Positions 1-64,000 of a stretch of DNA of 64,000 bases are shown here, piece by piece (the stretch's first letter is position 1; every line of letters starts with the position of its first letter). Position numbers and translations under genes: made by a program. The DNA is taken from the NCBI RefSeq assembly GCF_014302995.1, contig NZ_CP060295.1, forward strand, positions 6,439,501 to 6,503,500. Direction: 5' to 3'. Source of the DNA: Variovorax sp. PAMC26660. GTDB taxonomy: Bacteria > Pseudomonadota > Gammaproteobacteria > Burkholderiales > Burkholderiaceae_C. The notes below the pieces were generated by a model. It was not told where the DNA came from. It saw nothing but the letters and a program-made list of their open reading frames with translations, and made no database searches.

Positions 1-1
1 A

Positions 2-43
2 ACGCCCATGGCAGCCGGGCGGAGACCGGGATCAACGCAGTGA
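2..43 (+). CDS. C-terminal tail of an upstream gene (partial)
   Basis: The second forward frame is open from the window edge to a TGA at 41-43. That stop overlaps the GTG start of the next gene by four bases (GTGA), the usual sign of two translationally coupled genes. Only about 13 residues are inside the window, so the product cannot be identified. The call rests only on this overlap geometry. Confidence 0.4.
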   Translation, partial: TPMAAGRRPGSTQ

Positions 44-3000
44 ATCTCAGCGATCTTCTGGACAGCGCTTGGCAGGGCCTGGCGACTTCCCGCGGCGCAT
101 CGCCGCAGGCCTTTGCACCGGCTGGCACCGCCGGCTGTGTCGTGTTCTTCGCACTGCACAACGGCGTCGATCGCGCCCACGTGCACGCGGCACGTGGCGA
201 AGACCTGGAGGCGGCCTGGCAGCAAGGCACGCAGGCGCTGGAGGCCTTCGTTGCCGCGCGCTCTTCACACCCGCTGCAAAGCCTGCGCGTGGATGTGGTG
301 AGCCAGGTACAGATGCTGACCTGGGGCGAGCTCAAGACCCGCCTCTCGCAAAACCCGCCACCTCGCTTTCGCGAAGGCGTCGCCTTCGACGCGCGGTTCG
401 ACGTGGCGCTGCTTGCGCAGGAAATCGCCGGCCACGCCATCCTCCAGGAACCCGGCGCGACGCATGCGCAACCGCATCCCGTGAACCTGCATGCCTGTGG
501 CCGCCACCGCTTCGGCATCGATCTCGCCTTTCCCGACGACGCCGCCGCGCCCGTGTGGTGCTTCCGTACCCACGCCGTGCTGGTGGATGCGGAAGGCGTG
601 CATCCGCTCGGTGCCGAGGGGGCCGCAACGGGCTACCGCTCGCGGTCCCGGTGGAGCGCGCCGCAGTTGCGCCAGCTCATCGCAGACGGCAGCGACCATC
701 TCGCGGCACGCGTGCGACCGGACGGCACGTTCGATGATGGCGGTGTTCCCCACGCCGCCCCTTCTGCCCTCGCTTTCGATGCGCTGCGCCACGCGCACGC
801 CGTTCATGCGCTGGTGGAAGCCTCTGCTTTCACAAAGGCGGACGCCCACAAGGCAGCCATGCACCGCGCGCTCGCCCGCCTGACCACCACACTGATCCGG
901 ACAACGCCGTTGCAAGACGGCACGCTCGCAGCCGGTCTCGCCGGCCCCGGTGGCCAGGCGCGGTTCGACGGCAACGCGGCCTGCCTGCTCGCACTGGTCG
1001 CCTACACCAAGTCAACCGGCGACACCACACACCTGGCATTGATGACGCAACTGGCGCTGGGCATCGTGCACACACACGACGCCAGCCGCAGCGAAGGCCT
1101 GACCGGGTTCGGTCTCTTGCGCCTTTACAGCCTGACTGGCGAGCGCCGCTGGCTCACCGCGGCCGGCCGGCTCTTCGAACACTTCATAGCCACCGGCGAC
1201 AAGCGCACCGATGACCCCTGGCTGGCCAGCGGCATCAATGAGCTGAGCCGCTACCGGCCCGAGCCAGTGATCTTTCAGTTCGGCCTGCAGCACCTTGCGG
1301 CCCAGCTGGACGCCAGCGCCGTCCCGACGGGACCCATGCCGCTGATCGCCGCGTTCGACATGGTGTCGAGGCTGGCCGCGAATCCCGTGCTGCGGCCCTT
1401 GCTTGCCGGGCTTGACCGGCACAGGCTGCGCCTGGCGCTGGAAGAGCGCGCGCACCGTCTGGTCGACAGTCATTTCTGGCCCGAGCTGGCGATGTTCTTC
1501 CCCGACCCCGCACGGGTCCGCGGCGCCTTCTTCAACCGGGCCTTGGGGTTCCGGTTGGACATCGAGGACGTGGCCTGCGGTCTTCGGGACTGCGCGGCCT
1601 GCCTGAAGTTTCTGCAGGCGACAGCGGACGATGCAGGCGAAGGTGCTGCATCTACCCTGTTGTCGCCCACCGACGGGCCGGTGGTCGCCTGGGGCGGTGA
1701 CATCAACCTGGGTGGCCGGCAGCACCATCGCACGCAAGAGCTGGGCTGGTCGGCCGTGCTCGGCGGGGTTCCGGTGATGGCGCAGGCCGATCTCGGCATT
1801 GCCAGCCTGGCCTGCGTGGTGTCGTCATTGCATGGGCCGCAGGACACCGCGAGCGGCGACGACAGTTCGGACCGCCGCCACGCGCGCCCCGAGATGCTGC
1901 GCCTTCTCGGCGAGGCAGGCATCGACGTGATCGCCACGGCCAATCGCCACAGCGGTGACGACAAAGCCCGTGGGCACCAGACGGCCCTGCTCAACGCGGC
2001 CGGCATCGGCCACGCCGGTTCGGGGCCGACGCTGGAAGCAGCGCTGCAACCCGTCCTGCGCCGCGCGGGCCATCTGAACGTCGCACTGTTCTCGCTCGAC
2101 GCCGCCGCACCGAAGCTCGCGGCCGGCGAGGCGAGCGCTGGCAACGCGTACCTGCCGCCGTCTTCGCCGACTGCGTGGACGGCATGCTTGGCACCTCGCA
2201 TGGCCGCAGCACGCCTGCAGGCGCACGTGGTGCTGGTGGCAGTGCATTGGGGCAGCGACGGCACGCCAGCGAATTCCGATGCGGACCGGACGGCCATCGG
2301 CCGCGCGCTGATCGATGCCGGGGCCGATGCGGTCCTTGGCACCGCAACCCGGGGGCAACAAGGCGTCGAGATCTACCGCGACCGGCCCATCGTCCACGGC
2401 GCCGGCGACCTTCTGCGCGACACGATGCACGACGAAGGCGAGAGCGGCGTGTTCTCGCTTCAGTTGGGCAACAGCGGCGTGCAGCGCGTGGTGTTCACAC
2501 CCCTGCGCCTGGGCTTCGGCCAGACAGTGCAGCTCGAAGGCCCGCAGGCTGCGGCGGCCGCCAGCCGATTCCTCCAGAAAAGCCAGGCCCTCGGTTCGGC
2601 GTTCAAGCTCGCCGCCACCGGCCAGTGCTTCATCGACCTGCAACCGCCCTACCGCAAGCCGGTGTCGTTGCCGCTTCTTCCGCGAAGGGGGCACCACCCG
2701 GATGCGATCCGTGCGGCCACACAACCACAAGAAGAATGGCTCGCGAACGAAGTGCCCCGCGCGGCGCGGCTCGAATCGCCGGTGCCGCTGGGCCCGCTTC
2801 GCCTGCTCGGTGCGCGGGTCACGCCCGATCGGCTCACCGGGCGCGGCAGCGTGACGGTCGAGACCTTCTGGCAACTCGACCAGCCCACCGGCATCGACTG
2901 GCGCCTCGACATCTGCGCCTTTCCCTTCACCTGTGTCGACGCGCCGGCCTGGGGCCTGTCGACCGATCACGACCCGTGCGACTGGACGTGGCCCACCAGC

Positions 3001-5547
3001 CGCTGGCAGCCCGGCCTGATCTACCGCGACGTTCACCGCCTGCGGCCACCGGCCGCACCGCTGTACGACGTCGAGCTGCAGATCGAAGTCGGCCTCGTCA
3101 CCGCGACCGCGCAGGTGGAACGCGAGCGGCTGCAGTTGTTCGTGGACTTCACCGTCCATGCCGACAAGCCGACGCCGGCGCCACCCAAGGTGTTTCCGCC
3201 GATGCCGCGCTATCGCGTGTTCCCGCCCGAGGCCTTGCCACCCGATCTGCCGGGTGAGCCCAGGCAGACATGGAACGCCGCGCAACTGGCGGCCGTCACA
3301 GGCGGCACCTGGCTGGTGGCACCGCCGCCCGGATGGTTCGTGCGCTCCGTGTCGCGCGGCGAGGCGCTGACGGCAGACCTGCCGCTGCCCGCGCTTTTTG
3401 TGGCCTCCGACTACTGGACGCTGGCCATCCACGAGCGTTTTTCCGACAACGCGCACGAGCGCAACTGGGACTGGTCCGACGAGATCGTGCGCATGCAGCC
3501 CCAACTGGTGGGCGCCGCGCTCCGCAGGCCGATCGCGGGACTCGCGCCGGACTTCCCCGTGCTGCTGGTCGACGACCCGATCCAGTCGCTGGTCGAGATG
3601 GGCGTGGCCGCGCGCCAGCGGCTGCAAGGCCACGTGATCGCCATCACCGGCAGTGCGGGCAAGACCTCCGTGTGCCACATGCTCGATCACGCCTTCTCTG
3701 CATCGCACAGCCGCTTCGCCACCATCCAGAACTACAACTCGCGTGTGGGCGTGCTCGCCATGCTGGCGTGCGTGCCTGCGCAGACCGACCTGGTGATCCT
3801 GGAAATTGCCGTCAGCGCCATCAACGCGCAGGACTTCCAGCACGTGAAGCTGGTGCGGCCCGACCTGGCCGTCATCACGAACATCACGGCCTCGCACCTG
3901 GACGACGGAGAAACCGTGGAAGACGTCGCGCGACGCAAGGCAAACGTGTTCGAGGGCATGCACCCCGGCGCGTGGGCCGTGCTGTGCACCGACACCGAGT
4001 ACTTCGACTACCTGATGGCACGCGCGCAGGCACGCTCGCTGAAGGTGCTGACTTACGGCACAACCGCCGCGGCCGACTTCCGGCTGGAAGCGCACGACCC
4101 GGCTTCCGGCAGGATCAGGGCCAGCCATGCCGGCCGGCATTTTGAGTACGCGCTGGGCGCCAAAGGCCGGCACATGGCCGTCAACAGCCTCGTGTGCTTT
4201 GCAGTGACGCATGCATTGGCGCTGGACGACAGCCAGGTCTGCGCGCAGCTCGCGTCGTTCGCCGCCGTGCAGGGGCGCGGGCAGGTCTTGCCGTTTGCGC
4301 TGGACGACAAACACTTCCGGGTCATCGACGAGTCCTACAACGCCAACCCGTTGTCGATGACCGCGGCGCTGGCCTCGATGGCCGACGAACCGCGCAGCAA
4401 CGGCCGCAAGATCCTGGTGCTCGGCGATATGCTGGAGCTGGGCGACGACACGAGCCGCTACCACGAGGCGCTCGTGGAACCGATCGCGCAGTGCGAGCCC
4501 GCGCTCGTCTTCCTGCTGGGCACCTTCATGAGCAGGCAGCGGGACCGCATCGCAGCCGCCTTGCCGCCGACCTCGACCGTGCATGCGAGCGAATCGCTCG
4601 ATGCGCTCGAACGCACGCTGCTCGATGCGATCGGCTCCGGCGACCTCGTGCTGCTCAAGAGTTCCAACGGCATGCGGCTCTGGCAGATTGTGCGTACGCT
4701 GACCCGGCGGCAGGAAGCGCAGAAGCGGCAGCAACCGGCTGCATCGGCGCCGGTGGCCATTGCGCCCATGCCACTGCCGCCCGCCGCCGTGATCCGTCGT
4801 TCCGGCGCATCCGCCGCCACGGAACCGGCCACGCCCAGTTGGGTCCTGTACGACATGACGCACGACAGGTTGCTGACCCACCAACCCGCCAGCCATCCCT
4901 TCGCGCCCGCCGCGCTGTCTTTGCTGATGACGGCGGTTCTGGTCGAACAGAAACTCCATGCCGAGCGCCTGGACCGGCATGCCGAACCCGTGCCGGTTGC
5001 TGTCGGCGATGACTCTTCCGACGCACTGCTCACGGCCGCCACGTCGCAACCGGTGCAGCGGTTGCTGGAGGCCGCGTTGATCGCGTCGTCCCGCAAGGAC
5101 GCTCTTGCGCTTGCGTCGTGGCACAGCGAAAGCCCGGCGGCTTTCGTCTCGGCCATGAACCGGCAGGCACAGGCATGGGGCATGACCGACACGCACTTCG
5201 CCTGTCCCACGGGGCTTCAGGCGGCAGCCCGCACCACGGCTGTCGACATGCTCACGATGGCGCGCCACGTGTTGCAGGGCTTTTCATCGGTGTTCCAGGT
5301 GGCCGGAACGGCTCGCCTCAGCGACGTTCCGGAAGCGGCGCTGCTGGAACAGGTAGCGAATGTCGATGGCCTTCAGGCCGGCGCGTTGCCCGGCGGTGGC
5401 GCACACCTGATCGCGACTGCACAGCGCGACGGGCGGCGCCTGATCTCCGTGGTGCTGGGTGCATCGGACGGGCCAACCTGCACGCGGCTGTCGGCACTGC
5501 TACTGCAGCGCGGATTCGAGACTCCGGGCGAAGGCGCCGCTTCGTAG
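40..5547 (+). CDS. Giant CapA-like / MurF-type ligase / degenerate S11 peptidase fusion protein
   Basis: The product has 1,835 residues. I do not recognise the first 200. Residues about 210-540 are Ala-rich and helical, like an alpha/alpha toroid. Residues about 548-830 resemble CapA/PgsA metallophosphatases (WGGDINLGG from 551, ATANRH to 637, HWGSD from 736). Residues about 1075-1560 form a full MurF-type ligase: P-loop GSAGKTS at 1204-1210, TNITASHL, a Lys in the carbamylated-lysine position (RRKANVF), ESYNANP at 1431-1437 and LGDMLELG. Residues 1600-1835 follow the D-Ala-D-Ala carboxypeptidase (S11) fold, but its SxxK, SxN and KTG motifs read AxxL, SSR and QAG, so this part should be inactive. 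The GTG start is supported by its GTGA overlap with the upstream frame, although the frame is open to base 1. The likely role is ATP-dependent amide-bond formation on an unknown substrate. A convergent acyl carrier protein gene lies 10 bp away. Confidence 0.85.
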   Translation: MNLSDLLDSAWQGLATSRGASPQAFAPAGTAGCVVFFALHNGVDRAHVHAARGEDLEAAWQQGTQALEAFVAARSSHPLQSLRVDVVSQVQMLTWGELKTRLSQNPPPRFREGVAFDARFDVALLAQEIAGHAILQEPGATHAQPHPVNLHACGRHRFGIDLAFPDDAAAPVWCFRTHAVLVDAEGVHPLGAEGAATGYRSRSRWSAPQLRQLIADGSDHLAARVRPDGTFDDGGVPHAAPSALAFDALRHAHAVHALVEASAFTKADAHKAAMHRALARLTTTLIRTTPLQDGTLAAGLAGPGGQARFDGNAACLLALVAYTKSTGDTTHLALMTQLALGIVHTHDASRSEGLTGFGLLRLYSLTGERRWLTAAGRLFEHFIATGDKRTDDPWLASGINELSRYRPEPVIFQFGLQHLAAQLDASAVPTGPMPLIAAFDMVSRLAANPVLRPLLAGLDRHRLRLALEERAHRLVDSHFWPELAMFFPDPARVRGAFFNRALGFRLDIEDVACGLRDCAACLKFLQATADDAGEGAASTLLSPTDGPVVAWGGDINLGGRQHHRTQELGWSAVLGGVPVMAQADLGIASLACVVSSLHGPQDTASGDDSSDRRHARPEMLRLLGEAGIDVIATANRHSGDDKARGHQTALLNAAGIGHAGSGPTLEAALQPVLRRAGHLNVALFSLDAAAPKLAAGEASAGNAYLPPSSPTAWTACLAPRMAAARLQAHVVLVAVHWGSDGTPANSDADRTAIGRALIDAGADAVLGTATRGQQGVEIYRDRPIVHGAGDLLRDTMHDEGESGVFSLQLGNSGVQRVVFTPLRLGFGQTVQLEGPQAAAAASRFLQKSQALGSAFKLAATGQCFIDLQPPYRKPVSLPLLPRRGHHPDAIRAATQPQEEWLANEVPRAARLESPVPLGPLRLLGARVTPDRLTGRGSVTVETFWQLDQPTGIDWRLDICAFPFTCVDAPAWGLSTDHDPCDWTWPTSRWQPGLIYRDVHRLRPPAAPLYDVELQIEVGLVTATAQVERERLQLFVDFTVHADKPTPAPPKVFPPMPRYRVFPPEALPPDLPGEPRQTWNAAQLAAVTGGTWLVAPPPGWFVRSVSRGEALTADLPLPALFVASDYWTLAIHERFSDNAHERNWDWSDEIVRMQPQLVGAALRRPIAGLAPDFPVLLVDDPIQSLVEMGVAARQRLQGHVIAITGSAGKTSVCHMLDHAFSASHSRFATIQNYNSRVGVLAMLACVPAQTDLVILEIAVSAINAQDFQHVKLVRPDLAVITNITASHLDDGETVEDVARRKANVFEGMHPGAWAVLCTDTEYFDYLMARAQARSLKVLTYGTTAAADFRLEAHDPASGRIRASHAGRHFEYALGAKGRHMAVNSLVCFAVTHALALDDSQVCAQLASFAAVQGRGQVLPFALDDKHFRVIDESYNANPLSMTAALASMADEPRSNGRKILVLGDMLELGDDTSRYHEALVEPIAQCEPALVFLLGTFMSRQRDRIAAALPPTSTVHASESLDALERTLLDAIGSGDLVLLKSSNGMRLWQIVRTLTRRQEAQKRQQPAASAPVAIAPMPLPPAAVIRRSGASAATEPATPSWVLYDMTHDRLLTHQPASHPFAPAALSLLMTAVLVEQKLHAERLDRHAEPVPVAVGDDSSDALLTAATSQPVQRLLEAALIASSRKDALALASWHSESPAAFVSAMNRQAQAWGMTDTHFACPTGLQAAARTTAVDMLTMARHVLQGFSSVFQVAGTARLSDVPEAALLEQVANVDGLQAGALPGGGAHLIATAQRDGRRLISVVLGASDGPTCTRLSALLLQRGFETPGEGAAS

Positions 5548-5557
5548 CAGATGCCGG

Positions 5558-5830
5558 CTACCTCACAGCAGCGACATGAGCCTGCGCGTCGAGCAGTTCG
5601 CACAGGCCCTGCAAGGTCAGCGGATCGCTTGCACCGCCGACGCCGAGCTTGTCCACGGGAATGCGCAGCTTGAACATGTTCTCGGCCGCGCACACGAACT
5701 CCAGAACGGTGAGCGAATCGAGCCCGAGATCGTTCAACGGTGTCGAGGGCGTGACTGACACACGGGCCACGTGAAAGCGCCGCTCCAGGATGGAACTGAC
5801 CTCACCGTAGCGCGCTGTTGTCGAAGACAT
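5558..5830 (-). CDS. Acyl carrier protein
   Basis: This 90-residue protein carries the phosphopantetheine attachment motif LGLDSL, with the modified serine at residue 39. It has the helical length and acidic surface typical of acyl or peptidyl carrier proteins. As a stand-alone carrier it would hold an acyl or aminoacyl group as a thioester for partner enzymes in the cytoplasm. No fabF, fabD or other fatty-acid synthesis gene is adjacent, so it is unlikely to be the housekeeping AcpP. It converges on the CapA/MurF fusion gene with only 10 bp between the stops, which suggests a shared pathway that may extend beyond the left edge. It starts with ATG. Confidence 0.85.
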   Translation of the reverse strand: MSSTTARYGEVSSILERRFHVARVSVTPSTPLNDLGLDSLTVLEFVCAAENMFKLRIPVDKLGVGGASDPLTLQGLCELLDAQAHVAAVR

Positions 5831-5939
5831 CGCAGCTTTATCCTGCGGCCTGCCTGACCGCAGACTGACGCGGCTCGCGTCGTTTGCTACATTCCACGGC
5901 CGGTCCGGCCCCGCCTTTTCTCAACCCATTCGAATCCCG

Positions 5940-6962
5940 ATGACTTTTGTCGCCGCAGTGTGCCCCCAGTGTTCAGGAACCCTCCAGATTCCGCAGGAGC
6001 GGGACTTCGTGAAATGCGAGTACTGCGGGACCAACATCATGGTTCGCGAGCCGGTCAGGCCCGCTCACTACGTCCAGTTGGGTCAACCCGAGCAAGCGGC
6101 TCCGGCCAACGGCGCGAATCTCAAGCGGCTTGCCGAAGCGGCGATTGCCGCAGGCAACTACGAGGAGGCCTGCGACTATTTCAATCGAGCCCTGGAAATC
6201 GATCCGAATGACGTGGAGGCTTGGCTCGGCAAGGCAGATGCCCTGGGCCTGTACACCCAGCCCGACAACCTTCGGCTGCAGGAAATGATCGTGGCGTTGG
6301 ACAACGCGCGCAAGGCCGCCGTGCCTGAACGCCAGCCCGACCTGCTGAAGAGCATGGTCGCGAAGGTCAAGACGGTGGTGTTTCCGCTCTACGTTGCGGC
6401 GCAAGAAGAGTTGCGAACGTACCCGTCGTTGCCCGAATGGGAGAGCTACCTGCGCCAGTGCGCGCAGTACTTAGCGGTTGGAAAAATCGCGCACGAGCGC
6501 GCGCCCGACGACACGGAAATCATCGAGTTCATGATTGAGCTTTGCAGGAGCAACATCGAGGGCGTGTACGTCGGCAGCTCTGGCGGGGACTTCTATGCCG
6601 TGGACGACGCGCACGAAAAGAAGCTGCGCGAAACCATGGAGGCCTACAGCGCAAAGCTGGCGGTATTCAAGCCCGGCTATCAATATCCCATGGTGCAGCG
6701 CGCTGGCAAGAAGTGCTTTGTCATGACCGCGACGATGGGCGATGCGGCACATCCGTCGGTCGTGCTGCTGCGAGTTTTCAGGGATGAACGCCTCGCCCGT
6801 TTTTCTGTCGGCCGTGCCTTCATTGCCTGGTACTGGACGCATGGCCCTGCCCTTGCGCGGCGGGTCGAGAAGTCGAAGGCCCTGCGAAGCGCGGCCTATG
6901 CGTTCGTGGTGGTTCCCGCCGTGGCTGCGGTCAAGGCGCTCAACCGCCTCGTGCCGCGATAG
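5940..6962 (+). CDS. Zinc-ribbon and TPR-containing protein of unknown function
   Basis: The 340-residue product begins with a treble-clef zinc ribbon: CPQC at 8-11 and CEYC at 26-29. A tetratricopeptide-like segment follows at about 58-100, with the typical pattern of a short repeat containing YEEACDYFNRALEIDPNDVEAW-type residues. The rest is mixed alpha/beta without a motif I recognise, and a hydrophobic stretch near the C terminus (about 310-330) could be a membrane contact. Such proteins usually act as scaffolds, but nothing here shows a partner. The 3' end overlaps the convergent LysR gene by 23 bp. Confidence 0.75.
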   Translation: MTFVAAVCPQCSGTLQIPQERDFVKCEYCGTNIMVREPVRPAHYVQLGQPEQAAPANGANLKRLAEAAIAAGNYEEACDYFNRALEIDPNDVEAWLGKADALGLYTQPDNLRLQEMIVALDNARKAAVPERQPDLLKSMVAKVKTVVFPLYVAAQEELRTYPSLPEWESYLRQCAQYLAVGKIAHERAPDDTEIIEFMIELCRSNIEGVYVGSSGGDFYAVDDAHEKKLRETMEAYSAKLAVFKPGYQYPMVQRAGKKCFVMTATMGDAAHPSVVLLRVFRDERLARFSVGRAFIAWYWTHGPALARRVEKSKALRSAAYAFVVVPAVAAVKALNRLVPR

Positions 6963-7875
6963 AGCGCGGGGCCTGGGCAGCCGCGCCCAACGGCGACAAC
7001 CCCCTCACCCACTCGAACACCGCAGCAACCGCCGGTTCTGAACGTCGGGCCTCCAGACACACCAGATAGAACGGCAGACCGGGCAGCACTGGCCCAAAAG
7101 GCTGCACCAGATTGCCCGCGCGCAACTCGTCCGTGATCAGCGCCAAGCCCATCAACGCCACGCCCTGCCCTTGCAGCGCGGCCGACACGGTGTGCGTTTC
7201 GTCGGAGAACACCGGCCCGGCGGACACATCGAGGCTCGGCACTTGCGCCTCTTGCTGCCACGCGGCCCATGTGCCCGGCTGGGTCTTGCTGCCGGGCACC
7301 GCGAAATGCAGCAGCGTGTGCTTCGTCAGGTCGCTGCGGCGGCGCAGCTTGAGCGCGGGGCTGCAGGCCGGCGCAAATGTGTTGTCGAACAGCTTTTCGG
7401 CCACCAGGCCCGGCCACTGGCCCTTGCCATAGCGGATGGCGATGTCGGCCGTGATGCCGTCCAGCGCCACGGCCTCGTGCGATGCGTGAATGCGCAGGTC
7501 GAGCTTGGGATGCAACGCACGCAAGGTGCCCACGCGCGGCAGCAGCCAGCGTGCCGCGACGGCTGGCGTGGTCGACAGTGTGATGGCCTGTCGCGCGGGC
7601 GGCGCACGCAGCCGCGCGACGGCATTCGACATGGCGTTGAAAGATTCGCTCAACACCGCCTGCAGTTCCCTGCCCTGCGGCGTGAGCACCAGTTGCCTTG
7701 GCTGCCGAATGAAAAGCTGCACGCCCAGCGATTCTTCGAGCTGCCGCACCTGATGGCTGATGGCAGTGGGCGTGACCGACAACTCGTTGGCCGCGAGCTT
7801 GGCGCTGCAATGCCGCGCAGCGGCCTCGAAGGCGCGCAGCGCCGCCAGCGGGGGCAGTGAATGCAGGTTGGCCAT
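6940..7875 (-). CDS. LysR-family transcriptional regulator (GcvA-like)
   Basis: The 311-residue protein has a LysR-type winged helix-turn-helix at about 6-65 (LAALRAFEAAARHCSAKLAA, then VTPTAISHQVRQLEESLG). A periplasmic-binding-protein-like effector domain fills the rest. The N-terminal pattern resembles the GcvA/AmpR branch. The gene diverges from the azoreductase gene at 8008, the usual geometry of a LysR regulator and its target, and a GGAT-N8-ATCC dyad lies between them. It probably controls that gene and its own expression in response to an unknown, possibly quinone-like, effector. Its end overlaps the 3' end of the zinc-ribbon gene. Confidence 0.9.
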   Translation of the reverse strand: MANLHSLPPLAALRAFEAAARHCSAKLAANELSVTPTAISHQVRQLEESLGVQLFIRQPRQLVLTPQGRELQAVLSESFNAMSNAVARLRAPPARQAITLSTTPAVAARWLLPRVGTLRALHPKLDLRIHASHEAVALDGITADIAIRYGKGQWPGLVAEKLFDNTFAPACSPALKLRRRSDLTKHTLLHFAVPGSKTQPGTWAAWQQEAQVPSLDVSAGPVFSDETHTVSAALQGQGVALMGLALITDELRAGNLVQPFGPVLPGLPFYLVCLEARRSEPAVAAVFEWVRGLSPLGAAAQAPRSIAARGG

Positions 7876-7934
7876 GGATGAATCAATTTTTCAGCAAGGC
7901 AAAGAAATCGTCGTTTGTGGCGGCCGTGATGCTT

Positions 7935-7950
7935 GGATAAATTGCAATCC
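7935..7950. promoter_or_regulatory. Candidate LysR operator dyad
   Basis: The divergent gap between the LysR gene and azoR contains GGAT-N8-ATCC, centred on the 8-bp palindrome ATTGCAAT. LysR regulators typically bind interrupted dyads in this position. The assignment is inferred from position and symmetry only. Confidence 0.35.
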
Positions 7951-8007
7951 GTGTCAAGCAATCAGATGAATTCCATTCACTCCATCAGCCCAACCGAGGA
8001 CCCCGCC

Positions 8008-8685
8008 ATGACCACCCTGCTCCACATCGACGCCAGCGCCCGCCCCGGCCTTTCGGGCACCATCGCGCATGGCTCGCACTCGCGCCGCCTGAGCCATCGC
8101 TTCGTCTCGACCTGGAAGACCGAACGCCCGCACGACGAAGTGATCTACCGCGACATCGGCGCGAAGCCGCCCGGCGTGGTCACCGGCGAATGGATCGAGG
8201 CGGGCTACACACCCGCGGAGCTGCGCGCGCCCTGGATGCATGGTGTGCTGGCGGAAAGCGATGCGCTGATTGCAGAGATCCGCCAGGCCGACCTGCTGGT
8301 GATCGGCGTGCCCATGTACAACTTCGGCATGCCGGCGCAGTTGAAGTCATGGATCGACAACGTCGTGCGCGTCGGCGCCACCTTCAATTTCGATCGCAGC
8401 CTCGACAACCCGTACGTGCCGTTGCTGGCCGAGCGCACGCGTCGCACGGTGCTGCTGACTTCGTGCGGCAGCAACGGCTATGGTCCCGGCGGTTTTCAGG
8501 CGCACCTGGATCTGCTGACGCCGGGCATTGCCAGCCCGCTTGCGCTGCTCGGGCTCGCCGAAATTCACAGCGTGGCCGTCGAGCATGCGGAAGACCATGG
8601 CGACCTTCTCGATCAATCGATGGCCACCGCGCTTGTTCGCGTCGACGCGCTGGTGCGTGCATTGCAAACATCCGCAAGCGCCTGA
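8008..8685 (+). CDS. azoR: FMN-dependent NADH:quinone/azo reductase
   Basis: The 225-residue flavodoxin-like protein has the AzoR N terminus (LLHIDASAR), the flavin-contact segment PMYNFGMPAQLKSWID near residues 95-110, and a later glycine-rich loop (SCGSNGYGPGG). The family transfers two electrons from NADH to quinones and azo dyes in the cytosol and helps with electrophile and quinone stress. The ATG at 8008 is chosen over the in-frame start at 7933 because it has a GAGGA 8 bp upstream and begins at the conserved N terminus. The divergent LysR gene is the likely regulator. Confidence 0.9.
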   Translation: MTTLLHIDASARPGLSGTIAHGSHSRRLSHRFVSTWKTERPHDEVIYRDIGAKPPGVVTGEWIEAGYTPAELRAPWMHGVLAESDALIAEIRQADLLVIGVPMYNFGMPAQLKSWIDNVVRVGATFNFDRSLDNPYVPLLAERTRRTVLLTSCGSNGYGPGGFQAHLDLLTPGIASPLALLGLAEIHSVAVEHAEDHGDLLDQSMATALVRVDALVRALQTSASA

Positions 8686-8853
8686 ACTGTAATTTCCGAT
8701 AACAGTGCGCGGGCAATTCGCAACACGACGAATGGGCACGATGGCGCAATGGAAATGCCGCTTGTCCCAGCGCTTGCGTTGTGATTTCATCTTTGACGCA
8801 TACCCATGCAATGTCAGGGAGTGAATAAGCGGTTCAAGAAAAGAGGGACTGAA

Positions 8854-9285
8854 ATGACCAAGCATGACCTTCGTTCGCGCGTGTTCGCGACATTGGGATT
8901 CTTGTCTATGGGTGCGGCATCGTTGGGCGCCAACGCCGCGGATGGCACGATTCATTTCACGGGCGAGATCGTCGCCGCTCCGTATGAAATGCAGGTCGTC
9001 GCCAAAGCACCCGCAGTCACGCATCGCGTGGTTGCGGGCAACACCACCGAGGTGGTGTTCCTGCGGCAATGGGTGGATCGACCCAGCGCCAGGGTTCGCG
9101 TCGATGCGCTCGGTGGCATGTCCGTGGCCACTGCATTCACCGACGCCAAGGGCCGGCAGAACGCGTTCGATCCGGCGGGCGGGCAGCATGTGGGCCTCGA
9201 TGGCGGCACGCTGTCGATCAAGCCGCAAGGCAAACCGCCGGCCGGCCGCGTGGCCAGCGCGATGCTGACCGTCAGCTACAACTGA
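8854..9285 (+). CDS. Orphan type 1 fimbrial-subunit-like secreted protein
   Basis: The 143-residue product has a clear signal peptide (residues 1-28, cleavage after GANA). The mature start ADGTIHFTGEIVAAPYEM matches the first strand of type 1 pilins. A hydrophobic C-terminal strand ending in VSYN fits donor-strand exchange. It lacks the usual pair of pilin cysteines, and no chaperone, usher or adhesin gene is nearby. It may therefore be a stand-alone periplasmic or surface protein rather than part of a local fimbrial operon. The ATG at 8854 follows AGAGGGA by 5 bp, which makes it better than the in-frame ATG at 8806. Confidence 0.7.
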   Translation: MTKHDLRSRVFATLGFLSMGAASLGANAADGTIHFTGEIVAAPYEMQVVAKAPAVTHRVVAGNTTEVVFLRQWVDRPSARVRVDALGGMSVATAFTDAKGRQNAFDPAGGQHVGLDGGTLSIKPQGKPPAGRVASAMLTVSYN

Positions 9286-9307
9286 ACCGCGCCGCGCACG
9301 GCGCGGT
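9286..9307. terminator. Hairpin between convergent genes
   Basis: ACCGCGCC and GGCGCGGT form a perfect 8-bp stem with a 6-base loop, starting right after the pilin-like stop codon and ahead of the convergent SDR stop. There is no T-tract, so it may block transcription only weakly or act with Rho. Confidence 0.4.
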
Positions 9308-9318
9308 GTGGCTCAGGT

Positions 9319-10224
9319 TCAGGCCGAGCGAAGCTGCTCACGCAGCTTCTGCCCGATCTCGGGCCGCTCCAGGAACGGATCGGCCGGGTTGGTGACCGAC
9401 ACGATGTTCTCCATGCGGCTGCGCACATTGCCCAGCGCCTTGGGGTGGCTGAACACGTAGAACTGGTTGGCCGTGATCGCGTCGAACACCTTGGCCGCCA
9501 CTTCGGCGGCGGTGATCTTGCCGCTGCTCACGGCCTTGTTGCTCATGGCCTGGCCGATGAGCTGGCTCTTGGTCAGCTCGCTGTCCTTGGGCGCGTTCGG
9601 GCGATTGCGCTCGCTGCTCGTGATGCCGGTGGGCACGAAGTACGGGCACAGCAGGCTCGCGCCGATCTGGTCGGTCACGAGGTTCAGGTCCTGGTACATG
9701 GTCTCGGTGAGGCTCACCACCGCAGCCTTGGCCGCGTTGTAGATGCCCATGTTGGGCGGCGTGAGCAAGCCGGCCATGCTGGCGGTGTTGGTGATGTGGC
9801 CGCGATAGCTCGGGTCTTTGGCAGCCGCCTCGAGCATCATCGGCGTGAACAGGCGCACGCCGTGGATCACGCCCCACAGGTCGACGCCCAGCACCCATTC
9901 CCAGTCGGCGACGGTGTTTTCCCACACCAGGCCGCCCGCGCCCACGCCGGCGTTGTTGAATACGAAGTGCGGCGCGCCGAAGCGTTCCTTGACAGCGGCG
10001 GCCAGCGCTTCCATCTGCGCCGCGTCGGACACATCGACCTTGCGTGCCAGCACCTGGGCGCCGGCAGCTTCCATCTCGGCCTTGGCCTTGTCGAGTGCAT
10101 CCTGCTGCACATCGACCAGCACGAGGTTCATGCCGCGGGCGGCGCCGATGCGCGCGCATTCGAGGCCGAAACCCGAACCGGCGCCGGTGAGTACAGCGGT
10201 CTTGCCCTTGAAGTCCTGAATCAT
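9319..10224 (-). CDS. Short-chain dehydrogenase/reductase
   Basis: The 301-residue protein has the classical SDR cofactor motif TGAGSGFG near residue 13, NNAGVG near 90, catalytic Ser in NTASMAG and YNAAK with the catalytic Tyr and Lys near 165. It is slightly longer than typical SDRs because of a C-terminal extension. It would oxidise or reduce a hydroxyl or keto group with NAD(P). It is the last gene of a minus-strand series (thioesterase, MDR oxidoreductase, acyl-CoA dehydrogenase, GST, SDR), so an acyl or hydroxyacyl substrate is likely but not shown. Confidence 0.88.
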   Translation of the reverse strand: MIQDFKGKTAVLTGAGSGFGLECARIGAARGMNLVLVDVQQDALDKAKAEMEAAGAQVLARKVDVSDAAQMEALAAAVKERFGAPHFVFNNAGVGAGGLVWENTVADWEWVLGVDLWGVIHGVRLFTPMMLEAAAKDPSYRGHITNTASMAGLLTPPNMGIYNAAKAAVVSLTETMYQDLNLVTDQIGASLLCPYFVPTGITSSERNRPNAPKDSELTKSQLIGQAMSNKAVSSGKITAAEVAAKVFDAITANQFYVFSHPKALGNVRSRMENIVSVTNPADPFLERPEIGQKLREQLRSA

Positions 10225-10341
10225 TTGCCGGTGTCCTTGTGTTGAATGTCTCTGACGTTGGAGCCGCTATTGAAATACGGAAAGCGCGCGGGCGCAGTCG
10301 CGAAGGTGCCCGCCCTGCGCCTCGTTTTCGGTCACGCCTCG

Positions 10342-11280
10342 TCAGGCCTCGGCCTTCTTCAGCACGTAACCGATGCGTGGAAAGTGCACATGCAGCGTGC
10401 CCGTGCGGTCGCCGGTGCGCGCCAGCGTGTAGTGCGTGCGCGTGGCGGCAACCAGCGTGCCCGGCGTCTCTTCGAGGCCGAAGCTCTCGGCGCGCACGGT
10501 GACGGCGCTGCCCAGCGGAATGCCGTGGTCGTCCTGGAAGGTGCTGTCGGTCAGCAGCGTGTGCGGCGTCGCGGCCTTGGCGGCGGCGATGGCTTCGTCG
10601 GCCGAGAATTTCTCGGGCGTGCCGTGGCCGATGGCGGCCATGCGGTCCATCCAGTCGACCACCGCGGGCGTGAGGTCGAGGATGCTTTTCACCGACTCGA
10701 TGCGGCGCGTATACCAGAGCGGGTGGTAGACCGAGAAGTCGGCAATGCAGGGGAACTCGCCCAACAGAAAAGGCTTGTCGTCGAGCATGTCCGACAGGCG
10801 GCGCAGGTACGACTTGTAGGCGCTGGTGGCATCGGCCGGACGCAGGCGCGTCATGTTGCCGGCGCTCATCTTGCCGCGGTCTTCGCCGAAGGCCTTGGCC
10901 GCTTCTGGCGGCGCCTTGGCAAACACTTCGGCAGCGCCCTTGGGCTGCAGGTTCCAGGCCATCGCGGCCCAGAACAGCGTGGTGTCGGCCCACTGCGCGA
11001 GGATGCGCGACATGCCTTTTTCAGGCTCAGGGTAGAGCGTGGGTTCGGGCTGCAGGTGCTCCAGCACGTCGGCGATGAGCGCGCTGTCGCAGTACATGTC
11101 GGCGCCGATCTGCAGGAACGGCGTCTTGCGGTAGCCGCCGGTGAGTGTCTCCACGTCGGGCTTGGGCATGATCGGCGGAATGAAGACCGACTTCCACGGC
11201 AGCTTCTTGGCGCCGAGGATGAGCCGCACTTTCTCGGAGAACGGCGAGGTGGTGTAGTGGTGAAGGATCAGGTCGGCCAT
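10342..11280 (-). CDS. Glutathione S-transferase family protein
   Basis: The 312-residue product starts with a thioredoxin-fold GST domain: TTSPFSEKVRLIL with a candidate catalytic Ser near residue 11, then the cis-Pro segment KTPFLQ and the glutathione-contact D-S pair in CDSALIADVLE. An all-helical C-terminal domain follows. About 70 extra residues after position 240 form a beta-rich tail not found in ordinary 200-residue GSTs. The start chosen is the ATG at 11280. The reading frame continues upstream, but only into the shadow of the next gene. It lies 47 bp after the AidB-like gene and is probably co-transcribed. The substrate is unknown. Confidence 0.85.
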   Translation of the reverse strand: MADLILHHYTTSPFSEKVRLILGAKKLPWKSVFIPPIMPKPDVETLTGGYRKTPFLQIGADMYCDSALIADVLEHLQPEPTLYPEPEKGMSRILAQWADTTLFWAAMAWNLQPKGAAEVFAKAPPEAAKAFGEDRGKMSAGNMTRLRPADATSAYKSYLRRLSDMLDDKPFLLGEFPCIADFSVYHPLWYTRRIESVKSILDLTPAVVDWMDRMAAIGHGTPEKFSADEAIAAAKAATPHTLLTDSTFQDDHGIPLGSAVTVRAESFGLEETPGTLVAATRTHYTLARTGDRTGTLHVHFPRIGYVLKKAEA

Positions 11281-11327
11281 GTGTTGTTTCCTGTGGGGTG
11301 CTTGCTTTTGCTTGTGTTCAGCGCGCA

Positions 11328-12968
11328 TCAACGAGGTTGTGCGCGCTGGAGGATCGAATCGAAATCGGTGCCCGCGCCGAGCGTGCCGAAGGTCTGCCCC
11401 CAGTCGCCGCCAAGGCGCGAGTCGCAGAAGGCGGTGAAGACTGCGGCCGGTGCGGTCTGAACGAGCAATGCAGCCTGCACCGCGAGGGCCACATCCTGTG
11501 CCAGACGACGCGCCTCGACCTCGGAGGCCATCGCCTCGATGCGCGCGGGCAAGGCGTCGGCCAGGCGGTCCAGCGCGGCATGCTGGCCGCGCGCCGGGGC
11601 CAGCTCTTTCGTCAGGCCTGCCACCGCATCGCCCTTGCGCAAACCACGCAGCAGATCGAGCGCCATGATGTTGCCGGCGCCTTCCCAGATGGAGTTGAGC
11701 GGCATCTCGCGGTAGATGCGCGCCATGATGCCTTCGCCGCCCTCTTCCACATAGCCATTGCCGCCGAGGCATTCCATGGCTTCCTGTGCGAAGTGGCTGC
11801 CTCGCTTGCAGATCCAGAACTTGGCGACCGGCGTGAGCAAGCGTGCCATCAGCCGTTCGTGTTCCTCGTTCGGGTGATCGAAGGCGCGCGCAAGGCGGAT
11901 CGCGAGCGCGGTCGAGGCTTCGCTTTCGAGCGCCAGGTCGGCCAGCACGTTCTTCATGAGCGGCTGTTCGATCAGCGGCTTGCCGAAGGCGCTGCGCTGG
12001 CTGGCGTGGTTGAGGGCGATGCTCAAGGCCTGCCGCATCAGGCCGCTGGTGCCGAGCGCGCAGTCGAGCCGCGTCATGGTGCCCATCTCCAGGATCTGCG
12101 GAATGCCGCGTCCCTCTTCACCCACCAGCCAGGCGGTGGCTCCGTGGAACTCGACCTCGGAACTCGCATTCGCCTTGTTGCCGAGCTTGTCCTTCAGGCG
12201 CTGGATGTGGATGGCGTTGTGCGTGCCGTCGGGCAGCACGCGCGGAAGAAAGAAGCAGCTCAACCCGGCGGGCGCCTGCGCCAGCACCAGGAAGGCATCG
12301 CACATCGGCGCCGAGAAGAACCACTTGTGGCCAGTGATGGCATAGCGCTCGCCCCAGGCGTCGCTGCCATCGCGCACGGCGCTCGTGGTGTTGGCGCGAA
12401 CGTCGGAGCCGCCCTGCTTCTCGGTCATGCCCATGCCCATGGTCACGCCGGGCTTCTCTTTGAGCGATTTCAGCGCGGGGTCATACCAGAGGCTGCCGAG
12501 CTTGGGGCCCCAGTCGGCATACACGGCCGCGTTGCCGCGCAGCGCGGGCGTGACCGCGTAGCTCATCGAGATCGGGCAAAGAATCGAAGGCTCCAGCTCG
12601 GTGAAGAGCATGAAGCCGGCCGCACGCAGCACGTGCGGCGAGGCCGACGTGCCGGTCCACGGCGTGCCATGCAGCCCCGCGCCCACGGCGGCCGTCATCA
12701 GCGCGTGGTAGCTCGGATGAAACTCCACCGTGTCGATACGCCGCCCGAAGCGGTCGTGCGTGTGCAGCTCAGGCGTGTGGATGTTGGCAAGGCGCGCATG
12801 CATCTGCATGTCGGCCGAGCCCAGGGTCGCACCCAGTTCCTGCAACTGCGCAAGCTGCAATGCGGGCGCGTTGAACTTCAACGCATCGCGCAAAGGCCGG
12901 TTGGTGTCGAAGAGGTTGTAGTCCACCAGCGGTGCGGGCTGGTTGAACACCTCGTGCGTCGAGTTCAT
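11328..12968 (-). CDS. AidB-like acyl-CoA dehydrogenase
   Basis: The 546-residue flavoprotein has the acyl-CoA dehydrogenase signature MTEKQGGSDV, followed by HKWFFSAP and the C-terminal LGGNGYVEE with RIYREMPLNSIWEGAGN. The TEKQGGSDV form and the length match the AidB branch (about 540 residues), also annotated as isovaleryl-CoA dehydrogenase-like. AidB in E. coli binds DNA and belongs to the alkylation response, but here the neighbours are acyl-CoA genes and no ada or alkA gene is visible. A catabolic dehydrogenase role is therefore equally plausible. Confidence 0.88.
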   Translation of the reverse strand: MNSTHEVFNQPAPLVDYNLFDTNRPLRDALKFNAPALQLAQLQELGATLGSADMQMHARLANIHTPELHTHDRFGRRIDTVEFHPSYHALMTAAVGAGLHGTPWTGTSASPHVLRAAGFMLFTELEPSILCPISMSYAVTPALRGNAAVYADWGPKLGSLWYDPALKSLKEKPGVTMGMGMTEKQGGSDVRANTTSAVRDGSDAWGERYAITGHKWFFSAPMCDAFLVLAQAPAGLSCFFLPRVLPDGTHNAIHIQRLKDKLGNKANASSEVEFHGATAWLVGEEGRGIPQILEMGTMTRLDCALGTSGLMRQALSIALNHASQRSAFGKPLIEQPLMKNVLADLALESEASTALAIRLARAFDHPNEEHERLMARLLTPVAKFWICKRGSHFAQEAMECLGGNGYVEEGGEGIMARIYREMPLNSIWEGAGNIMALDLLRGLRKGDAVAGLTKELAPARGQHAALDRLADALPARIEAMASEVEARRLAQDVALAVQAALLVQTAPAAVFTAFCDSRLGGDWGQTFGTLGAGTDFDSILQRAQPR

Positions 12969-13064
12969 TCGAATACCTCCGTGCTCTGCACTGCGGTGCG
13001 CGCTTGTTTGGGGCGGCCCGGCGCGGCGCGCATAACCGGCCTCCTTGCCGTGCGTTCAGTTCAT

Positions 13065-14081
13065 TCAGATCAGCTTGACCAACTGTTTGCCAAAATTCTT
13101 GCCCTTGAGCAAACCCAGGAAGGCTTCAGGGGCGGACGCGATGCCCTGCGCCACCGACTCGCGCGGCTTGAGCTTGCCGGTGGCAACCAGCGTGCCCAGT
13201 TCGGTCAGCGCCTCGGGCCACACTTCCATGTGCTCGCTGACGATGAAGCCTTCGATCCTCATGCGGTTGATGAGGATCAGCGCCGGGTTCGCGAGCGGTA
13301 GCGGCTGGCCGTCGTAGCCCGCGATCATTCCGCACAGCGCAACACGCGCGAAGGCGTTGCAGCGCAGCAGCACGGCGTCGAAGATGTAGCCGCCGACGTT
13401 TTCAAAGTAGCCGTCGATGCCCTTCGGGCAGGCTTCCTTGAGCGCGGCGCTCATGCTCTTCACGTCGGGGTGCTGGCGGTAGTCGATGCATGCGTCGAAG
13501 CCGAGTTCATCGGTCACGTACTTGCACTTGTCCGGTCCACCCGCAATGCCGACCACGCGGCAACCGCGCGCCTTGGCCAGCGCACCGAAAGCGCTGCCGA
13601 CCGCGCCGCTGGCGGCCGTGATGACCACGGTTTCACCGGCCTTGGGCGCAATGATCTTCACGAGCCCATACCAGGCCGTGACGCCCGGCATGCCGACCGC
13701 GCCAAGGTAGTGCGACAGCGCCACGTGCGTGGTGTCGACCTTCTTCAGCGCGCCGGGTTGCGAAGCATCGACCACGCTGTATTCCTGCCAGCCGCCGAAG
13801 CCGACGACCTTGTCGCCGACGGCGTACTTGGGGTGCTTGCTCTCGATCACTTCGCCCACGGTGCCACCCTGCATCACGGCGCCGAGCGGTTGCGGTTGCG
13901 CATAGCTCTTGGCGTCATTCATGCGGCCGCGCATGTACGGGTCGAGGCTCATGTAGTGGTGGCGCACCAGCACCTGGTTGTCTTGCAGTGCGGGTGTCTC
14001 GGCAGTCACCAGCTTGAAGTTGCTGGCAACGGCTTCGCCATCGGGGCGGTTGTCGAGGTGGATCTGTTGGTTCGTGGGCAT
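13065..14081 (-). CDS. NADP-dependent MDR oxidoreductase (CurA/YncB type)
   Basis: This 338-residue medium-chain reductase lacks zinc ligands. It shows the CurA-family N terminus (VLVRHHYMSLDPYMRGRM), the GAVMQGGTVGEV loop and the NADP-binding segment ITAASGAVGSAFGALAKARG at about 155-175. The family reduces the double bond of alpha,beta-unsaturated ketones, aldehydes or enoyl compounds. It sits 19 bp downstream of the thioesterase gene in the same direction and ahead of the AidB-like gene, so it is probably part of the same acyl-processing operon. Confidence 0.88.
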   Translation of the reverse strand: MPTNQQIHLDNRPDGEAVASNFKLVTAETPALQDNQVLVRHHYMSLDPYMRGRMNDAKSYAQPQPLGAVMQGGTVGEVIESKHPKYAVGDKVVGFGGWQEYSVVDASQPGALKKVDTTHVALSHYLGAVGMPGVTAWYGLVKIIAPKAGETVVITAASGAVGSAFGALAKARGCRVVGIAGGPDKCKYVTDELGFDACIDYRQHPDVKSMSAALKEACPKGIDGYFENVGGYIFDAVLLRCNAFARVALCGMIAGYDGQPLPLANPALILINRMRIEGFIVSEHMEVWPEALTELGTLVATGKLKPRESVAQGIASAPEAFLGLLKGKNFGKQLVKLI

Positions 14082-14100
14082 GGATGTCTCCGGAAAGGAA

Positions 14101-14565
14101 TCAGTCGGTGGAAGGCGGACGCATCTCGTTGACGCTGGTGGGGCCTGTGGGCAAGCGGCGCTTCACGTACTTGAAGGTGCCGGTGGCATGGGCGCACACG
14201 CGTTCGTGCTCGTCGTAGATCTTGGCTTCGGTAAAGGCCAGCGTGGCGGTGCGATGGATCAGGGTGCCGCGCGCATGCAGCGGGCCGACCGACGGCTGCA
14301 TGAAGCTGGTCTTCATCTCGATGGTGACGACGCCGGTTTCGGGCGAAACGCTACGCGCCGCCGCGGCCATGGTGATGTCGAGCAGCGTCATGCAGGCGCC
14401 GCCGTGCGTCACGTCGAAGGTGTTCAGGTGCTCGGGCTTGGCGGTGTAGATGATTTCGGACTCACCGTTCTCGAACTTCGTGAGTTCAAAGCCCAGGTGG
14501 CGGGCGAACGGGATCTGGCTCGTGTAAGAGCGAATGTTGATGTCGCTGGAATCGGGGGAAGACAT
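14101..14565 (-). CDS. PaaI-type hotdog thioesterase
   Basis: The 154-residue protein has the single hotdog fold of PaaI/YdiI thioesterases, with NTFDVTHGGACMTLLDITMAAA (the HGG motif and helix) near residues 48-69 and a central VTIEMKTSFMQP strand. It would hydrolyse acyl-CoA thioesters in the cytosol. It is the first gene of the minus-strand group that runs to 9319, directly downstream of the inverted-repeat region at 14656-14864, so transcription of this group probably starts in that gap. Confidence 0.88.
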   Translation of the reverse strand: MSSPDSSDINIRSYTSQIPFARHLGFELTKFENGESEIIYTAKPEHLNTFDVTHGGACMTLLDITMAAAARSVSPETGVVTIEMKTSFMQPSVGPLHARGTLIHRTATLAFTEAKIYDEHERVCAHATGTFKYVKRRLPTGPTSVNEMRPPSTD

Positions 14566-14655
14566 CTTGGTTCTTTACTCTGCTTGTTAGGTTGCTTGTG
14601 TTTTGCTTTTTTGGGGCGCTGCTGTTTGGGGCGGGTTCGGGTTCATTCGGGGTAC

Positions 14656-14747
14656 GTGCGAATGACACCGGGAGCTCCCCTCCGCGAATGTCCCCCGCTT
14701 CGCTCCTCCTTTATTTCGCTGCGGGGAGCACCCGGCGTCATTCGCAC
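14656..14747. repeat. Nested palindromic repeat, left copy
   Basis: A 37-bp core (14683-14719) is flanked by imperfect 25-bp inverted arms at 14656-14680 and 14723-14747 that differ at two positions. The core therefore sits in the loop of a long hairpin. The identical core occurs inverted at 14820-14856 with different flanking arms. Confidence 0.85.
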
Positions 14748-14810
14748 ATGGGCACGCTGCTGGTGATCCTGCGATCAACAACCGCTCTGAGCGCTCACGT
14801 CGATACGGGG

Positions 14811-14864
14811 CTCTTTTTCGCGAAATAAAGGAGGAGCGAAGCGGGGGACATTCGCGAAAAAGAG
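14811..14864. repeat. Nested palindromic repeat, right copy
   Basis: The 37-bp core (14820-14856) is the exact reverse complement of 14683-14719. It overlaps and is enclosed by 12-bp perfect inverted arms, CTCTTTTTCGCG at 14811-14822 and its complement at 14853-14864. The two cores themselves form a long inverted repeat with a 100-bp spacer. Confidence 0.85.
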
Positions 14865-14952
14865 CACCGTGTCGGCGTGTGCGTCGCCCTGAACGAACAA
14901 CAGCAGCCACGCACCTCCCCGCAATGCGAAGAAGCGAATGGCAAGTGTTCAT

Positions 14953-15747
14953 CTAGGCGCCAAGAACCACGCTGACGCCACCGTCGACAGCCAGCCACTG
15001 ACCGGTAATGTGCTTGCCGGCATCGCTCGCGTACAGCAGCGTGATGCCCTTCAGGTCTTCTTCGTCACCGAGACGGCCCAACGGCGCAGCGGCGGCCATC
15101 TTGTCCTCACCCAGAGACTTGATCAGCCCCGCCGCCATCTTCGTCATGAAGAAACCCGGGCAGATCGCGTTCACGTTGATGCCGTACTTGCCCCATTCGG
15201 CCGCCAGCGTCTTCGTGAAGCCGATCACCGCCGTCTTCGAGGTGTTGTAGGCCAGCGTCTGCATCTCCGGACCATTGCCGTTCAGACCCGCGATCGAGGC
15301 GATGTTGATGATGCGGCCCGTCTTCTTCGGGATCATGTAGCCGTTGGCGATCTGCTGCGACAGGATGAAATAACCGCGCACGTTCAGGTTCATCACCTTG
15401 TCCCACGCCTCGACCGGATGGCTTTCGGCCGGCGAACCCCAGCTCGCGCCGGCGTTGTTGATCAGGATGTCGACCGCGCCCATGCGCTCCAGCGTCTCGT
15501 CGGCCAGGCGGCGGGTGTCTTCTTCCTTCGAGCAATCGGCGGCGATCCAGCGCGCGTCGATGCCGGCGGCCTGCAGCTCGGCGGCGGCCTGCTCCAGATC
15601 GTCGGCCTTGCGCGAACTCAGCATGATTTTCGCGCCGGCTTCGCCGAGCGCATGCGCCATCTGCAGGCCCAGGCCGCGCGAGCCGCCGGTGATGAGGGCA
15701 GTCTTGCCGGTGAGGTCGAAGAGTTTTTGAACGGTGCGGGGGGTCAT
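14953..15747 (-). CDS. Short-chain dehydrogenase (3-oxoacyl reductase-like)
   Basis: The 264-residue SDR carries TGGSRGLG near residue 19, NNAG, the catalytic Ser in NIASIAG, YNTSK with Tyr and Lys near 172, and the C-terminal GQWLAVDGG typical of FabG-like enzymes. It would catalyse NAD(P)-dependent reduction or oxidation of a keto/hydroxy group. It lies 36 bp downstream of the Dabb-domain gene at the distal end of the beta-oxidation operon, so a hydroxyacyl-CoA or a related intermediate is the likely substrate. Confidence 0.9.
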   Translation of the reverse strand: MTPRTVQKLFDLTGKTALITGGSRGLGLQMAHALGEAGAKIMLSSRKADDLEQAAAELQAAGIDARWIAADCSKEEDTRRLADETLERMGAVDILINNAGASWGSPAESHPVEAWDKVMNLNVRGYFILSQQIANGYMIPKKTGRIINIASIAGLNGNGPEMQTLAYNTSKTAVIGFTKTLAAEWGKYGINVNAICPGFFMTKMAAGLIKSLGEDKMAAAAPLGRLGDEEDLKGITLLYASDAGKHITGQWLAVDGGVSVVLGA

Positions 15748-15783
15748 GGAGTGTCTCCGGTGTGGGATGTCAGTCTGTCTGGC

Positions 15784-16086
15784 TCAGATCACGTAGTCCA
15801 TGCATTGGCGGGCTTCGCGCACGGCGCCAATGAAGGGTTTCAGCGCCACGTGCTGCGGATGGTCCGCATAGGCCGCGAGCGCGGCGGCGTCGGTGAATTC
15901 CGAGTTCAGGATCAGGTCGTAGGTCGCTTCCAGGCCGGGCTGGGCAATGACCACCTCGAACAGATGGGTGCCGGGCGACAGCTTGGCGCAGGCGTCGAGC
16001 AGCGCCTTGGCTTTCAGCAGGTTGGTGGCCTTGTCGGTGCCTTCGGCGTGTTCCTTGAACTTCCACATCACGATGTGCTTGAGCAT
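15784..16086 (-). CDS. Stress-responsive alpha/beta-barrel (Dabb) domain protein
   Basis: The 100-residue product begins MLKHIVMWKFK, the hallmark first strand and conserved His of Dabb proteins, and continues with YDLILNSEFTDAAALAAYADHPQH. These small dimeric ferredoxin-like barrels include enzymes and stress proteins, and the specific role cannot be read from sequence. The start is the ATG at 16086. It lies between a small membrane protein and an SDR in an acyl-CoA operon. Confidence 0.85.
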   Translation of the reverse strand: MLKHIVMWKFKEHAEGTDKATNLLKAKALLDACAKLSPGTHLFEVVIAQPGLEATYDLILNSEFTDAAALAAYADHPQHVALKPFIGAVREARQCMDYVI

Positions 16087-16103
16087 GACGGTCCTTTGTT
16101 GGC

Positions 16104-16343
16104 TTATTTGTCGTTGAGGCGCGATCGCACGTAGATGAGCACGAAGCCCACCAGCGTGACCAGCGCGCCGGGCACCGCCATCGACCAACCCAGCACGGGG
16201 TCGGTGCGGCCGGTGGAAATTCCGAGAATGACGACGAACAGTCCGCCGTAGATCAGGATCCAGATCCACTTCTCCAGCCGGGCATGCGGCTTCGGTGGCT
16301 TGGCGGGCGTGTTGTTGGGGGTCGGCGAATTGGTCGTGGCCAT
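16104..16343 (-). CDS. Small two-helix membrane protein
   Basis: This 79-residue protein has a Pro/Lys-rich N terminus and two predicted transmembrane helices at about 25-43 and 52-70, ending in a basic tail. I do not recognise a family. Its ATG overlaps the stop of the upstream acyl-CoA dehydrogenase gene by one base (TGATG), so the two are translationally coupled. It may anchor or support that enzyme at the membrane, but this is inference. Confidence 0.75.
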   Translation of the reverse strand: MATTNSPTPNNTPAKPPKPHARLEKWIWILIYGGLFVVILGISTGRTDPVLGWSMAVPGALVTLVGFVLIYVRSRLNDK

Positions 16344-18196
16344 CAGAAGGCGTCCTCGGGCAAAGCGGTACAGGTCGGGTCGCGGCTTTCGACCACGTTG
16401 AGCCAGGCACCGATTTTCGGCAGCTCGTAGTGGAAGAAGTAGTCCGTCGCGCCAATCTTGCCAGCTGTTACCGCTCTCGCCTTTTCGCTGTCGATCTCCA
16501 GGGCGCGCTGCGCCACGTCCAGCCAGATCCAGGCCAGCACCGTGTGGCCGAACGCCTGCATGTACGGCACGGCGTTGGCCAGCGCGTCGGCCGGGTCGCC
16601 GGTGGACCATGCGGCCTCGGTGGCGCTGCCGATGCGCTGCAGCGCGGCGCCCAGCGCCTTGGCGTTGGCCGCCAGCGCCGGCACCTTGGCCGCGCGGGCG
16701 ATGGTGGCGGTGATGCGGCCGGCCAGCAGTTGCAGGCCACGGCCCTTTTCCATCAGCACCTTGCGGCCCAGCAGGTCGGCCGCCTGGATGCCGTGCGTGC
16801 CCTCGTGGATCATGTTCAGGCGGTTGTCGCGCCAGTACTGCTCCACCGGAAAGTCGCGCGTGTAGCCGTAGCCGCCGTGCACCTGGATCGCGAGCGAATT
16901 GGCTTCCAGGCACCACTCGCTCGGCCAGCTCTTGGCGATGGGCGTGAGCACTTCGAGCAGCAGGCGTGCATCGTCGGCCGATTGCGCCTGCCCCGTCTTC
17001 TGTTCGTCGACCAGCTTGGCGCAGTACAGCTCCAGCGCCAGCGCGCCTTCGCAATACGCCTTCTGCGCGAGCAGCATGCGGCGCACGTCGGCGTGTTCGA
17101 TGATGCGGACCTGCGGCGCGGCCGAGTCTTTGACCACGGCTGCCCCTGCTGCTTCCGGCTTCTTCACCAGCCGGCCTTGCGGACGGCTCTTGGCGTATTC
17201 GAGCGAGGCGTGATAGCCCGCCATGCCGAGCATGGTGGCGGCTGTGCCGACGCCGATGCGTGCCTCGTTCATCATGTGGAACATGCAGTGCAGGCCCTTG
17301 CCCGGAGCGCCGACCAGGTAGCCGACAGCACCCGCCTTGCCATCGACCGGATACTTGCCCTCGCCGAAGTTCAGCAGCGTGTTGGTGGTGCCGCGCCAGC
17401 CCAGCTTGTGGTTCAGGCCCGCGAGCGCCACGTCGTTGCGGTCGCCGGTCAGTGCGCCCTTCGTGTCCACCATGCGCTTGGGCACGATGAACAGCGAGAT
17501 GCCGCGCGTGCCCGGCACCAGCTTGCCGTTTTCGTCCGGAATCTTGGCCAGCACGATGTGCACGATGTTCTCGGTCAGCTCGTGGTCGCCGGACGAGATC
17601 CACATCTTGTTGCCCGTGAGGCGGTAGCGCGGGCCCAGCGGGTCGTTCTGGAAATCGGCGCTATCGGGCACGGCGCGCGTGGCCACGTCGCTCAGCGACG
17701 AACCGGCCTGCGGCTCCGACAGGCACATGGTGCCGGCCCAGCGGCCCGAAAATTCGTTCTTGGCGAACACCTCTTTCTGCATCTCGGTGCCGTGCACCAT
17801 CAGCAGGTTGGCGTTGCCGCTCGTGAGCATGTTCGAGCCAATGCTCACCGAAGCCATCGCGAAGAAGCTGTTGGCCGCGGCGGACAGCGTGTACGGCAGT
17901 TGCATGCCGCCGATGTCGTAGTCCTGCGCGGCGCTCATCATTCCCGATTCGACAAAAGCCTTGTGCGCATCGTGCGTGGCCTTCGGCAAGATGACCTTCT
18001 CGCCATCGAAATGCGGCTCCTGCAGGTCGACCGTGCGGTTGAACGGCGCGTACTTCTCGCGCGCAATGCGCTCGCAGGTGTCGAGCACCGCATCGAAGGT
18101 TTCGCGCGAGTGGTCGGCAAAGCGTTCGCGCTGGTTGAGAGCTTCGGCGTCGAGCCAGTCGTACAGGAGGAAATCGAGGGTGGAACGCAGGCTCAT
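16343..18196 (-). CDS. Acyl-CoA dehydrogenase, long DmdC-like form
   Basis: The 617-residue flavoenzyme is longer than short-chain dehydrogenases (about 380) and fits the 600-residue class with an added C-terminal helical domain, such as DmdC and AcdB. Visible motifs are CLSEPQAGSSLSDV, NKMWISSGDHEL and HGGYGYTRDFPVEQYWRDNR. It introduces the alpha,beta double bond into an acyl-CoA, passing electrons to ETF. It is flanked by a thioesterase gene (21 bp upstream) and the small membrane protein (1-base overlap). DmdC acts on 3-methylmercaptopropionyl-CoA, but the substrate here cannot be assigned. Confidence 0.9.
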   Translation of the reverse strand: MSLRSTLDFLLYDWLDAEALNQRERFADHSRETFDAVLDTCERIAREKYAPFNRTVDLQEPHFDGEKVILPKATHDAHKAFVESGMMSAAQDYDIGGMQLPYTLSAAANSFFAMASVSIGSNMLTSGNANLLMVHGTEMQKEVFAKNEFSGRWAGTMCLSEPQAGSSLSDVATRAVPDSADFQNDPLGPRYRLTGNKMWISSGDHELTENIVHIVLAKIPDENGKLVPGTRGISLFIVPKRMVDTKGALTGDRNDVALAGLNHKLGWRGTTNTLLNFGEGKYPVDGKAGAVGYLVGAPGKGLHCMFHMMNEARIGVGTAATMLGMAGYHASLEYAKSRPQGRLVKKPEAAGAAVVKDSAAPQVRIIEHADVRRMLLAQKAYCEGALALELYCAKLVDEQKTGQAQSADDARLLLEVLTPIAKSWPSEWCLEANSLAIQVHGGYGYTRDFPVEQYWRDNRLNMIHEGTHGIQAADLLGRKVLMEKGRGLQLLAGRITATIARAAKVPALAANAKALGAALQRIGSATEAAWSTGDPADALANAVPYMQAFGHTVLAWIWLDVAQRALEIDSEKARAVTAGKIGATDYFFHYELPKIGAWLNVVESRDPTCTALPEDAF

Positions 18197-18217
18197 GATG
18201 GTCGTCTCTTCGGTCGT

Positions 18218-18670
18218 CTATTTCTTGGGTTCGGGCAGCGTCGCGATGGTGCCCTGCGCCAGCGCGCAGAGCTTCTCGACGCCGCCATTCACGGCGAATA
18301 CTTCGCAGGTGCAGACGGCTTGCGAACTGCCGGTGTGCACGGCCTTGGCGCGCGCGACCAGGCGCTCGCCGAGTGCCGGCCGCACATAGTTGATCTTGAA
18401 TTCGGAAGTCACCACCGGCACGCGCAATGCGGCGCCGCCGGCAAAGGTCAGCGCGTTGTCGGCCATGTAGCTCACGATGCCGCCGTGAGCAAAACCGTTC
18501 TGCTGCTTCAACTGCGCGGAGAGCGGCAACTGAAGCTCGGCCTGGCCCGGCGAGAGCGCGTGCAGTTCCGCGCCGATCAGCGCGCTGAACGGCTGTGCCG
18601 CCAGCACGCTGCGCCCGTAGGCCAGAGCGGCTTCGGGCGAGACCTCCTGGTCATGGCCCAAGCCGGCCAT
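18218..18670 (-). CDS. PaaI-family thioesterase
   Basis: The 150-residue hotdog protein shows NGFAHGGIVSYMADNALTFAGG (HGG plus the long hotdog helix) at about 60-80 and a FKINYVRPALGERL strand. It would release free acid from acyl-CoA. It starts 2 bp after the thiolase stop codon and ends 21 bp before the acyl-CoA dehydrogenase gene, so it belongs to the same operon. It is a different sequence from the other thioesterase at 14101. Confidence 0.88.
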   Translation of the reverse strand: MAGLGHDQEVSPEAALAYGRSVLAAQPFSALIGAELHALSPGQAELQLPLSAQLKQQNGFAHGGIVSYMADNALTFAGGAALRVPVVTSEFKINYVRPALGERLVARAKAVHTGSSQAVCTCEVFAVNGGVEKLCALAQGTIATLPEPKK

Positions 18671-18672
18671 GG

Positions 18673-19848
<1,176 letters not shown>

Positions 19849-19888
19849 GGTGAGGTCCTTTGAAGATGGAAGGGAAAGAGGTTGGTCG

Positions 19889-21364
19889 TCATGGCGCCGG
19901 AGCAGCGTTGGTGTTGCTCAGGAGCTGGTGATAGAAGCCGATCATCTCGCCGTAGTTGGAGACGGCCAGGCGTTCGTTGTTGCCGTGGAAGCGCGCCAGG
20001 TCTTCGCCCTTCACCCGGAACGGCGAGAAGCGGAAGACGGCGTCGCTCACGAGGCTGAAGTGGCGCGAGTCGGTGGCGGCGGTCATCAGGCCGGGGGCCA
20101 CGACGGCGTCGGGGAAAGTCTGGCGCACGGCCTGCTGGATCGAGCGGTAGCCGGTGCTGTCGGTCGGCGACACGGGCGAAGGCTCCGAATTGCCGGGGTA
20201 CTGCTTGATCTTGATGTCGTCGTTGGCCAGGGCCTTGCGAAGATGCGCCTCGACACTCGCGATGGTGTCGCCCGGCAGGATGCGGAAGTTGACGGCAGCC
20301 TCGGCGCGGCCGGGCAGCACGTTGTCCTTGTTGCCGGCGCGCACGATGGTCAGTGCCGTGGTCGTGCGCAGCATGGCGTTGCTGCTCGGGCTCTTTTCGA
20401 GCTGGCCCAGCACCAGCGGCTCGGTGAGCCACAGGTTGGACAACATCACGCGGTTGACGCCGCTCATCTCGGGCGCCAGCGCACCGAACATCTGGCCGGC
20501 CACACCCGTGATGCCACCGGGCATCGGGCTGGCTTCGAGCCGTGCCAGCGCCGCGCTCATGCTGCCGATGGCGCTGTGCTGCGGCGGCATCGACGAATGG
20601 CCGGGCGCGGTGTCGAGCGACAGGAAGAAAGTGCCGTAGCCCTTTTCGGCCAGGCCGATGAGCGCCGCGGGCTTGGAGAGGCCCGGGAGCACGCCGTCGA
20701 GCACCAGCAGGCCTTCGTCGAGCACCCAGTCAAGGCGCACGTTGCGCGACTTGAGCAGTTCGGCAATCGGCAGCGCACCGCGCAGGCCGCTCACTTCCTC
20801 GTCGTCGCCCATCACGAGGTAGACGGTCTGCTTCGGCTTGAAGCCGCTGCCGATGAGAAGCTCGATGGCTTCCATCTGCGCGAAGAGATTGCTCTTGTTG
20901 TCGAGCGTGCCGCGGCCCCAGATGAAGCCGTCCTTGATCTCGCCGCTGAAGGGGTCGACCGTCCACGCCTTCTCGGTGCCCGGAGCGATGGGCACCATGT
21001 CCTGGTGCGCCATCAGCGCAATGGGCTTGCCCGAAGGGTCCGTGCCGGTCCATGTATAGAGCAGCGCCTTGTTGCCCACGACTTCCTTCTTCAAGGTGGC
21101 GTGGACTTTGGGGAACTGCTGTTCGAGGTAGGCATGCAGCTTGTCGAACTCGGCCGCGTTGGCGGCCGGGTCGTCCATGCCCGACACCGTGCGGAACGTG
21201 ATTGCCGTGGACAGCCGCTTGGCTGCTGCCTGCAGGTCGATGTCCAGCTTGGGTGCGGGCGCCACCGCCAGTTGCTGCGATGGCGTGGTCCAGGTCTTGA
21301 CCGCCACGGCGGCCACCAGCAAGACGATTGCCAGCAGCAGCCCGAGAAAGATGCGTTTCAACAT
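19889..21364 (-). CDS. Membrane-anchored M20 peptidase (PM20D1/carboxypeptidase S-like)
   Basis: The 491-residue protein begins with a single hydrophobic helix (residues 5-22) that would leave the catalytic domain in the periplasm. M20 metal-site motifs are present: AHQDMVP (His, Asp), GRGTLDNK (bridging Asp), GDDEEVSG (Glu) and a C-terminal ATDSRHF with the last His. The length and these motif forms match the PM20D1/CPS1 branch, whose animal member makes and hydrolyses N-fatty-acyl amino acids. The gene lies within a beta-oxidation operon, 31 bp after fadB-like and 40 bp before the thiolase. Hydrolysis of an acylated amino acid that feeds the pathway is an attractive but unproven idea. Confidence 0.88.
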
Positions 21365-21395
21365 TGGCGGTCGGTGTCCTGTCTGTGCTTCGATA

Positions 21396-23501
21396 TCAGC
21401 TGAACTGCTTGCCTTCGGCGACCAGCTTCTGGATCAGCGGTGCGGGCTGCCAGAACTCGGCGTCGTCGCGCGGGTTCTTGGCAAAACGCTTCATCGACTC
21501 GGCCACGTTGTACAGGCCGACTTGCGATGCGTAGTGCATCGGGCCGCCGCGCCAGATCGGAAAGCCATAGCCGGTGAGGTACACCATGTCGATGTCGCCA
21601 GACTTCGAGGCAATGCCGTCTTCGAGGATGTGTGCGCCTTCGTTGACCAATGCGTACACCAGGCGTTGCACGATCTCTTCATCGGAAATCTTGCGCGGCG
21701 TGATGCCCAGTTCCTTGCGGTGGTCTTCGATCATCTTGTTGACGAGGTCCGAAGGAATCGCATCGCGCTTGCCGGCCTGGTAGTCGTACCACCCTGCCCC
21801 GGTCTTCTGGCCGAAGCGGCCCAGTTCGCAGAGCTTGTCGGCCGTGCGGCTGTACTTCATGTCGGCACGCTCGGTGGCGCGGCGCTTGCGAATCGCCCAG
21901 CCGATGTCGTTGCCGGCCAGGTCGCCCATGCGGAACGGGCCCATGGCAAAACCGAACTTCTCGATGGCCTTGTCGACCTGTTGCGGCAGTGCACCTTCGT
22001 CCAACAGGAAGCCGGCCTGGCGCGAATACTGCTCGATCATGCGGTTGCCGATGAAGCCGTCGCACACGCCCGAGACCACCGAGGTCTTCTTGATCTTCTT
22101 GCCGATGGCCATCACCGTGGCGAGCACGTCCTTGGCGGTGGCCTTGCCGCGCACCACTTCGAGCAGCTTCATCACGTTGGCCGGGCTGAAGAAGTGCATG
22201 CCGACCACGTCCTGCGGACGGTCGGTGAACGATGCGATCTTGTCGACGTCGAGCGTGGAGGTGTTCGAGGCCAGGATCGCGCCCTTCTTGGCGACGCGGT
22301 CGAGTTCCTTGAAGACCTTTTCCTTGACGCCGATTTCTTCGAACACGGCTTCGATGATCAGGTCGGCATCTTTCAGGTCGTCGTAGCTCAGCGTGGTGCT
22401 CAAGAGCGCCATGCGTTGCTCGTACTTGTCCTGCTTGAGCTTGCCCTTCTTGACCTGGGCTTCGTAGTTCTTCTTGATGGTGGCCACGCCGCGGTCGAGC
22501 GCGTCCTGCTTCATCTCGAGAATCTTGACGGGGATGCCCGCGTTCAGGAAGTTCATCGAGATGCCGCCGCCCATGGTGCCGGCGCCGATCACACCCACGG
22601 CCTTGATGTCGCGCTTGGGCGTGTCTTCGGGCACGTCGGGAATCTTGCTCGCGGCGCGCTCGGCCATGAACAGGTGGCGCAGGGCCAGCGATTCGGGCGT
22701 GAACATCAGCGCGGTGAACAGGCGGCGCTCTTCGGCCATGCCGTCGTCGAACTTCATCTTCGTCGCGGCTTGCACGGCGTCGATGCACTTGAGCGGTGCC
22801 GGGTAGTTCTTCGACATGCCGCCGACCATGTTCTTGGTGAACTGGAAGTAGGCATCGCCTTGCGGGTGCTTGCACGGCAGGTTGCGTACCAGCGGCAGCG
22901 CTTCACCGGTCTTGCCGGCCACGCTCTTGGCAAAGGCCACGGCCTCTTCGAACACCGACTCGGGCGAGGCAGCCAGCTTGTCGAACAGCTTCTGGCCTGG
23001 CAGGCTGGCCAGCACTTCGGAGCGCACGGCCTCGCCGCTGACGATCATGTTCAGTGCGGTTTCCACGCCGAGCACGCGCGGCAGGCGCTGCGTGCCGCCG
23101 GCGCCGGGCAGCAGGCCCAGCTTGACTTCGGGGAGTGCCACGGCGGTGCCGGGAGCGGCCACGCGGTAGTGGCAGCCCAGGGCCAGTTCAAGGCCGCCGC
23201 CCATGCACACCGAATGGATGGCAGCGACGATGGGCTTGGGCGAGGCTTCGAGCGCGAGGATCACGCTGAGCAGGTTGGGTTCTTGCAGCGCCTTGGGCGT
23301 GCCGAATTCCTTGATGTCCGCGCCGCCCGAGAACGCCTTGCCGGCGCCCGTGAGGACGATGGCCTTGACGGCGTCGTCGGCATTGGCCTTGGCCAGGCCA
23401 TCGGTGATGCCGATGCGGGTCGAGAAACCGAGACCGTTGACCGGAGGGTTGGTCAGTGTGATCACGGCGACATCGCCGAGCACTTTGTATTCAGCCGTCA
23501 T
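21396..23501 (-). CDS. FadB-like enoyl-CoA hydratase / 3-hydroxyacyl-CoA dehydrogenase
   Basis: The 701-residue fusion has an N-terminal crotonase domain (about 1-190, with [16 protein letters not shown] and the oxyanion-hole segment [13 protein letters not shown]). A Rossmann dehydrogenase follows from about 297 ([12 protein letters not shown]) with the substrate segment [20 protein letters not shown], and then two C-terminal helical domains. It performs the hydration and oxidation steps of beta-oxidation. The ATG at 23501 is chosen because the protein family starts there and AAGGA lies upstream. The frame runs further upstream only through repeat DNA. Confidence 0.93.
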
Positions 23502-23520
23502 GCTGCGTTCCTTGGTGTGT

Positions 23521-23556
23521 GAAGAAAAAGAAGAAAAAGCACGAGTGTTCTTTTTC
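23521..23556 (-). terminator. Possible terminator between livF and the fadB-like gene
   Basis: On the minus strand GAAAAAG and CTTTTTC pair around an inner CAC/GTG, followed by a 12-base T-rich tract at 23521-23532. It lies 183 bp beyond the livF stop and just before the fadB-like start. The stem is A/T-rich, so its strength is doubtful. Confidence 0.4.
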
Positions 23557-23641
23557 AGGGATTTTAGGCTTTTGTCGCGACGCAACAATGGCACGCAGTC
23601 GCTGTCGAGACAAGGCCTTCCATGAAGAGGGTGGGCCATTC

Positions 23642-23733
23642 GGGGAACACCGCGGAACCGGCTTTGCCGGGCCGCTGGTGTTGCCCCCTGCAAGGGGGTT
23701 GGCGTAGCGACACGAAGTGCGCGAAGCCTGGGG
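23642..23733. repeat. REP-like palindromic element
   Basis: Bases 23642-23687 fold into one long hairpin (GGGGAACACCGCGG against CCGCTGGTGTTGCCCC, with CCGGC-TTT-GCCGG at the tip). It is followed by CCCCC-TGCAA-GGGGG (23684-23698) and an ACACGAAGTG-containing tail ending in GGGGG. A related block is at 43376-43425. Similar GC-rich repeats are, from memory, frequent between genes in Comamonadaceae. Confidence 0.7.
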
Positions 23734-23738
23734 GTTTG

Positions 23739-24434
23739 CTAAACCTCCAGCCATTCCTTGCGGGTGGTGGCATCGGCGCGCAGGCTGTCGGGCGTGCCGT
23801 CGAACACGATGCTGCCGTGGCCCATGACGAGCGCGCGGTCGGAAATTTGCATGGCAATGGTCAGCTTCTGCTCGATCAGCAGCACCGAGATGCCCTTGTC
23901 CTTCAACGTGCGCAGGTACTGCCCCACCAGCTCGACGATCTTGGGCGCAAGGCCTTCGGTCGGCTCGTCGATGATGATGAGATCGGGGTCGCCCATCAGC
24001 GTGCGGCACAGCGTGAGCATCTGCTGCTCGCCACCCGAGAGCACGCCGGCCTCGTTGTGCTGGCGCTCCTTCAGGCGCGGGAACATGTCGTACATGTCGT
24101 CGAACTGCCAGCGGCTGCCCTTGCCGTTGCCCTTCTGTCCCAGCAGCAGGTTCTGGTGCACCGTGAGCTTGGGAAAGATCTCGCGGTTCTCGGGCACGTA
24201 GCCCAGCCCCATGTGCGCGATCTCGTAGGCCTTGCGGCGCAGGATGTTCTGCCCCTTCCAGTGCAGTCCGCCCTCGGCATGCACCAGGCCCATGATGGCC
24301 TTGGCGGTGGTCGAGCGGCCGGAGCCGTTGCGGCCCAGCAGCGCGACGATTTCGCCGGGGTTCACGTTGAAGGAAACGCCATGCAGCACATGGCTCTTGC
24401 CATAGTAGGCGTGGATGTCTTGAAGCTTCAGCAT
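23739..24434 (-). CDS. livF: Branched-chain-type ABC transporter ATPase LivF, Walker A Lys replaced by Arg
   Basis: The 231-residue ATPase has the LivF length and order: Q-loop region, signature LSGGEQQML, Walker B LIIIDEPTEGLAP and a switch His region. The Walker A motif reads GRNGSGRST, with Arg40 in place of the invariant lysine; the codon is CGC. The partner LivG keeps a normal Walker A, so this protein may be the weak or structural half of the ATPase pair. It powers import through LivH-LivM. It starts 1 bp after livG ends. The start at 24434 gives the family N terminus MLKLQDIHAYYG. Confidence 0.92.
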   Translation of the reverse strand: MLKLQDIHAYYGKSHVLHGVSFNVNPGEIVALLGRNGSGRSTTAKAIMGLVHAEGGLHWKGQNILRRKAYEIAHMGLGYVPENREIFPKLTVHQNLLLGQKGNGKGSRWQFDDMYDMFPRLKERQHNEAGVLSGGEQQMLTLCRTLMGDPDLIIIDEPTEGLAPKIVELVGQYLRTLKDKGISVLLIEQKLTIAMQISDRALVMGHGSIVFDGTPDSLRADATTRKEWLEV

Positions 24435-24435
24435 G

Positions 24436-25206
24436 TCAGTGTCCCGCTCCCTGTGCGTCGGCAACCGAGGAGCCAAGGTAAGCCTCTTGCACGCGTGCAT
24501 TGGCGCGCACGGCCGCGGGCGTGTCGAAGGCAATCACTTCGCCGTACACCACCACCGCGATCTTGTCGGCCAGGCCGAAGACCACGCCCATGTCGTGCTC
24601 CACCGTCAACAGGGTCTTGCCCGTCGTGACGTGCTTGATGAGCGAGATGAAGTGCGAGGTCTCGGTCTTGCTCATGCCGGCCGTGGGCTCGTCCAGCAAG
24701 ATGACGCCCGCCCCACCCGCAATGGTCACGCCGATCTCCAGCGCACGCTGTTCGGCATACGTGAGGTTGACCGCATGCACGTCGCGCTTGCGCTCCAGCC
24801 CGATCTGGCGAACCAGCTCCTCGGTGCGCGCGTTGGCATCGTCCAGGTTCGAGAGAAAGCGCAGGAAGGTGTACTTGTAGCCCAGGCTCCACAGCACGCC
24901 GCAGCGCAGGTTCTCGAAGACGGTGAGCTTCGGAAAGATGTTGGTGATCTGGAAGCTGCGCGACAGGCCCAGCCGGTTGATCTCGTATGGCTTCATGCCG
25001 TCGATGCGCTGCCCGTTGAGCAGCACCTCGCCGCTGGTGGGCGCAAGGCGCCCGCTGATCAGGTTGAACAGCGTAGACTTGCCCGCGCCGTTCGGCCCGA
25101 TGATGGCGATGCGCTCGCCCGACTTCACCGCCAGGTCGATGCCGCGAATGATGTCGGTCTTGCCGAAGCTCTTTCGCAGGCTTTTGAGTTCGAGTGAATA
25201 GCTCAT
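24436..25206 (-). CDS. livG: Branched-chain-type ABC transporter ATPase LivG
   Basis: The 256-residue ATPase has an intact Walker A (GPNGAGKST near residue 40), the LivG-specific insert after the Q-loop (SFQITNIFPKLTVFENL), Walker B VILLDEPTAGM and switch His in TVEHDM. The signature motif is the divergent LTYAEQRALEIG rather than LSGGQ, in the position where LivG proteins usually have LSYGDQR-like forms. It overlaps the upstream livM gene by four bases and abuts livF, so the unit is clearly one operon. Confidence 0.93.
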   Translation of the reverse strand: MSYSLELKSLRKSFGKTDIIRGIDLAVKSGERIAIIGPNGAGKSTLFNLISGRLAPTSGEVLLNGQRIDGMKPYEINRLGLSRSFQITNIFPKLTVFENLRCGVLWSLGYKYTFLRFLSNLDDANARTEELVRQIGLERKRDVHAVNLTYAEQRALEIGVTIAGGAGVILLDEPTAGMSKTETSHFISLIKHVTTGKTLLTVEHDMGVVFGLADKIAVVVYGEVIAFDTPAAVRANARVQEAYLGSSVADAQGAGH

Positions 25207-26543
25207 GCCGTCTCCCGCCGCTTGATCTCGGCTTCAATTTCTTCTTGTGCCTGACCCCATACCCGCGCGAAGCGACGGCGTACGACCTCGAAGATGCCCA
25301 GGCCCACCACCAGCAATGCACCGGCAACGATCCAGCTCGCGGCCGATGAGGTGTCCAGCGTCATGCCCGCGAACGGCACCGTCGGGCCGAGCGCTGCATT
25401 GAGCTGCATGTGATAGATCATCTCGACGATGGCCGCCGCACCCGCGAGCATGATGGCCGCGCCGATGAACAGGCCCACGTAGAGCAGGTAGAAGCGCTTG
25501 ATCTTGCCGAACAGCGCCACGCGCACGTTCATCATGATCAGGCTGGCCACGCCGCCGGGCGCGAACATCACCATCAGCAGGAACACCAGGCCCACGTACA
25601 GCAGCCAGGCCTTGCTCAGCTCGGACAGCAACACCAGCGCAAACACCAGCAGTGCCGCACCGATGATCGGCCCGAAGAAGAAGGTGGCGCCACCCAGGAA
25701 GGTGAACAGCAGGTAGCTGCCCGAGCGCAGCCCGTTCAGGCTGTCGGCCGCATTCACGATCTCGAAGTTGATCGCCGCCAACCCGCCGCCGATGCCGGCG
25801 AAGAAGCCCGCGATGATGAAGGCGAAGTAGCGCACGCGCTGCGTGTTGTAGCCGATGAACTCGACGCGCTCGGGGTTGTCGCGCACCGCGTTCAGCATGC
25901 GTCCGAGCGGCGTGCCGGTGAAGGCGAACATGAGCCCGGTGCAGATGAAGCAGTACACGGCGATCAGGTAATACACCTGGTTCTGCGGCCCGAAGTTGAT
26001 GCCGAAGAACGAAGCGCCGTACACGCGGTTGGTGGTGATGCCGCCTTCGCCGCCGAAGAAGCTGGGGAACATCAGCGCCATTGCGGCCACCAACTCGCCA
26101 AGGCCGAGCGTGATCATCGCGAAGGTGGTGCCCGACTTCTTGGTCGACACGTAGCCGAACACGACGGCGAAGAACATGCCGCCCAGGCCACCCACGAGCG
26201 GAATGAGCACCAGCGGAATCGGCAGGCTGCCCTTGCTCGCGATGTTCATCGCATGAATGGCGACGAACGAGCCGAGCCCGACATACACCGCATGCCCGAA
26301 GCTGAGCATGCCGCCCTGCCCCAGCAGGATGTTGTAGCTCAGGCAGATGATGATGAGGTAGCCGATCTGCGACAGCATGGTCAGCGCCAGGCTGCTCGTG
26401 AAGAGCATCGGCGCGACGATCAACAGCAAGGCGAACATCGACCAGATCAGGATGCGGCCGATGTTCAGCGGCTTGAAGCGGTAGTAGCGCACAGGCGTCG
26501 GCGCAGGGGGCTGCGTGGAAGTCGTTGTGGTTGCAGTGGTCAT
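25203..26543 (-). CDS. livM: Branched-chain-type ABC transporter permease LivM
   Basis: The 446-residue inner-membrane permease has the LivM hallmark GQGGMLSFGHAVYVGLGSF near residue 75 and the EAA-like loop GRMLNAVRDNPERVEFIGYNTQRVRYFAF near 215. It is longer than typical LivM (about 320-360) because of extra C-terminal transmembrane segments after residue 330, which end in a charged tail. It forms the channel with LivH. The first 20 residues are Thr/Pro-rich. It overlaps livG by four bases and follows livH by 4 bp. Confidence 0.92.
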   Translation of the reverse strand: MTTATTTTSTQPPAPTPVRYYRFKPLNIGRILIWSMFALLLIVAPMLFTSSLALTMLSQIGYLIIICLSYNILLGQGGMLSFGHAVYVGLGSFVAIHAMNIASKGSLPIPLVLIPLVGGLGGMFFAVVFGYVSTKKSGTTFAMITLGLGELVAAMALMFPSFFGGEGGITTNRVYGASFFGINFGPQNQVYYLIAVYCFICTGLMFAFTGTPLGRMLNAVRDNPERVEFIGYNTQRVRYFAFIIAGFFAGIGGGLAAINFEIVNAADSLNGLRSGSYLLFTFLGGATFFFGPIIGAALLVFALVLLSELSKAWLLYVGLVFLLMVMFAPGGVASLIMMNVRVALFGKIKRFYLLYVGLFIGAAIMLAGAAAIVEMIYHMQLNAALGPTVPFAGMTLDTSSAASWIVAGALLVVGLGIFEVVRRRFARVWGQAQEEIEAEIKRRETA

Positions 26544-26547
26544 GGCG

Positions 26548-27501
26548 TCAGTCCTCCCGGGTTCCGAGAAGACCCTTGGGCCTGAAGATGAGGATCAGCA
26601 CCAGGAACAGGTACGGAAGAATGGGCGCCACCTGCGAGATCGTGAGCTTGAGCAGCTCGTAGCCGAAGGTCTGGTCGGTCACCGCCACGCCGATCGCCTG
26701 CAGGCCGGTCGCGAGCGACTGGTCCATGGCCACGGCAAAGGTCTGCACCACGCCGATGATCAGCGACGACAGGAACGCACCGGCCAGCGAGCCCATGCCG
26801 CCGACCACCACCACCACGAAGATGATGGAGCCGACCGAGCCCGCCATGGCCGGCTCGGTGACATAGGTGTTGCCACCGACCACGCCCGCCAGGCCGGCGA
26901 GCGCGGCACCGCCGCCGAACACCAGCATGAACACGCGCGGCACGTTGTGGCCCAGCGCCTCGACCATGTCGGGGTGCTTCAGCGCCGCCTGGATGACCAG
27001 GCCGATGCGCGTGCGCGTGAGCAGCAGCCACACCGAGATCAGCATCAGCACCGCCACCAGCATGATGAACGAGCGCGACTTGGGAAACTGCGTGCCGTAC
27101 AGCGTGAAGAGCGGACCCTGCAGTGCCGTCGGCAGTCCGTACGGCACCGTGGAGCGGCCCCACACGAGCTGCACGATTTCAAGAATCAGGTACGAAAGGC
27201 CGAAGGTCACCAGCAGCTCGGGCACATGGCCGAACTTGTGGACGCGGCGCAGGCAGTAGCGCTCGAAGGCCGCCCCCAGGATAAACACCAGCAGCGGCGC
27301 CAGGAAGAGCGCCGGCCAGAAACCCAGGATGCCCGACAGCGTGTAGGCGAAGTAGGCGCCGAGCATGTAGAAGCTGGCGTGCGCGAAATTGAGCACACCC
27401 ATCATGCTGAAGATCAGCGTGAGGCCGGAGCTCAGCATGAACAACAGCAAGCCGTAGCTGACGCCGTTGAGCAGCGAGATGACGAAGAATTCGACGTTCA
27501 T
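26548..27501 (-). CDS. livH: Branched-chain-type ABC transporter permease LivH
   Basis: The 317-residue permease starts MNVEFFVISLLNGVSYGLLLFMLSSGLTLIFS-like sequence, the standard LivH N terminus with the NGVSYG and GLTL(I)F motifs and the MGVLNFAHASFYMLGAY segment. About eight hydrophobic helices are visible. It forms the translocation pathway with LivM. It lies downstream of the two binding-protein genes but behind an intrinsic terminator at 27521-27556, so its transcription depends on read-through or a separate promoter. Confidence 0.93.
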   Translation of the reverse strand: MNVEFFVISLLNGVSYGLLLFMLSSGLTLIFSMMGVLNFAHASFYMLGAYFAYTLSGILGFWPALFLAPLLVFILGAAFERYCLRRVHKFGHVPELLVTFGLSYLILEIVQLVWGRSTVPYGLPTALQGPLFTLYGTQFPKSRSFIMLVAVLMLISVWLLLTRTRIGLVIQAALKHPDMVEALGHNVPRVFMLVFGGGAALAGLAGVVGGNTYVTEPAMAGSVGSIIFVVVVVGGMGSLAGAFLSSLIIGVVQTFAVAMDQSLATGLQAIGVAVTDQTFGYELLKLTISQVAPILPYLFLVLILIFRPKGLLGTRED

Positions 27502-27520
27502 CGGTCTTTCGTGTCAGTTG

Positions 27521-27556
27521 AAAAAAGAAAAAGGCCCGAGTGTTGAAGTCGGGCCT
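27521..27556 (-). terminator. Intrinsic terminator between binding-protein gene and livH
   Basis: On the minus strand AGGCCCGA pairs with TCGGGCCT (perfect 8 bp, 9-base loop) and is followed by TTTTTCTTTTTT. It begins about 25 bp after the binding-protein stop. A partial terminator here would keep the binding protein in excess over the membrane subunits. Confidence 0.8.
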
Positions 27557-27581
27557 CGACCGCTTTGGCGCGTTCCCGAAC

Positions 27582-28814
27582 TTAAGAGGGACGCTTCATC
27601 TGGCACGTGGTGGGCGTGCTGGCCACATAGGCGTCGTAGTACTTCACCGGCGCCAGCGTGTAGCCGGTGTTTTCCGGGCTGTACGGATACTTGGCACTGG
27701 CCTTTTCCCAGCGGGCGATGTACAGGCCCTGCTGCAGCTGGTGGTCAGCCTTGCGCAGTTCGACGTCGCCGTTGAAGCTCTTGAACTTCATGCCTTCGAG
27801 CGCCGCGGCCACCTTGACCACATCGGTCGACTTGGTCTTGACGAAGGCTTCGGTCAGGGCCTGGAACACGGTGTAGGCATCGGTCGTGTAGATGTCGTCG
27901 TTGAACTTCTTCTTGAAGTCCTCGGCGTACTTCTGCATCTCGCCGCCCATGTTGTAGTGGGCATAGCCGACCTGGAACACCTTGCCGTCGGACGCTGCGC
28001 CCATGGCGGTCGGCGTGCCGCTGGTCACGGCGTAGTAGGTATAGAACTTGACGTTCAGGCCCGAGTCATTCGCGGCCTTGATGAGCAGCGCGAGGTCGGA
28101 GCCCCAGTTGCCGGTGATCACGGTGTCGGCACCCGATGCCTTGATCTTGGCGATGTAGGGCGCGAAGTCGCGCACTTGTGCCAGCGGATGCAGGTCGTCG
28201 CCGACGATCTGGATGTCGGGGCGCTTGTGCTTGAGGTCTTCCTTGGCGTACTTGGAGACCTGCTGGCCGTGCGCGTAGTTCTGGCCGATGATGTAGACCT
28301 TCTTGATGTCCGGCTGGTCCTTCATGTAGGTGGTCAGCGCTTCCATCTTCATCGACGTGTCGGCGTCGAAGCGGTATTGCCAGTAGCTGCACTTGGCGTT
28401 GGTCAGCTCGGGATCGACTGCGGCGTAATTCAGGTACAGCGCTTCCTTGCCCGGATTGCGTGCGTTGTTCTTTTCGAGCGCGTCGATGATCGCCAGCGCC
28501 GGGCCGGAGCCGTTGCCCTGCACGATGTAGCGCGCGCCCTGGTCCATGGCCGAGCGCAGTGCGCTGGTGGTTTCCTGCGGGCTGAGCTTGTTGTCGATCG
28601 CGATGATCTCGAACTTCACGCCGGCCGCATTCTTCTTGTTGAATTCTTCGGCAAAGAACTGGAAGGTCTTGAGTTGGTTCGTTCCCACCGCGGCCATCAG
28701 GCCCGACAACGGGTCGATCCATGCGACCTTGACGGTTTCACCCTTCTGGGCGAGCGCGCCGGTGGCGCTTGCCGCGAGAACGGCTGCGGTAACGATCTTC
28801 AGAGCGAACTTCAA
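27582..28814 (-). CDS. Liv-type ABC transporter substrate-binding protein, copy 1
   Basis: The 410-residue periplasmic protein has a signal peptide (residues 1-22, cleavage after ALA). It has the type I periplasmic-binding fold of the LivJ/HmgR group, with the conserved opening KVAWIDPLSGLMAAVG and the segment QGNGSGPALAIIDALEKNN. The start is a TTG preceded by AGGAG at 7-bp spacing. The paralogue upstream begins at the equivalent position with ATG, which supports the choice. It captures a small ligand for LivHMGF. Ligand contacts cannot be read, but location beside acyl-CoA genes suggests something other than plain branched-chain amino acids. Confidence 0.9.
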   Translation of the reverse strand: MKFALKIVTAAVLAASATGALAQKGETVKVAWIDPLSGLMAAVGTNQLKTFQFFAEEFNKKNAAGVKFEIIAIDNKLSPQETTSALRSAMDQGARYIVQGNGSGPALAIIDALEKNNARNPGKEALYLNYAAVDPELTNAKCSYWQYRFDADTSMKMEALTTYMKDQPDIKKVYIIGQNYAHGQQVSKYAKEDLKHKRPDIQIVGDDLHPLAQVRDFAPYIAKIKASGADTVITGNWGSDLALLIKAANDSGLNVKFYTYYAVTSGTPTAMGAASDGKVFQVGYAHYNMGGEMQKYAEDFKKKFNDDIYTTDAYTVFQALTEAFVKTKSTDVVKVAAALEGMKFKSFNGDVELRKADHQLQQGLYIARWEKASAKYPYSPENTGYTLAPVKYYDAYVASTPTTCQMKRPS

Positions 28815-28874
28815 TCTATATCTCCTGGTCAAACCGATTCAAAAGGCCTCACGAGAGTACAAGCGTTCGCAGCC

Positions 28875-28904
28875 CCTCCCCTCAGGGAATGCCCGTAAGG
28901 GAGG
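28875..28904. other. Nested hairpin in the binding-protein leader
   Basis: CCTCCC and GGGAGG enclose an inner GGG/CCC pair, giving a two-step stem about 60 bp before the copy 1 start codon. No T-tract follows, so it may affect mRNA stability rather than termination. Confidence 0.4.
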
Positions 28905-28940
28905 CGTTGCAAAGGCCCGTTTCTATCGCGCAGGCGACAG

Positions 28941-29000
28941 CGCATTTCTCCAAATTGCTACCCGCTGGTAGGTAGCTTCTACCGCTGGGTAGGAAATGCG
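28941..29000 (-). ncRNA. Three-way-junction RNA element between the two binding-protein genes
   Basis: An 8-bp outer stem (CGCATTTC with GAAATGCG) encloses two adjacent hairpins, CTACC-CAGC-GGTAG and GCTACC-N8-GGTAGC, all perfect. It lies 13 bp after the copy 2 stop in the same transcript. It is likely to be a structured intercistronic RNA that protects or separates the two messages. No known family is recognised. Confidence 0.5.
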
Positions 29001-29013
29001 TTCACAAAGACGC

Positions 29014-30243
29014 CTAGGGGCGCTTCATCTGGCAGGTCGTGGGCGTGCTCGCCACATACGACTCGTAATACTTCACGGGGACATTGGTGTAGCCGGTGTT
29101 CTCGGCGTCGTAGGGGTACTTGGCGCTGGCCTTTTCCCAACGCGAGATGTACAGGCCCTGCTGCAACTGGTGGTCGGCCTTGCGCATTTCGACTTCGCCG
29201 TTGAAGCTCTTGATCTTCATGCCCTCGAGGGCAGCGGCCACCTTGACCGGGTCGGTCGACTTGGTCTGGGCGAAGGCAGCGTCGAGCAGCGCGAACACGT
29301 GATAGATCGAGGCCTGCGTCAGGTCGTCGTTCATCTTCTTCTTGTAGCCGTTGAGCAGCCTCTGGATCTCGCCGCCCATGTTGTAGTGGGCGTAAGCCAC
29401 GGTGTAGACCTTGCCGTCGGACGTGGCACCCATGGCCGTGGGCGTGCCGGCGCCCGGCGCGTAGTAGGTCAGGAACCTGACGTTCAGGCCCGAGTCGTTG
29501 GCGGCCTTGATGAGCAGCGACAGGTCGGAGCCCCAGTTGCCGGTGATGACGGTGTCGGCGCCCGATGCCTTGATCTTGGCGATGTAGGGCGAGAAGTCGC
29601 GAACCTGTGCCAGCGGATGCAGGTCGTCGCCCACGATCTGGATGTCGGGGCGCTTGATCTTCAGGTCTTCCTTGGCGAACTTGGACACCTGCACACCGTG
29701 CGCGTAGTTCTGGCCGAGGATGTAGACCTTCTTGATGTCGGGCTGGTCCTTCATCCAGGCGGTCAGCGCTTCCATCTTCATGGAGGTGTCGGCGTCCACG
29801 CGGAAGTGCCAGTAGCTGCACTTGCTGTTGGTCAGGTCGGGGTCGACCGCCGCATAGTTCATGTACAGCAGTTCCTTGCCCGGATTGCGCGCGTTGTTCT
29901 TCTCGATGGCGTCGATGATCGCGAGCGCGGGGCCCGAACCGTTGCCCTGCATAATGTAGCGCGCGCCCTGGTCTTGTGCGGAGCGCAGCGCGGCTGTGGT
30001 TTCCTGCGGGCTGAGCTTGTTGTCCAGAGCGAGGATCTCGAACTTCACACCCGACAGGTTCTTCTTGTTGAACTCTTCAGCAAGGAATTGCGTGGTCTTG
30101 AGCTGGTTGGTGCCCACCGCGGCCATCAGGCCGGACAGCGGATCGAGCCAGGCGATCTTGACCGTCTCACCCTTCTGGGCGAATGCGGCTGTGACGCTGA
30201 TCAACATTGCACAGGCAGCTACTGACTTGATAGCAAATTGCAT
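29014..30243 (-). CDS. Liv-type ABC transporter substrate-binding protein, copy 2
   Basis: The 409-residue protein is a close paralogue of the 27582-28814 product, with long identical blocks from end to end and the same C-terminal STPTTCQMKRP. It has an N-terminal signal peptide (cleavage after AFA) and an ATG start. The differences cluster in the signal peptide and roughly residues 260-325, which lie in the second lobe, so the two proteins may bind different ligands or bind with different affinity. It is the promoter-proximal copy, downstream of the acyl-CoA ligase gene. Confidence 0.9.
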   Translation of the reverse strand: MQFAIKSVAACAMLISVTAAFAQKGETVKIAWLDPLSGLMAAVGTNQLKTTQFLAEEFNKKNLSGVKFEILALDNKLSPQETTAALRSAQDQGARYIMQGNGSGPALAIIDAIEKNNARNPGKELLYMNYAAVDPDLTNSKCSYWHFRVDADTSMKMEALTAWMKDQPDIKKVYILGQNYAHGVQVSKFAKEDLKIKRPDIQIVGDDLHPLAQVRDFSPYIAKIKASGADTVITGNWGSDLSLLIKAANDSGLNVRFLTYYAPGAGTPTAMGATSDGKVYTVAYAHYNMGGEIQRLLNGYKKKMNDDLTQASIYHVFALLDAAFAQTKSTDPVKVAAALEGMKIKSFNGEVEMRKADHQLQQGLYISRWEKASAKYPYDAENTGYTNVPVKYYESYVASTPTTCQMKRP

Positions 30244-30321
30244 GAAGAGTCTCCTGAGTGAAAGGCGGGATGCCAGCGTACAAGCGCCCTTTTTTTCCCC
30301 GCACAGGGATTGCCCGGGAGG

Positions 30322-30341
30322 AAGGCCGCCAAGGCGGCCTT
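30322..30341. other. Perfect GC-rich hairpin between ligase and binding-protein genes
   Basis: AAGGCCGCC-AA-GGCGGCCTT is a perfect 9-bp stem, 43 bp after the ligase stop. No T-run follows on either strand, so it is better read as an mRNA-stabilising or barrier element than as an intrinsic terminator. Confidence 0.45.
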
Positions 30342-30383
30342 GCTATCACGTGCGCGACAGTGCGAGTGGGCTTGGCTTGTGCG

Positions 30384-32027
30384 TCAGAGCGTGGGCAGCT
30401 TGTAGTCCTTGAGCAGTTCGCGAAGACGGGTCTTCAGGATCTTCCCGGTGGCGCCGATCGGAATGGCCTCGACGAACACCACGTCGTCGGGGATCTGCCA
30501 CTTGGCGGTCTTGCCTTCGTAGAACTTGAGCAGTTCTTCGCGCGTGACTTCGGCGCCTGGCTTCTTCACGACCGCGATGATCGGGCGCTCGTCCCACTTG
30601 GGATGGAACACGCCGATGCAGGCGGCCATGGCCACTGCCGGGTGCGCGACCGCGATGTTCTCGATCTCGATGGAACTGATCCACTCGCCGCCGGACTTGA
30701 TCACGTCCTTGCTGCGGTCGGTGATCTGCAGGTAGCCGTCGGCGTCGATGGTGGCCACGTCGCCGGTCGGGAACCAGCCCCGGCCTTGCGCATCGGGAAT
30801 GAGCGGGTTGCCGCCCTCGCCCTTGAAGTATTCCTTCACGACCCACGGGCCCTTGACCAGCAGGTCGCCGTAGGCCTTGCCGTCCCAGGGCAGTTCGTTG
30901 CCGTCGCCATCGACGATCTTCATGTCGACGCCGAAGATCGCGCGGCCCTGTTTCATGCGGATCTGCAACTGCGCATCGGCCGGCAGCGACAGATGCTTGT
31001 TCTTGAGCGTGCAGAGCGTGCCCAGCGGGCTCATCTCGGTCATGCCCCAGGCGTGCAGCACCTCGACGTTGAACTTCTCCTGGAACGCCGTGATCATGGC
31101 CGGCGGGCAGGCCGAGCCACCGATGACGGTGCGGTTCAGCTTGCTGAACTTCAGGCCGTTGGTCTGCATGTGGCCCAGCATCATCTGCCACACGGTGGGC
31201 ACGCCGGCCGCGAAGGTCACACCTTCGGACTCGATCAGCTCGTACACCGACTTGCCGTCGAGCGACGGGCCCGGGAACACCAGCTTGCAACCCACCAGCG
31301 CAGCCGAGTACGGAATGCCCCAGGCATTGACGTGGAACATCGGCACCACCGGCAGCACCGAGTCTTGCGCGGAGATGCGCATGACGTCGGGCAGCGCGGC
31401 AGCGTAGGCATGCAGCATGGTCGAGCGATGGCTGTACAGCGCGGCCTTCGGGTTGCCCGTGGTGCCGCTCGTGTAGCACATGCTCGATGCCGAGTTCTCG
31501 TCGAAGGTGGGCCAGTCGTAGTCGCTCGACTGCTGGCCGAGCCAGGCTTCATAGCTCACGAGGTTGGGCACGCCGCTGTCGACCGGCAGCTTGTCGGCGT
31601 CGCACAGCGCCACCCATTTGCGGATCATCGGGCAGCGCGCGTGCACGGCCTGCACCAGCGGCAGGAAGCTCAGGTCGAAGCACAGGATCTGGTCTTCGGC
31701 ATGGTTGGCGATCCACGCGATCTGGTCGGGATGCAGGCGCGGGTTGATGGTGTGCAGCACGCGGCCGCTGCCGCTCACGCCGTAGTAAAGCTCCAGGTGG
31801 CGATAGCCGTTCCAGGCCAGCGTGGCGACGCGGTCGCTGAACAGCAACTGCTCGCCGTCCAGCGCGTTGGCCACCTGCCGGGCACGCGATGCGATACCGC
31901 TCCATGTCGTGCGGTGAATATCGCCTTCGACACGGCGCGAGACGATCTCGCCGTCGCCGTTGTGGCGCTCGACGAATTCGATCAGCGACGAGATCAAAAG
32001 CGGTTGGTCTTGCATCAAACCCAGCAT
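30384..32027 (-). CDS. Fatty-acyl-CoA synthetase (AMP-forming)
   Basis: The 547-residue ANL-family ligase has the P-loop-like YTSGTTGNPKAALYSHRS near residue 188, GWGMTEMSPLG-type adenine loop, GWFPTGDVATID, DRSKDVIKSGGEWIS hinge and the C-terminal catalytic lysine in GATGKILK. It activates a carboxylic acid to its CoA thioester through an acyl-adenylate. The length and motifs match the medium/long-chain FadD-like group. TAGGAG precedes the ATG. Being first in the catabolic series, it would supply acyl-CoA for the enzymes encoded downstream. Confidence 0.92.
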   Translation of the reverse strand: MLGLMQDQPLLISSLIEFVERHNGDGEIVSRRVEGDIHRTTWSGIASRARQVANALDGEQLLFSDRVATLAWNGYRHLELYYGVSGSGRVLHTINPRLHPDQIAWIANHAEDQILCFDLSFLPLVQAVHARCPMIRKWVALCDADKLPVDSGVPNLVSYEAWLGQQSSDYDWPTFDENSASSMCYTSGTTGNPKAALYSHRSTMLHAYAAALPDVMRISAQDSVLPVVPMFHVNAWGIPYSAALVGCKLVFPGPSLDGKSVYELIESEGVTFAAGVPTVWQMMLGHMQTNGLKFSKLNRTVIGGSACPPAMITAFQEKFNVEVLHAWGMTEMSPLGTLCTLKNKHLSLPADAQLQIRMKQGRAIFGVDMKIVDGDGNELPWDGKAYGDLLVKGPWVVKEYFKGEGGNPLIPDAQGRGWFPTGDVATIDADGYLQITDRSKDVIKSGGEWISSIEIENIAVAHPAVAMAACIGVFHPKWDERPIIAVVKKPGAEVTREELLKFYEGKTAKWQIPDDVVFVEAIPIGATGKILKTRLRELLKDYKLPTL

Positions 32028-32055
32028 CTACAGACTCCTATGTGAAATGACTTCT

Positions 32056-32085
32056 AAAAACTTGCGTACAACGGATTCACGCAAG
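32056..32085 (-). terminator. Intrinsic terminator after the esterase gene
   Basis: On the minus strand CTTGCGT pairs with ACGCAAG (7 bp, 11-base loop), followed by TTTTTA. It lies about 95 bp beyond the esterase stop and 29 bp ahead of the ligase start, so it separates the two units. An attenuator role for the ligase is also possible. Confidence 0.6.
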
Positions 32086-32179
32086 CTTCGGCCACTTGCA
32101 CAATGACACAAACCCGCACTGCTGGATTGAACGAAGCGGCTCTTCAGCGAGGCCCGCGGTTCGATACCGAAAAAGCCGC

Positions 32180-33949
32180 TCACGGTGCGCTGTTCTGCAG
32201 CTGCGTCTTGCTGGCGTCGAGCACGATCTTGCGTGGCCAGTTGGGCCAGGTCACGCCCAGGCCCGAATGGTTCGGATCGCCGGTGCGCGCGAACGCGGAC
32301 AGGCTGCCCACCATCGCATCCGACAGCGCCTCGCGTCCCGGCCGGTTCGCCTCGCCGAAGGAGAACGAGAAGACGCCGGTGCCGAAGTTGTGGAACATGA
32401 ACGCCGTGTCCAGCCCGTGCGTGGCGCCATAGGCGGTGTTGAACGGTGCCACCTGCTGGCTCCAGTCGAAACGGTAGTACCAGGTCTTCGTCGGCAGGTA
32501 CTTGGCCACCGAATCGACCTGCGGCGGCAGGATGTTGAGGAAGATCGCGTTGGTGAGGGTGTTCGTCCACGCCTTCCAGCCGGTCAACGGCTGGTCTACC
32601 GGAAGGTAGGACGCTTTGATCAGGTCCGCCTCGGTGAGCGTCACGGGTGCGTCCGGGTTGAAGTTGTACTGCAGGCCGAAGCGGTCGTAGTCGCTGGGTT
32701 TGAAACCTCCGAACAGCGTGCCTTCGTCGCGTGTGTTGCCGATCAGCATGGGCATCTTGTTGAACCGGCCGGCATCGACCTCGGCGGCCGAGTTCACGGG
32801 CAGGATGGTGCCGTCCTCGATGGGCGCCGGCGCATTGCCCAGTTGCGGGTTCGCGAGCACGATGGTCAGCAGCTTGTCCGCCGACAGGCCGCGCAGGTAA
32901 CTCGCGATCTGCGCATCGGTCTGCGAGGCCACCCAGGCATCGGCCGTCGGGGTGTCGGTGGCCTTGCCGTCGGCGATGACGATCGCGTTGAGCAGCCCCT
33001 TCGAATAGGTCTGCGCGGTAGGACGCGAGGCGAAGGCGATCCCGCCGCTCAGCGGCACCGCCTTGTGCAGCAGGCCGGCCGACGCGCTCGATACGACCAG
33101 GCCCCAGGTGTTGACCGCGCCCGCCGACTGCCCCATCACCGTGACGTTGCCCGCATCGCCGCCGAAGGCACCGATGTTGGCCTGGACGAACTTCAGGGCC
33201 TGCATCTGGTCGAGCAGCGCAAAGTTGCCCGAGTCGTTGCTCGCGTTGCCGGTCTTGAGCTGCGGCAGATCGAGCCAGCCGAGCGCGCCGACGCGGTAGT
33301 TGATGGTCACGACGACGGCGTCGCCGCGCTTGGCGAGCTGGGCACCGTCGTAGCCCGGATCGGCCGTGTAGCCCGAGATGTTGCTGCCGCCGTAGATGTA
33401 GACGATCACCGGCAGCTTGGTGGTGTCGCCGGCCGGGCGCCAGATGTTGAGCGTCAGGCAGTCCTCGTCGCCCACCGGCTTGCCGAAGCCCTCGCGTACG
33501 GCAAGACCAAAGGGCGCGTCGTTGGGCGCGGGGCTGAAATAGCGTCCCCCCTGGGCGCAGGCATGGCCGAACTTGCTTGCCGCACGCACGCCCTCCCAGG
33601 GCTTGGGATCGGTGGGTGGCGCCCAGCGCAGGCTGCCGACGGGCGCCTGGGCGAACGGAATGCCCTTCCAGGAATACGTGCCGGTGGCGGCGCTGTCGTC
33701 CACGCCCTCGATCTTGCCGGCGGTGGTCTGGCGCACCATGGGGCCGTCAGCGGCCGGGGGCGGCGCAGCCGGAGGTGGCGCAGCCGGCGGCCCCGCAGGA
33801 ACGATCGGAGGGAAGGAGAAACCGGAATCGGAGCCACCGCCGCAGGCGGACAGCGCCATGCAGGCCGCGGCGGCCATGGCTCGCGCCACCGTTGCCACCG
33901 CCGTTTGCCGGGTTGCGTCCTGGTTTTCCGTTGTCTCTGTTGTATTCAT
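32180..33949 (-). CDS. Type B carboxylesterase lipoprotein
   Basis: The 589-residue product has a lipoprotein signal peptide with lipobox LSAC near residue 36, a Pro/Ala-rich linker, then a type B carboxylesterase/lipase domain. The domain contains EDCLTLNIWRP, the oxyanion loop YIYGGSNISG (canonical HGG replaced by YGG) and the nucleophile elbow GQSAGA. It hydrolyses carboxylic esters outside the inner membrane. The ATG at 33949 has GGAG 7 bp upstream. It diverges from an AraC regulator, its likely controller. The oxyanion-loop change is worth noting, although the catalytic serine is intact. Confidence 0.9.
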   Translation of the reverse strand: MNTTETTENQDATRQTAVATVARAMAAAACMALSACGGGSDSGFSFPPIVPAGPPAAPPPAAPPPAADGPMVRQTTAGKIEGVDDSAATGTYSWKGIPFAQAPVGSLRWAPPTDPKPWEGVRAASKFGHACAQGGRYFSPAPNDAPFGLAVREGFGKPVGDEDCLTLNIWRPAGDTTKLPVIVYIYGGSNISGYTADPGYDGAQLAKRGDAVVVTINYRVGALGWLDLPQLKTGNASNDSGNFALLDQMQALKFVQANIGAFGGDAGNVTVMGQSAGAVNTWGLVVSSASAGLLHKAVPLSGGIAFASRPTAQTYSKGLLNAIVIADGKATDTPTADAWVASQTDAQIASYLRGLSADKLLTIVLANPQLGNAPAPIEDGTILPVNSAAEVDAGRFNKMPMLIGNTRDEGTLFGGFKPSDYDRFGLQYNFNPDAPVTLTEADLIKASYLPVDQPLTGWKAWTNTLTNAIFLNILPPQVDSVAKYLPTKTWYYRFDWSQQVAPFNTAYGATHGLDTAFMFHNFGTGVFSFSFGEANRPGREALSDAMVGSLSAFARTGDPNHSGLGVTWPNWPRKIVLDASKTQLQNSAP

Positions 33950-33960
33950 TGTTTGTCTCC

Positions 33961-33993
33961 ACACCGGGTTAATCGGAATTCCTGCACCGGTGT
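33961..33993. promoter_or_regulatory. Candidate operator dyad between esterase and AraC genes
   Basis: ACACCGG and CCGGTGT form a 7-bp inverted repeat with a 19-base spacer in the 150-bp divergent gap. Position and symmetry suggest a regulator site; nothing else supports it. Confidence 0.25.
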
Positions 33994-34099
33994 CCGGCGG
34001 CCATACTCCGGCCGACCGGATCCGCCAGAAAATTCTAGGAACGGACCGCGTTTCCTCCGCTATCGCAAGCGAGCCAATTCAATGACTTCAGGAGCCTCC

Positions 34100-35176
34100 A
34101 TGCCGCATGCCCAGCGCCGACCGCAACGCCGGCCGGGCTGCACCCAGCAGCCAGAACTGCGGACCAGTTCGGCCGCCTGGCTCGAAGGCGTGCTCTCGAT
34201 GTTCGAGGCCGAAGGCCTGGACGTGCCCTCGTTGCTGCGCGAAGCCGGCTTCGACCCCGACTCGCTGCACCGCCAGAACGCGCGCGTGCCGGTCGACGAG
34301 ATTTCCGTGCTCTGGCAACTGGCCGTGGCGCGCGCGGGCAAGCCCACGCTGGGCCTGCACCGCGACCTGGCAGCCACGCACAGCAAGCTGGGCACGGTCG
34401 GCCACGCGATGTCGTGCAGCGCCGATCTGGGAGAGGCACTCACCCGGCTCACCCGCTACATGGCCGTGATCTCGGACGCGACCGCCTTCTCGATGCAGCC
34501 CGAGGCACGCGGCTGCTGGATGGTGATGGAGCACACCGGCGGCAGCCTGCCGATCCCGCGCCAGCGCGTCGAATACGCCCTCCTGACCGTGTTCATGCAG
34601 TGCCAGTGGCTCACCCGGCGCGAGCTGCAGCCGCTGGCCCTGGAGTTCGTCTACCCGCCGCCGGCCGACGACCGGCTGCACCGCGAGGCCTTCAGCTGCC
34701 CGATCCGCTACAACGCACCCGCCAACCGGCTGCTGCTGTCGGCCGCCGACATGGCGATGCCGCTGCCCACCCACCACCCCACGCTCGGCGAGATGCAGGA
34801 GCATCTGCTGGACGACCAGCTCAACCTGCTCGGCCAGACCACCACCAGCAGCCTGGTGTGCGCCGAGATCGCGCGCCGGCTGCCGCATGGCGAGCCGCGC
34901 CGGCAGGACGTGGCCGCGGGCCTGGGCCTTGCGGAGCGCACGCTGCAGCGGCGGCTGCAGGAGGAGTCGGTGTCGTTCCAGTCGCTGCTCGACCGCACCC
35001 GTCGCAAGCTTGCGCAGCAGTACCTCGCGGAAGACCGCCATACGCTCACCGACGTGGCGGACATGCTCGGCTTTGTCGACAGCAGCAACTTCTTTCGGGC
35101 CTGCAAGCGATGGTTCGGCCTTCCGCCCACGCAGTACCGGGCGCGGATCTGGGATACGCCGGTGCTGGCCCACTGA
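34100..35176 (+). CDS. AraC-family transcriptional regulator
   Basis: The 358-residue protein has an N-terminal arabinose-binding-like domain of the OruR/ArgR type (AWLEGVLSMFEAEGLDVPSLL... through about residue 200). A C-terminal pair of helix-turn-helix motifs follows (VAAGLGLAERTLQRRLQEE and LTDVADMLGFVDSSNFFRACKRWFG). It activates or represses nearby genes, most likely the divergent esterase gene. The ATG at 34100 has CAGGAG 5 bp upstream. The frame continues far upstream only as the antisense shadow of the esterase gene. Confidence 0.9.
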   Translation: MPHAQRRPQRRPGCTQQPELRTSSAAWLEGVLSMFEAEGLDVPSLLREAGFDPDSLHRQNARVPVDEISVLWQLAVARAGKPTLGLHRDLAATHSKLGTVGHAMSCSADLGEALTRLTRYMAVISDATAFSMQPEARGCWMVMEHTGGSLPIPRQRVEYALLTVFMQCQWLTRRELQPLALEFVYPPPADDRLHREAFSCPIRYNAPANRLLLSAADMAMPLPTHHPTLGEMQEHLLDDQLNLLGQTTTSSLVCAEIARRLPHGEPRRQDVAAGLGLAERTLQRRLQEESVSFQSLLDRTRRKLAQQYLAEDRHTLTDVADMLGFVDSSNFFRACKRWFGLPPTQYRARIWDTPVLAH

Positions 35177-35239
35177 GCCACGCCGGGCGCCGATGGCCCG
35201 CGCGGCAAGGGGTTACGCTCGGTGCCGGACAATCCGGCC

Positions 35240-36718
35240 ATGAGCCTGCTTGCTGAAGACACCGACATCGCGGACCTGGGATTGCGCTGGAAACCTGGCT
35301 TTTCGACCCTCGGCCCCGCGTTTTTCACCGAATTGCGACCAACGCCCCTGCCCGACCCGTACTGGGTATGCCGCAGCGAGGCCGTTGCACGCGAACTCGG
35401 CCTGCCGGCCGACTGGCATTCCGACGGCACGCTCCGGGCACTGACAGGCAGTGCGCCGATTGCCGGCACACAGCCTTTTGCCACGGTCTACAGCGGCCAC
35501 CAGTTCGGCGTGTGGGCCGGCCAGTTGGGCGACGGCCGCGCGATCATGATCGGCGAGACCGCCACCGGCCTCGAAGTGCAACTGAAGGGCGCGGGCCGCA
35601 CACCCTATTCGCGCGGCGGCGACGGCCGTGCGGTACTGCGTTCCAGCATCCGCGAATTTCTTTGCAGCGAGGCCATGCACGGCCTGGGCATCCCGACCAC
35701 GCGCGCGCTCTGCGTCACGGGCTCCGACGCCCGCGTGCGCCGCGAAGAACTGGAGAGCGCCGCCGTCGTGACGCGCGTGGCGCCCAGCTTCATCCGCTTC
35801 GGCCATTTCGAGCACTTCGCGGCCAACCAGCGTGAAGACGAGTTGCGCGCGCTGGCCGACTACGTCATCGACCGCTACTACCCGGCCTGCCGCACCACCG
35901 ACCGCTTCGACGGCAACGCCTACGCGGCCTTCCTCGAAGCCGTGAGCGAGCGCACCGCCGCCCTGCTCGCGCAATGGCAGGCCGTGGGCTTTTGCCACGG
36001 CGTGATGAACACCGACAACATGAGCATCCTGGGGCTCACCATCGACTACGGGCCTTTCCAGTTTCTCGATGGTTTCGATCCGCGCCACATCTGCAACCAC
36101 AGCGACACCAGCGGGCGCTACGCCTTCAACCAGCAGCCCAACGTGGCGTACTGGAACCTGTTCTGCCTGGCGCAAGCGCTGCTGCCGCTGATCGGCGAGC
36201 AGGAAGTCGCCGTGGCCGCGCTGGAGTCGTACAAGACCGTGTTCCCCACCGAGTTCGAGGCCCGCATGCGCGCCAAGCTCGGCCTGTCGGATTCGGCCGA
36301 AGGCGACCGTGCGCTGGTCGAAGGCGTCCTCAAGTTGCTGGCCGCGGGCAAGGTCGATTACACGATCTTCTGGCGCCGGCTCTCGCATTACGTCGCGGAC
36401 AACAGCGTCGAGCCGGTGCGCGACCTGTTCCTCGACCGCGAGGGCTTCGACGCCTGGCTGCTATTGTTTTCAGAGCGCCATGCGCAGGGTGTGCGTTCGC
36501 AAGCGGCCGATTTGATGCTCAAATCCAACCCCAAATTCGTGCTGCGGAACCACCTGGGCCAGCAAGCCATCGAAGCAAGTCAGCAAAAGGACCAGGCTGG
36601 TGTGGCAGTCTTGTTGGCTCTGCTCGAAACCCCATTTGAAGAACATCCCGGCGCCGATGCGTATGCCGGCTTCCCGCCCGACTGGGCGTCCACGATTGAA
36701 ATCAGCTGCTCATCATGA
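35240..36718 (+). CDS. selO: SelO-type protein adenylyltransferase
   Basis: The 492-residue pseudokinase matches SelO/YdiU. It has [19 protein letters not shown], the nucleotide-contact [21 protein letters not shown], the active-site [11 protein letters not shown] and DYGPF, and the C-terminal SCSS with Cys in the position that is selenocysteine in animal SelO. It transfers AMP from ATP to Ser/Thr/Tyr residues and is linked to redox homeostasis. An alternative GTG start at 35222 is possible. Its stop overlaps the msrB start (ATGA), so it heads an operon with a methionine sulfoxide reductase gene. Confidence 0.95.
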
Positions 36719-37125
36719 CCACTCCCGTTGAAAAAACCGAAGCCGAATGGAAAGCCCTGCTCGCTGAAAAAGGCGCCGAGCCCGCAGCCTTCGAGGTCAC
36801 GCGCCATGCGGCCACCGAGCGCCCCTTCACCGGCAAGTACGAAGCGCACTGGGACGACGGCACCTACCACTGCGTGTGCTGCGGCGCCAAGCTGTTCGAG
36901 TCGGGCACCAAGTTCGACGCGGGCTGCGGCTGGCCCAGCTTCTCCGAAGAGGCCGTGCCCGGCGCCATCCGCAACATCGTCGACCGCTCGCACGGCATGG
37001 TGCGCACCGAGAACGTCTGCGCGAACTGCGGCGCCCATCTGGGCCACGTGTTCCCCGACGGCCCGACGGATACCGGCCTGCGCTACTGCATGAACTCGGC
37101 CTCGCTCGACTTCCAGAAAAAATGA
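36715..37125 (+). CDS. msrB: Peptide-methionine (R)-S-oxide reductase MsrB
   Basis: The 136-residue enzyme has two zinc-binding CxxC motifs (CVCC and CANC), [17 protein letters not shown] and the catalytic cysteine in [11 protein letters not shown]. It reduces methionine-R-sulfoxide in oxidised proteins, using thioredoxin. It overlaps selO upstream and yciB downstream by four bases each, which couples protein repair to SelO-dependent modification. The length is typical. Confidence 0.96.
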
Positions 37126-37664
37126 AACTGCTCCTCGACTTCTTCCCGATCCTGCTTTTCTTCGGCGCCTACAAGCTCGGCGACATCTACACCGCCACCG
37201 GCGTGCTGATGGCTGCCACTGTGGTGCAGATGGCGATCATCTACGCCATGGAACGCAAGCTGCAGGCGATGCAGAAGGCCACGCTGGTGCTGATCCTGCT
37301 GTTCGGCACGCTCACGCTGGTGCTGCACGACGACCGCTTCATCAAGTGGAAGCCGACGGTGCTGTACGGCGCGATGGCGATCGCGCTGGCGGTGGCGCTG
37401 TGGGCGCTGAAGAAAAACTTCCTGAAGATGCTGCTGGGCCAGCAGCTCGAGCTGCCCGAGCGCATCTGGGGCCGGCTGAATGTGGCGTGGATCGGCTATT
37501 GCCTGTTCATGGCCATCATCAACGGCTACGTGGCGGCCTACTTCACCACCGAGGCCTGGGTCAACTTCAAGCTCTGGGGCTACGTGTTCCCCATCGTCTT
37601 CCTGGTCGCACAGGGCCTGTACATTGCGCCGCACCTCAAGGGCGACGACAAGCCCGCCGCATGA
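37122..37664 (+). CDS. yciB: Inner-membrane septation protein YciB
   Basis: The 180-residue protein begins [18 protein letters not shown], the YciB/IspZ signature, and has five hydrophobic helices and the conserved WKPTVLYG and [12 protein letters not shown] segments. It acts in the cytoplasmic membrane in septation and envelope integrity. The ATG overlaps the msrB stop by four bases and its own stop overlaps bolA. The earlier in-frame start at 36876 lies inside msrB and is not used. Confidence 0.94.
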
Positions 37665-37936
37665 GCACCGCAGCACTCTTGCCCACCGCGGCAGACCTCG
37701 AAGCCGCGTTGCGCGAAGCGCTCGCGCCCACCACGCTCGAAGTGATCGACGAGAGCGGCGCGCACGCCGGCCATGCGGGTGCCAACGCGGAAGGCCGCGG
37801 CACCCATTTCCGGGTGCGCATCGCCTCGCCGCTGTTCGCCGGAAAGCCCCGCGTGGCGCGGCATCGGCTTGTGTATGATGCCCTCCAAGTTTTTATCGCA
37901 CAGGGTCTGCACGCCATCGCCATCGAGGTGCTCTGA
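37661..37936 (+). CDS. bolA: BolA-family protein
   Basis: The 91-residue protein has the BolA fold with the conserved [29 protein letters not shown] C-terminal segment containing the invariant His and the helix-strand end. BolA proteins work with monothiol glutaredoxins in Fe-S handling and can bind DNA. It overlaps yciB by four bases. Placement next to yciB and a periplasmic isomerase is common in betaproteobacteria, as far as I recall. Confidence 0.92.
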
Positions 37937-38073
37937 GTCGTCCATGGGTCGCACGCCGCATTTGTCGCGGCGGTCCGGCCACCCTTCTCCTCCCCCATTT
38001 CGTCCCTATCCCTGCTTTCTTTCACGCGCCTTTTCCTACAAGCGCATTTCCTTCCCAGCTCGATATTCATTCC

Positions 38074-38859
38074 ATGAAAAAACAAATCTTGCAGGCCGTC
38101 GCGGCCGCAGTGCTGCTCGGCGCCATTCCCTTGGCGGCTCTGGCGCAGAACGCCGCCATCGTCAACGGCAAGCCGGTGCCCAAGGCCCGCATGGACGCGC
38201 TGGCACAGCAGCTCGCCGCTGCCGGCCGTCCGGTGACGCCTGAAATGCAAAGCCAGCTGCGCGAAGAAGTCGTGGCGCGCGAAGTGTTCATGCAGGAAGC
38301 GCAAAAGCAGGGCCTGGACGCCAACGACGACTACAAGAACCAGCTCGAACTCGCACGCCAGGCCATCCTGATCCGCGCCCTGTTCGAGAACTACCGCAAG
38401 ACCAACCCGGTCTCGGACGCCGACGTGAAGGCCGAGTACGACAAGTTCGTCGCGGCCAACGGCGGCAAGGAATACAAGGCCCGCCACATCCTGGTCGAAA
38501 CCGAAGACCAGGCCAAGAAGATCATGGCTGACCTGAAGAAGGGCGCCAAGTTCGAAGACATCGCCAAGAAGCAGAGCAAGGACCCGGGATCGGGCGCCAA
38601 CGGCGGCGACCTCGACTGGGCCAACCCCGCGAGCTTCGTGCCCGAGTTCTCGGAAGCCATGATCAAGCTCAAGAAGGGCGAGACCACCCCGGCGCCGATC
38701 AAGACCCAGTTCGGCTGGCACATCATCCGCGTCGACGACATCCGCCAGGCCCAACTGCCGAAGCTGGAAGAAGTGAAGCCGCAGATCACGCAGCAACTGC
38801 AACAGCAGCGCCTGCAGAAGTACCAGGAAGAACTGCGCGCGAAGGCGAAGGTCGAGTAA
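38074..38859 (+). CDS. Periplasmic parvulin-type peptidyl-prolyl isomerase
   Basis: The 261-residue protein has a signal peptide (residues 1-24, cleavage after ALA). An N-terminal helical chaperone segment follows, and then a PpiC rotamase domain at about 125-220 (ARHILVETEDQAKKI, GGDLDWANPASFVPEF, TQFGWHIIRVDD). It assists folding of exported proteins. It lies 137 bp after bolA, so it may use its own promoter. A bidirectional terminator follows at 38881. Confidence 0.93.
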   Translation: MKKQILQAVAAAVLLGAIPLAALAQNAAIVNGKPVPKARMDALAQQLAAAGRPVTPEMQSQLREEVVAREVFMQEAQKQGLDANDDYKNQLELARQAILIRALFENYRKTNPVSDADVKAEYDKFVAANGGKEYKARHILVETEDQAKKIMADLKKGAKFEDIAKKQSKDPGSGANGGDLDWANPASFVPEFSEAMIKLKKGETTPAPIKTQFGWHIIRVDDIRQAQLPKLEEVKPQITQQLQQQRLQKYQEELRAKAKVE

Positions 38860-38880
38860 CTCGACTCAGGCCAAAAGAAA

Positions 38881-38903
38881 AGCGACCTGCGGGTCGCTTT
38901 TTT
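38881..38903. terminator. Bidirectional intrinsic terminator
   Basis: AGCGACC-TGCG-GGTCGCT is followed by T's on the plus strand. On the minus strand the same stem is followed by TTTTCTTTT. It can end both the isomerase transcript and the convergent purL-linked transcript. Confidence 0.85.
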
Positions 38904-38918
38904 CATGGCCGTTTCTTT

Positions 38919-39230
38919 TCAGATGCCCCAGGTTCCGAAGTTGTCGCCCGGGCCATCCAGCACAAGAAAGGCGCGCCAGGCAGCATCGGCGCTGTCGCCT
39001 TGCATCGCGCGGCGCAGCGCGTCGAGCGTGCGCGCAATCTTCTTCGAGGCGCCGAAATGCGCGGCGTTGAGCGCATCGAGCTGCGGCAGCAGCACCTGCA
39101 ACACCTGCGCGCGGGCCACCGCCTCGGCGGCTGCATCGTCGCGCCAGGCAAGCAACTGCTTGCGAATCAGGTCCTCGATCCGCGCCGCTTCCAGCACGTG
39201 CCGGCTTTGCGGGTGATCGAGGTCGAGCAT
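38919..39230 (-). CDS. Small conserved-looking hypothetical protein after purL
   Basis: The 103-residue helical protein (MLDLDHPQSRHVLEAARIED..., ending DNFGTWGI) is not a family I recognise. It starts 5 bp downstream of the purL stop; an in-frame start at 39266 would overlap purL. The close spacing and the shared terminator at 38881 indicate co-transcription with purL. It has no signal peptide or membrane segment, so it is probably cytosolic. Confidence 0.65.
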   Translation of the reverse strand: MLDLDHPQSRHVLEAARIEDLIRKQLLAWRDDAAAEAVARAQVLQVLLPQLDALNAAHFGASKKIARTLDALRRAMQGDSADAAWRAFLVLDGPGDNFGTWGI

Positions 39231-39235
39231 CGGCT

Positions 39236-42200
39236 TCAGCCCACCCAGCGGCGCGCGTTGCGCCAAATCTGCATCCAGGGGCTCAGCTCGCTCCGTTCGC
39301 CCGGCGTCCAGCTCATCTGGATGTTGCGGAACACGCGCTCCGGGTGCGGCATCACGGCGGTGAAGCGGCCGTCCGGCGTGGTCACCGAGGTCAGGCCACC
39401 CGCGCTGCCGTTCGGGTTGAATGGGTACTGCTCGGTCGGCTTGCCGTGGTTGTCGACGAAGCGCATGGCCGCGATGGCCTTGGCCGGGTCACCGCGGTGC
39501 TTGAAGTTGGCATAGCCCTCGCCGTGCGCCACCGCGATCGGCAGGCGGCTGCCGGCCATGCTCCCGAAGAAGAGGCTCGGCGATTCGAGCACTTCGACCA
39601 TCGACAGGCGCGCCTCGAAGCGCTCGCTCTGGTTGGTGGTGAAACGCGGCCAGGCTTCGGCGCCCGGGATGATGTCGGCCAGCTCGGCGAACATCTGGCA
39701 GCCGTTGCATACGCCCAGGCCGAAGGTGTCGGCGCGGCCGAAGAAGGCCTTGAACTGCTCGGCCAGCTTCGGGTTGAAGGTGATGCTGCGCGCCCAGCCA
39801 ATGCCGGCGCCCAGCGTGTCGCCGTAGCTGAAGCCGCCACAGGCGACCACGCCCTTGAAGTTGGCCAGGTCCGCCCTGCCCGTCTGCAGGTCGGTCATGT
39901 GGACGTCGTAGGCGTCAAAGCCGGCTTCGGTGAAGGCGTAGGCCATCTCAACGTGCGAGTTGACGCCCTGCTCGCGCAGGATCGCGACTTTGGGGCGCGA
40001 TTGCAGGATGGCAGGCGCTGCTGGCTGCGCGTTCGGCAGGAACACATGCATGCCGGGGTCCGAAGGCTCGCCAGCCGCGGCGTGCTCGGCATCGGCGCAG
40101 GCGGGGTTGTCGCGTTCGCGGGCGATCTTCCAGCTCACCGAGTCCCACACCTGATGCAGGTCTTGCAGGCTCGCGCTGAACACCGACTTGGCGTCGCGCC
40201 AGATTTCGAGCTTGCCCTTGCCGGCATCCATGGTGGAGGTGGCAGGCCGCGTCTTGCCGACGAAATGGCTGTGGGCGCTCAGGCCGTGGGCGCGCAGCAC
40301 CTGCATCACGTCGTTGCGTTGCGCCGTGCGCACCTGCAGCACCATGCCGAGTTCTTCGTTGAACAGCGCCTTGAGCGTGAGTTCTTCGCGCCGTCCGCTG
40401 ACCTGCTGCGCCCAGTTCTTGGCGTCGCCGGTTTCCATGCGGCTGTCGGAAATGCCGTCGCCTTCGGTGACCAGCATGTCGACGTTGAGCGCCACGCCCA
40501 CGTGGCCGGCAAAGGCCATCTCGCAGGCGGTGGCGAACAGGCCGCCGTCGCTGCGGTCATGCATCGCGAGGATCTTGCCGTCGGCGCGCAGCGCGTTCAC
40601 TGCGTTCACCAGCGCGACCAGTTGCGCGGGATCGTCGAGGTCGGGCACGGTGTCGCCGCTCTGGCCGAGCGTCTGCGACAGGATGCTGCCGGCCATGCGA
40701 TGCTGGCCGCGGCCCAGATCGATCAGCACGAGCGTGGTGTCGGCTTCGGTGGCATCGAGCTGCGGCGTGAGCGTGCCGCGCACGTCGGCCAGCGTGGCGA
40801 AGGCGGTCACGATCAGGCTCACGGGCGACGTGACCTTCTTGGCTTCGCCGTTGTCCTTCCACTGCGTGCGCATCGACAGCGAATCCTTGCCGACCGGAAT
40901 CGACACGCCCAGCGCCGGGCACAGTTCCAGGCCGACGGCCTTGACGGTTTCGTACAGCGCTGCGTCTTCACCGGGCTCGCCGCAAGCCGCCATCCAGTTG
41001 GCCGACAGCTTGACGCGCGACAGTTCGATCGGCGCAGCCAGCAGGTTGGTGATGGCCTCGGCCACGGCCATGCGGCCCGAGGCCGGCGCGTCGAGCGCGG
41101 CCAGCGGCGTGCGCTCGCCCATGCTCATCGCCTCGCCAGCAAAGCCCTTGTAGTCGGCCAGCGTCACGGCGCAATCGGCCACGGGCACCTGCCACGGGCC
41201 GACCATCTGGTCGCGGTGGCTCAGGCCGCCCACGGTGCGGTCGCCGATGGTGATCAGGAAGCGCTTGGAAGCAACCGTCGGGTGCGCGAGCACGTCGATG
41301 GCCGCCTTCTGCAAATTGACGCCCGTGAGGTCGAGCGGCTTGAAGCTGCGGGCGACGGTCTTCACGTCGCGGTGCATCTTGGGCGGCTTGCCCAGCAGCA
41401 CGTCCATGGGCATGTCGACGGGCTGCACCGCAGCGCCTTCATCGGCCACCAAAAGTTGGCGCTCTTCGGTCGCCACGCCCACCACCGAGAACGGGCAGCG
41501 CTCGCGCTCGCAGAAGGCCTTGAATTGTTCGAGCGATTCGGGCGCGATGGCCAGCACATAGCGCTCCTGGCTTTCGTTGCACCAGATTTCCTTCGGTGCC
41601 ATGCCCGACTCTTCGAGCGGCACGGCGCGCAGGTCGAAGCGCGCACCACGGCCGGCGTCGTTGGTCAGTTCGGGGAAGGCATTGCTCAGGCCGCCCGCGC
41701 CCACGTCGTGGATCGCCAGGATCGGATTGGCCGCGCCCTGCTGCCAGCAATGGTTGATGACCTCTTGCGCACGGCGTTCGATTTCGGGGTTGCCGCGCTG
41801 CACCGAGTCGAAGTCGAGTTCGGCTGCGTTCGCGCCGGTGGCCATCGAGCTGGCGGCGCTGCCGCCCATGCCGATGCGCATGCCGGGGCCGCCGAGCTGG
41901 ATCAGCAGCGAACCGGCCGGGAACAGGATCTTCTTGGTCTGGGTGGCGTCGATGCTGCCGAGGCCGCCCGCGATCATGATGGGCTTGTGATAGCCGCGCT
42001 GCACCGTGTCCAGGTCGCTCGCGATGGTCTGCTCGTACTCGCGGAAGTAGCCCAGCAGGTTGGGCCGGCCGAATTCGTTGTTGAACGCGGCGCCGCCCAG
42101 CGGGCCCTCGGTCATGATCTGCAGCGGGCTGGCGATGTGCTCGGGCTTGCCGTAGTGGCCGTCTTCCGGCCACAGCTTGGACACGGTGAAGCCGGTCAGG

Positions 42201-43252
42201 CCGGCCTTGGGCTTGGAGCCGCGGCCGGTGGCGCCTTCGTCACGAATCTCGCCACCGGCGCCGGTCGAGGCGCCGGGGAACGGCGAGATGGCCGTCGGGT
42301 GGTTGTGCGTCTCGACCTTCATGAGCACGTGGCTCAGGACGCTCTCTTTTTGATAGCCCTGCTCCCCCGATCCGCTCGCACGTGCCACGAAGCGCTCGAT
42401 GTTGCTGCCTTCCATCACCGAGGCGTTGTCCGCATAGGCGATCACCGTGTGCTGCGGGTTCTGCTTCTCGGTGTGGCGGATCATCGAGAACAGGCTTTGC
42501 GGCTGCGCCTTGCCGTCGATGGTGAACTGGGCGTTGAAGATTTTGTGGCGGCAGTGCTCGCTGTTGGCCTGCGCGAACATCATCAGCTCGACGTCACTGG
42601 GGTTGCGCCCCAGGCGGGTGAAAGCTTCCACCAGGTAGTCGATTTCGTCCTCGGCAAGTGCCAGGCCGAAGCCGGTATTGGCCGCCACCAGCGCGGCGCG
42701 GCCGCCGGTCTGCACGTCGACCTGGGCCATCGGCTGGGCCGGCAGTTCGCTGAAGAGGCTGGCCGCCTGCGCGACGGTGGCCAGCACCGATTCGGTCATG
42801 CGGTCGTGCAGCGGGCCGGACGCAGCGGCCAGGGCGTCGCCTTCGAGAACCGGCGCCTTGCCGATCAGCGGTGCCTTGAGCTTCAGGTGGTATTGCGTGA
42901 CCCGCTCGACCCGGCGCAGCGCCAGGCCGCAGTTATGGGCAATGTCGGTGGCCTTGGAGGCCCAGGGCGACACGGTGCCCAGGCGGGGCGTGACGACCAC
43001 CGAGGTGACCGCCTTGGCCGGTGCCTCGAAGGGCTCGCCGTAGGTCAGGAGCGCTGCGAAGCGGTCACGGTCGGCCTCGGCCAGCGTCGCATCGGTCACC
43101 ACGAGGTGCACGAAACGGGCCGAAATGCCCTCGATGCGCGGCTCGATGGCCTGCAGCTTGGGCAGCAATTGCCGCGCGCGGAAGTCGCTGAGCGCGCTGC
43201 CGCCCTCGAACAGGGTTACGACGGGAAGGGCTTGAGGTGCGGGCTGCGTCAC
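39236..43252 (-). CDS. purL: Phosphoribosylformylglycinamidine synthase
   Basis: The 1,338-residue single-chain FGAM synthase has the N-terminal PurS-like domain, two AIR-synthase-type ATP-binding halves ([27 protein letters not shown] near residues 290-320) and a C-terminal class I glutamine amidotransferase domain with nucleophile GVCNGCQ and HGEG. It converts FGAR to FGAM in purine synthesis, using ATP and glutamine. The GTG at 43252 gives the usual family N terminus; an ATG at 43324 would add 24 unconserved residues. A 1,329-residue antisense frame is a GC artefact. Confidence 0.96.
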
Positions 43253-43375
43253 GGTCGATGGGGGGCCTCGGGGGCCGCGTTGGGAATCAAGGAATCGAGG
43301 CGGATGGCCGCTGACTGGGGGCATCCGCGTTAACCCGGAATTTTAGGCCAACGCCGGGCCGCCCCAAGTTGGCCA

Positions 43376-43425
43376 CCCCCTTGGGGGGCAGCGGGAACAC
43401 GAAGTGCCCCGCGTTGGGGGCAGGT
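43376..43425. repeat. REP-like palindromic element before map
   Basis: CCCCC-TT-GGGGG is followed by GCAGCGGGAACACGAAGTGC and a closing GGGGG. The order CCCCC/GGGGG, ACACGAAGTG, GGGGG matches the tail of the element at 23684-23733. Confidence 0.55.
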
Positions 43426-43451
43426 TCAGCTCTGGATGGGATAATTCAGGG

Positions 43452-44276
43452 ATGAGCATTACCTACAAAGACGCAGCAGGCATCGCCGCCATGCGCGTCG
43501 CCTGCCGCCTCGGGTCCGAGGTGTTGGACTACCTCACGCCCTTCATCAAGCCCGGCATCACGACCAACGAGATCGACCGGCTGGCCGCGGAATACATGGT
43601 CAAGCAGGGCACCACCTCGGCCACGGTGGGCTACCTGGGCGCCAGCAGCGTGCCTTTTCCGAAGTCGCTGTGCACCTCGGTCAACCACGTGGTGTGCCAC
43701 GGCATCCCCAATGACAAGCCCTTGAAGAAGGGTGACATCATGAACATCGACGTCACCGTCATCAAGGACGGCTGGTTCGGCGACAACAGCCGCATGTTCG
43801 TGATCGGCGACGCTTCCATCGCAGCCAAGCGCCTGTGCTCCCTTACCTTCGAAGCCATGTGGCACGGCATCCTGCAGGTGCGCCCCGGCGGCCACCTGGG
43901 CGACGTGGGCCATGCGATCCAGAAATTCGCCGAGGGCCAGGGCTTCTCGGTGGTGCGCGAGTTCTGCGGCCACGGCGTGGGCCAGCGCTTTCATGAAGAG
44001 CCGCAGGTGCTGCACTACGGCCGCCCGGGCACCATGGAAGAACTCAAGCCCGGCATGATCTTCACCATCGAGCCGATGATCAACGCCGGCAAGCGCGACG
44101 TGAAGGAAGACTTCAAGGGCGGCCAGTACGACGGCTGGACCATCGTCACGCGCGACCATTCGCTGTCGGCCCAGTGGGAGCACACGGTGCTGGTCACCGA
44201 AACCGGCTACGAAGTGCTGACACTGTCCGAAGGCAGCCCGCCGCTGCCCTCCTTCGTCACCGCCACCAAGACCTGA
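43452..44276 (+). CDS. map: Type I methionine aminopeptidase
   Basis: The 274-residue metalloprotease contains [15 protein letters not shown] (His near residue 82), the metal ligands in [40 protein letters not shown] and [12 protein letters not shown]. It removes the initiator methionine from nascent proteins. The ATG at 43452 is the family start. It is followed by glnD in the same direction, the same order as in E. coli. It has a slightly longer C-terminal tail than E. coli Map. Confidence 0.96.
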
Positions 44277-44299
44277 CGCGGCAACGCGCGCCCCCCGCC

Positions 44300-46906
44300 G
44301 TGATCGAAGCAGCCAATATCGACGTGGCGACGCTGCGCGAAGCCTATCGCGCGAAGAAGCTCGCTCTCTTCGACACCCTGCGCTTTGCGCGCGCACCCAC
44401 GCGCAGCGTGCACACCGTGCTGCGCCAGCTCTCGGCGCTGGCCGACCAGACGCTCTGCACGCTGTGGGAAGAAGCCGATTTCGGCGATTCGCTGACCCTG
44501 GCGGCGGTCGGTGGCTTCGGCCGCGGCGAGTTGTTTCCGTATTCCGACGTCGACGTGCTCCTGCTGCTGCCGCCCGAAGGCCATGAGAGCGAGATCGACC
44601 CGGCCCGCATCGAGGCCTTCATCGGCCACTGCTGGGACGCCGGGCTCGAAATCGGCTCCAGCGTGCGCACGGTCGAAGAGTGCCTGGCCGAGGCCGAGAA
44701 GGACGTCACCGTCCAGACCTCGCTGCTCGAAGCCCGCCTGATCGCCGGCAACAAGAAGCTCTTTACCGCCTTTCGCCGCCGCTTCACCCGTGCCATCGAT
44801 CCGCAGGCCTTCTTTGTTGCCAAGTCGCAGGAAATGCGGCACCGCCACCAGAAGTTCGACAACACGCCCTACGCGCTCGAACCCAACTGCAAGGAATCGC
44901 CGGGCGGCCTGCGCGATCTGCAGACCATCTTGTGGATGACCAAGGCCGCCGGCTTCGGCAGCCGCTGGGACGACCTCGCCAAGAATGGCCTGGCCACTTC
45001 TTTCGAGGCCCAGCAGATCAAGCGCAACGAGGCCCTGCTCTCGCTGATTCGCGCCCGCCTGCACGTGATTGCCAACCGGCGCGAAGACCGCCTGGTGTTC
45101 GACCTGCAGACCGCCGTGGCCGCCAGCTTCGGCTACGAAAGCGAATCGCAGCGCAAGTCCAGCGAGGCGCTGATGCGGCGCTACTACTGGGCGGCCAAGG
45201 CGGTGTCGCAACTCAACCAGATCCTGCTGCTCAACATCTCGGAGCGGCTGCAGCCCATCGACGAGCAGCACACGCCGATCAACGAGCGCTTCTACGAGCG
45301 TGCCGGCCTGATCGAGATTGCCAGCGACGACCTCTACGAGCACGAGCCGCACGCAGTGCTCGAGACCTTCCTGCTCTATCAGAAGACCATCGGCGTGAAG
45401 GGCCTGTCGGCGCGCACGCTGCGCGCGCTGTACAACGCGCGCCACGTGATGGACAGCAAGTTCCGCAACGACCCGGTCAATCACCAGACCTTCATGCGGA
45501 TCCTGATGCAGCCCTATGGCATCACGCATGCCTTCCGGTTGATGAACCAGACCTCGGTGCTGGGGCGTTACCTGCGCGTATTCCGCAGCATCGTGGGGCA
45601 GATGCAGCACGACCTGTTCCATGTGTACACGGTCGACCAGCACATCCTGATGGTGCTGCGCAATGTGCGGCGCTTCTTCATTGCCGAGCATGCGCACGAG
45701 TACCCGTTCTGCTCGCAGCTCGCGGCCGGCTGGGACAAGCCCTGGATTCTTTATGTCGCGGCGCTGTTCCATGACATCGCCAAGGGCCGTGGCGGCGACC
45801 ACTCGACGCTCGGCGCGCGCGACGTGCAGCGCTTTTGCAAGCAGCACGGCATTGCGCGCGAAGATTCCAGGCTCATCGAATTCCTGGTCGCCGAACACCT
45901 GGTGATGAGCCAGGTCGCGCAAAAGCAGGACCTGAGCGACCCCGAGGTGATCGGTGCCTTCGCCAAGCGCGTGGGCAACGAGCGCTACCTGACGGCGCTC
46001 TATTTGCTGACCATCGCCGACATCCGCGGCACCTCGCCCCGCGTGTGGAATGCGTGGAAGGGCAAGCTGCTCGAAGACCTGTACCGCTTCACCCTGCGCG
46101 CGCTCGGCGGCCGCATGCCCGACCCGGACGCCGAGGTCGAGTCGCGCAAGCGCGAGGCGCTGGTGCTGCTCGCCCTGCACGCCCAGCGCTTCGAGGCGCA
46201 CAAGGCCCTGTGGGACACGCTCGACGTCGGCTACTTCATGCGCCACGACGCCGTCGAGATCGCCTGGCACGCCAAGCAGCTCTCGCGCTTCGTGCCGCCG
46301 AAGAACGTGCCCATCGACCCGAAGGCGCCGCCGATCGTGCGCGCGCACCTGTCGCCGGTGGGCGAAGGGCTGCAGGTGGTGGTCTACACGCCCGACCAGC
46401 CCGATCTGTTCGCGCGCATCTGCGGCTACTTCGACCAGTCGTCCTTCAGCATCCTGGATGCCAAGGTGCACACCACGAGCGACGGCTATGCGCTGGACAC
46501 CTTCCAGGTCGTGACCACCTTCCTGCCCGACCACTACCGCGATCTGATCAGCATGGTCGAGTCGGGCCTGGGCCACACGCTCACCGAAGCCGGCCCCCTG
46601 CCCGCGCCCAGCATGGGTCGCGTGTCGCGCCGGGTGCGCAGCTTTCCGATCAAGCCGCGCATCAGCCTCGTGCCCGACGACAAGGCGCAGCGCTGGGTGC
46701 TCAGCATCTCGGCCAGCGACCGCGCCGGCCTGCTGTATTCGGTGGCCCGCGTGCTCGCGCGCCATCACCTGAACCTGCAGCTCGCCAAGGTCACGACGCT
46801 GGGCGAGCGCGTGGAAGACAGCTTCCTCATCAGCGGCCCGGAGTTGCAAGGCCAGAAAACACAGCTGGCGATCGAAACCGAACTGATGGACGCCCTGGCT
46901 TCCTGA
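44300..46906 (+). CDS. glnD: Bifunctional PII uridylyltransferase/uridylyl-removing enzyme
   Basis: The 868-residue sensor has a nucleotidyltransferase domain ([17 protein letters not shown] near residues 71-87), an HD hydrolase domain ([14 protein letters not shown] near 490) and two ACT domains (from about 693 and 800). It uridylylates PII proteins when glutamine is low and removes UMP when glutamine is high, controlling nitrogen assimilation. The GTG at 44300 lies 23 bp after map. The length matches the family (about 860-890). Confidence 0.95.
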
Positions 46907-46987
46907 GCCGCCGATTCCCGAGTGGCGCCGCGGGTCATACGGCCCATCGCGCACACAAAGCCGGCGTTGCGGACCATCGCCATCAGA

Positions 46988-48025
46988 ATGTCGGGCATGG
47001 ACTCTTTGATCGAACAGCTTTCCGACTCGGTTTCCTCCGCAAGGACGCTGGAAGACCTCGCGCGCCCGATGCTCGAAATGCTCGAAGTGGTCACCGGCCT
47101 CGAGTCGACGTACCTCACGACCATCGATCTGGACAAGGGCTTGCAGCACATTCTTTTTGCGCGCAACGTCAAGCAACTGACCATTCCCGAAGGGCTGTCG
47201 GTGCCCTGGGCCGACACGCTCTGCAGGCGCGCGCTCGAAGAGGGCCGCCCCTACACCGACGACGTCGCGAACTGCTGGGGCGACGCCGACGCGGCGCAGC
47301 AGCTCGGCATCCAGACTTATATGAGCACGCCCGTGAAGACCGACAGCGGCGGCCTTTACGGCACGCTGTGCGCCGCCAGCGCGCTGCGGCGTCCGCTGCC
47401 CTCCCATGCGGAATCGGTGCTCCAGCTTTTCGCGCGGCTGATCGGCCAGCAGGTCGAGCGCGAACTGCTGTTCGTCAAGCTCAAGAAGGCCAACACCGAG
47501 CTGGCCGCCTTCGCATCGACCGATTCGCTGACCGGCCTGGCCAACCGCCGCTCGCTCATCGACGCGCTGCGCCGCATGCTCGCGCAGGCCGCGCGGGACG
47601 GCCATTGCGTGCTGGTCGGCTTCATCGACCTGGACGATTTCAAGAAGATCAATGACGCGCACGGCCAGGACACGGGCGACGAATTCCTGGCCGCCATGGC
47701 CGCGCGGCTGTCGACCTCGCTGCGCGCCAGCGACATGCACGCGCGCTTCGGCGGCGACGAGTTCGTGGTGATCGGCCCCGGCCCCGCGCTGGGCGAGGCG
47801 CCGGCCGACGCGGCGCAGGCGCTCGAAGCGCGCGTGGCCGCCAGCACGGTCAGCGAACTGCGGCTGCATCGGGCGACCGTTCGCTACGAAGGCGCCAGCG
47901 TCGGCGTGGTGGCGGTCGATCCGCGTACCGTCTCCGCCGAAGAAGCCTTGCGGAAAGCGGACGACGCGATGTACGAAGTCAAGCGCCATCGTCGCGCGGC
48001 GAGCAGGGAAATGTCTGCCGTCTGA
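46988..48025 (+). CDS. GAF-domain diguanylate cyclase
   Basis: The 345-residue cytosolic protein has an N-terminal GAF-like sensor (about 20-165) and a GGDEF domain. The active-site motif RFGGDEF (255-259) is intact and the product-inhibition site RASD lies five residues upstream, so it should make c-di-GMP and be feedback-inhibited. Start choice among 46922, 46988 and 46997 is uncertain, as none has a strong ribosome site. Its stop is immediately followed by the start of the next diguanylate cyclase gene (TGA then ATG). Confidence 0.88.
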   Translation: MSGMDSLIEQLSDSVSSARTLEDLARPMLEMLEVVTGLESTYLTTIDLDKGLQHILFARNVKQLTIPEGLSVPWADTLCRRALEEGRPYTDDVANCWGDADAAQQLGIQTYMSTPVKTDSGGLYGTLCAASALRRPLPSHAESVLQLFARLIGQQVERELLFVKLKKANTELAAFASTDSLTGLANRRSLIDALRRMLAQAARDGHCVLVGFIDLDDFKKINDAHGQDTGDEFLAAMAARLSTSLRASDMHARFGGDEFVVIGPGPALGEAPADAAQALEARVAASTVSELRLHRATVRYEGASVGVVAVDPRTVSAEEALRKADDAMYEVKRHRRAASREMSAV

Positions 48026-50065
48026 ATGAAAACCGATCGGCTGACACGTCTCGAAAGCGCCCTGGGTTCGCTCAAGGCACGGATCACGATGGGCGGGATC
48101 ATGGCGCTGGTGCTCGGCATCGGCCTGATCACGACCATCCTCGTGGGCCGCACCGAGCACGACCTTCTTGAATCGCAGCGCCAGCGCGAGATGAGCGAAT
48201 CGGTGCGTACCGCGGCGCTGCTGGGCCACAACGTGCTCCAGTTGCAGCGCGTGCTCGAATCCGTGACGGCAATGCTCGACGAACCCACGCTGCGGAACCC
48301 CGCAGCGCTGAAGGAGTTCATGCAAAGCAAGCCGGTGATGCGCAATTTCTTCGCCAACATCTACCTGGCGTCGCCCGATGGCCAGGTGCGCATCATGGTG
48401 GACGAGAAGGGCCTGTCGTGGCCCGCGCTGAACATCGGCGACCGCCGCTACTTCGGCCTCACGCTGGCCGAAGGCCGGCCGATGGTGTCGGCCGCGCTGC
48501 GCGGCTCGCTCACCGGCGAACCCATCATTGCCTTCACGCAGCCAGTGCGCAACGCCGGGGGCGTCTATGCGGTGCTGGGCGGCACGTTGCGGCTGTCCAG
48601 CCGCGACCTGCTCGACGGACTGGTCGACACACAGAGCGGCGACGCCGGTGTGCTCACCATCGTCACCGACACCCAGGGCCGGGTGCTGGCCCATCCTGAT
48701 TCCAGGAAACTTCTGCACTCGATTTCCGACGAGCCCCGGCTGGCGCAAGCCTTCAAGGCATGGCTGGCCAGCGGCAGCCCAGTCGAGCCGCAGGGGCTCC
48801 TGCTGCCGCAGGCGCACGAGATCGTCAGCGCCGCCGGCGTGCCCGGGCCCGACTGGATCGTGTGGCGCGAGCGCTCTGAAGCCGAGGTGCTGGCGCCCGT
48901 CAAGGCTGCGCGCGAGCAAGCCACGATCTGGGCCGGCAGCCTTGTCGCCGTACTGTCCGTCGGGCTCTTCCTGACCTTATGGTGGCTGTTGCAGCCGCTG
49001 ACGTTGCTGGAGCGGCGCGCACAGCACATGTTCGACGCGGGCATGAAGCCTGAAGATGGCTGGCCCGACGCTGATGGAGAGATCGGCAATCTCGGCAAGG
49101 TGCTGCGCCAGGTCGGCATCCAGCGGGCCGGGCTGGAACAGCTGAACAGCGAGATGATCAGCAAGCTGCGCTCGGTGATGCGCGCGGCGCCCATCGGCAT
49201 CGCCTTCGTCCGCGACCGGCGTTTCGAACTGGTGAGCGACGAGCTGTGCCGCACGCTCGCCTATTCGACCGACCAGCTGCTGGGCCAGCCGGTCGACATG
49301 ATCGTCGTGCCGCCGGAAGACGGACAGCCCGACCTCGCCACGCTGGAAAAAGAGGCTTTTGCGACCGGCAACTCCTACGTGGGCGAATGCCGCATGCGGC
49401 GTGGCGACGCCTCCCGCTTCTGGGCCCGGCTGCGCAGCCGGCCGGTCGATCCGGCGCACACGGATTTCGGCTCGATCTGGACACTGGTCAACATCGAAGA
49501 ACAGCGCAGCGCCCGCCGTGCCCTCGAATGGTCGGCCGCCCATGACGGCCTGACCGGCCTGGCCAACCGCCAACGCTTCGACCAGCAGGCGCAGCGTCTG
49601 ATTGCCGCGCGGCCGGACTCGCTGCCCGCGGCGCTGGTGTTCATCGATCTCGACCACTTCAAGGCGGTCAACGACACCGCCGGCCATATTTCGGGCGACG
49701 CGATGCTGCGCGCGGCGGCGGCGGCCATCATGTCGCGCGTGCGTTCCGGTGACCTCGCCGCGCGCATCGGCGGCGATGAATTCGCGCTGCTGCTCGAACG
49801 GTGCAGCCACGAGGCGGCGGTGGGTGTGGCAGAGGACATCGTGGCCTCGATCTCGGCGATCGCGCTGCCCTGGCTGTCGGGCAGCCTGCAGATCGGCGCC
49901 AGCATTGGCGTGGCCAGCCTGACGCCGGAGATCGACACCGTCAATGCCTGGGTCGACGCGGCCGATGCCGCGTGCTACGCCGCGAAGGCCGCAGGCCGTG
50001 GCGTGGTGCGCGTAGGCCGCGCGCCCGGCACGCCCGACAGCACTCCGGGACAAGGCCAGTCCTGA
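48026..50065 (+). CDS. Membrane-bound CACHE-PAS diguanylate cyclase
   Basis: The 679-residue protein has a transmembrane helix at about 22-42, a periplasmic double-CACHE-like sensor (about 50-295, with the typical WPALNIGDRRYFGLTLA segment), a second helix near 300-325, a short linker, a PAS domain (about 385-490) and a GGDEF domain. RIGGDEF at 582-586 and the I-site RSGD are intact. It would make c-di-GMP in response to an extracellular ligand. It directly abuts the GAF-GGDEF gene. Confidence 0.9.
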   Translation: MKTDRLTRLESALGSLKARITMGGIMALVLGIGLITTILVGRTEHDLLESQRQREMSESVRTAALLGHNVLQLQRVLESVTAMLDEPTLRNPAALKEFMQSKPVMRNFFANIYLASPDGQVRIMVDEKGLSWPALNIGDRRYFGLTLAEGRPMVSAALRGSLTGEPIIAFTQPVRNAGGVYAVLGGTLRLSSRDLLDGLVDTQSGDAGVLTIVTDTQGRVLAHPDSRKLLHSISDEPRLAQAFKAWLASGSPVEPQGLLLPQAHEIVSAAGVPGPDWIVWRERSEAEVLAPVKAAREQATIWAGSLVAVLSVGLFLTLWWLLQPLTLLERRAQHMFDAGMKPEDGWPDADGEIGNLGKVLRQVGIQRAGLEQLNSEMISKLRSVMRAAPIGIAFVRDRRFELVSDELCRTLAYSTDQLLGQPVDMIVVPPEDGQPDLATLEKEAFATGNSYVGECRMRRGDASRFWARLRSRPVDPAHTDFGSIWTLVNIEEQRSARRALEWSAAHDGLTGLANRQRFDQQAQRLIAARPDSLPAALVFIDLDHFKAVNDTAGHISGDAMLRAAAAAIMSRVRSGDLAARIGGDEFALLLERCSHEAAVGVAEDIVASISAIALPWLSGSLQIGASIGVASLTPEIDTVNAWVDAADAACYAAKAAGRGVVRVGRAPGTPDSTPGQGQS

Positions 50066-50269
50066 CGCGCAAGCCCGCAGGCTGTCAGGTCCAAAAAGGC
50101 CACGGCCAGCATCGGCAGCACAGGCACTCAAGCCGCTCCATGGAACGGCAGAGCATGTATACACGCTACGATGCGAAGCCGGCGGGACACAATCCGATCA
50201 CGTTTCAACCAGTTTCATAGAGGCTCTGCCGCACAGGGCCAGAACAAATCCAAACAGGAGATCGACCTC

Positions 50270-52156
50270 ATGTCATCTACCGAAGTCGTCTTGCCGGAGC
50301 AGCTGCTGAGAGAGCTTGAAGCTCAGAGTCGCATGCCGATCGCGCGGATCGGCGAGGCGCTGGTATCGCTGGGCATGGTCACCGACGAGCAATTGCTCGC
50401 CGGGCTTGCCCAGCAAAAAAAGGCTCCCGATGTGCCGTTGGGCGAGACGCTGGTGCGCATGGGCGTCGTCAGCCGGGGCCAGCTCCAGACCGCGCTGGTG
50501 CGAAAGATGGGCTACCCCCTGGTGAATCTGCACATGTTTCCGGCAGCTGCGGAAGCCCTGCGCAAGATCAACCACGCTGTTGCCCGGCGTCTGCAGGTCA
50601 TGCCGCTGATGCTGCACCAAGGGCGTCTCGTCCTTGCGCTTGAAGACCTGTCCAACCAGCACTCGGCCATCGATGAAGTCGAGTTCATTGCGCAGATGAA
50701 GGTCATCCCGGTCCTTGGACAATGCCTTGACCTGGACAGCGTGCTGCAAAGGGCCTACCAGAAAGTCGGAGAGACGGCAACCGGCTTCTCCTTTGGCATC
50801 GATCCGGCGCAGCCCATCGAATTCGACATGGCCGGTACCGGCGAGTTGCTGCAGACCCTCGAGAAGGAGGGCCAGTCGTCCGCAGCCCCTGAAGCACAGA
50901 TCGAGCAATCGGACAACTCCCTGGTGCGGATGATCAACAGCATGATTCTCGAAGCGCACCGCGAAGGCGCCTCGGACATCCACATCGAAAGCTACCCGGG
51001 GCAAGAAAAAACCCGCATCAGGTTTCGCCGCGATGGACGGCTCTACACCTACCTGGAGCTTCCGCCCAGCTACCGCAACGAGATCGTCGCGCGCGTGAAG
51101 ATCATGTGCGACCTGGACATCAGCGAAAAGCGCAAGCCGCAGGACGGAAAGATCAACTTCGCGAAGTTCTCGCCGCAGCATCGCATCGAATTACGGGTTG
51201 CGACGATTCCAACCACCGGCGGCCTCGAAGACGTGGTGATGCGCATCCTGGCCTCGGCCAAGCCGATTCCCATGAGCGAACTGGGCCTGTCGGAACGCAA
51301 CCTTGCACAGCTGACACAGGCCGTCGAACGCCCCTACGGAATGGTGCTGTGCGTCGGGCCCACCGGCTCGGGGAAAACCACGACGCTGCACTCGGCGCTG
51401 ATGCAGATCAACACGCCGGAGCGAAAGATCTGGACCGCGGAAGACCCTATCGAGATCACGCAGACCGGCCTGCGGCAGGTGCAGGTCAACCCTCGCATCG
51501 ATTGGACCTTCGCCAAGGCTCTGCGAGCCTTCGTGCGCGCGGACCCGGACGTGATCATGGTCGGCGAGATCCGGGATGAAGAAACCGCGAAGACGGCCAT
51601 CGAGGCGTCGCTGACTGGTCACCTCGTGCTCTCGACCCTGCACACCAACAGCGCGCCGGAAACCGTGACCCGGCTGCTGGACATGGGCATGGACCCCTTC
51701 AACTTCGCGGACTCGCTGCTGGCGGTGCTGGCCCAGCGGCTGGTGCGCCGCCTCTGCACCCACTGCATCAGCAGCAGCCCCGCCAGTTCGGAGCGCATCG
51801 AGGAACTGCTGGCCAACTACATGCATGCGTTCGGTGCGGGCGATACCCCGACGGAACGCGAGTCCGTGCGCAGCGACTGGCTGCGTCGCTACGGCCGCGA
51901 CGGACAGCTGCAGGTCTACAAGAGCGTGGGATGCAAGCACTGCGACGACACCGGCTTCAAGGGGCGCGTCGGCATCCATGAACTCATGGTGATGTCGAAG
52001 GGCTTGCGCCGGCTCGTGCAAGGCGGCGCTCGTGCGGAGGAACTCCAGGAAGCCGCGCTGCGCGAAGGCATGCGCACCCTGCGTCAGGACGGCATTGACA
52101 AGGTGCTTGCCGGCAAGACGACTTACGAGGAAGTGCGCGCGACCAGCAATGTGTGA
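50270..52156 (+). CDS. GspE/PilB-type ATPase with N-terminal MshEN c-di-GMP-binding domain
   Basis: The 628-residue ATPase has tandem MshEN motifs at 26-49 (RIGEALVSLGMV..L...LAQQ) and 56-79 (PLGETLVRMGVV..QLQTAL). A central ATPase has Walker A GPTGSGKTTT, Asp box, Walker B VIMVGEIRDEETA and a His box, and a CxxC...CxxC zinc site (CTHC, CKHC) is near the C terminus. Such ATPases drive type II secretion or type IV pilus extension. No other secretion or pilus gene is beside it. Cyclase genes lie upstream and a GGDEF-EAL gene downstream. The start at 50270 has ACAGGAG 9 bp upstream. Confidence 0.92.
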   Translation: MSSTEVVLPEQLLRELEAQSRMPIARIGEALVSLGMVTDEQLLAGLAQQKKAPDVPLGETLVRMGVVSRGQLQTALVRKMGYPLVNLHMFPAAAEALRKINHAVARRLQVMPLMLHQGRLVLALEDLSNQHSAIDEVEFIAQMKVIPVLGQCLDLDSVLQRAYQKVGETATGFSFGIDPAQPIEFDMAGTGELLQTLEKEGQSSAAPEAQIEQSDNSLVRMINSMILEAHREGASDIHIESYPGQEKTRIRFRRDGRLYTYLELPPSYRNEIVARVKIMCDLDISEKRKPQDGKINFAKFSPQHRIELRVATIPTTGGLEDVVMRILASAKPIPMSELGLSERNLAQLTQAVERPYGMVLCVGPTGSGKTTTLHSALMQINTPERKIWTAEDPIEITQTGLRQVQVNPRIDWTFAKALRAFVRADPDVIMVGEIRDEETAKTAIEASLTGHLVLSTLHTNSAPETVTRLLDMGMDPFNFADSLLAVLAQRLVRRLCTHCISSSPASSERIEELLANYMHAFGAGDTPTERESVRSDWLRRYGRDGQLQVYKSVGCKHCDDTGFKGRVGIHELMVMSKGLRRLVQGGARAEELQEAALREGMRTLRQDGIDKVLAGKTTYEEVRATSNV

Positions 52157-52202
52157 GTGCGCCTGAAGGCAGGGGCGCAATGCCCCGCGCCACGACGGGC
52201 AC

Positions 52203-53573
52203 TCAGGCGGCAGTCTGCGGTGGCGGCAGCGCCGCGCTCGGCATCGAATTCGTGCCCCACAAGGGCGCCTTCTCGAATTCACTCACCCACTTCAACACAT
52301 CCTTGGCGGCCATCGGCATCGCGATGCCATAGCCCTGTGCCAGCGTGCAGCCCATGGCGAGCAGCGCTTCGCCCTGCCCCAGCGTTTCCACGCCTTCGGC
52401 CACGGCCGTGAGCCCGAGCGCCTGCAGCAACGCGAGGATGCCCTGCACGATCGCGCGGTCCTGCGCGTTGTCGAGCATGCCGCGCACGAAGGACTGGTCG
52501 ATCTTCACCGCCGACACCGGCAGTTGCCGCAGGTAGGTCAGCGATGAATAGCCGGTGCCGAAGTCGTCGATGGTGACGCCCACGCCGAGCGCCTTGCAGG
52601 CCTCCACGAAAAGCGCCACGTTCGCGAACTGGCTGATGGCCGTGGTCTCGAGGATCTCCAACTCCAGCATGCCGACGCCCATGTTCGGAAACTGGGACAG
52701 GTGCCGCGCAAGCCGGTCGACAAAGTCCCATCGCATCATGTGGCGCGGTGCGACGTTCACGCTGACTGAAATCTCGAGGCCGGCCAAGCGCCACTGGTGC
52801 GCCTGCCAGAGCGCCATGCCGATGGCCCAATCTCCGACCTGCTCGACCAGCGCGTCGTCCTCGATCAGCGGCACGAACTGCACGGGCGGCAGCAGACCGC
52901 GCTCGGGGTGCTGCCAGCGGATCAGTGCCTCGACGCCGACGACCACGCCGCGCTGCATGTCGACCTTGGGCTGGTAGACGAGGAAGAACTCGTCGCGCAC
53001 CAGCCCCTCTTGAATGCGCTGCCGCTCGCGCACCACCTGCTCGTCGGCGCGTGCCTGGGGCGCATCGAAGTAATGGACCTTGCCATCGGAAGCGCGCTTG
53101 GCGAAGAAGGCCGCGTGCTGCGCCTGGCGCAAGGCGGTTTCGGGCGGCGGGCCGCTACTGTCCAGGAGCATGGCGCCAATGCTGGCATCGAGGTTGACGG
53201 ACTGGTCGCGCCAGGTCCAGGGCGCTGCCAGCGCGGCCTGGATGCTTTCGAGCACCTGCGCGCATTGCGAGGCGCCCAGGCCGGCGAACACGGCTGCGAA
53301 TTCGTCGCCGCCGACGCGGGCCATCACACTTTCGCGCGGCAACTGGGCCTGGATGCGCCGGCCCACTTCTTCGAGCGCGGCATTGCCGGCAACCATGCCC
53401 AGGCGGTCGTTGAGGTCGCGAAAGCGATCGATGTCGAGGTAGCACACGGCGGCCAGACGCTTGCCTGAACGGGCCCAGTCGGCCATCAGCGGGCGCAACA
53501 CCTCATCCGGCGGGAGGCGTGCCGAACCGTCGTAGTGCGACGGAAGTGAGATGAGGGGTTGCTTGGTCGACAA
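52203..53573 (-). CDS. GGDEF-EAL bifunctional-type c-di-GMP enzyme
   Basis: The 456-residue cytosolic protein has a GGDEF domain with intact RVGGDEF (88-92) and an EAL domain with the full catalytic set: GVEALIRW (EAL 215-217), SVNVAP, LEILE, DDFGTGYSS, KIDQSFV, AEGVET and QGY. It should hydrolyse c-di-GMP and may also bind GTP or make the dinucleotide. It lacks any N-terminal sensor domain. It converges on the MshEN-ATPase gene with a 46-bp gap. Confidence 0.92.
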   Translation of the reverse strand: MSTKQPLISLPSHYDGSARLPPDEVLRPLMADWARSGKRLAAVCYLDIDRFRDLNDRLGMVAGNAALEEVGRRIQAQLPRESVMARVGGDEFAAVFAGLGASQCAQVLESIQAALAAPWTWRDQSVNLDASIGAMLLDSSGPPPETALRQAQHAAFFAKRASDGKVHYFDAPQARADEQVVRERQRIQEGLVRDEFFLVYQPKVDMQRGVVVGVEALIRWQHPERGLLPPVQFVPLIEDDALVEQVGDWAIGMALWQAHQWRLAGLEISVSVNVAPRHMMRWDFVDRLARHLSQFPNMGVGMLELEILETTAISQFANVALFVEACKALGVGVTIDDFGTGYSSLTYLRQLPVSAVKIDQSFVRGMLDNAQDRAIVQGILALLQALGLTAVAEGVETLGQGEALLAMGCTLAQGYGIAMPMAAKDVLKWVSEFEKAPLWGTNSMPSAALPPPQTAA

Positions 53574-53709
53574 AGAAAAGTGGCTCCGGAAAGTCGCGGA
53601 CTATTGTTCTCCCAATTCAGGGCTTTCTGCGTTTTGCAACGTCGATTTGTTACCAGCGCGGTTTATGCACAACACTCGCGCACGAAGCGCGGCGCCGAAC
53701 AGTGGGCGG

Positions 53710-54045
53710 TCAACCGCAATACGCACCCACGATGCGACCCGTGGGCTCGACCTGGACATTGAGCCGCGTCGCATCCTGTGCCGGGTCCGGGGCGTCGGTC
53801 GACAGCACGGTGCGGCCCAGCCGGGCACCGGCGCGCTGGCGCATTTCCTCCAGCAATTGCGGCGTGGCGCGCAGCCCCAGCCCGAAACGCACGGCGGTGG
53901 CCAGGCAGGCCTCGGGTGGCGGCGCAAAGCTCGGCGGCTCCGGCACTTCGGAGGTCAGCGGCCGGTCTTTGGGCGGCGCCTGGCAGCCGGCCAGCACAAG
54001 GGTCAGGGCGAAAAGGCAAATCAGGTCTCGTCCATTCGTCGTCAT
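53710..54045 (-). CDS. I78-family peptidase-inhibitor-like lipoprotein
   Basis: The 111-residue product has a lipoprotein signal peptide with lipobox LAGC (Cys near residue 21), a Pro-rich linker, and a small domain ending TRLNVQVEPTGRIVGAYCG. That end matches the I78 inhibitor pattern (RLNV..D..G.I....CG) with a second Cys in EACLATA for a disulfide. It may inhibit serine proteases in the periplasm. The start ATG at 54045 has AAAGGA upstream; an in-frame ATG at 54051 is also possible. Confidence 0.7.
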   Translation of the reverse strand: MTTNGRDLICLFALTLVLAGCQAPPKDRPLTSEVPEPPSFAPPPEACLATAVRFGLGLRATPQLLEEMRQRAGARLGRTVLSTDAPDPAQDATRLNVQVEPTGRIVGAYCG

Positions 54046-54140
54046 GCGCATCCTTTCTTCCTCCGTGAAACTGGGGCGAAGCTTATCCGAGGGGTATGCT
54101 GAACGTGAAGCGCCACACTGGCCCACGGGCCTCATCTTTC

Positions 54141-54818
54141 ATGACACAGCCTGCAAGCACCGTTTTCCTGATCGACGTCGACAACACGCTGCTCGACAAC
54201 GACCGCGTCGTGGCCGACCTGCACACGCACCTCGACGAGACCTTCGGCCCGGAAAGCGCCAGCCGCTACTGGGTGGCGCTCGAAGCGCTGCGCAGCGAGC
54301 TCGGCTATGTCGACTACCTGGGTGCGCTGCAACGCTACCGCGCCGAGGAAAGCCATCGCGGCATGAGCGATTCGCGCTTGCTGCTGATGTCGGGCTTCCT
54401 CATCGACTATCCCTTTGCCGACCGGCTGTATCCGGGCGCGCTGGCGGCGCTGGAGCATCTGCGCCGCCACGGGCCCACGGTGATCCTGTCGGACGGCGAC
54501 GTGGTGTTCCAGCCGCGCAAGGTGCAGCGCTCGGGCCTGTGGGAAGCCACCGAAGGCCGCGTGCTGATCTACGTGCACAAGGAGCAGATGCTCGATGCCG
54601 TCGCGCAGTGCCACCCCGCCGCGCACTACGTGATGGTCGACGACAAGCTGCGCATTCTCTCGGCCATGAAGGCCATCTGGGGGCCGCGCCTCACCACGGT
54701 CTTCGTGCGGCAGGGGCACTACGCGCTCGACACGCAGGCCATTGCCGCCTACGCGCCCGCCGACATCACCGTCGAGTGCATCGGCGATCTGGTCAACCTC
54801 GATTTTTCTTCGACATGA
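54141..54818 (+). CDS. HAD-family hydrolase
   Basis: The 225-residue protein has HAD motif I LIDVDNTLLD near residue 12, motif II with VILSDGD near 115, the motif III lysine region (HKEQM) and motif IV MVDDK near 165. It is a phosphatase-like enzyme with unknown substrate. Its TGA overlaps the pgm ATG (ATGA), so it may act on a sugar phosphate made or used by phosphoglucomutase. The ATG at 54141 gives the expected HAD N terminus. Confidence 0.88.
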   Translation: MTQPASTVFLIDVDNTLLDNDRVVADLHTHLDETFGPESASRYWVALEALRSELGYVDYLGALQRYRAEESHRGMSDSRLLLMSGFLIDYPFADRLYPGALAALEHLRRHGPTVILSDGDVVFQPRKVQRSGLWEATEGRVLIYVHKEQMLDAVAQCHPAAHYVMVDDKLRILSAMKAIWGPRLTTVFVRQGHYALDTQAIAAYAPADITVECIGDLVNLDFSST

Positions 54819-56470
54819 GCCAAGCAACCAACCCTCTCGCGGGCCAGCCCGCACCGCTCGACCTGCTGGTCAATGTGCCTCGCCTGGTGTCGGCCTACTA
54901 CACCGGGCAGCCCGACCCCACGGTGCCGAGCCAGCGCGTGGCCTTCGGCACCTCGGGCCATCGCGGCTCATCGTTCGACAACGCGTTCAACGAATGGCAT
55001 GTGCTGGCGATCAGCCAGGCGATCTGCGACTGGCGCAAGCAGAACGGCATCGACGGGCCGCTATTCCTGGGCATCGACACGCATGCGCTCTCGACGCCCG
55101 CCTTCAACAGCGCGGTCGAGGTGCTGGCGGCCAACGGCGTCGAGCTGATGCTGTCGAAGGACGACGAGTACACGCCAACGCCCGCCGTGTCGCATGCGAT
55201 CCTGGTCTACAACCGAGGACGCACGACGGGGTTGGCCGACGGCATCGTCATCACGCCTTCGCACAACCCGCCCGAGAGCGGCGGCTTCAAGTACAACCCG
55301 CCGAACGGCGGCCCGGCCGGCACCGACATCACCTCCGCCGTGGAAGCCGCCGCCAACAGGATGCTGGCGAGCAGGCTCGACGGCGTGAAGCGCATGCCGC
55401 TCGCCCAGGCGCTGCGCGCAGCCACCACGCACCGGCACGACTACCTGAACACCTACGTCGAAGACCTGGCCAACGTGCTCGACATGGACGCAATTCGCGG
55501 CGTGGAGATCGACCTGGGCGTCGATCCGCTGGGCGGCGCGGGCGTGCACTACTGGCCGGCCATTGCCGAGCGCTACAAGCTCAAGCGCCTGCAAGTGCTG
55601 AACCAGGAGGTCGACCCGACCTTCCGCTTCATGTCGCTCGACTGGGACGGCCGCATCCGCATGGACCCGTCATCGCCCGACGCAATGCACAAGCTGATCG
55701 AACTGAAAGACCGCTTCGGCATCGCCTTTGCCTGCGACACCGACCATGACCGCCACGGCATCGTCACGCGCAGCGCGGGGCTGATGCAGCCCAACAGCTA
55801 CCTCGCGGTGATGGTCGACTACCTCTACACCCACCGGCCACAGTGGCCCGCGCAGGCGGCCGTCGGCAAGACGGTGGTGAGCAGCCAGATGATCGATCGC
55901 GTCACCGCGCGGCTGGGCCGCAAGCTGTACGAGGTGCCGGTCGGCTTCAAGTGGTTCGTCGACGGACTGGTCGATAGCTCGCTGGGCTTTGGCGGCGAAG
56001 AAAGCGCGGGCGCGACCTTCCTGCGGCTGGACGGCTCGACCTGGACCACCGACAAGGACGGCCTCGTGCCCGCCTTGCTCTCTGCCGAGATCGCCGCGCG
56101 CACCGGGCGCGACCCGGGCGAGCGCTATGTCGAACTGACGCAGGCGCTGGGCAGGCCCGTGTCCGACCGGGTGGATGCCGCAGCCACAGTCGAACAGAAG
56201 AAGCGGCTGTCGAGCCTGTCGCCGGAGCAGATCCGCTCGACCGACCTGGCGGGCGAGAAGATCGTCAACGTGCTGAGCCACGCGCCGGGCAATGGCGCGG
56301 CCATCGGCGGCGTGAAGGTCATGATCGAGAACGGCTGGTTCGCCGCGCGGCCTTCGGGCACAGAGAACATCTACAAGATCTACGGCGAGAGCTTCCTGGG
56401 CAAGGAACACCTGGCACGCATCCTTGAAGAGGCGCAGCACGTGGTGGACGGCGCGCTCTCGGGGTCCTGA
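54815..56470 (+). CDS. pgm: Phosphoglucomutase (alpha-D-glucose phosphate-specific)
   Basis: The 551-residue enzyme matches bacterial Pgm (about 546): FGTSGHRGSSFDNAFNEWHV near the N terminus, the phosphoserine loop TPSHNPPESGGFKYN near residue 147, the metal loop DTDHDRHG near 310, and RPSGTENIYKIYGESF near the C terminus. It interconverts glucose-1- and glucose-6-phosphate for glycogen, trehalose or envelope sugar synthesis. It is coupled to the upstream HAD gene by an ATGA overlap. Confidence 0.95.
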   Translation: MSQATNPLAGQPAPLDLLVNVPRLVSAYYTGQPDPTVPSQRVAFGTSGHRGSSFDNAFNEWHVLAISQAICDWRKQNGIDGPLFLGIDTHALSTPAFNSAVEVLAANGVELMLSKDDEYTPTPAVSHAILVYNRGRTTGLADGIVITPSHNPPESGGFKYNPPNGGPAGTDITSAVEAAANRMLASRLDGVKRMPLAQALRAATTHRHDYLNTYVEDLANVLDMDAIRGVEIDLGVDPLGGAGVHYWPAIAERYKLKRLQVLNQEVDPTFRFMSLDWDGRIRMDPSSPDAMHKLIELKDRFGIAFACDTDHDRHGIVTRSAGLMQPNSYLAVMVDYLYTHRPQWPAQAAVGKTVVSSQMIDRVTARLGRKLYEVPVGFKWFVDGLVDSSLGFGGEESAGATFLRLDGSTWTTDKDGLVPALLSAEIAARTGRDPGERYVELTQALGRPVSDRVDAAATVEQKKRLSSLSPEQIRSTDLAGEKIVNVLSHAPGNGAAIGGVKVMIENGWFAARPSGTENIYKIYGESFLGKEHLARILEEAQHVVDGALSGS

Positions 56471-56485
56471 TTGGGCGTGCACGGC

Positions 56486-56884
56486 ATGCACACGATGGTG
56501 CTGCGGCTGAACCCGGGCGATGACCTGCGGACCGCGCTCGACCTCGCGCTGAAGCAAAGCGGCAGCAAGGCCGCATTCGTGGTGTCGGGCATCGGCAGCC
56601 TCGCCGGCGCGAGCATCCGTTTCGCGGAGGCCGAGGCGCCGACACGGATCGAAGGCGCACTGGAAATCCTCACGCTGGCGGGCTCGCTTTCGCCGGATGG
56701 ATCGCATCTGCACATCAGCGTGTCGGATGCCGAGGGGCACGTCTTCGGTGGCCATGCGGCGCCGGGGTGCGTGGTGCGCACCACGGCCGAGATCCTGATT
56801 GCGCAACTGCCCGACTGGCAGTTCTCGCGTGAGACGGACGCCGCCACCGGCTACGCCGAACTGGTGCCGCGCCACCAGCCCTGA
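56486..56884 (+). CDS. PPC/DUF296 domain protein
   Basis: The 132-residue protein is a stand-alone PPC (DUF296) domain. It starts MHTMVLRLNPGDDLRTAL and has the conserved VVSGIGSLAGASIRF, GSLSPDGSHLHISVSD and GGHAAPGCVVRTTAEI segments with putative metal-binding His residues. The plant AT-hook proteins that share this domain bind DNA, but bacterial single-domain forms have no firm function. TTG at 56471 and GTG at 56477 are alternative starts. It follows pgm directly. Confidence 0.85.
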   Translation: MHTMVLRLNPGDDLRTALDLALKQSGSKAAFVVSGIGSLAGASIRFAEAEAPTRIEGALEILTLAGSLSPDGSHLHISVSDAEGHVFGGHAAPGCVVRTTAEILIAQLPDWQFSRETDAATGYAELVPRHQP

Positions 56885-56903
56885 GCCCCGTCGTGCGCCG
56901 CGT

Positions 56904-57983
56904 TCAGTGCTGCGGCGCGTCGTTCAGGTCGTATTTCATGATTCGGCCGTGGCGCCCTTCGAGGTCGCGCTCGACGGCATACACGTCGCCGCTGGGCGCG
57001 CTGCGCTGCGACAGCACCGCATCCAGCGCACCGAGGTCGGCCGCGTCGAGTTGCAAATCGAGCACCTTCATGTGGTCCGCAAGATGGTCGCCGCGCCGCA
57101 CGCCGACGATGACGGCCGCGACGGCCGGCTGCTGCAGCACCCAGCGCATGGCCACTGTCGGGATCGACACACCATGCCGCTGCGCAACCTGTTGCAGTTG
57201 CGCCAGCAGTTGCTGGAACAGGTCCCAGCCACCGAAGTCGTCGATGACGAGCTTGTACTTGACCAGCGAACGGTTCTCGAAGGTGTGGCCCGGATCGCTC
57301 TTGCCCAGCCAGCGCTCCGACAGGAAACCGCCGGCCACGCTGCCGTAGCACAGCAGCTTCATGCCCGACTGCGCGCAGTACGGCGTCATGAGCGGCAAGG
57401 GCCGCTGGTCGAGCAGCGAGTACTGCACCTGCATGCTGAACAAGGGCACGCCCGCTTCTGCCAGTTCACGCGCATGCGGCGTGTCGAAGTTGGTGCCGCC
57501 CACGCGGTCGATCTTGCCGGCGCGCTGCAACTCGGTGAGCCAATGCGCGACTTCGAGGTAGCGCGGAACGCTGTAGTCCCACCAGTGGAACTGCACCAGA
57601 TCGAGCCGTTCCATGCGCAAGCGCTTGAGCGAGCGGTCGATGGTCTGCTCGACCTGGCGCTTGTCGATGGTCGGCAAGATGGCAAGGTCGGGCACGAACT
57701 TGGTGTGCACCCGCAGTTGCGAAAGGCTGTCGCGGCCGTGGCGCTGCAGGTGGTCGGCGCGGAACTCGCCGATCATTTCCTCGACGCCCGTGTAGATGTC
57801 GGCGCAATCGAAGGTGGTGATGCCGGCGTTGTAGTACGCCGCCATGTCGGCAATGGCGCTTTCGCGGTCGACGTCACCGTGCCCGCCGGCCAGTTGCCAG
57901 CCGCCTTTGAGCAAACGGGAGATCGAGTAACCGGGCGCGAGTTCGATGCGGTGCTGCAAAGAAGAAGCTGGAGAAGAAATCAT
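56904..57983 (-). CDS. Aldo/keto reductase
   Basis: The 359-residue TIM-barrel enzyme shows the AKR tetrad: Asp and Tyr in FDCADIYTG near residues 60-67, Lys in VHTKFVP and His in LVQFHWWD. The cofactor end has AAVIVGVRRGDHL. It reduces an aldehyde or ketone with NADPH. The ATG overlaps the stop of the upstream TIGR04076 gene by four bases, so it is the last gene of the XRE-headed operon. The substrate is unknown. Confidence 0.9.
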   Translation of the reverse strand: MISSPASSLQHRIELAPGYSISRLLKGGWQLAGGHGDVDRESAIADMAAYYNAGITTFDCADIYTGVEEMIGEFRADHLQRHGRDSLSQLRVHTKFVPDLAILPTIDKRQVEQTIDRSLKRLRMERLDLVQFHWWDYSVPRYLEVAHWLTELQRAGKIDRVGGTNFDTPHARELAEAGVPLFSMQVQYSLLDQRPLPLMTPYCAQSGMKLLCYGSVAGGFLSERWLGKSDPGHTFENRSLVKYKLVIDDFGGWDLFQQLLAQLQQVAQRHGVSIPTVAMRWVLQQPAVAAVIVGVRRGDHLADHMKVLDLQLDAADLGALDAVLSQRSAPSGDVYAVERDLEGRHGRIMKYDLNDAPQH

Positions 57984-58333
57984 GAGGGTTCGTTCGAAGG
58001 ATGGACAACCGCCGTGGTGTCGGCGTGGCGAAAGGTGCGCAGCCCGATGCGGGTGATGCGAAAGCGCGATGGGCAATGCGGATCGGGGCAGGCCACTTCG
58101 GCGTCGGTGCTCATCCAGTCGTTCGCGTCGGTGGGCCGCTGCTTGGCGGCCAGCAATGGCAGCAAGGCGCCGAGCGAATAGATGGAAAAGCCCTGCCCCT
58201 CGGGCAGATGCAGCATCTCGCCGCGCAGCTCGAAGAAGTCGCCGACCTTGGCGCCGCAATAGAGCTTGGCGCCTTCGGGGGCGACGACCTCGACGCGCAG
58301 GTCATGGAGCGTGAAGCGGGTGTCGGTGGTCAT
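57980..58333 (-). CDS. TIGR04076-family protein
   Basis: The 117-residue protein has the family pattern VEVVAPEGAKLYCGAKVGDFFELRGE followed by a glycine-rich segment (PEGQGFSIYSLGALLPLLAAKQR) and a Cys pair (ACPDPHC). I assign the family from memory of this pattern; no function is established for it. It lies between the XRE regulator gene (16 bp upstream) and the overlapping aldo/keto reductase gene. Confidence 0.7.
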   Translation of the reverse strand: MTTDTRFTLHDLRVEVVAPEGAKLYCGAKVGDFFELRGEMLHLPEGQGFSIYSLGALLPLLAAKQRPTDANDWMSTDAEVACPDPHCPSRFRITRIGLRTFRHADTTAVVHPSNEPS

Positions 58334-58349
58334 CGGGGGCCTTGCAGGT

Positions 58350-58886
58350 TCAGGGGTTGGGTGGCGTCACCGACAAGATGATTTCGGTCGGCGCCTGCGA
58401 CTGGTTCATGTAGCGGTGCGGCAGCCGCGAGTCGAACGAGATGCTTTCGCCGGCCAGCACCGGGTAATCGACGCCCGCAATCTGCGCCACCAGCGCGCCG
58501 CCGACGACGTATACGCACTCCGTCGAGGCATGGCCGCGCGGCTCGTCCGCCGACACCTGCCCCGGTTGCAGCACGGCGCGCAGCACTTCGAGCTGCCCGT
58601 TGCCGGCCGTGAGGCGCTCGTAGCCGACCTGCCCCTTGGGCGCGGTGAGCAGCGAGCGTTCGCCCGGTCGGCTGATCCATACCGAAGGCGGCGCCGGCGC
58701 AGAAAACAGCGAGGACACCGATTCGCCGAACACGCCGGCCAGCCGGCGCATGGTCTCGAGGCTGGGGTCGGTGACCGAGCGCTCGATCTGGCTGAGCAAC
58801 GTGGCCGACACGCCCGCCTGGGTCGCCAGCTCGCGCAGCGACAGGCCGCGCACGGTCCGCAACTCCTTCAGTCGTTCACCGATCAT
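58350..58886 (-). CDS. XRE-family regulator with C-terminal cupin
   Basis: The 178-residue protein has an N-terminal helix-turn-helix (LKELRTVRGLSLRELATQAGVSATLLSQIER, residues 7-37) and a C-terminal cupin domain (about 105-172) that would sense a small ligand. It diverges from the DUF3311-symporter operon and heads the operon with TIGR04076 and the reductase. A 15-bp motif lies just ahead of its start codon and again ahead of the symporter operon, suggesting it controls both units. Confidence 0.92.
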   Translation of the reverse strand: MIGERLKELRTVRGLSLRELATQAGVSATLLSQIERSVTDPSLETMRRLAGVFGESVSSLFSAPAPPSVWISRPGERSLLTAPKGQVGYERLTAGNGQLEVLRAVLQPGQVSADEPRGHASTECVYVVGGALVAQIAGVDYPVLAGESISFDSRLPHRYMNQSQAPTEIILSVTPPNP

Positions 58887-58897
58887 GCGGGCATCCT

Positions 58898-58912
58898 GAT
58901 TTTGTGCAGTAT
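58898..58912. promoter_or_regulatory. 15-bp operator-like repeat, copy 1
   Basis: GATTTTGTGCAGTAT lies 12 bp ahead of the XRE gene's start codon and is identical to the copy at 59078. The two copies are 180 bp apart in direct orientation. It is a likely autoregulatory site. Confidence 0.6.
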
Positions 58913-58941
58913 GGCTTCATTGGATGGCGATGGTATGTGCT

Positions 58942-58953
58942 GTGCAACTGCAC
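58942..58953. promoter_or_regulatory. GTGCA dyad in the divergent gap
   Basis: GTGCA-AC-TGCAC is a perfect 5-bp inverted repeat sharing the GTGCA core of the two 15-bp repeats in the same gap. It may be a third regulator site. Confidence 0.4.
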
Positions 58954-59077
58954 GTCAACGGTGCGTGCGCCCGAACCCGGTGCGCTGAGGAAAATTCCTT
59001 TTATTTCAATGGAAAGTTCAAAAAAATAGCGGAATACCATCTTGCGCTTTGCAGCAACCTGGCTGCACACTCCGTCG

Positions 59078-59092
59078 GATTTTGTGCAGTAT
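59078..59092. promoter_or_regulatory. 15-bp operator-like repeat, copy 2
   Basis: The second GATTTTGTGCAGTAT is 18 bp ahead of the DUF3311 gene's ATG, just before its AGGAG. Bound regulator here would block transcription or translation initiation. Confidence 0.6.
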
Positions 59093-59110
59093 CACTTTAC
59101 AGGAGCTGAG

Positions 59111-59410
59111 ATGGTCGACGCCCCCACCGCGCGCAACAGCAGCAAGCCACGCCGCCTCGGTCATCGATGGCTGCTGGTCTTTCCCTTCGTCTGGCAAGCC
59201 TGCCTGGCGCCGGCAGTGAACGACATCGCCGCCACGCCCTTCGGACTGCCCTTTCCGATGTTCTGGCAGATGGCCGGCATCGTGCTCACGAGCGTGGTGA
59301 TTGCGCTCGTTTTCAAGCTCGATGGGCGGGCCGGCGTGGAAGCCGAAGAAGCCGACTTTCTGGCAAAGAGCCTTCGTGCCGACAACGCAAGCAAGGACGG
59401 CGCGCCATGA
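59111..59410 (+). CDS. DUF3311 small membrane protein (symporter partner)
   Basis: The 99-residue protein has two transmembrane helices (about 20-38 and 50-70) with an APAVNDIAATPFGLPFPMFWQM-like loop between them, the pattern of DUF3311 proteins that accompany sodium:solute symporters. It is likely to be an accessory subunit. AGGAG precedes the ATG by 6 bp. Its stop overlaps the symporter start (ATGA). Confidence 0.85.
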   Translation: MVDAPTARNSSKPRRLGHRWLLVFPFVWQACLAPAVNDIAATPFGLPFPMFWQMAGIVLTSVVIALVFKLDGRAGVEAEEADFLAKSLRADNASKDGAP

Positions 59411-60918
59411 AGCTTGCGATCGTCCTCGCCATATTGCTCGCCACGGTGGCGGGCGCCATCGCCTACGGCCGCCGCACCCGCCACGGCAAGAGCTTTGCCG
59501 ACTGGGCCGTCGGCGGACGCAGCCTAGGCACGCTGGTGTTCTGGTTCATGAATGCCGGCGAGGTCTACACGACCTTCGCTGTGCTCGGCATCTCGGGCTA
59601 CGCGTGGGCGCTGGGCGCACCCGCCTACCTCGCGTTCTGCTCGGTGTCGATGAGCTACGCGGTGGGCTACTGGCTCATGCCGAAGATCTGGCGCGCGGGC
59701 CGGCTCGGGCGGCTGCTCACGCAATCGGACTTCTTCGCCGCGCGCTACGACGCGCCTTGGCTCGGCGTGCTCACGGGCGTGGTGGGCATCGCATCGCTGG
59801 TCGTGTACGTGCAGATCCAGTTGGTGAGCCTCGGGCTGATCGTGCAGCTCACGCTGGGCAGCAGTATCTCGAGCGAGGCCGCGACGATGGGCGCGGGCCT
59901 GCTGATGGTGGCCTTCGTCTTCGCGGCGGGCGTGCGTTCGGCCGCTTTCGCGGCCGGCGTGAAAGATGTGCTGATGGTCATCGTCGTGGTGCTGCTGAGC
60001 GTGACCGTGGCCAGCAAGGTCGGCGCGGCCTCGCTGCTCGACCTGTTCTCGATGGCCGAGGCGCAGCACCCCGGCATCGGCAAGTTCCCGGGCCTGGACG
60101 CCACCTCACCGACCACTGCGATCTGGCTCATGACCTCGGCCATCAACATCGCGCTGGGCAACTGGGTCTTTCCGCACCTGTTCCAGATGTCGTACACGGC
60201 GCACAGCGCCACGGCGATCCGCCGCAACGCGATCTGGCAGCCGCTGTATTCGCTGGCCTATTTCTTCATCATCCTGCTGGGCTTCGCAGCGCTGCTGGTC
60301 CACACGCAGCCGCCGGGTGGCAACCTGAACGCGGCGCTGCTGCAGTTCGTGTCGGACCGTTATCCGGCGTGGACGGTCGGCCTTCTCGCGGGCACGGGCT
60401 TCCTGCTGGCGCTGGCGCCGGGCTCGCTGCTGTTGCTGACGGCCGGCTCGATCTTCACGCGCAACGTGGTGCGGCCGTTCCGGCCTGGCCTGGGCGAGCG
60501 TGGGTCGCTGGCGCTATCGCGCGGCTCGCTGGTGGTGTTCGCGGCGATCGCGGTCTGGCTTTCGGTCAGCCAGAAGGGCTCGCTGGTGAAGATCCTGCTC
60601 GACGCCTATTCGGCCATCGGCATGCTCGCGCCCGGCGTGTTCCTCGGCTTCCTGTGGAAGCGCACGAGTGCGGTCGGCGTGCTGGCCGGGCTGGTGGCGG
60701 GCTTTGTCGCATTGTTGGCGCCCTTCGCGGCGAAGTTCTGGGCCACGGCAGTGCCGCAATGGGAGGCCGGACTGATCGCGATGGCGATCAACGCGGCGGT
60801 GGTCGTGATCGTCAGCCTGGCCACTGCAGCGCCGCGGCGCGAAGCGATCGCGCTGGGGCTGCACGACGAGCCGCTGCCCGATGCCGGCGCATCGGAGCTG
60901 CGCGCACAGACGGTCTGA
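59407..60918 (+). CDS. Sodium:solute symporter
   Basis: The 503-residue inner-membrane protein has about 13 hydrophobic helices and the SSS landmarks: WAVGGRSLGTLVFWFMNAGEVYTTF near the N terminus, LTQSDFFAARYD, and the central GNWVFPHLFQMSYTAHSATAIRRNA segment. It imports an organic solute with Na+. It is translationally coupled to its DUF3311 partner and probably regulated by the divergent XRE-cupin protein. The substrate is not predictable; pantothenate- or monocarboxylate-type carriers are the nearest groups. Confidence 0.92.
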   Translation: MKLAIVLAILLATVAGAIAYGRRTRHGKSFADWAVGGRSLGTLVFWFMNAGEVYTTFAVLGISGYAWALGAPAYLAFCSVSMSYAVGYWLMPKIWRAGRLGRLLTQSDFFAARYDAPWLGVLTGVVGIASLVVYVQIQLVSLGLIVQLTLGSSISSEAATMGAGLLMVAFVFAAGVRSAAFAAGVKDVLMVIVVVLLSVTVASKVGAASLLDLFSMAEAQHPGIGKFPGLDATSPTTAIWLMTSAINIALGNWVFPHLFQMSYTAHSATAIRRNAIWQPLYSLAYFFIILLGFAALLVHTQPPGGNLNAALLQFVSDRYPAWTVGLLAGTGFLLALAPGSLLLLTAGSIFTRNVVRPFRPGLGERGSLALSRGSLVVFAAIAVWLSVSQKGSLVKILLDAYSAIGMLAPGVFLGFLWKRTSAVGVLAGLVAGFVALLAPFAAKFWATAVPQWEAGLIAMAINAAVVVIVSLATAAPRREAIALGLHDEPLPDAGASELRAQTV

Positions 60919-60936
60919 GGCGGCGGGGAAAGACGC

Positions 60937-62307
60937 TCAGGCTTCCAGCGCTTCCACACACAGCGTCACCACCGGGCCGGCCGCCTCGGCCCGCGCCTGC
61001 AGCGCATGCACGGCGAGGTCTACCGCGCTTTGCAATACCGGCCCCGTCAGCACCAGCACCTGCGGGCCCACGTCGGGTCGTTCTGTCGCCAGGACGACCT
61101 GCCGAACCGGTACACGCTGCTCGGCAAGGCAGGCCGTCACCGCCTGGATCTGGCTGACCGAGTGCACCGGCACGCGCAGGTAGTGCGCCGTGTGCACAGC
61201 GGCGCGCGGCAGCACCGGCAAGGCGTTCGTCGCGTGGGCATGCACACCCAGATGCGGCACGTGGTTTGCGGCATGGACCCCATCGAGCCGCGCCACGTCG
61301 ACCAGGTCGGCGATCACAGCCGATGCGGTCTGCTCCGAGCCGGCACCCGCGCCGTAGTACATCGTCAGGCCAGCAGCATCGCTCTTGACCATGACTGCGT
61401 TCATCGATCCATTCACGTGCGCCATCAGGTGATCGGCAGGCACCAGCGCGGGCTGCACGCGCAGCTCCACACCCGCCGCCTGCCGGCGCGCCATGCCCAG
61501 CAGCTTGATGCGATAGCCCAGCTGCTCGGCACAGGCCACGTCGAGGCTCTGCAAGGCGGTGATGCCCTCCACCTGCGCATCGACAAAGCGCAGCGGCATG
61601 CCGAAGGCATTGGCGGCCAGCAGCGTGAGCTTGTGGGCGGCATCGATACCTTCGATGTCGAAGCTCGGGTCGGCTTCCGCATAGCCGAGCGACTGGGCCT
61701 GCGCGAGCGCGGCGGCGAAGTCCACCCCTTCATCGCGCATCTTGCTCAGAATGAAGTTGGTGGTGCCGTTGATGATGCCGGCCACCCATTCAATGCGATT
61801 GGCCGCAAGGCCTTCGCGCAGCGCCTTGATGATGGGAATGCTCACGGCCACCGCGCCTTCGTAGGCCACGGCCACGCCCTGCTCCCGCGCGGCGGCGAAG
61901 ATTTCAGTGCCATGCACCGCCAGCAGTGCCTTGTTGGCCGTGACCACGTGCTTGCCGTGCGCGATGGCTGCCAGCACCCAGTCGCGCGCGGGGCCGGTGC
62001 CGCCGGCAACCTCGACCACCACGTCGACGTCGGGGTGCGTGGCCACGTGCAGCGGGTCGGAAGTGAGCGGCACTCTGCCTTGGACGATCGCTGCGGCCCG
62101 TTCGAGATTGCGGGCCGCCACGATCACCAACTCGATCGCCCGGCCGGCGCGGGCAGCGATGTCGGCCCGGTTGCGGGCCAGCACGCGGAAGGTGCCCGAG
62201 CCCACGGTGCCGATGCCGATCATCCCGACACGCAGGGGACGAATGGCCGCCCGATCGGTGTTCAGGCTGTGCAGGGGCTCGAGGGATTCAGCGGGTTCGC
62301 GGTACAT
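60937..62307 (-). CDS. hom: Homoserine dehydrogenase with ACT domain
   Basis: The 456-residue enzyme has an NAD(P)-binding Rossmann start (GMIGIGTVGSGTF near residue 27), EVAGGTGPA, HVVTANKALLA, the signature GIINGTTNFILSKM and GYAEADPSFDIEGIDAAHKL. A C-terminal ACT domain (about 370-445) is the usual site of threonine feedback. It reduces aspartate semialdehyde to homoserine. The ATG at 62307 has GGAG 6 bp upstream. No thrC follows, so this is an isolated hom. Its leader holds a Thr/Ile-rich peptide and a terminator, implying attenuation. Confidence 0.94.
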   Translation of the reverse strand: MYREPAESLEPLHSLNTDRAAIRPLRVGMIGIGTVGSGTFRVLARNRADIAARAGRAIELVIVAARNLERAAAIVQGRVPLTSDPLHVATHPDVDVVVEVAGGTGPARDWVLAAIAHGKHVVTANKALLAVHGTEIFAAAREQGVAVAYEGAVAVSIPIIKALREGLAANRIEWVAGIINGTTNFILSKMRDEGVDFAAALAQAQSLGYAEADPSFDIEGIDAAHKLTLLAANAFGMPLRFVDAQVEGITALQSLDVACAEQLGYRIKLLGMARRQAAGVELRVQPALVPADHLMAHVNGSMNAVMVKSDAAGLTMYYGAGAGSEQTASAVIADLVDVARLDGVHAANHVPHLGVHAHATNALPVLPRAAVHTAHYLRVPVHSVSQIQAVTACLAEQRVPVRQVVLATERPDVGPQVLVLTGPVLQSAVDLAVHALQARAEAAGPVVTLCVEALEA

Positions 62308-62321
62308 GGACATCTCCAGAC

Positions 62322-62354
62322 GAAAAAACAAAACCCAGCTGCCAGAGCTGGGTT
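62322..62354 (-). terminator. Attenuator terminator in the hom leader
   Basis: On the minus strand AACCCAGCT-CTGGC-AGCTGGGTT (perfect 9-bp stem) is followed by TTGTTTTTT. It ends only about 15 bp before the hom start codon, so it can only act on the hom transcript itself. Confidence 0.9.
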
Positions 62355-62381
62355 CATTCGTTCGGGGAGAGAGCGATACAC

Positions 62382-62425
62382 CAGGTGGCTGCCGGAACGG
62401 CCACCTGTGCGTGCTCAGGTGGCCG
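62382..62425 (-). promoter_or_regulatory. Mutually exclusive hairpin segments of the hom attenuator
   Basis: Segment 1 (62416-62425), which overlaps the end of the leader peptide frame, pairs over 10 bp with segment 2 (62398-62407). Segment 2 can instead pair over 8 bp with segment 3 (62382-62389). A ribosome stalled at the leader's Thr codons would mask segment 1 and favour 2:3. Confidence 0.65.
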
Positions 62426-62462
62426 CGTTGGTAATGGTGGTAATCATTCGAGCAACAACCAT
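62415..62462 (-). CDS. Thr/Ile-rich leader peptide of hom
   Basis: The frame encodes MVVARMITTITNAAT: four Thr and two Ile within 15 residues, both Ile read by ATT, which I would expect to be less used than ATC in DNA this GC-rich. It resembles the E. coli thr leader peptide and ends just before the hairpins and terminator in front of hom. The true start is uncertain: in-frame ATGs lie upstream as far as 62540, and none has a strong ribosome site. No function beyond sensing charged tRNA is expected. Confidence 0.7.
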   Translation of the reverse strand: MVVARMITTITNAAT

Positions 62463-62549
62463 CGCCTGCACGGAGGCAGGCGGCATCATGCAAGCCATGG
62501 AGGCTGCGGCGGATGCGGGGGTGAAGTTGTGGCTCGACATGAGGGCCGG

Positions 62550-62577
62550 AGTGTACAACAGGCGTTTTGGCGGTCCA
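62550..62577 (-). promoter_or_regulatory. Possible hom promoter
   Basis: TGGACC, a 16-base spacer and TACACT lie upstream of the leader frame, each matching four of six sigma-70 consensus bases. The site starts right at the end of aapM, so read-through from that operon is an alternative. Confidence 0.3.
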
Positions 62578-62579
62578 GC

Positions 62580-63635
62580 TCAGGGCGCAGCCGACAGGCG
62601 TTTTTCGAGCCACACGCTGTAGCGCGAGAGCCCGAAGCACAGCACCCAGTACACCGCAGCGATGAACAGGTAGCCCTCGAGGTAGAACGGCCGCCAGGTC
62701 GGATCACCACCGAGCGCCAGGCCGAGTGCACCCGTCAACTCGAACAAACCGACCACCGTGACCAGCGAGGTATCTTTCAGCGTGCCGACCACGCTGTTGG
62801 TCAGCGCCGGCACCACGAGGCGCAGCGCCTGCGGCAGCACGATGTCGCGCTGCACCGGCCAGCGGCCGAAGCCGAGCGCCATCGCAACCTCGGTCTGTTC
62901 GCGCGGCACGGCCTGCAGGCCACCACGGATGATCTCGGCCAGATAAGCCGCCACGAACAGCGTGAGGCCCGCGAGCACGCGCACCAGCACGTCGGGCTGC
63001 CAGCCCGCCGGCCACAGCAGCGGCAGCAGGAACGAGGCCATGAACAGCACCGAGATCAGCGGCACGCCGCGCACCAGCTCGATATAGCTCGCGCTCAGCG
63101 TGCGCACCACCGGCCAACCCGAGCGGCGCCCCAACGCCAGCAACAGCGCCAGCGGAAAGGCCAGCGCCAGTCCGACCACGGCCAGCCCGATGGTCAGCGG
63201 CAGGCCGCCCCATCGGCTTGTCGGCACAGGGCTCAGGCCGGCGACACCGCCGCGCATCAGCAGCACGAACAGCAGCAGCGCGCCAACCCAGAGCGGCACC
63301 AGCCACCAGCGCCAACTGCGCGGCCACGCGCTGAGCACGGTGACGGCCGACAGCACGACCACCGCGATCGCCGGGCGCCATTGCTCTTCATAGGGGAAGC
63401 GGCCGAACAGCATCGGCCGCCATTTCTCGGCCACCACGCCCCAGCAGGCGCCGTGCTGCACCGCGCGGCAGGCTTCCGCATCGGGGCGGAACACGGCATG
63501 CACCACGCCCCACTCGATGGCGTGAAAACCGCCCCACACGAGCAGCGCCAGCAACAGCACGGTGGCCAGCGCGCGCAACGGCGAGCCCCAGAGTTCGCTG
63601 CGCCACGCGATCGGGCCTTGCGCGACGTTCCTCAT
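62580..63635 (-). CDS. aapM: General amino-acid ABC transporter permease AapM
   Basis: The 351-residue permease has the AapM layout: N-terminal helix, a long periplasmic segment, then VPTSRWGGLPLTIGLAVVG, SYIELVRGVPLISVLFMASF, the EAA loop QAVPREQTEVAMALGFGRW and a C-terminal FGLSRYSVWLEKRL. It forms the channel for L-amino acids with AapQ. Its ATG overlaps the aapQ stop by four bases. The aapP ATPase does not follow; hom lies downstream instead. Confidence 0.9.
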   Translation of the reverse strand: MRNVAQGPIAWRSELWGSPLRALATVLLLALLVWGGFHAIEWGVVHAVFRPDAEACRAVQHGACWGVVAEKWRPMLFGRFPYEEQWRPAIAVVVLSAVTVLSAWPRSWRWWLVPLWVGALLLFVLLMRGGVAGLSPVPTSRWGGLPLTIGLAVVGLALAFPLALLLALGRRSGWPVVRTLSASYIELVRGVPLISVLFMASFLLPLLWPAGWQPDVLVRVLAGLTLFVAAYLAEIIRGGLQAVPREQTEVAMALGFGRWPVQRDIVLPQALRLVVPALTNSVVGTLKDTSLVTVVGLFELTGALGLALGGDPTWRPFYLEGYLFIAAVYWVLCFGLSRYSVWLEKRLSAAP

Positions 63636-64000
63636 CGCCAGCCCCGCAGCGCGACGCGCGCGTTGTAGCGGTTCATGCCGAAGGAGATCAGCAGTGACAG
63701 CAGCAGGTAGATCGCCATGATGATCGCAATGCACTCGAAGGCCCGGCCGTTCGAGCCGATGGTGGTGTTGGCCACCGACACCAGCTCCGGATAGCCCACG
63801 GCCACGGCGAGCGACGAATTCTTGGTGAGGCTCAGCAACTGGTTGGTGAGCGACGGCACGATCACGCGCAGCGCCTGCGGCAGGATCACGATGCGCAACT
63901 GCTGCCCCGACGACAGCCCCAGCGCCTGCCCCGCGAGCACCTGCCCCTGCGAGACCGACAGGATGCCGGCACGCACGATCTCGGCCACGAAAGCCGCCGA
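63632..64000 (-). CDS. aapQ: General amino-acid ABC transporter permease AapQ (C-terminal part)
   Basis: The last 122 residues are visible, and the frame runs open to the window edge. They contain FVAEIVRAGILSVSQGQ, the EAA loop AGQALGLSSGQQLRIVILPQALRVIVP and LTKNSSLAVAVGYPEL, all close to known AapQ. The N-terminal part and the start lie outside the window. It overlaps aapM by four bases. Confidence 0.88.
   Translation of the reverse strand, partial: SAAFVAEIVRAGILSVSQGQVLAGQALGLSSGQQLRIVILPQALRVIVPSLTNQLLSLTKNSSLAVAVGYPELVSVANTTIGSNGRAFECIAIIMAIYLLLSLLISFGMNRYNARVALRGWR

Follow-up and report, generated by a model that had tools for sequence, protein, structure and literature searches.

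The attenuator of the E. coli thr operon (thrL; Rfam family Thr_leader) is presumably the closest relative, by kind, of the element described here. In thr and trp attenuators of the classical four-arm type, the default is the opposite of read-through. For the trpL attenuator of Sinorhizobium meliloti, passages of the published account place the leader ORF at the RNA 5′ end, where it is leaderless (PMC7298713). The Corynebacterium glutamicum ilvBNC leader encodes a leaderless leader peptide with Leu and Val control codons, and the sections of that paper dealing with the leader describe terminator, antiterminator, and anti-antiterminator hairpins, as well as an H1 hairpin that does not prevent the terminator (PMC11857589). 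In Betaproteobacteria, the metXZ RNA element, as presented in section 10 of its source, contains a terminator, six conserved regions, and a possible pseudoknot, and has metX and metZ as its targets (PMC4239095).

We analyzed a leader that precedes a homoserine dehydrogenase gene, hom2, in a 64,000-nucleotide stretch of DNA from Variovorax sp. PAMC26660 (the window). An earlier note on this DNA, made from the letters alone, had proposed a Thr/Ile-rich leader peptide in front of hom and had known of no described thr-type leader for an isolated hom in this bacterial group. In our reading of the open literature, we likewise came across no leader of the thr type in front of hom in this group; an earlier description in a subscription paper is possible. 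The main text of a broad attenuator survey contains neither "homoserine" nor "threonine" (PMC2965389).

The leader ORF and its control codons

The features of the locus, all on the minus strand, are as follows.

62573-62578, minus strand: poor -35 element, CTGGAC, upstream of TACACT
62550..62555, minus strand: -10-like box, TACACT; the hexamer TAYRMT is kept in relatives
62415..62540, minus strand: leader peptide ORF of 41 codons (ATG 62540, TGA 62417-62415), probably leaderless
62430..62447, minus strand: control codons ATG ATT ACC ACC ATT ACC (Met-Ile-Thr-Thr-Ile-Thr), from a codon table of 62 sequences
62416..62425, minus strand: RNA arm A, overlapping the final leader codons and the stop; pairs with B
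62398..62407, minus strand: RNA arm B; its partner is A or C
62381..62389, minus strand: RNA arm C, GCCACCTGG; its partner is B or D (antiterminator)
62341..62351, minus strand: RNA arm D, CCAGCTCTGGC, most of the terminator 5′ arm plus loop; pairs with C
62331..62355, minus strand: intrinsic terminator hairpin (D:E), with a T tract until about 62322; from a terminator scan, folds, and relatives
60937..62307, minus strand: hom2, homoserine dehydrogenase without a recognizable ACT domain (Pfam, NCBIfam, alignment)

The ORF lies exactly where the earlier note had put it. Its translation is MSSHNFTPASAAASMACMMPPASVQAMVVARMITTITNAAT, and its C-terminal end reads MITTITNAAT-stop. An ABC-transporter permease frame, ending at 62580, is the upstream neighbor on the minus strand, and the next long frame downstream of hom2 is on the opposite strand, which fits the description of hom as isolated. 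Between the leader ORF and hom2, the window contains an intrinsic terminator, as an attenuator requires, and GGAG at 62317-62314 precedes the hom ATG at 62307. The 236-nt leader folds 5.3 standard deviations more stably than its own shuffles, and a 5′-trimmed piece of it folds into the state that combines B:C with the terminator. When positions 62200-62800 were scanned for sigma-70 promoters, none was reported at threshold, either upstream or downstream of the leader; the conserved -10-like TACACT (62555-62550) is located upstream of the leader ORF. None of 4227 Rfam covariance models, Thr_leader included, matched window positions 61000-64000 at E values up to 1, and the 41-aa leader peptide matched no Pfam or NCBIfam family at E values up to 10. 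The corresponding start is also that of two proteins in the database, 41 and 40 aa long; both are annotated as hypothetical protein, and for one of them Variovorax sp. OK202 appears in the source name. We rejected an N-terminal extension of hom into the leader (an open 567-aa frame), since the lengths from the control codons to the terminator span all three frame classes in relatives. Within the leader ORF, a GC-rich hairpin at 62482-62463 (CGCCTGCCTCCGTGCAGGCG) appeared terminator-like in the scan and is absent from L023; it is a possible polymerase pause site.

Removal of 8 duplicates over 150 nt reduced 71 sequences to 63 distinct ones. The control codons were described from 62 of these, L056 being left out because its run is two codons shorter. 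The run consists of six codons from a conserved internal ATG, and 358 of its 372 cells encode Met, Ile, or Thr. Across a mechanically chosen reference set of 30 long ORFs in the window, all rich in GC3, these three amino acids account for 12.2% of codons; thus, the run exceeds chance. The earlier note had proposed aligning the hom leaders of relatives, with the lack of a conserved peptide counting against its reading; the peptide is conserved, and with the conserved frame, codons, and terminator this supports a Thr/Ile-rich leader peptide before hom. Codon 2 is ATT in 58 sequences and ATG in 4; codon 3 is ACC in 53, ACG in 2, Ser in 4, and Ile in 3; codon 4 is ACC in 53, ACG in 2, Ser in 5, and Met in 2; codon 5 is ATT in 46 and ATG in 16; and codon 6 is ACC in 58, Ser in 3, and Lys in 1. 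The use of ATT for both Ile codons in GC-rich DNA, which the earlier note had pointed out, is indeed unusual: ATT makes up 12% of Ile codons (88/731) in the 30 long ORFs of the window. ATC, which accounts for the other 88%, occurs at codons 2 or 5 in none of the 62 sequences, and the sole substitute for Ile at these positions is Met.

As expected of an attenuator, this is a short ORF with codons for the pathway end product. Met, Thr, and Ile are products of homoserine, so sensing of all three is possible, and the composition of the run suggests, though it does not prove, that the leader senses Met, Thr, and Ile. As a separate observation, the Arg codon CGA just before the run (window 62450-62448) is kept in 53 of 62 sequences, although it represents 6% of Arg codons in the window's long ORFs.

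Where translation begins was approached by searching the 63 sequences for a TAYRMT hexamer with an ATG 5-13 nt downstream, regardless of frame. Both were found in 62 sequences, with a spacing of 6-10 nt. In all 62, this upstream ATG shares the frame of the run, and the frame stays open as far as the leader stop, giving leaders of 31 to 46 codons. The exception, L051, yielded no hexamer by script; by eye, TAAACT lies 7 nt before an in-frame ATG, and this sequence is outside the 62. As a control, when sorted modulo 3, the run-to-terminator distances split 20/17/25 among the 62, indicating that indels are otherwise free. As the ATG-to-run length is always a multiple of three and the run-to-terminator length is not, only the leader is held in frame. 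A transcript initiated at the customary distance from a sigma-70 -10 box would begin no more than a few nucleotides from the ATG, so the leader mRNA is probably leaderless and translated from its 5′ end. In the upstream part of the peptide, single-change codon differences were nonsynonymous in 378 cases and synonymous in 165 (pairs 75-99% identical). The upstream amino acids are therefore not clearly constrained, and it appears to be mainly the frame that matters there.

Alternative RNA pairings and ribosome position

The five arms can be arranged in two mutually exclusive predicted folds: A:B with C:D, which would allow read-through, or B:C with D:E, which would cause termination. Computed C:D energies range from -9.3 to -18.9 kcal/mol in 38 distinct pairs. 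For a partner-swap test, we added L053, which had no terminator arm in the 38-pair set and was placed by hand, giving 39 distinct pairs. Native C:D pairs gave -13.31 kcal/mol versus -12.73 kcal/mol when swapped, and 6 of 20000 permutations reached the native value, a count uncorrected for relatedness. Among 11 divergent pairs, 85 of 20000 permutations did so for C:D, and for A:B and B:C the figure was 1 of 20000 each, all likewise without correction for relatedness. A cruder first swap test, again uncorrected for relatedness, gave 62 of 2000 for C:D and 0 of 2000 for the other three pairings; its automatic terminator finder misplaced a few stems (e.g., L038, L053, and L054), and later analyses used a 3′-arm motif. 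C:D is the weakest pairing, with a mean z of -0.80 against shuffled D (range -1.93 to 0.24). The clearest single case of covariation is found on comparing L047 with L045, where C changes from GGCCA to GGTCA together with a change of D from TGGCC to TGACC, and B:C retains a G-U pair. In L031, the terminator loop region is two bases shorter and C:D is retained (-14.4). The terminator hairpin is conserved in relatives; the hairpins of L053 and L054 lack a proper T tract.

To model the ribosome, we masked all RNA up to an edge lying 11, 13, or 15 nt away from base 1 of the codon in the A site; the remainder was folded before or after addition of the terminator 3′ arm. Fifty-nine distinct sequences of the 63 were used, with L056 and three further duplicates dropped. 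At an edge of 13 nt, stalls at codons 1, 2, 3, and 4 of the run favored C:D in 57, 56, 54, and 44 of the 59 sequences. A stall at codon 5 did so in 18, and stalls at codons 6-10 in 2 or 3, with B:C favored instead in 55 or 56. The switch point fell within the run at all settings: between codons 5 and 6 for 11 nt, 4 and 5 for 13 nt, and 3 and 4 for 15 nt. By computation, then, and subject to the weakness of C:D and the equilibrium results below, the folds are exclusive and the choice between them follows ribosome position, as an attenuator with an antiterminator requires.

With the 3′ arm present and an edge of 13 nt, C:D beat the terminator in 38, 38, 42, and 36 of 59 sequences when the ribosome stalled at codons 1, 2, 3, and 4; with stalls at codons 6-10 it did so in no more than 4 of the 59. 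Equilibrium folding favored the terminator in 17-23 of 59 sequences even for the early stalls, so read-through would need C:D to form first. With the ribosome on the stop codon, C:D was favored before the 3′ arm in 17, 44, and 57 of 59 sequences (edge 11, 13, and 15), and the terminator was ahead once the arm was present in 58, 44, and 33. As a ribosome on the stop codon would favor C:D, fast release would be required. Without a ribosome, C:D was ahead in 38 of 59 sequences and B:C in 13 before the 3′ arm; with the arm present, the terminator was ahead in 34 of 59 and C:D in 25. Default read-through without a ribosome is thus likely in this model, but not certain, given the 34 sequences in which the terminator leads.

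Distribution among relatives and the second hom copy

Among 61 sampled genomes of the same genus (Variovorax), 39 contain a match to hom2 at 71% identity or more, counting a fragment in G060. The leader is present at all 39 of these loci (30, plus G032, plus 8). Over 150 nt, three loci of the genus have the very sequence of a named record: L012 that of Variovorax sp. YR216, L019 that of a Variovorax MAG, and L039 that of Variovorax sp. Root473. A covariance model built from 30 genus sequences, R1, found one real site in the PAMC26660 genome itself; a second, weak match is the opposite strand at the same place. In a sample of 250 genomes of the family, R1 matched 26. One of these, L058, was dropped as a tRNA by eye. 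The other 25 matches represent 16 genera, and in 24 cases hom follows immediately (tblastn showed this for 23, and the window is the 24th). At the remaining one, L048 (1501-2014), the leader and terminator are intact before a 114-codon hom remnant; across 60 residues, part of this frame shares 67% identity with the C-terminal region of a related hom.

Two hom matches at 1e-100 occur in 28 genomes of the family sample, of which 24 bear the window-type leader. The other four (G285, G202, G107, and G223) have a different Thr/Ile/Met leader before one hom copy: MRPQPIAITITTTTAQRDVAVGI, MRPPVRTLIAITTITTTAWCGPWW, and two GTG-started frames with STITMITM and AMITMITT. Each is followed by a terminator-like hairpin before hom, although the G285 fold is just 1.3 standard deviations better than shuffles; the runs of two of these leaders again include Met. 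This alternative design was seen at L070, L130, L132, and L133, at about 1300-1470, in two genera; in L132 and L133, the GTG lies 6 nt after TATACT.

A pattern over arms B and C retrieved 18 named database records, and a model, R2, matched the element in all 18. The records come from Variovorax, Acidovorax, Paracidovorax, Giesbergeria, Simplicispira, and Pseudorhodoferax, and from three MAGs named only Burkholderiales or Proteobacteria. At order level, among 399 genomes and under stricter filters, R2 gave no further hom site, and we judged L107 and L109-L114 by eye to be chance matches. Three weak R2 matches in two other families of the order (L105, L106, and L108, around 1500) are Thr-rich leaders with A-, B-, and C-like arms and no obvious T tract, directly before a thrS identified by family model; they may represent translational attenuation. 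In the PAMC26660 genome itself, at L115 (about 1130-1290), a short ORF, MTPRTTPQGFSGFFFFEGKGR-stop, with Thr and a run of four Phe is followed by a terminator-like hairpin and thrS (C1:5368762), which makes it a candidate for a further leader of this genome.

The same genome also carries a second hom, 55% identical to hom2 and followed by thrC, which the family model identifies as threonine synthase (229 bits, cut-off 167). This other hom (L002) has an ACT domain by Pfam, at 41.4 bits; the window hom2 has none. The difference extends to relatives: ACT was detected in 0 of 11 hom proteins with a leader (the window, nine with the same leader, and L070 with the other leader) and in all 9 of the hom proteins tested whose loci do not carry the window-type leader, L002 included. 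In an alignment of 32 proteins, the "D..GVL" stretch of the ACT-bearing hom proteins is absent from the window hom2. ACT domains commonly carry feedback inhibition. As hom2 lacks one, the protein sequence suggests that it is probably insensitive to feedback inhibition and controlled at transcription instead.

Proposed mechanism and comparison with known attenuators

We consider it highly probable that the element is a ribosome-mediated transcription attenuator of hom2, itself an enzyme probably lacking feedback inhibition, with a probably leaderless start, stalling at Thr and Ile codons, and a likely lean toward the on state by default; sequence conservation and the folding model both point this way. 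RNA polymerase would start a few nucleotides from the leader ATG, and the ribosome would load onto the leaderless 5′ end. A shortage of charged tRNA-Thr or tRNA-Ile (and perhaps of tRNA-Met) would stall the ribosome on M-I-T-T, leaving A free, so that A:B and C:D could form, no terminator would arise, and hom2 would be transcribed. When amino acids are sufficient, the ribosome would advance over A, B:C would form, D would be freed for E, and transcription would stop before hom2. With no ribosome, the RNA is predicted to lean to A:B plus C:D and read-through. The earlier note had missed the terminator, the five-arm switch, the second-copy hom without ACT, the probable leaderless start, and the Met codons in the run.

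Among other explanations, the one we rate highest, though still improbable, retains the attenuator and moves the start to the internal ATG at 62447, giving the 10-aa peptide MITTITNAAT, with the upstream ATG merely marking the region where transcription starts. That codon is ATG in 59 of 62 sequences, and the lack of clear constraint on the upstream amino acids would also be explained. However, three of the 62 have ACC, ACG, or CCC at this position, and none of the 63 sequences has AGGA, GGAG, or GAGG 4-14 nt upstream of it, whereas GGAG precedes an ATGT where hom starts in 60 of the 63. Moreover, nothing in this explanation would maintain an upstream ATG in frame over 31 to 46 codons without a stop.

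Considerably less probable is a riboswitch that binds a metabolite, or a leader bound by a protein, in which the peptide-like frame is incidental. Within the genus the arms are strongly conserved in sequence, which would suit such an RNA; the missing Rfam match at E values up to 1 does not, nor does conservation of the frame, the codon choice, and the M/I/T content upstream of arm A. The four other two-hom genomes, moreover, retain a Thr/Ile/Met run with a different RNA. The position of the hairpin between the permease gene and hom would also allow it to be a plain terminator of the ABC-transporter genes, with a separate hom promoter and no regulation, which we regard as the least credible explanation of all. 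Against it, a -10-like box and the leader precede the hairpin, the scan of 62200-62800 reported no promoter after it, arms A-D show both conservation and alternative pairing, and the element stays beside hom in 16 genera of the family sample.

More tentatively, and with rather less than even confidence, we propose that the element is a sensor of three products (Met, Ile, and Thr) wired in reverse, reading through by default and off only once a ribosome has passed the run; that it took over a hom paralogue without ACT feedback; and that this trade of allosteric control for attenuation recurred with at least two RNA designs. As one genome holds both hom (with ACT, followed by thrC) and hom2 (without ACT, behind the attenuator), the exchange of feedback for ribosome control becomes testable. 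A feedback-free hom with its own amino-acid switch could also be of practical use in threonine or methionine production. For Variovorax, Acidovorax, and their relatives, our analysis points to a probable attenuator of the thr type that serves a single gene and for which leader translation is probably needed for switch-off.

The earlier note had likened the leader to that of the E. coli thr operon. The likeness holds for the type, as both have a Thr/Ile-rich leader peptide, a terminator before a homoserine-pathway gene, and read-through expected on starvation. It does not extend to the predicted logic, since here read-through is likely without a ribosome at the run. Five arms replace the classical four, and the untranslated RNA would therefore lean to read-through; a single hom target, a long and probably leaderless leader, Met codons in the run, and the lack of an Rfam match are further differences. 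The S. meliloti trpL attenuator, as far as the cited passages describe it, shares the leaderless start and differs in being a Trp leader of trpE(G), in another group of bacteria, with another sequence and target (PMC7298713). In C. glutamicum ilvBNC, the H1 hairpin, as those sections present it, does not prevent the terminator (PMC11857589), whereas A:B here is modeled to favor read-through. The metXZ element is likewise a betaproteobacterial RNA with a terminator, in the pathway from homoserine to homocysteine; section 10 of its source mentions no leader peptide, and its targets are different (PMC4239095). The type of attenuator is thus known, and what is probably new is its sequence, its target, and its probable default-on wiring.
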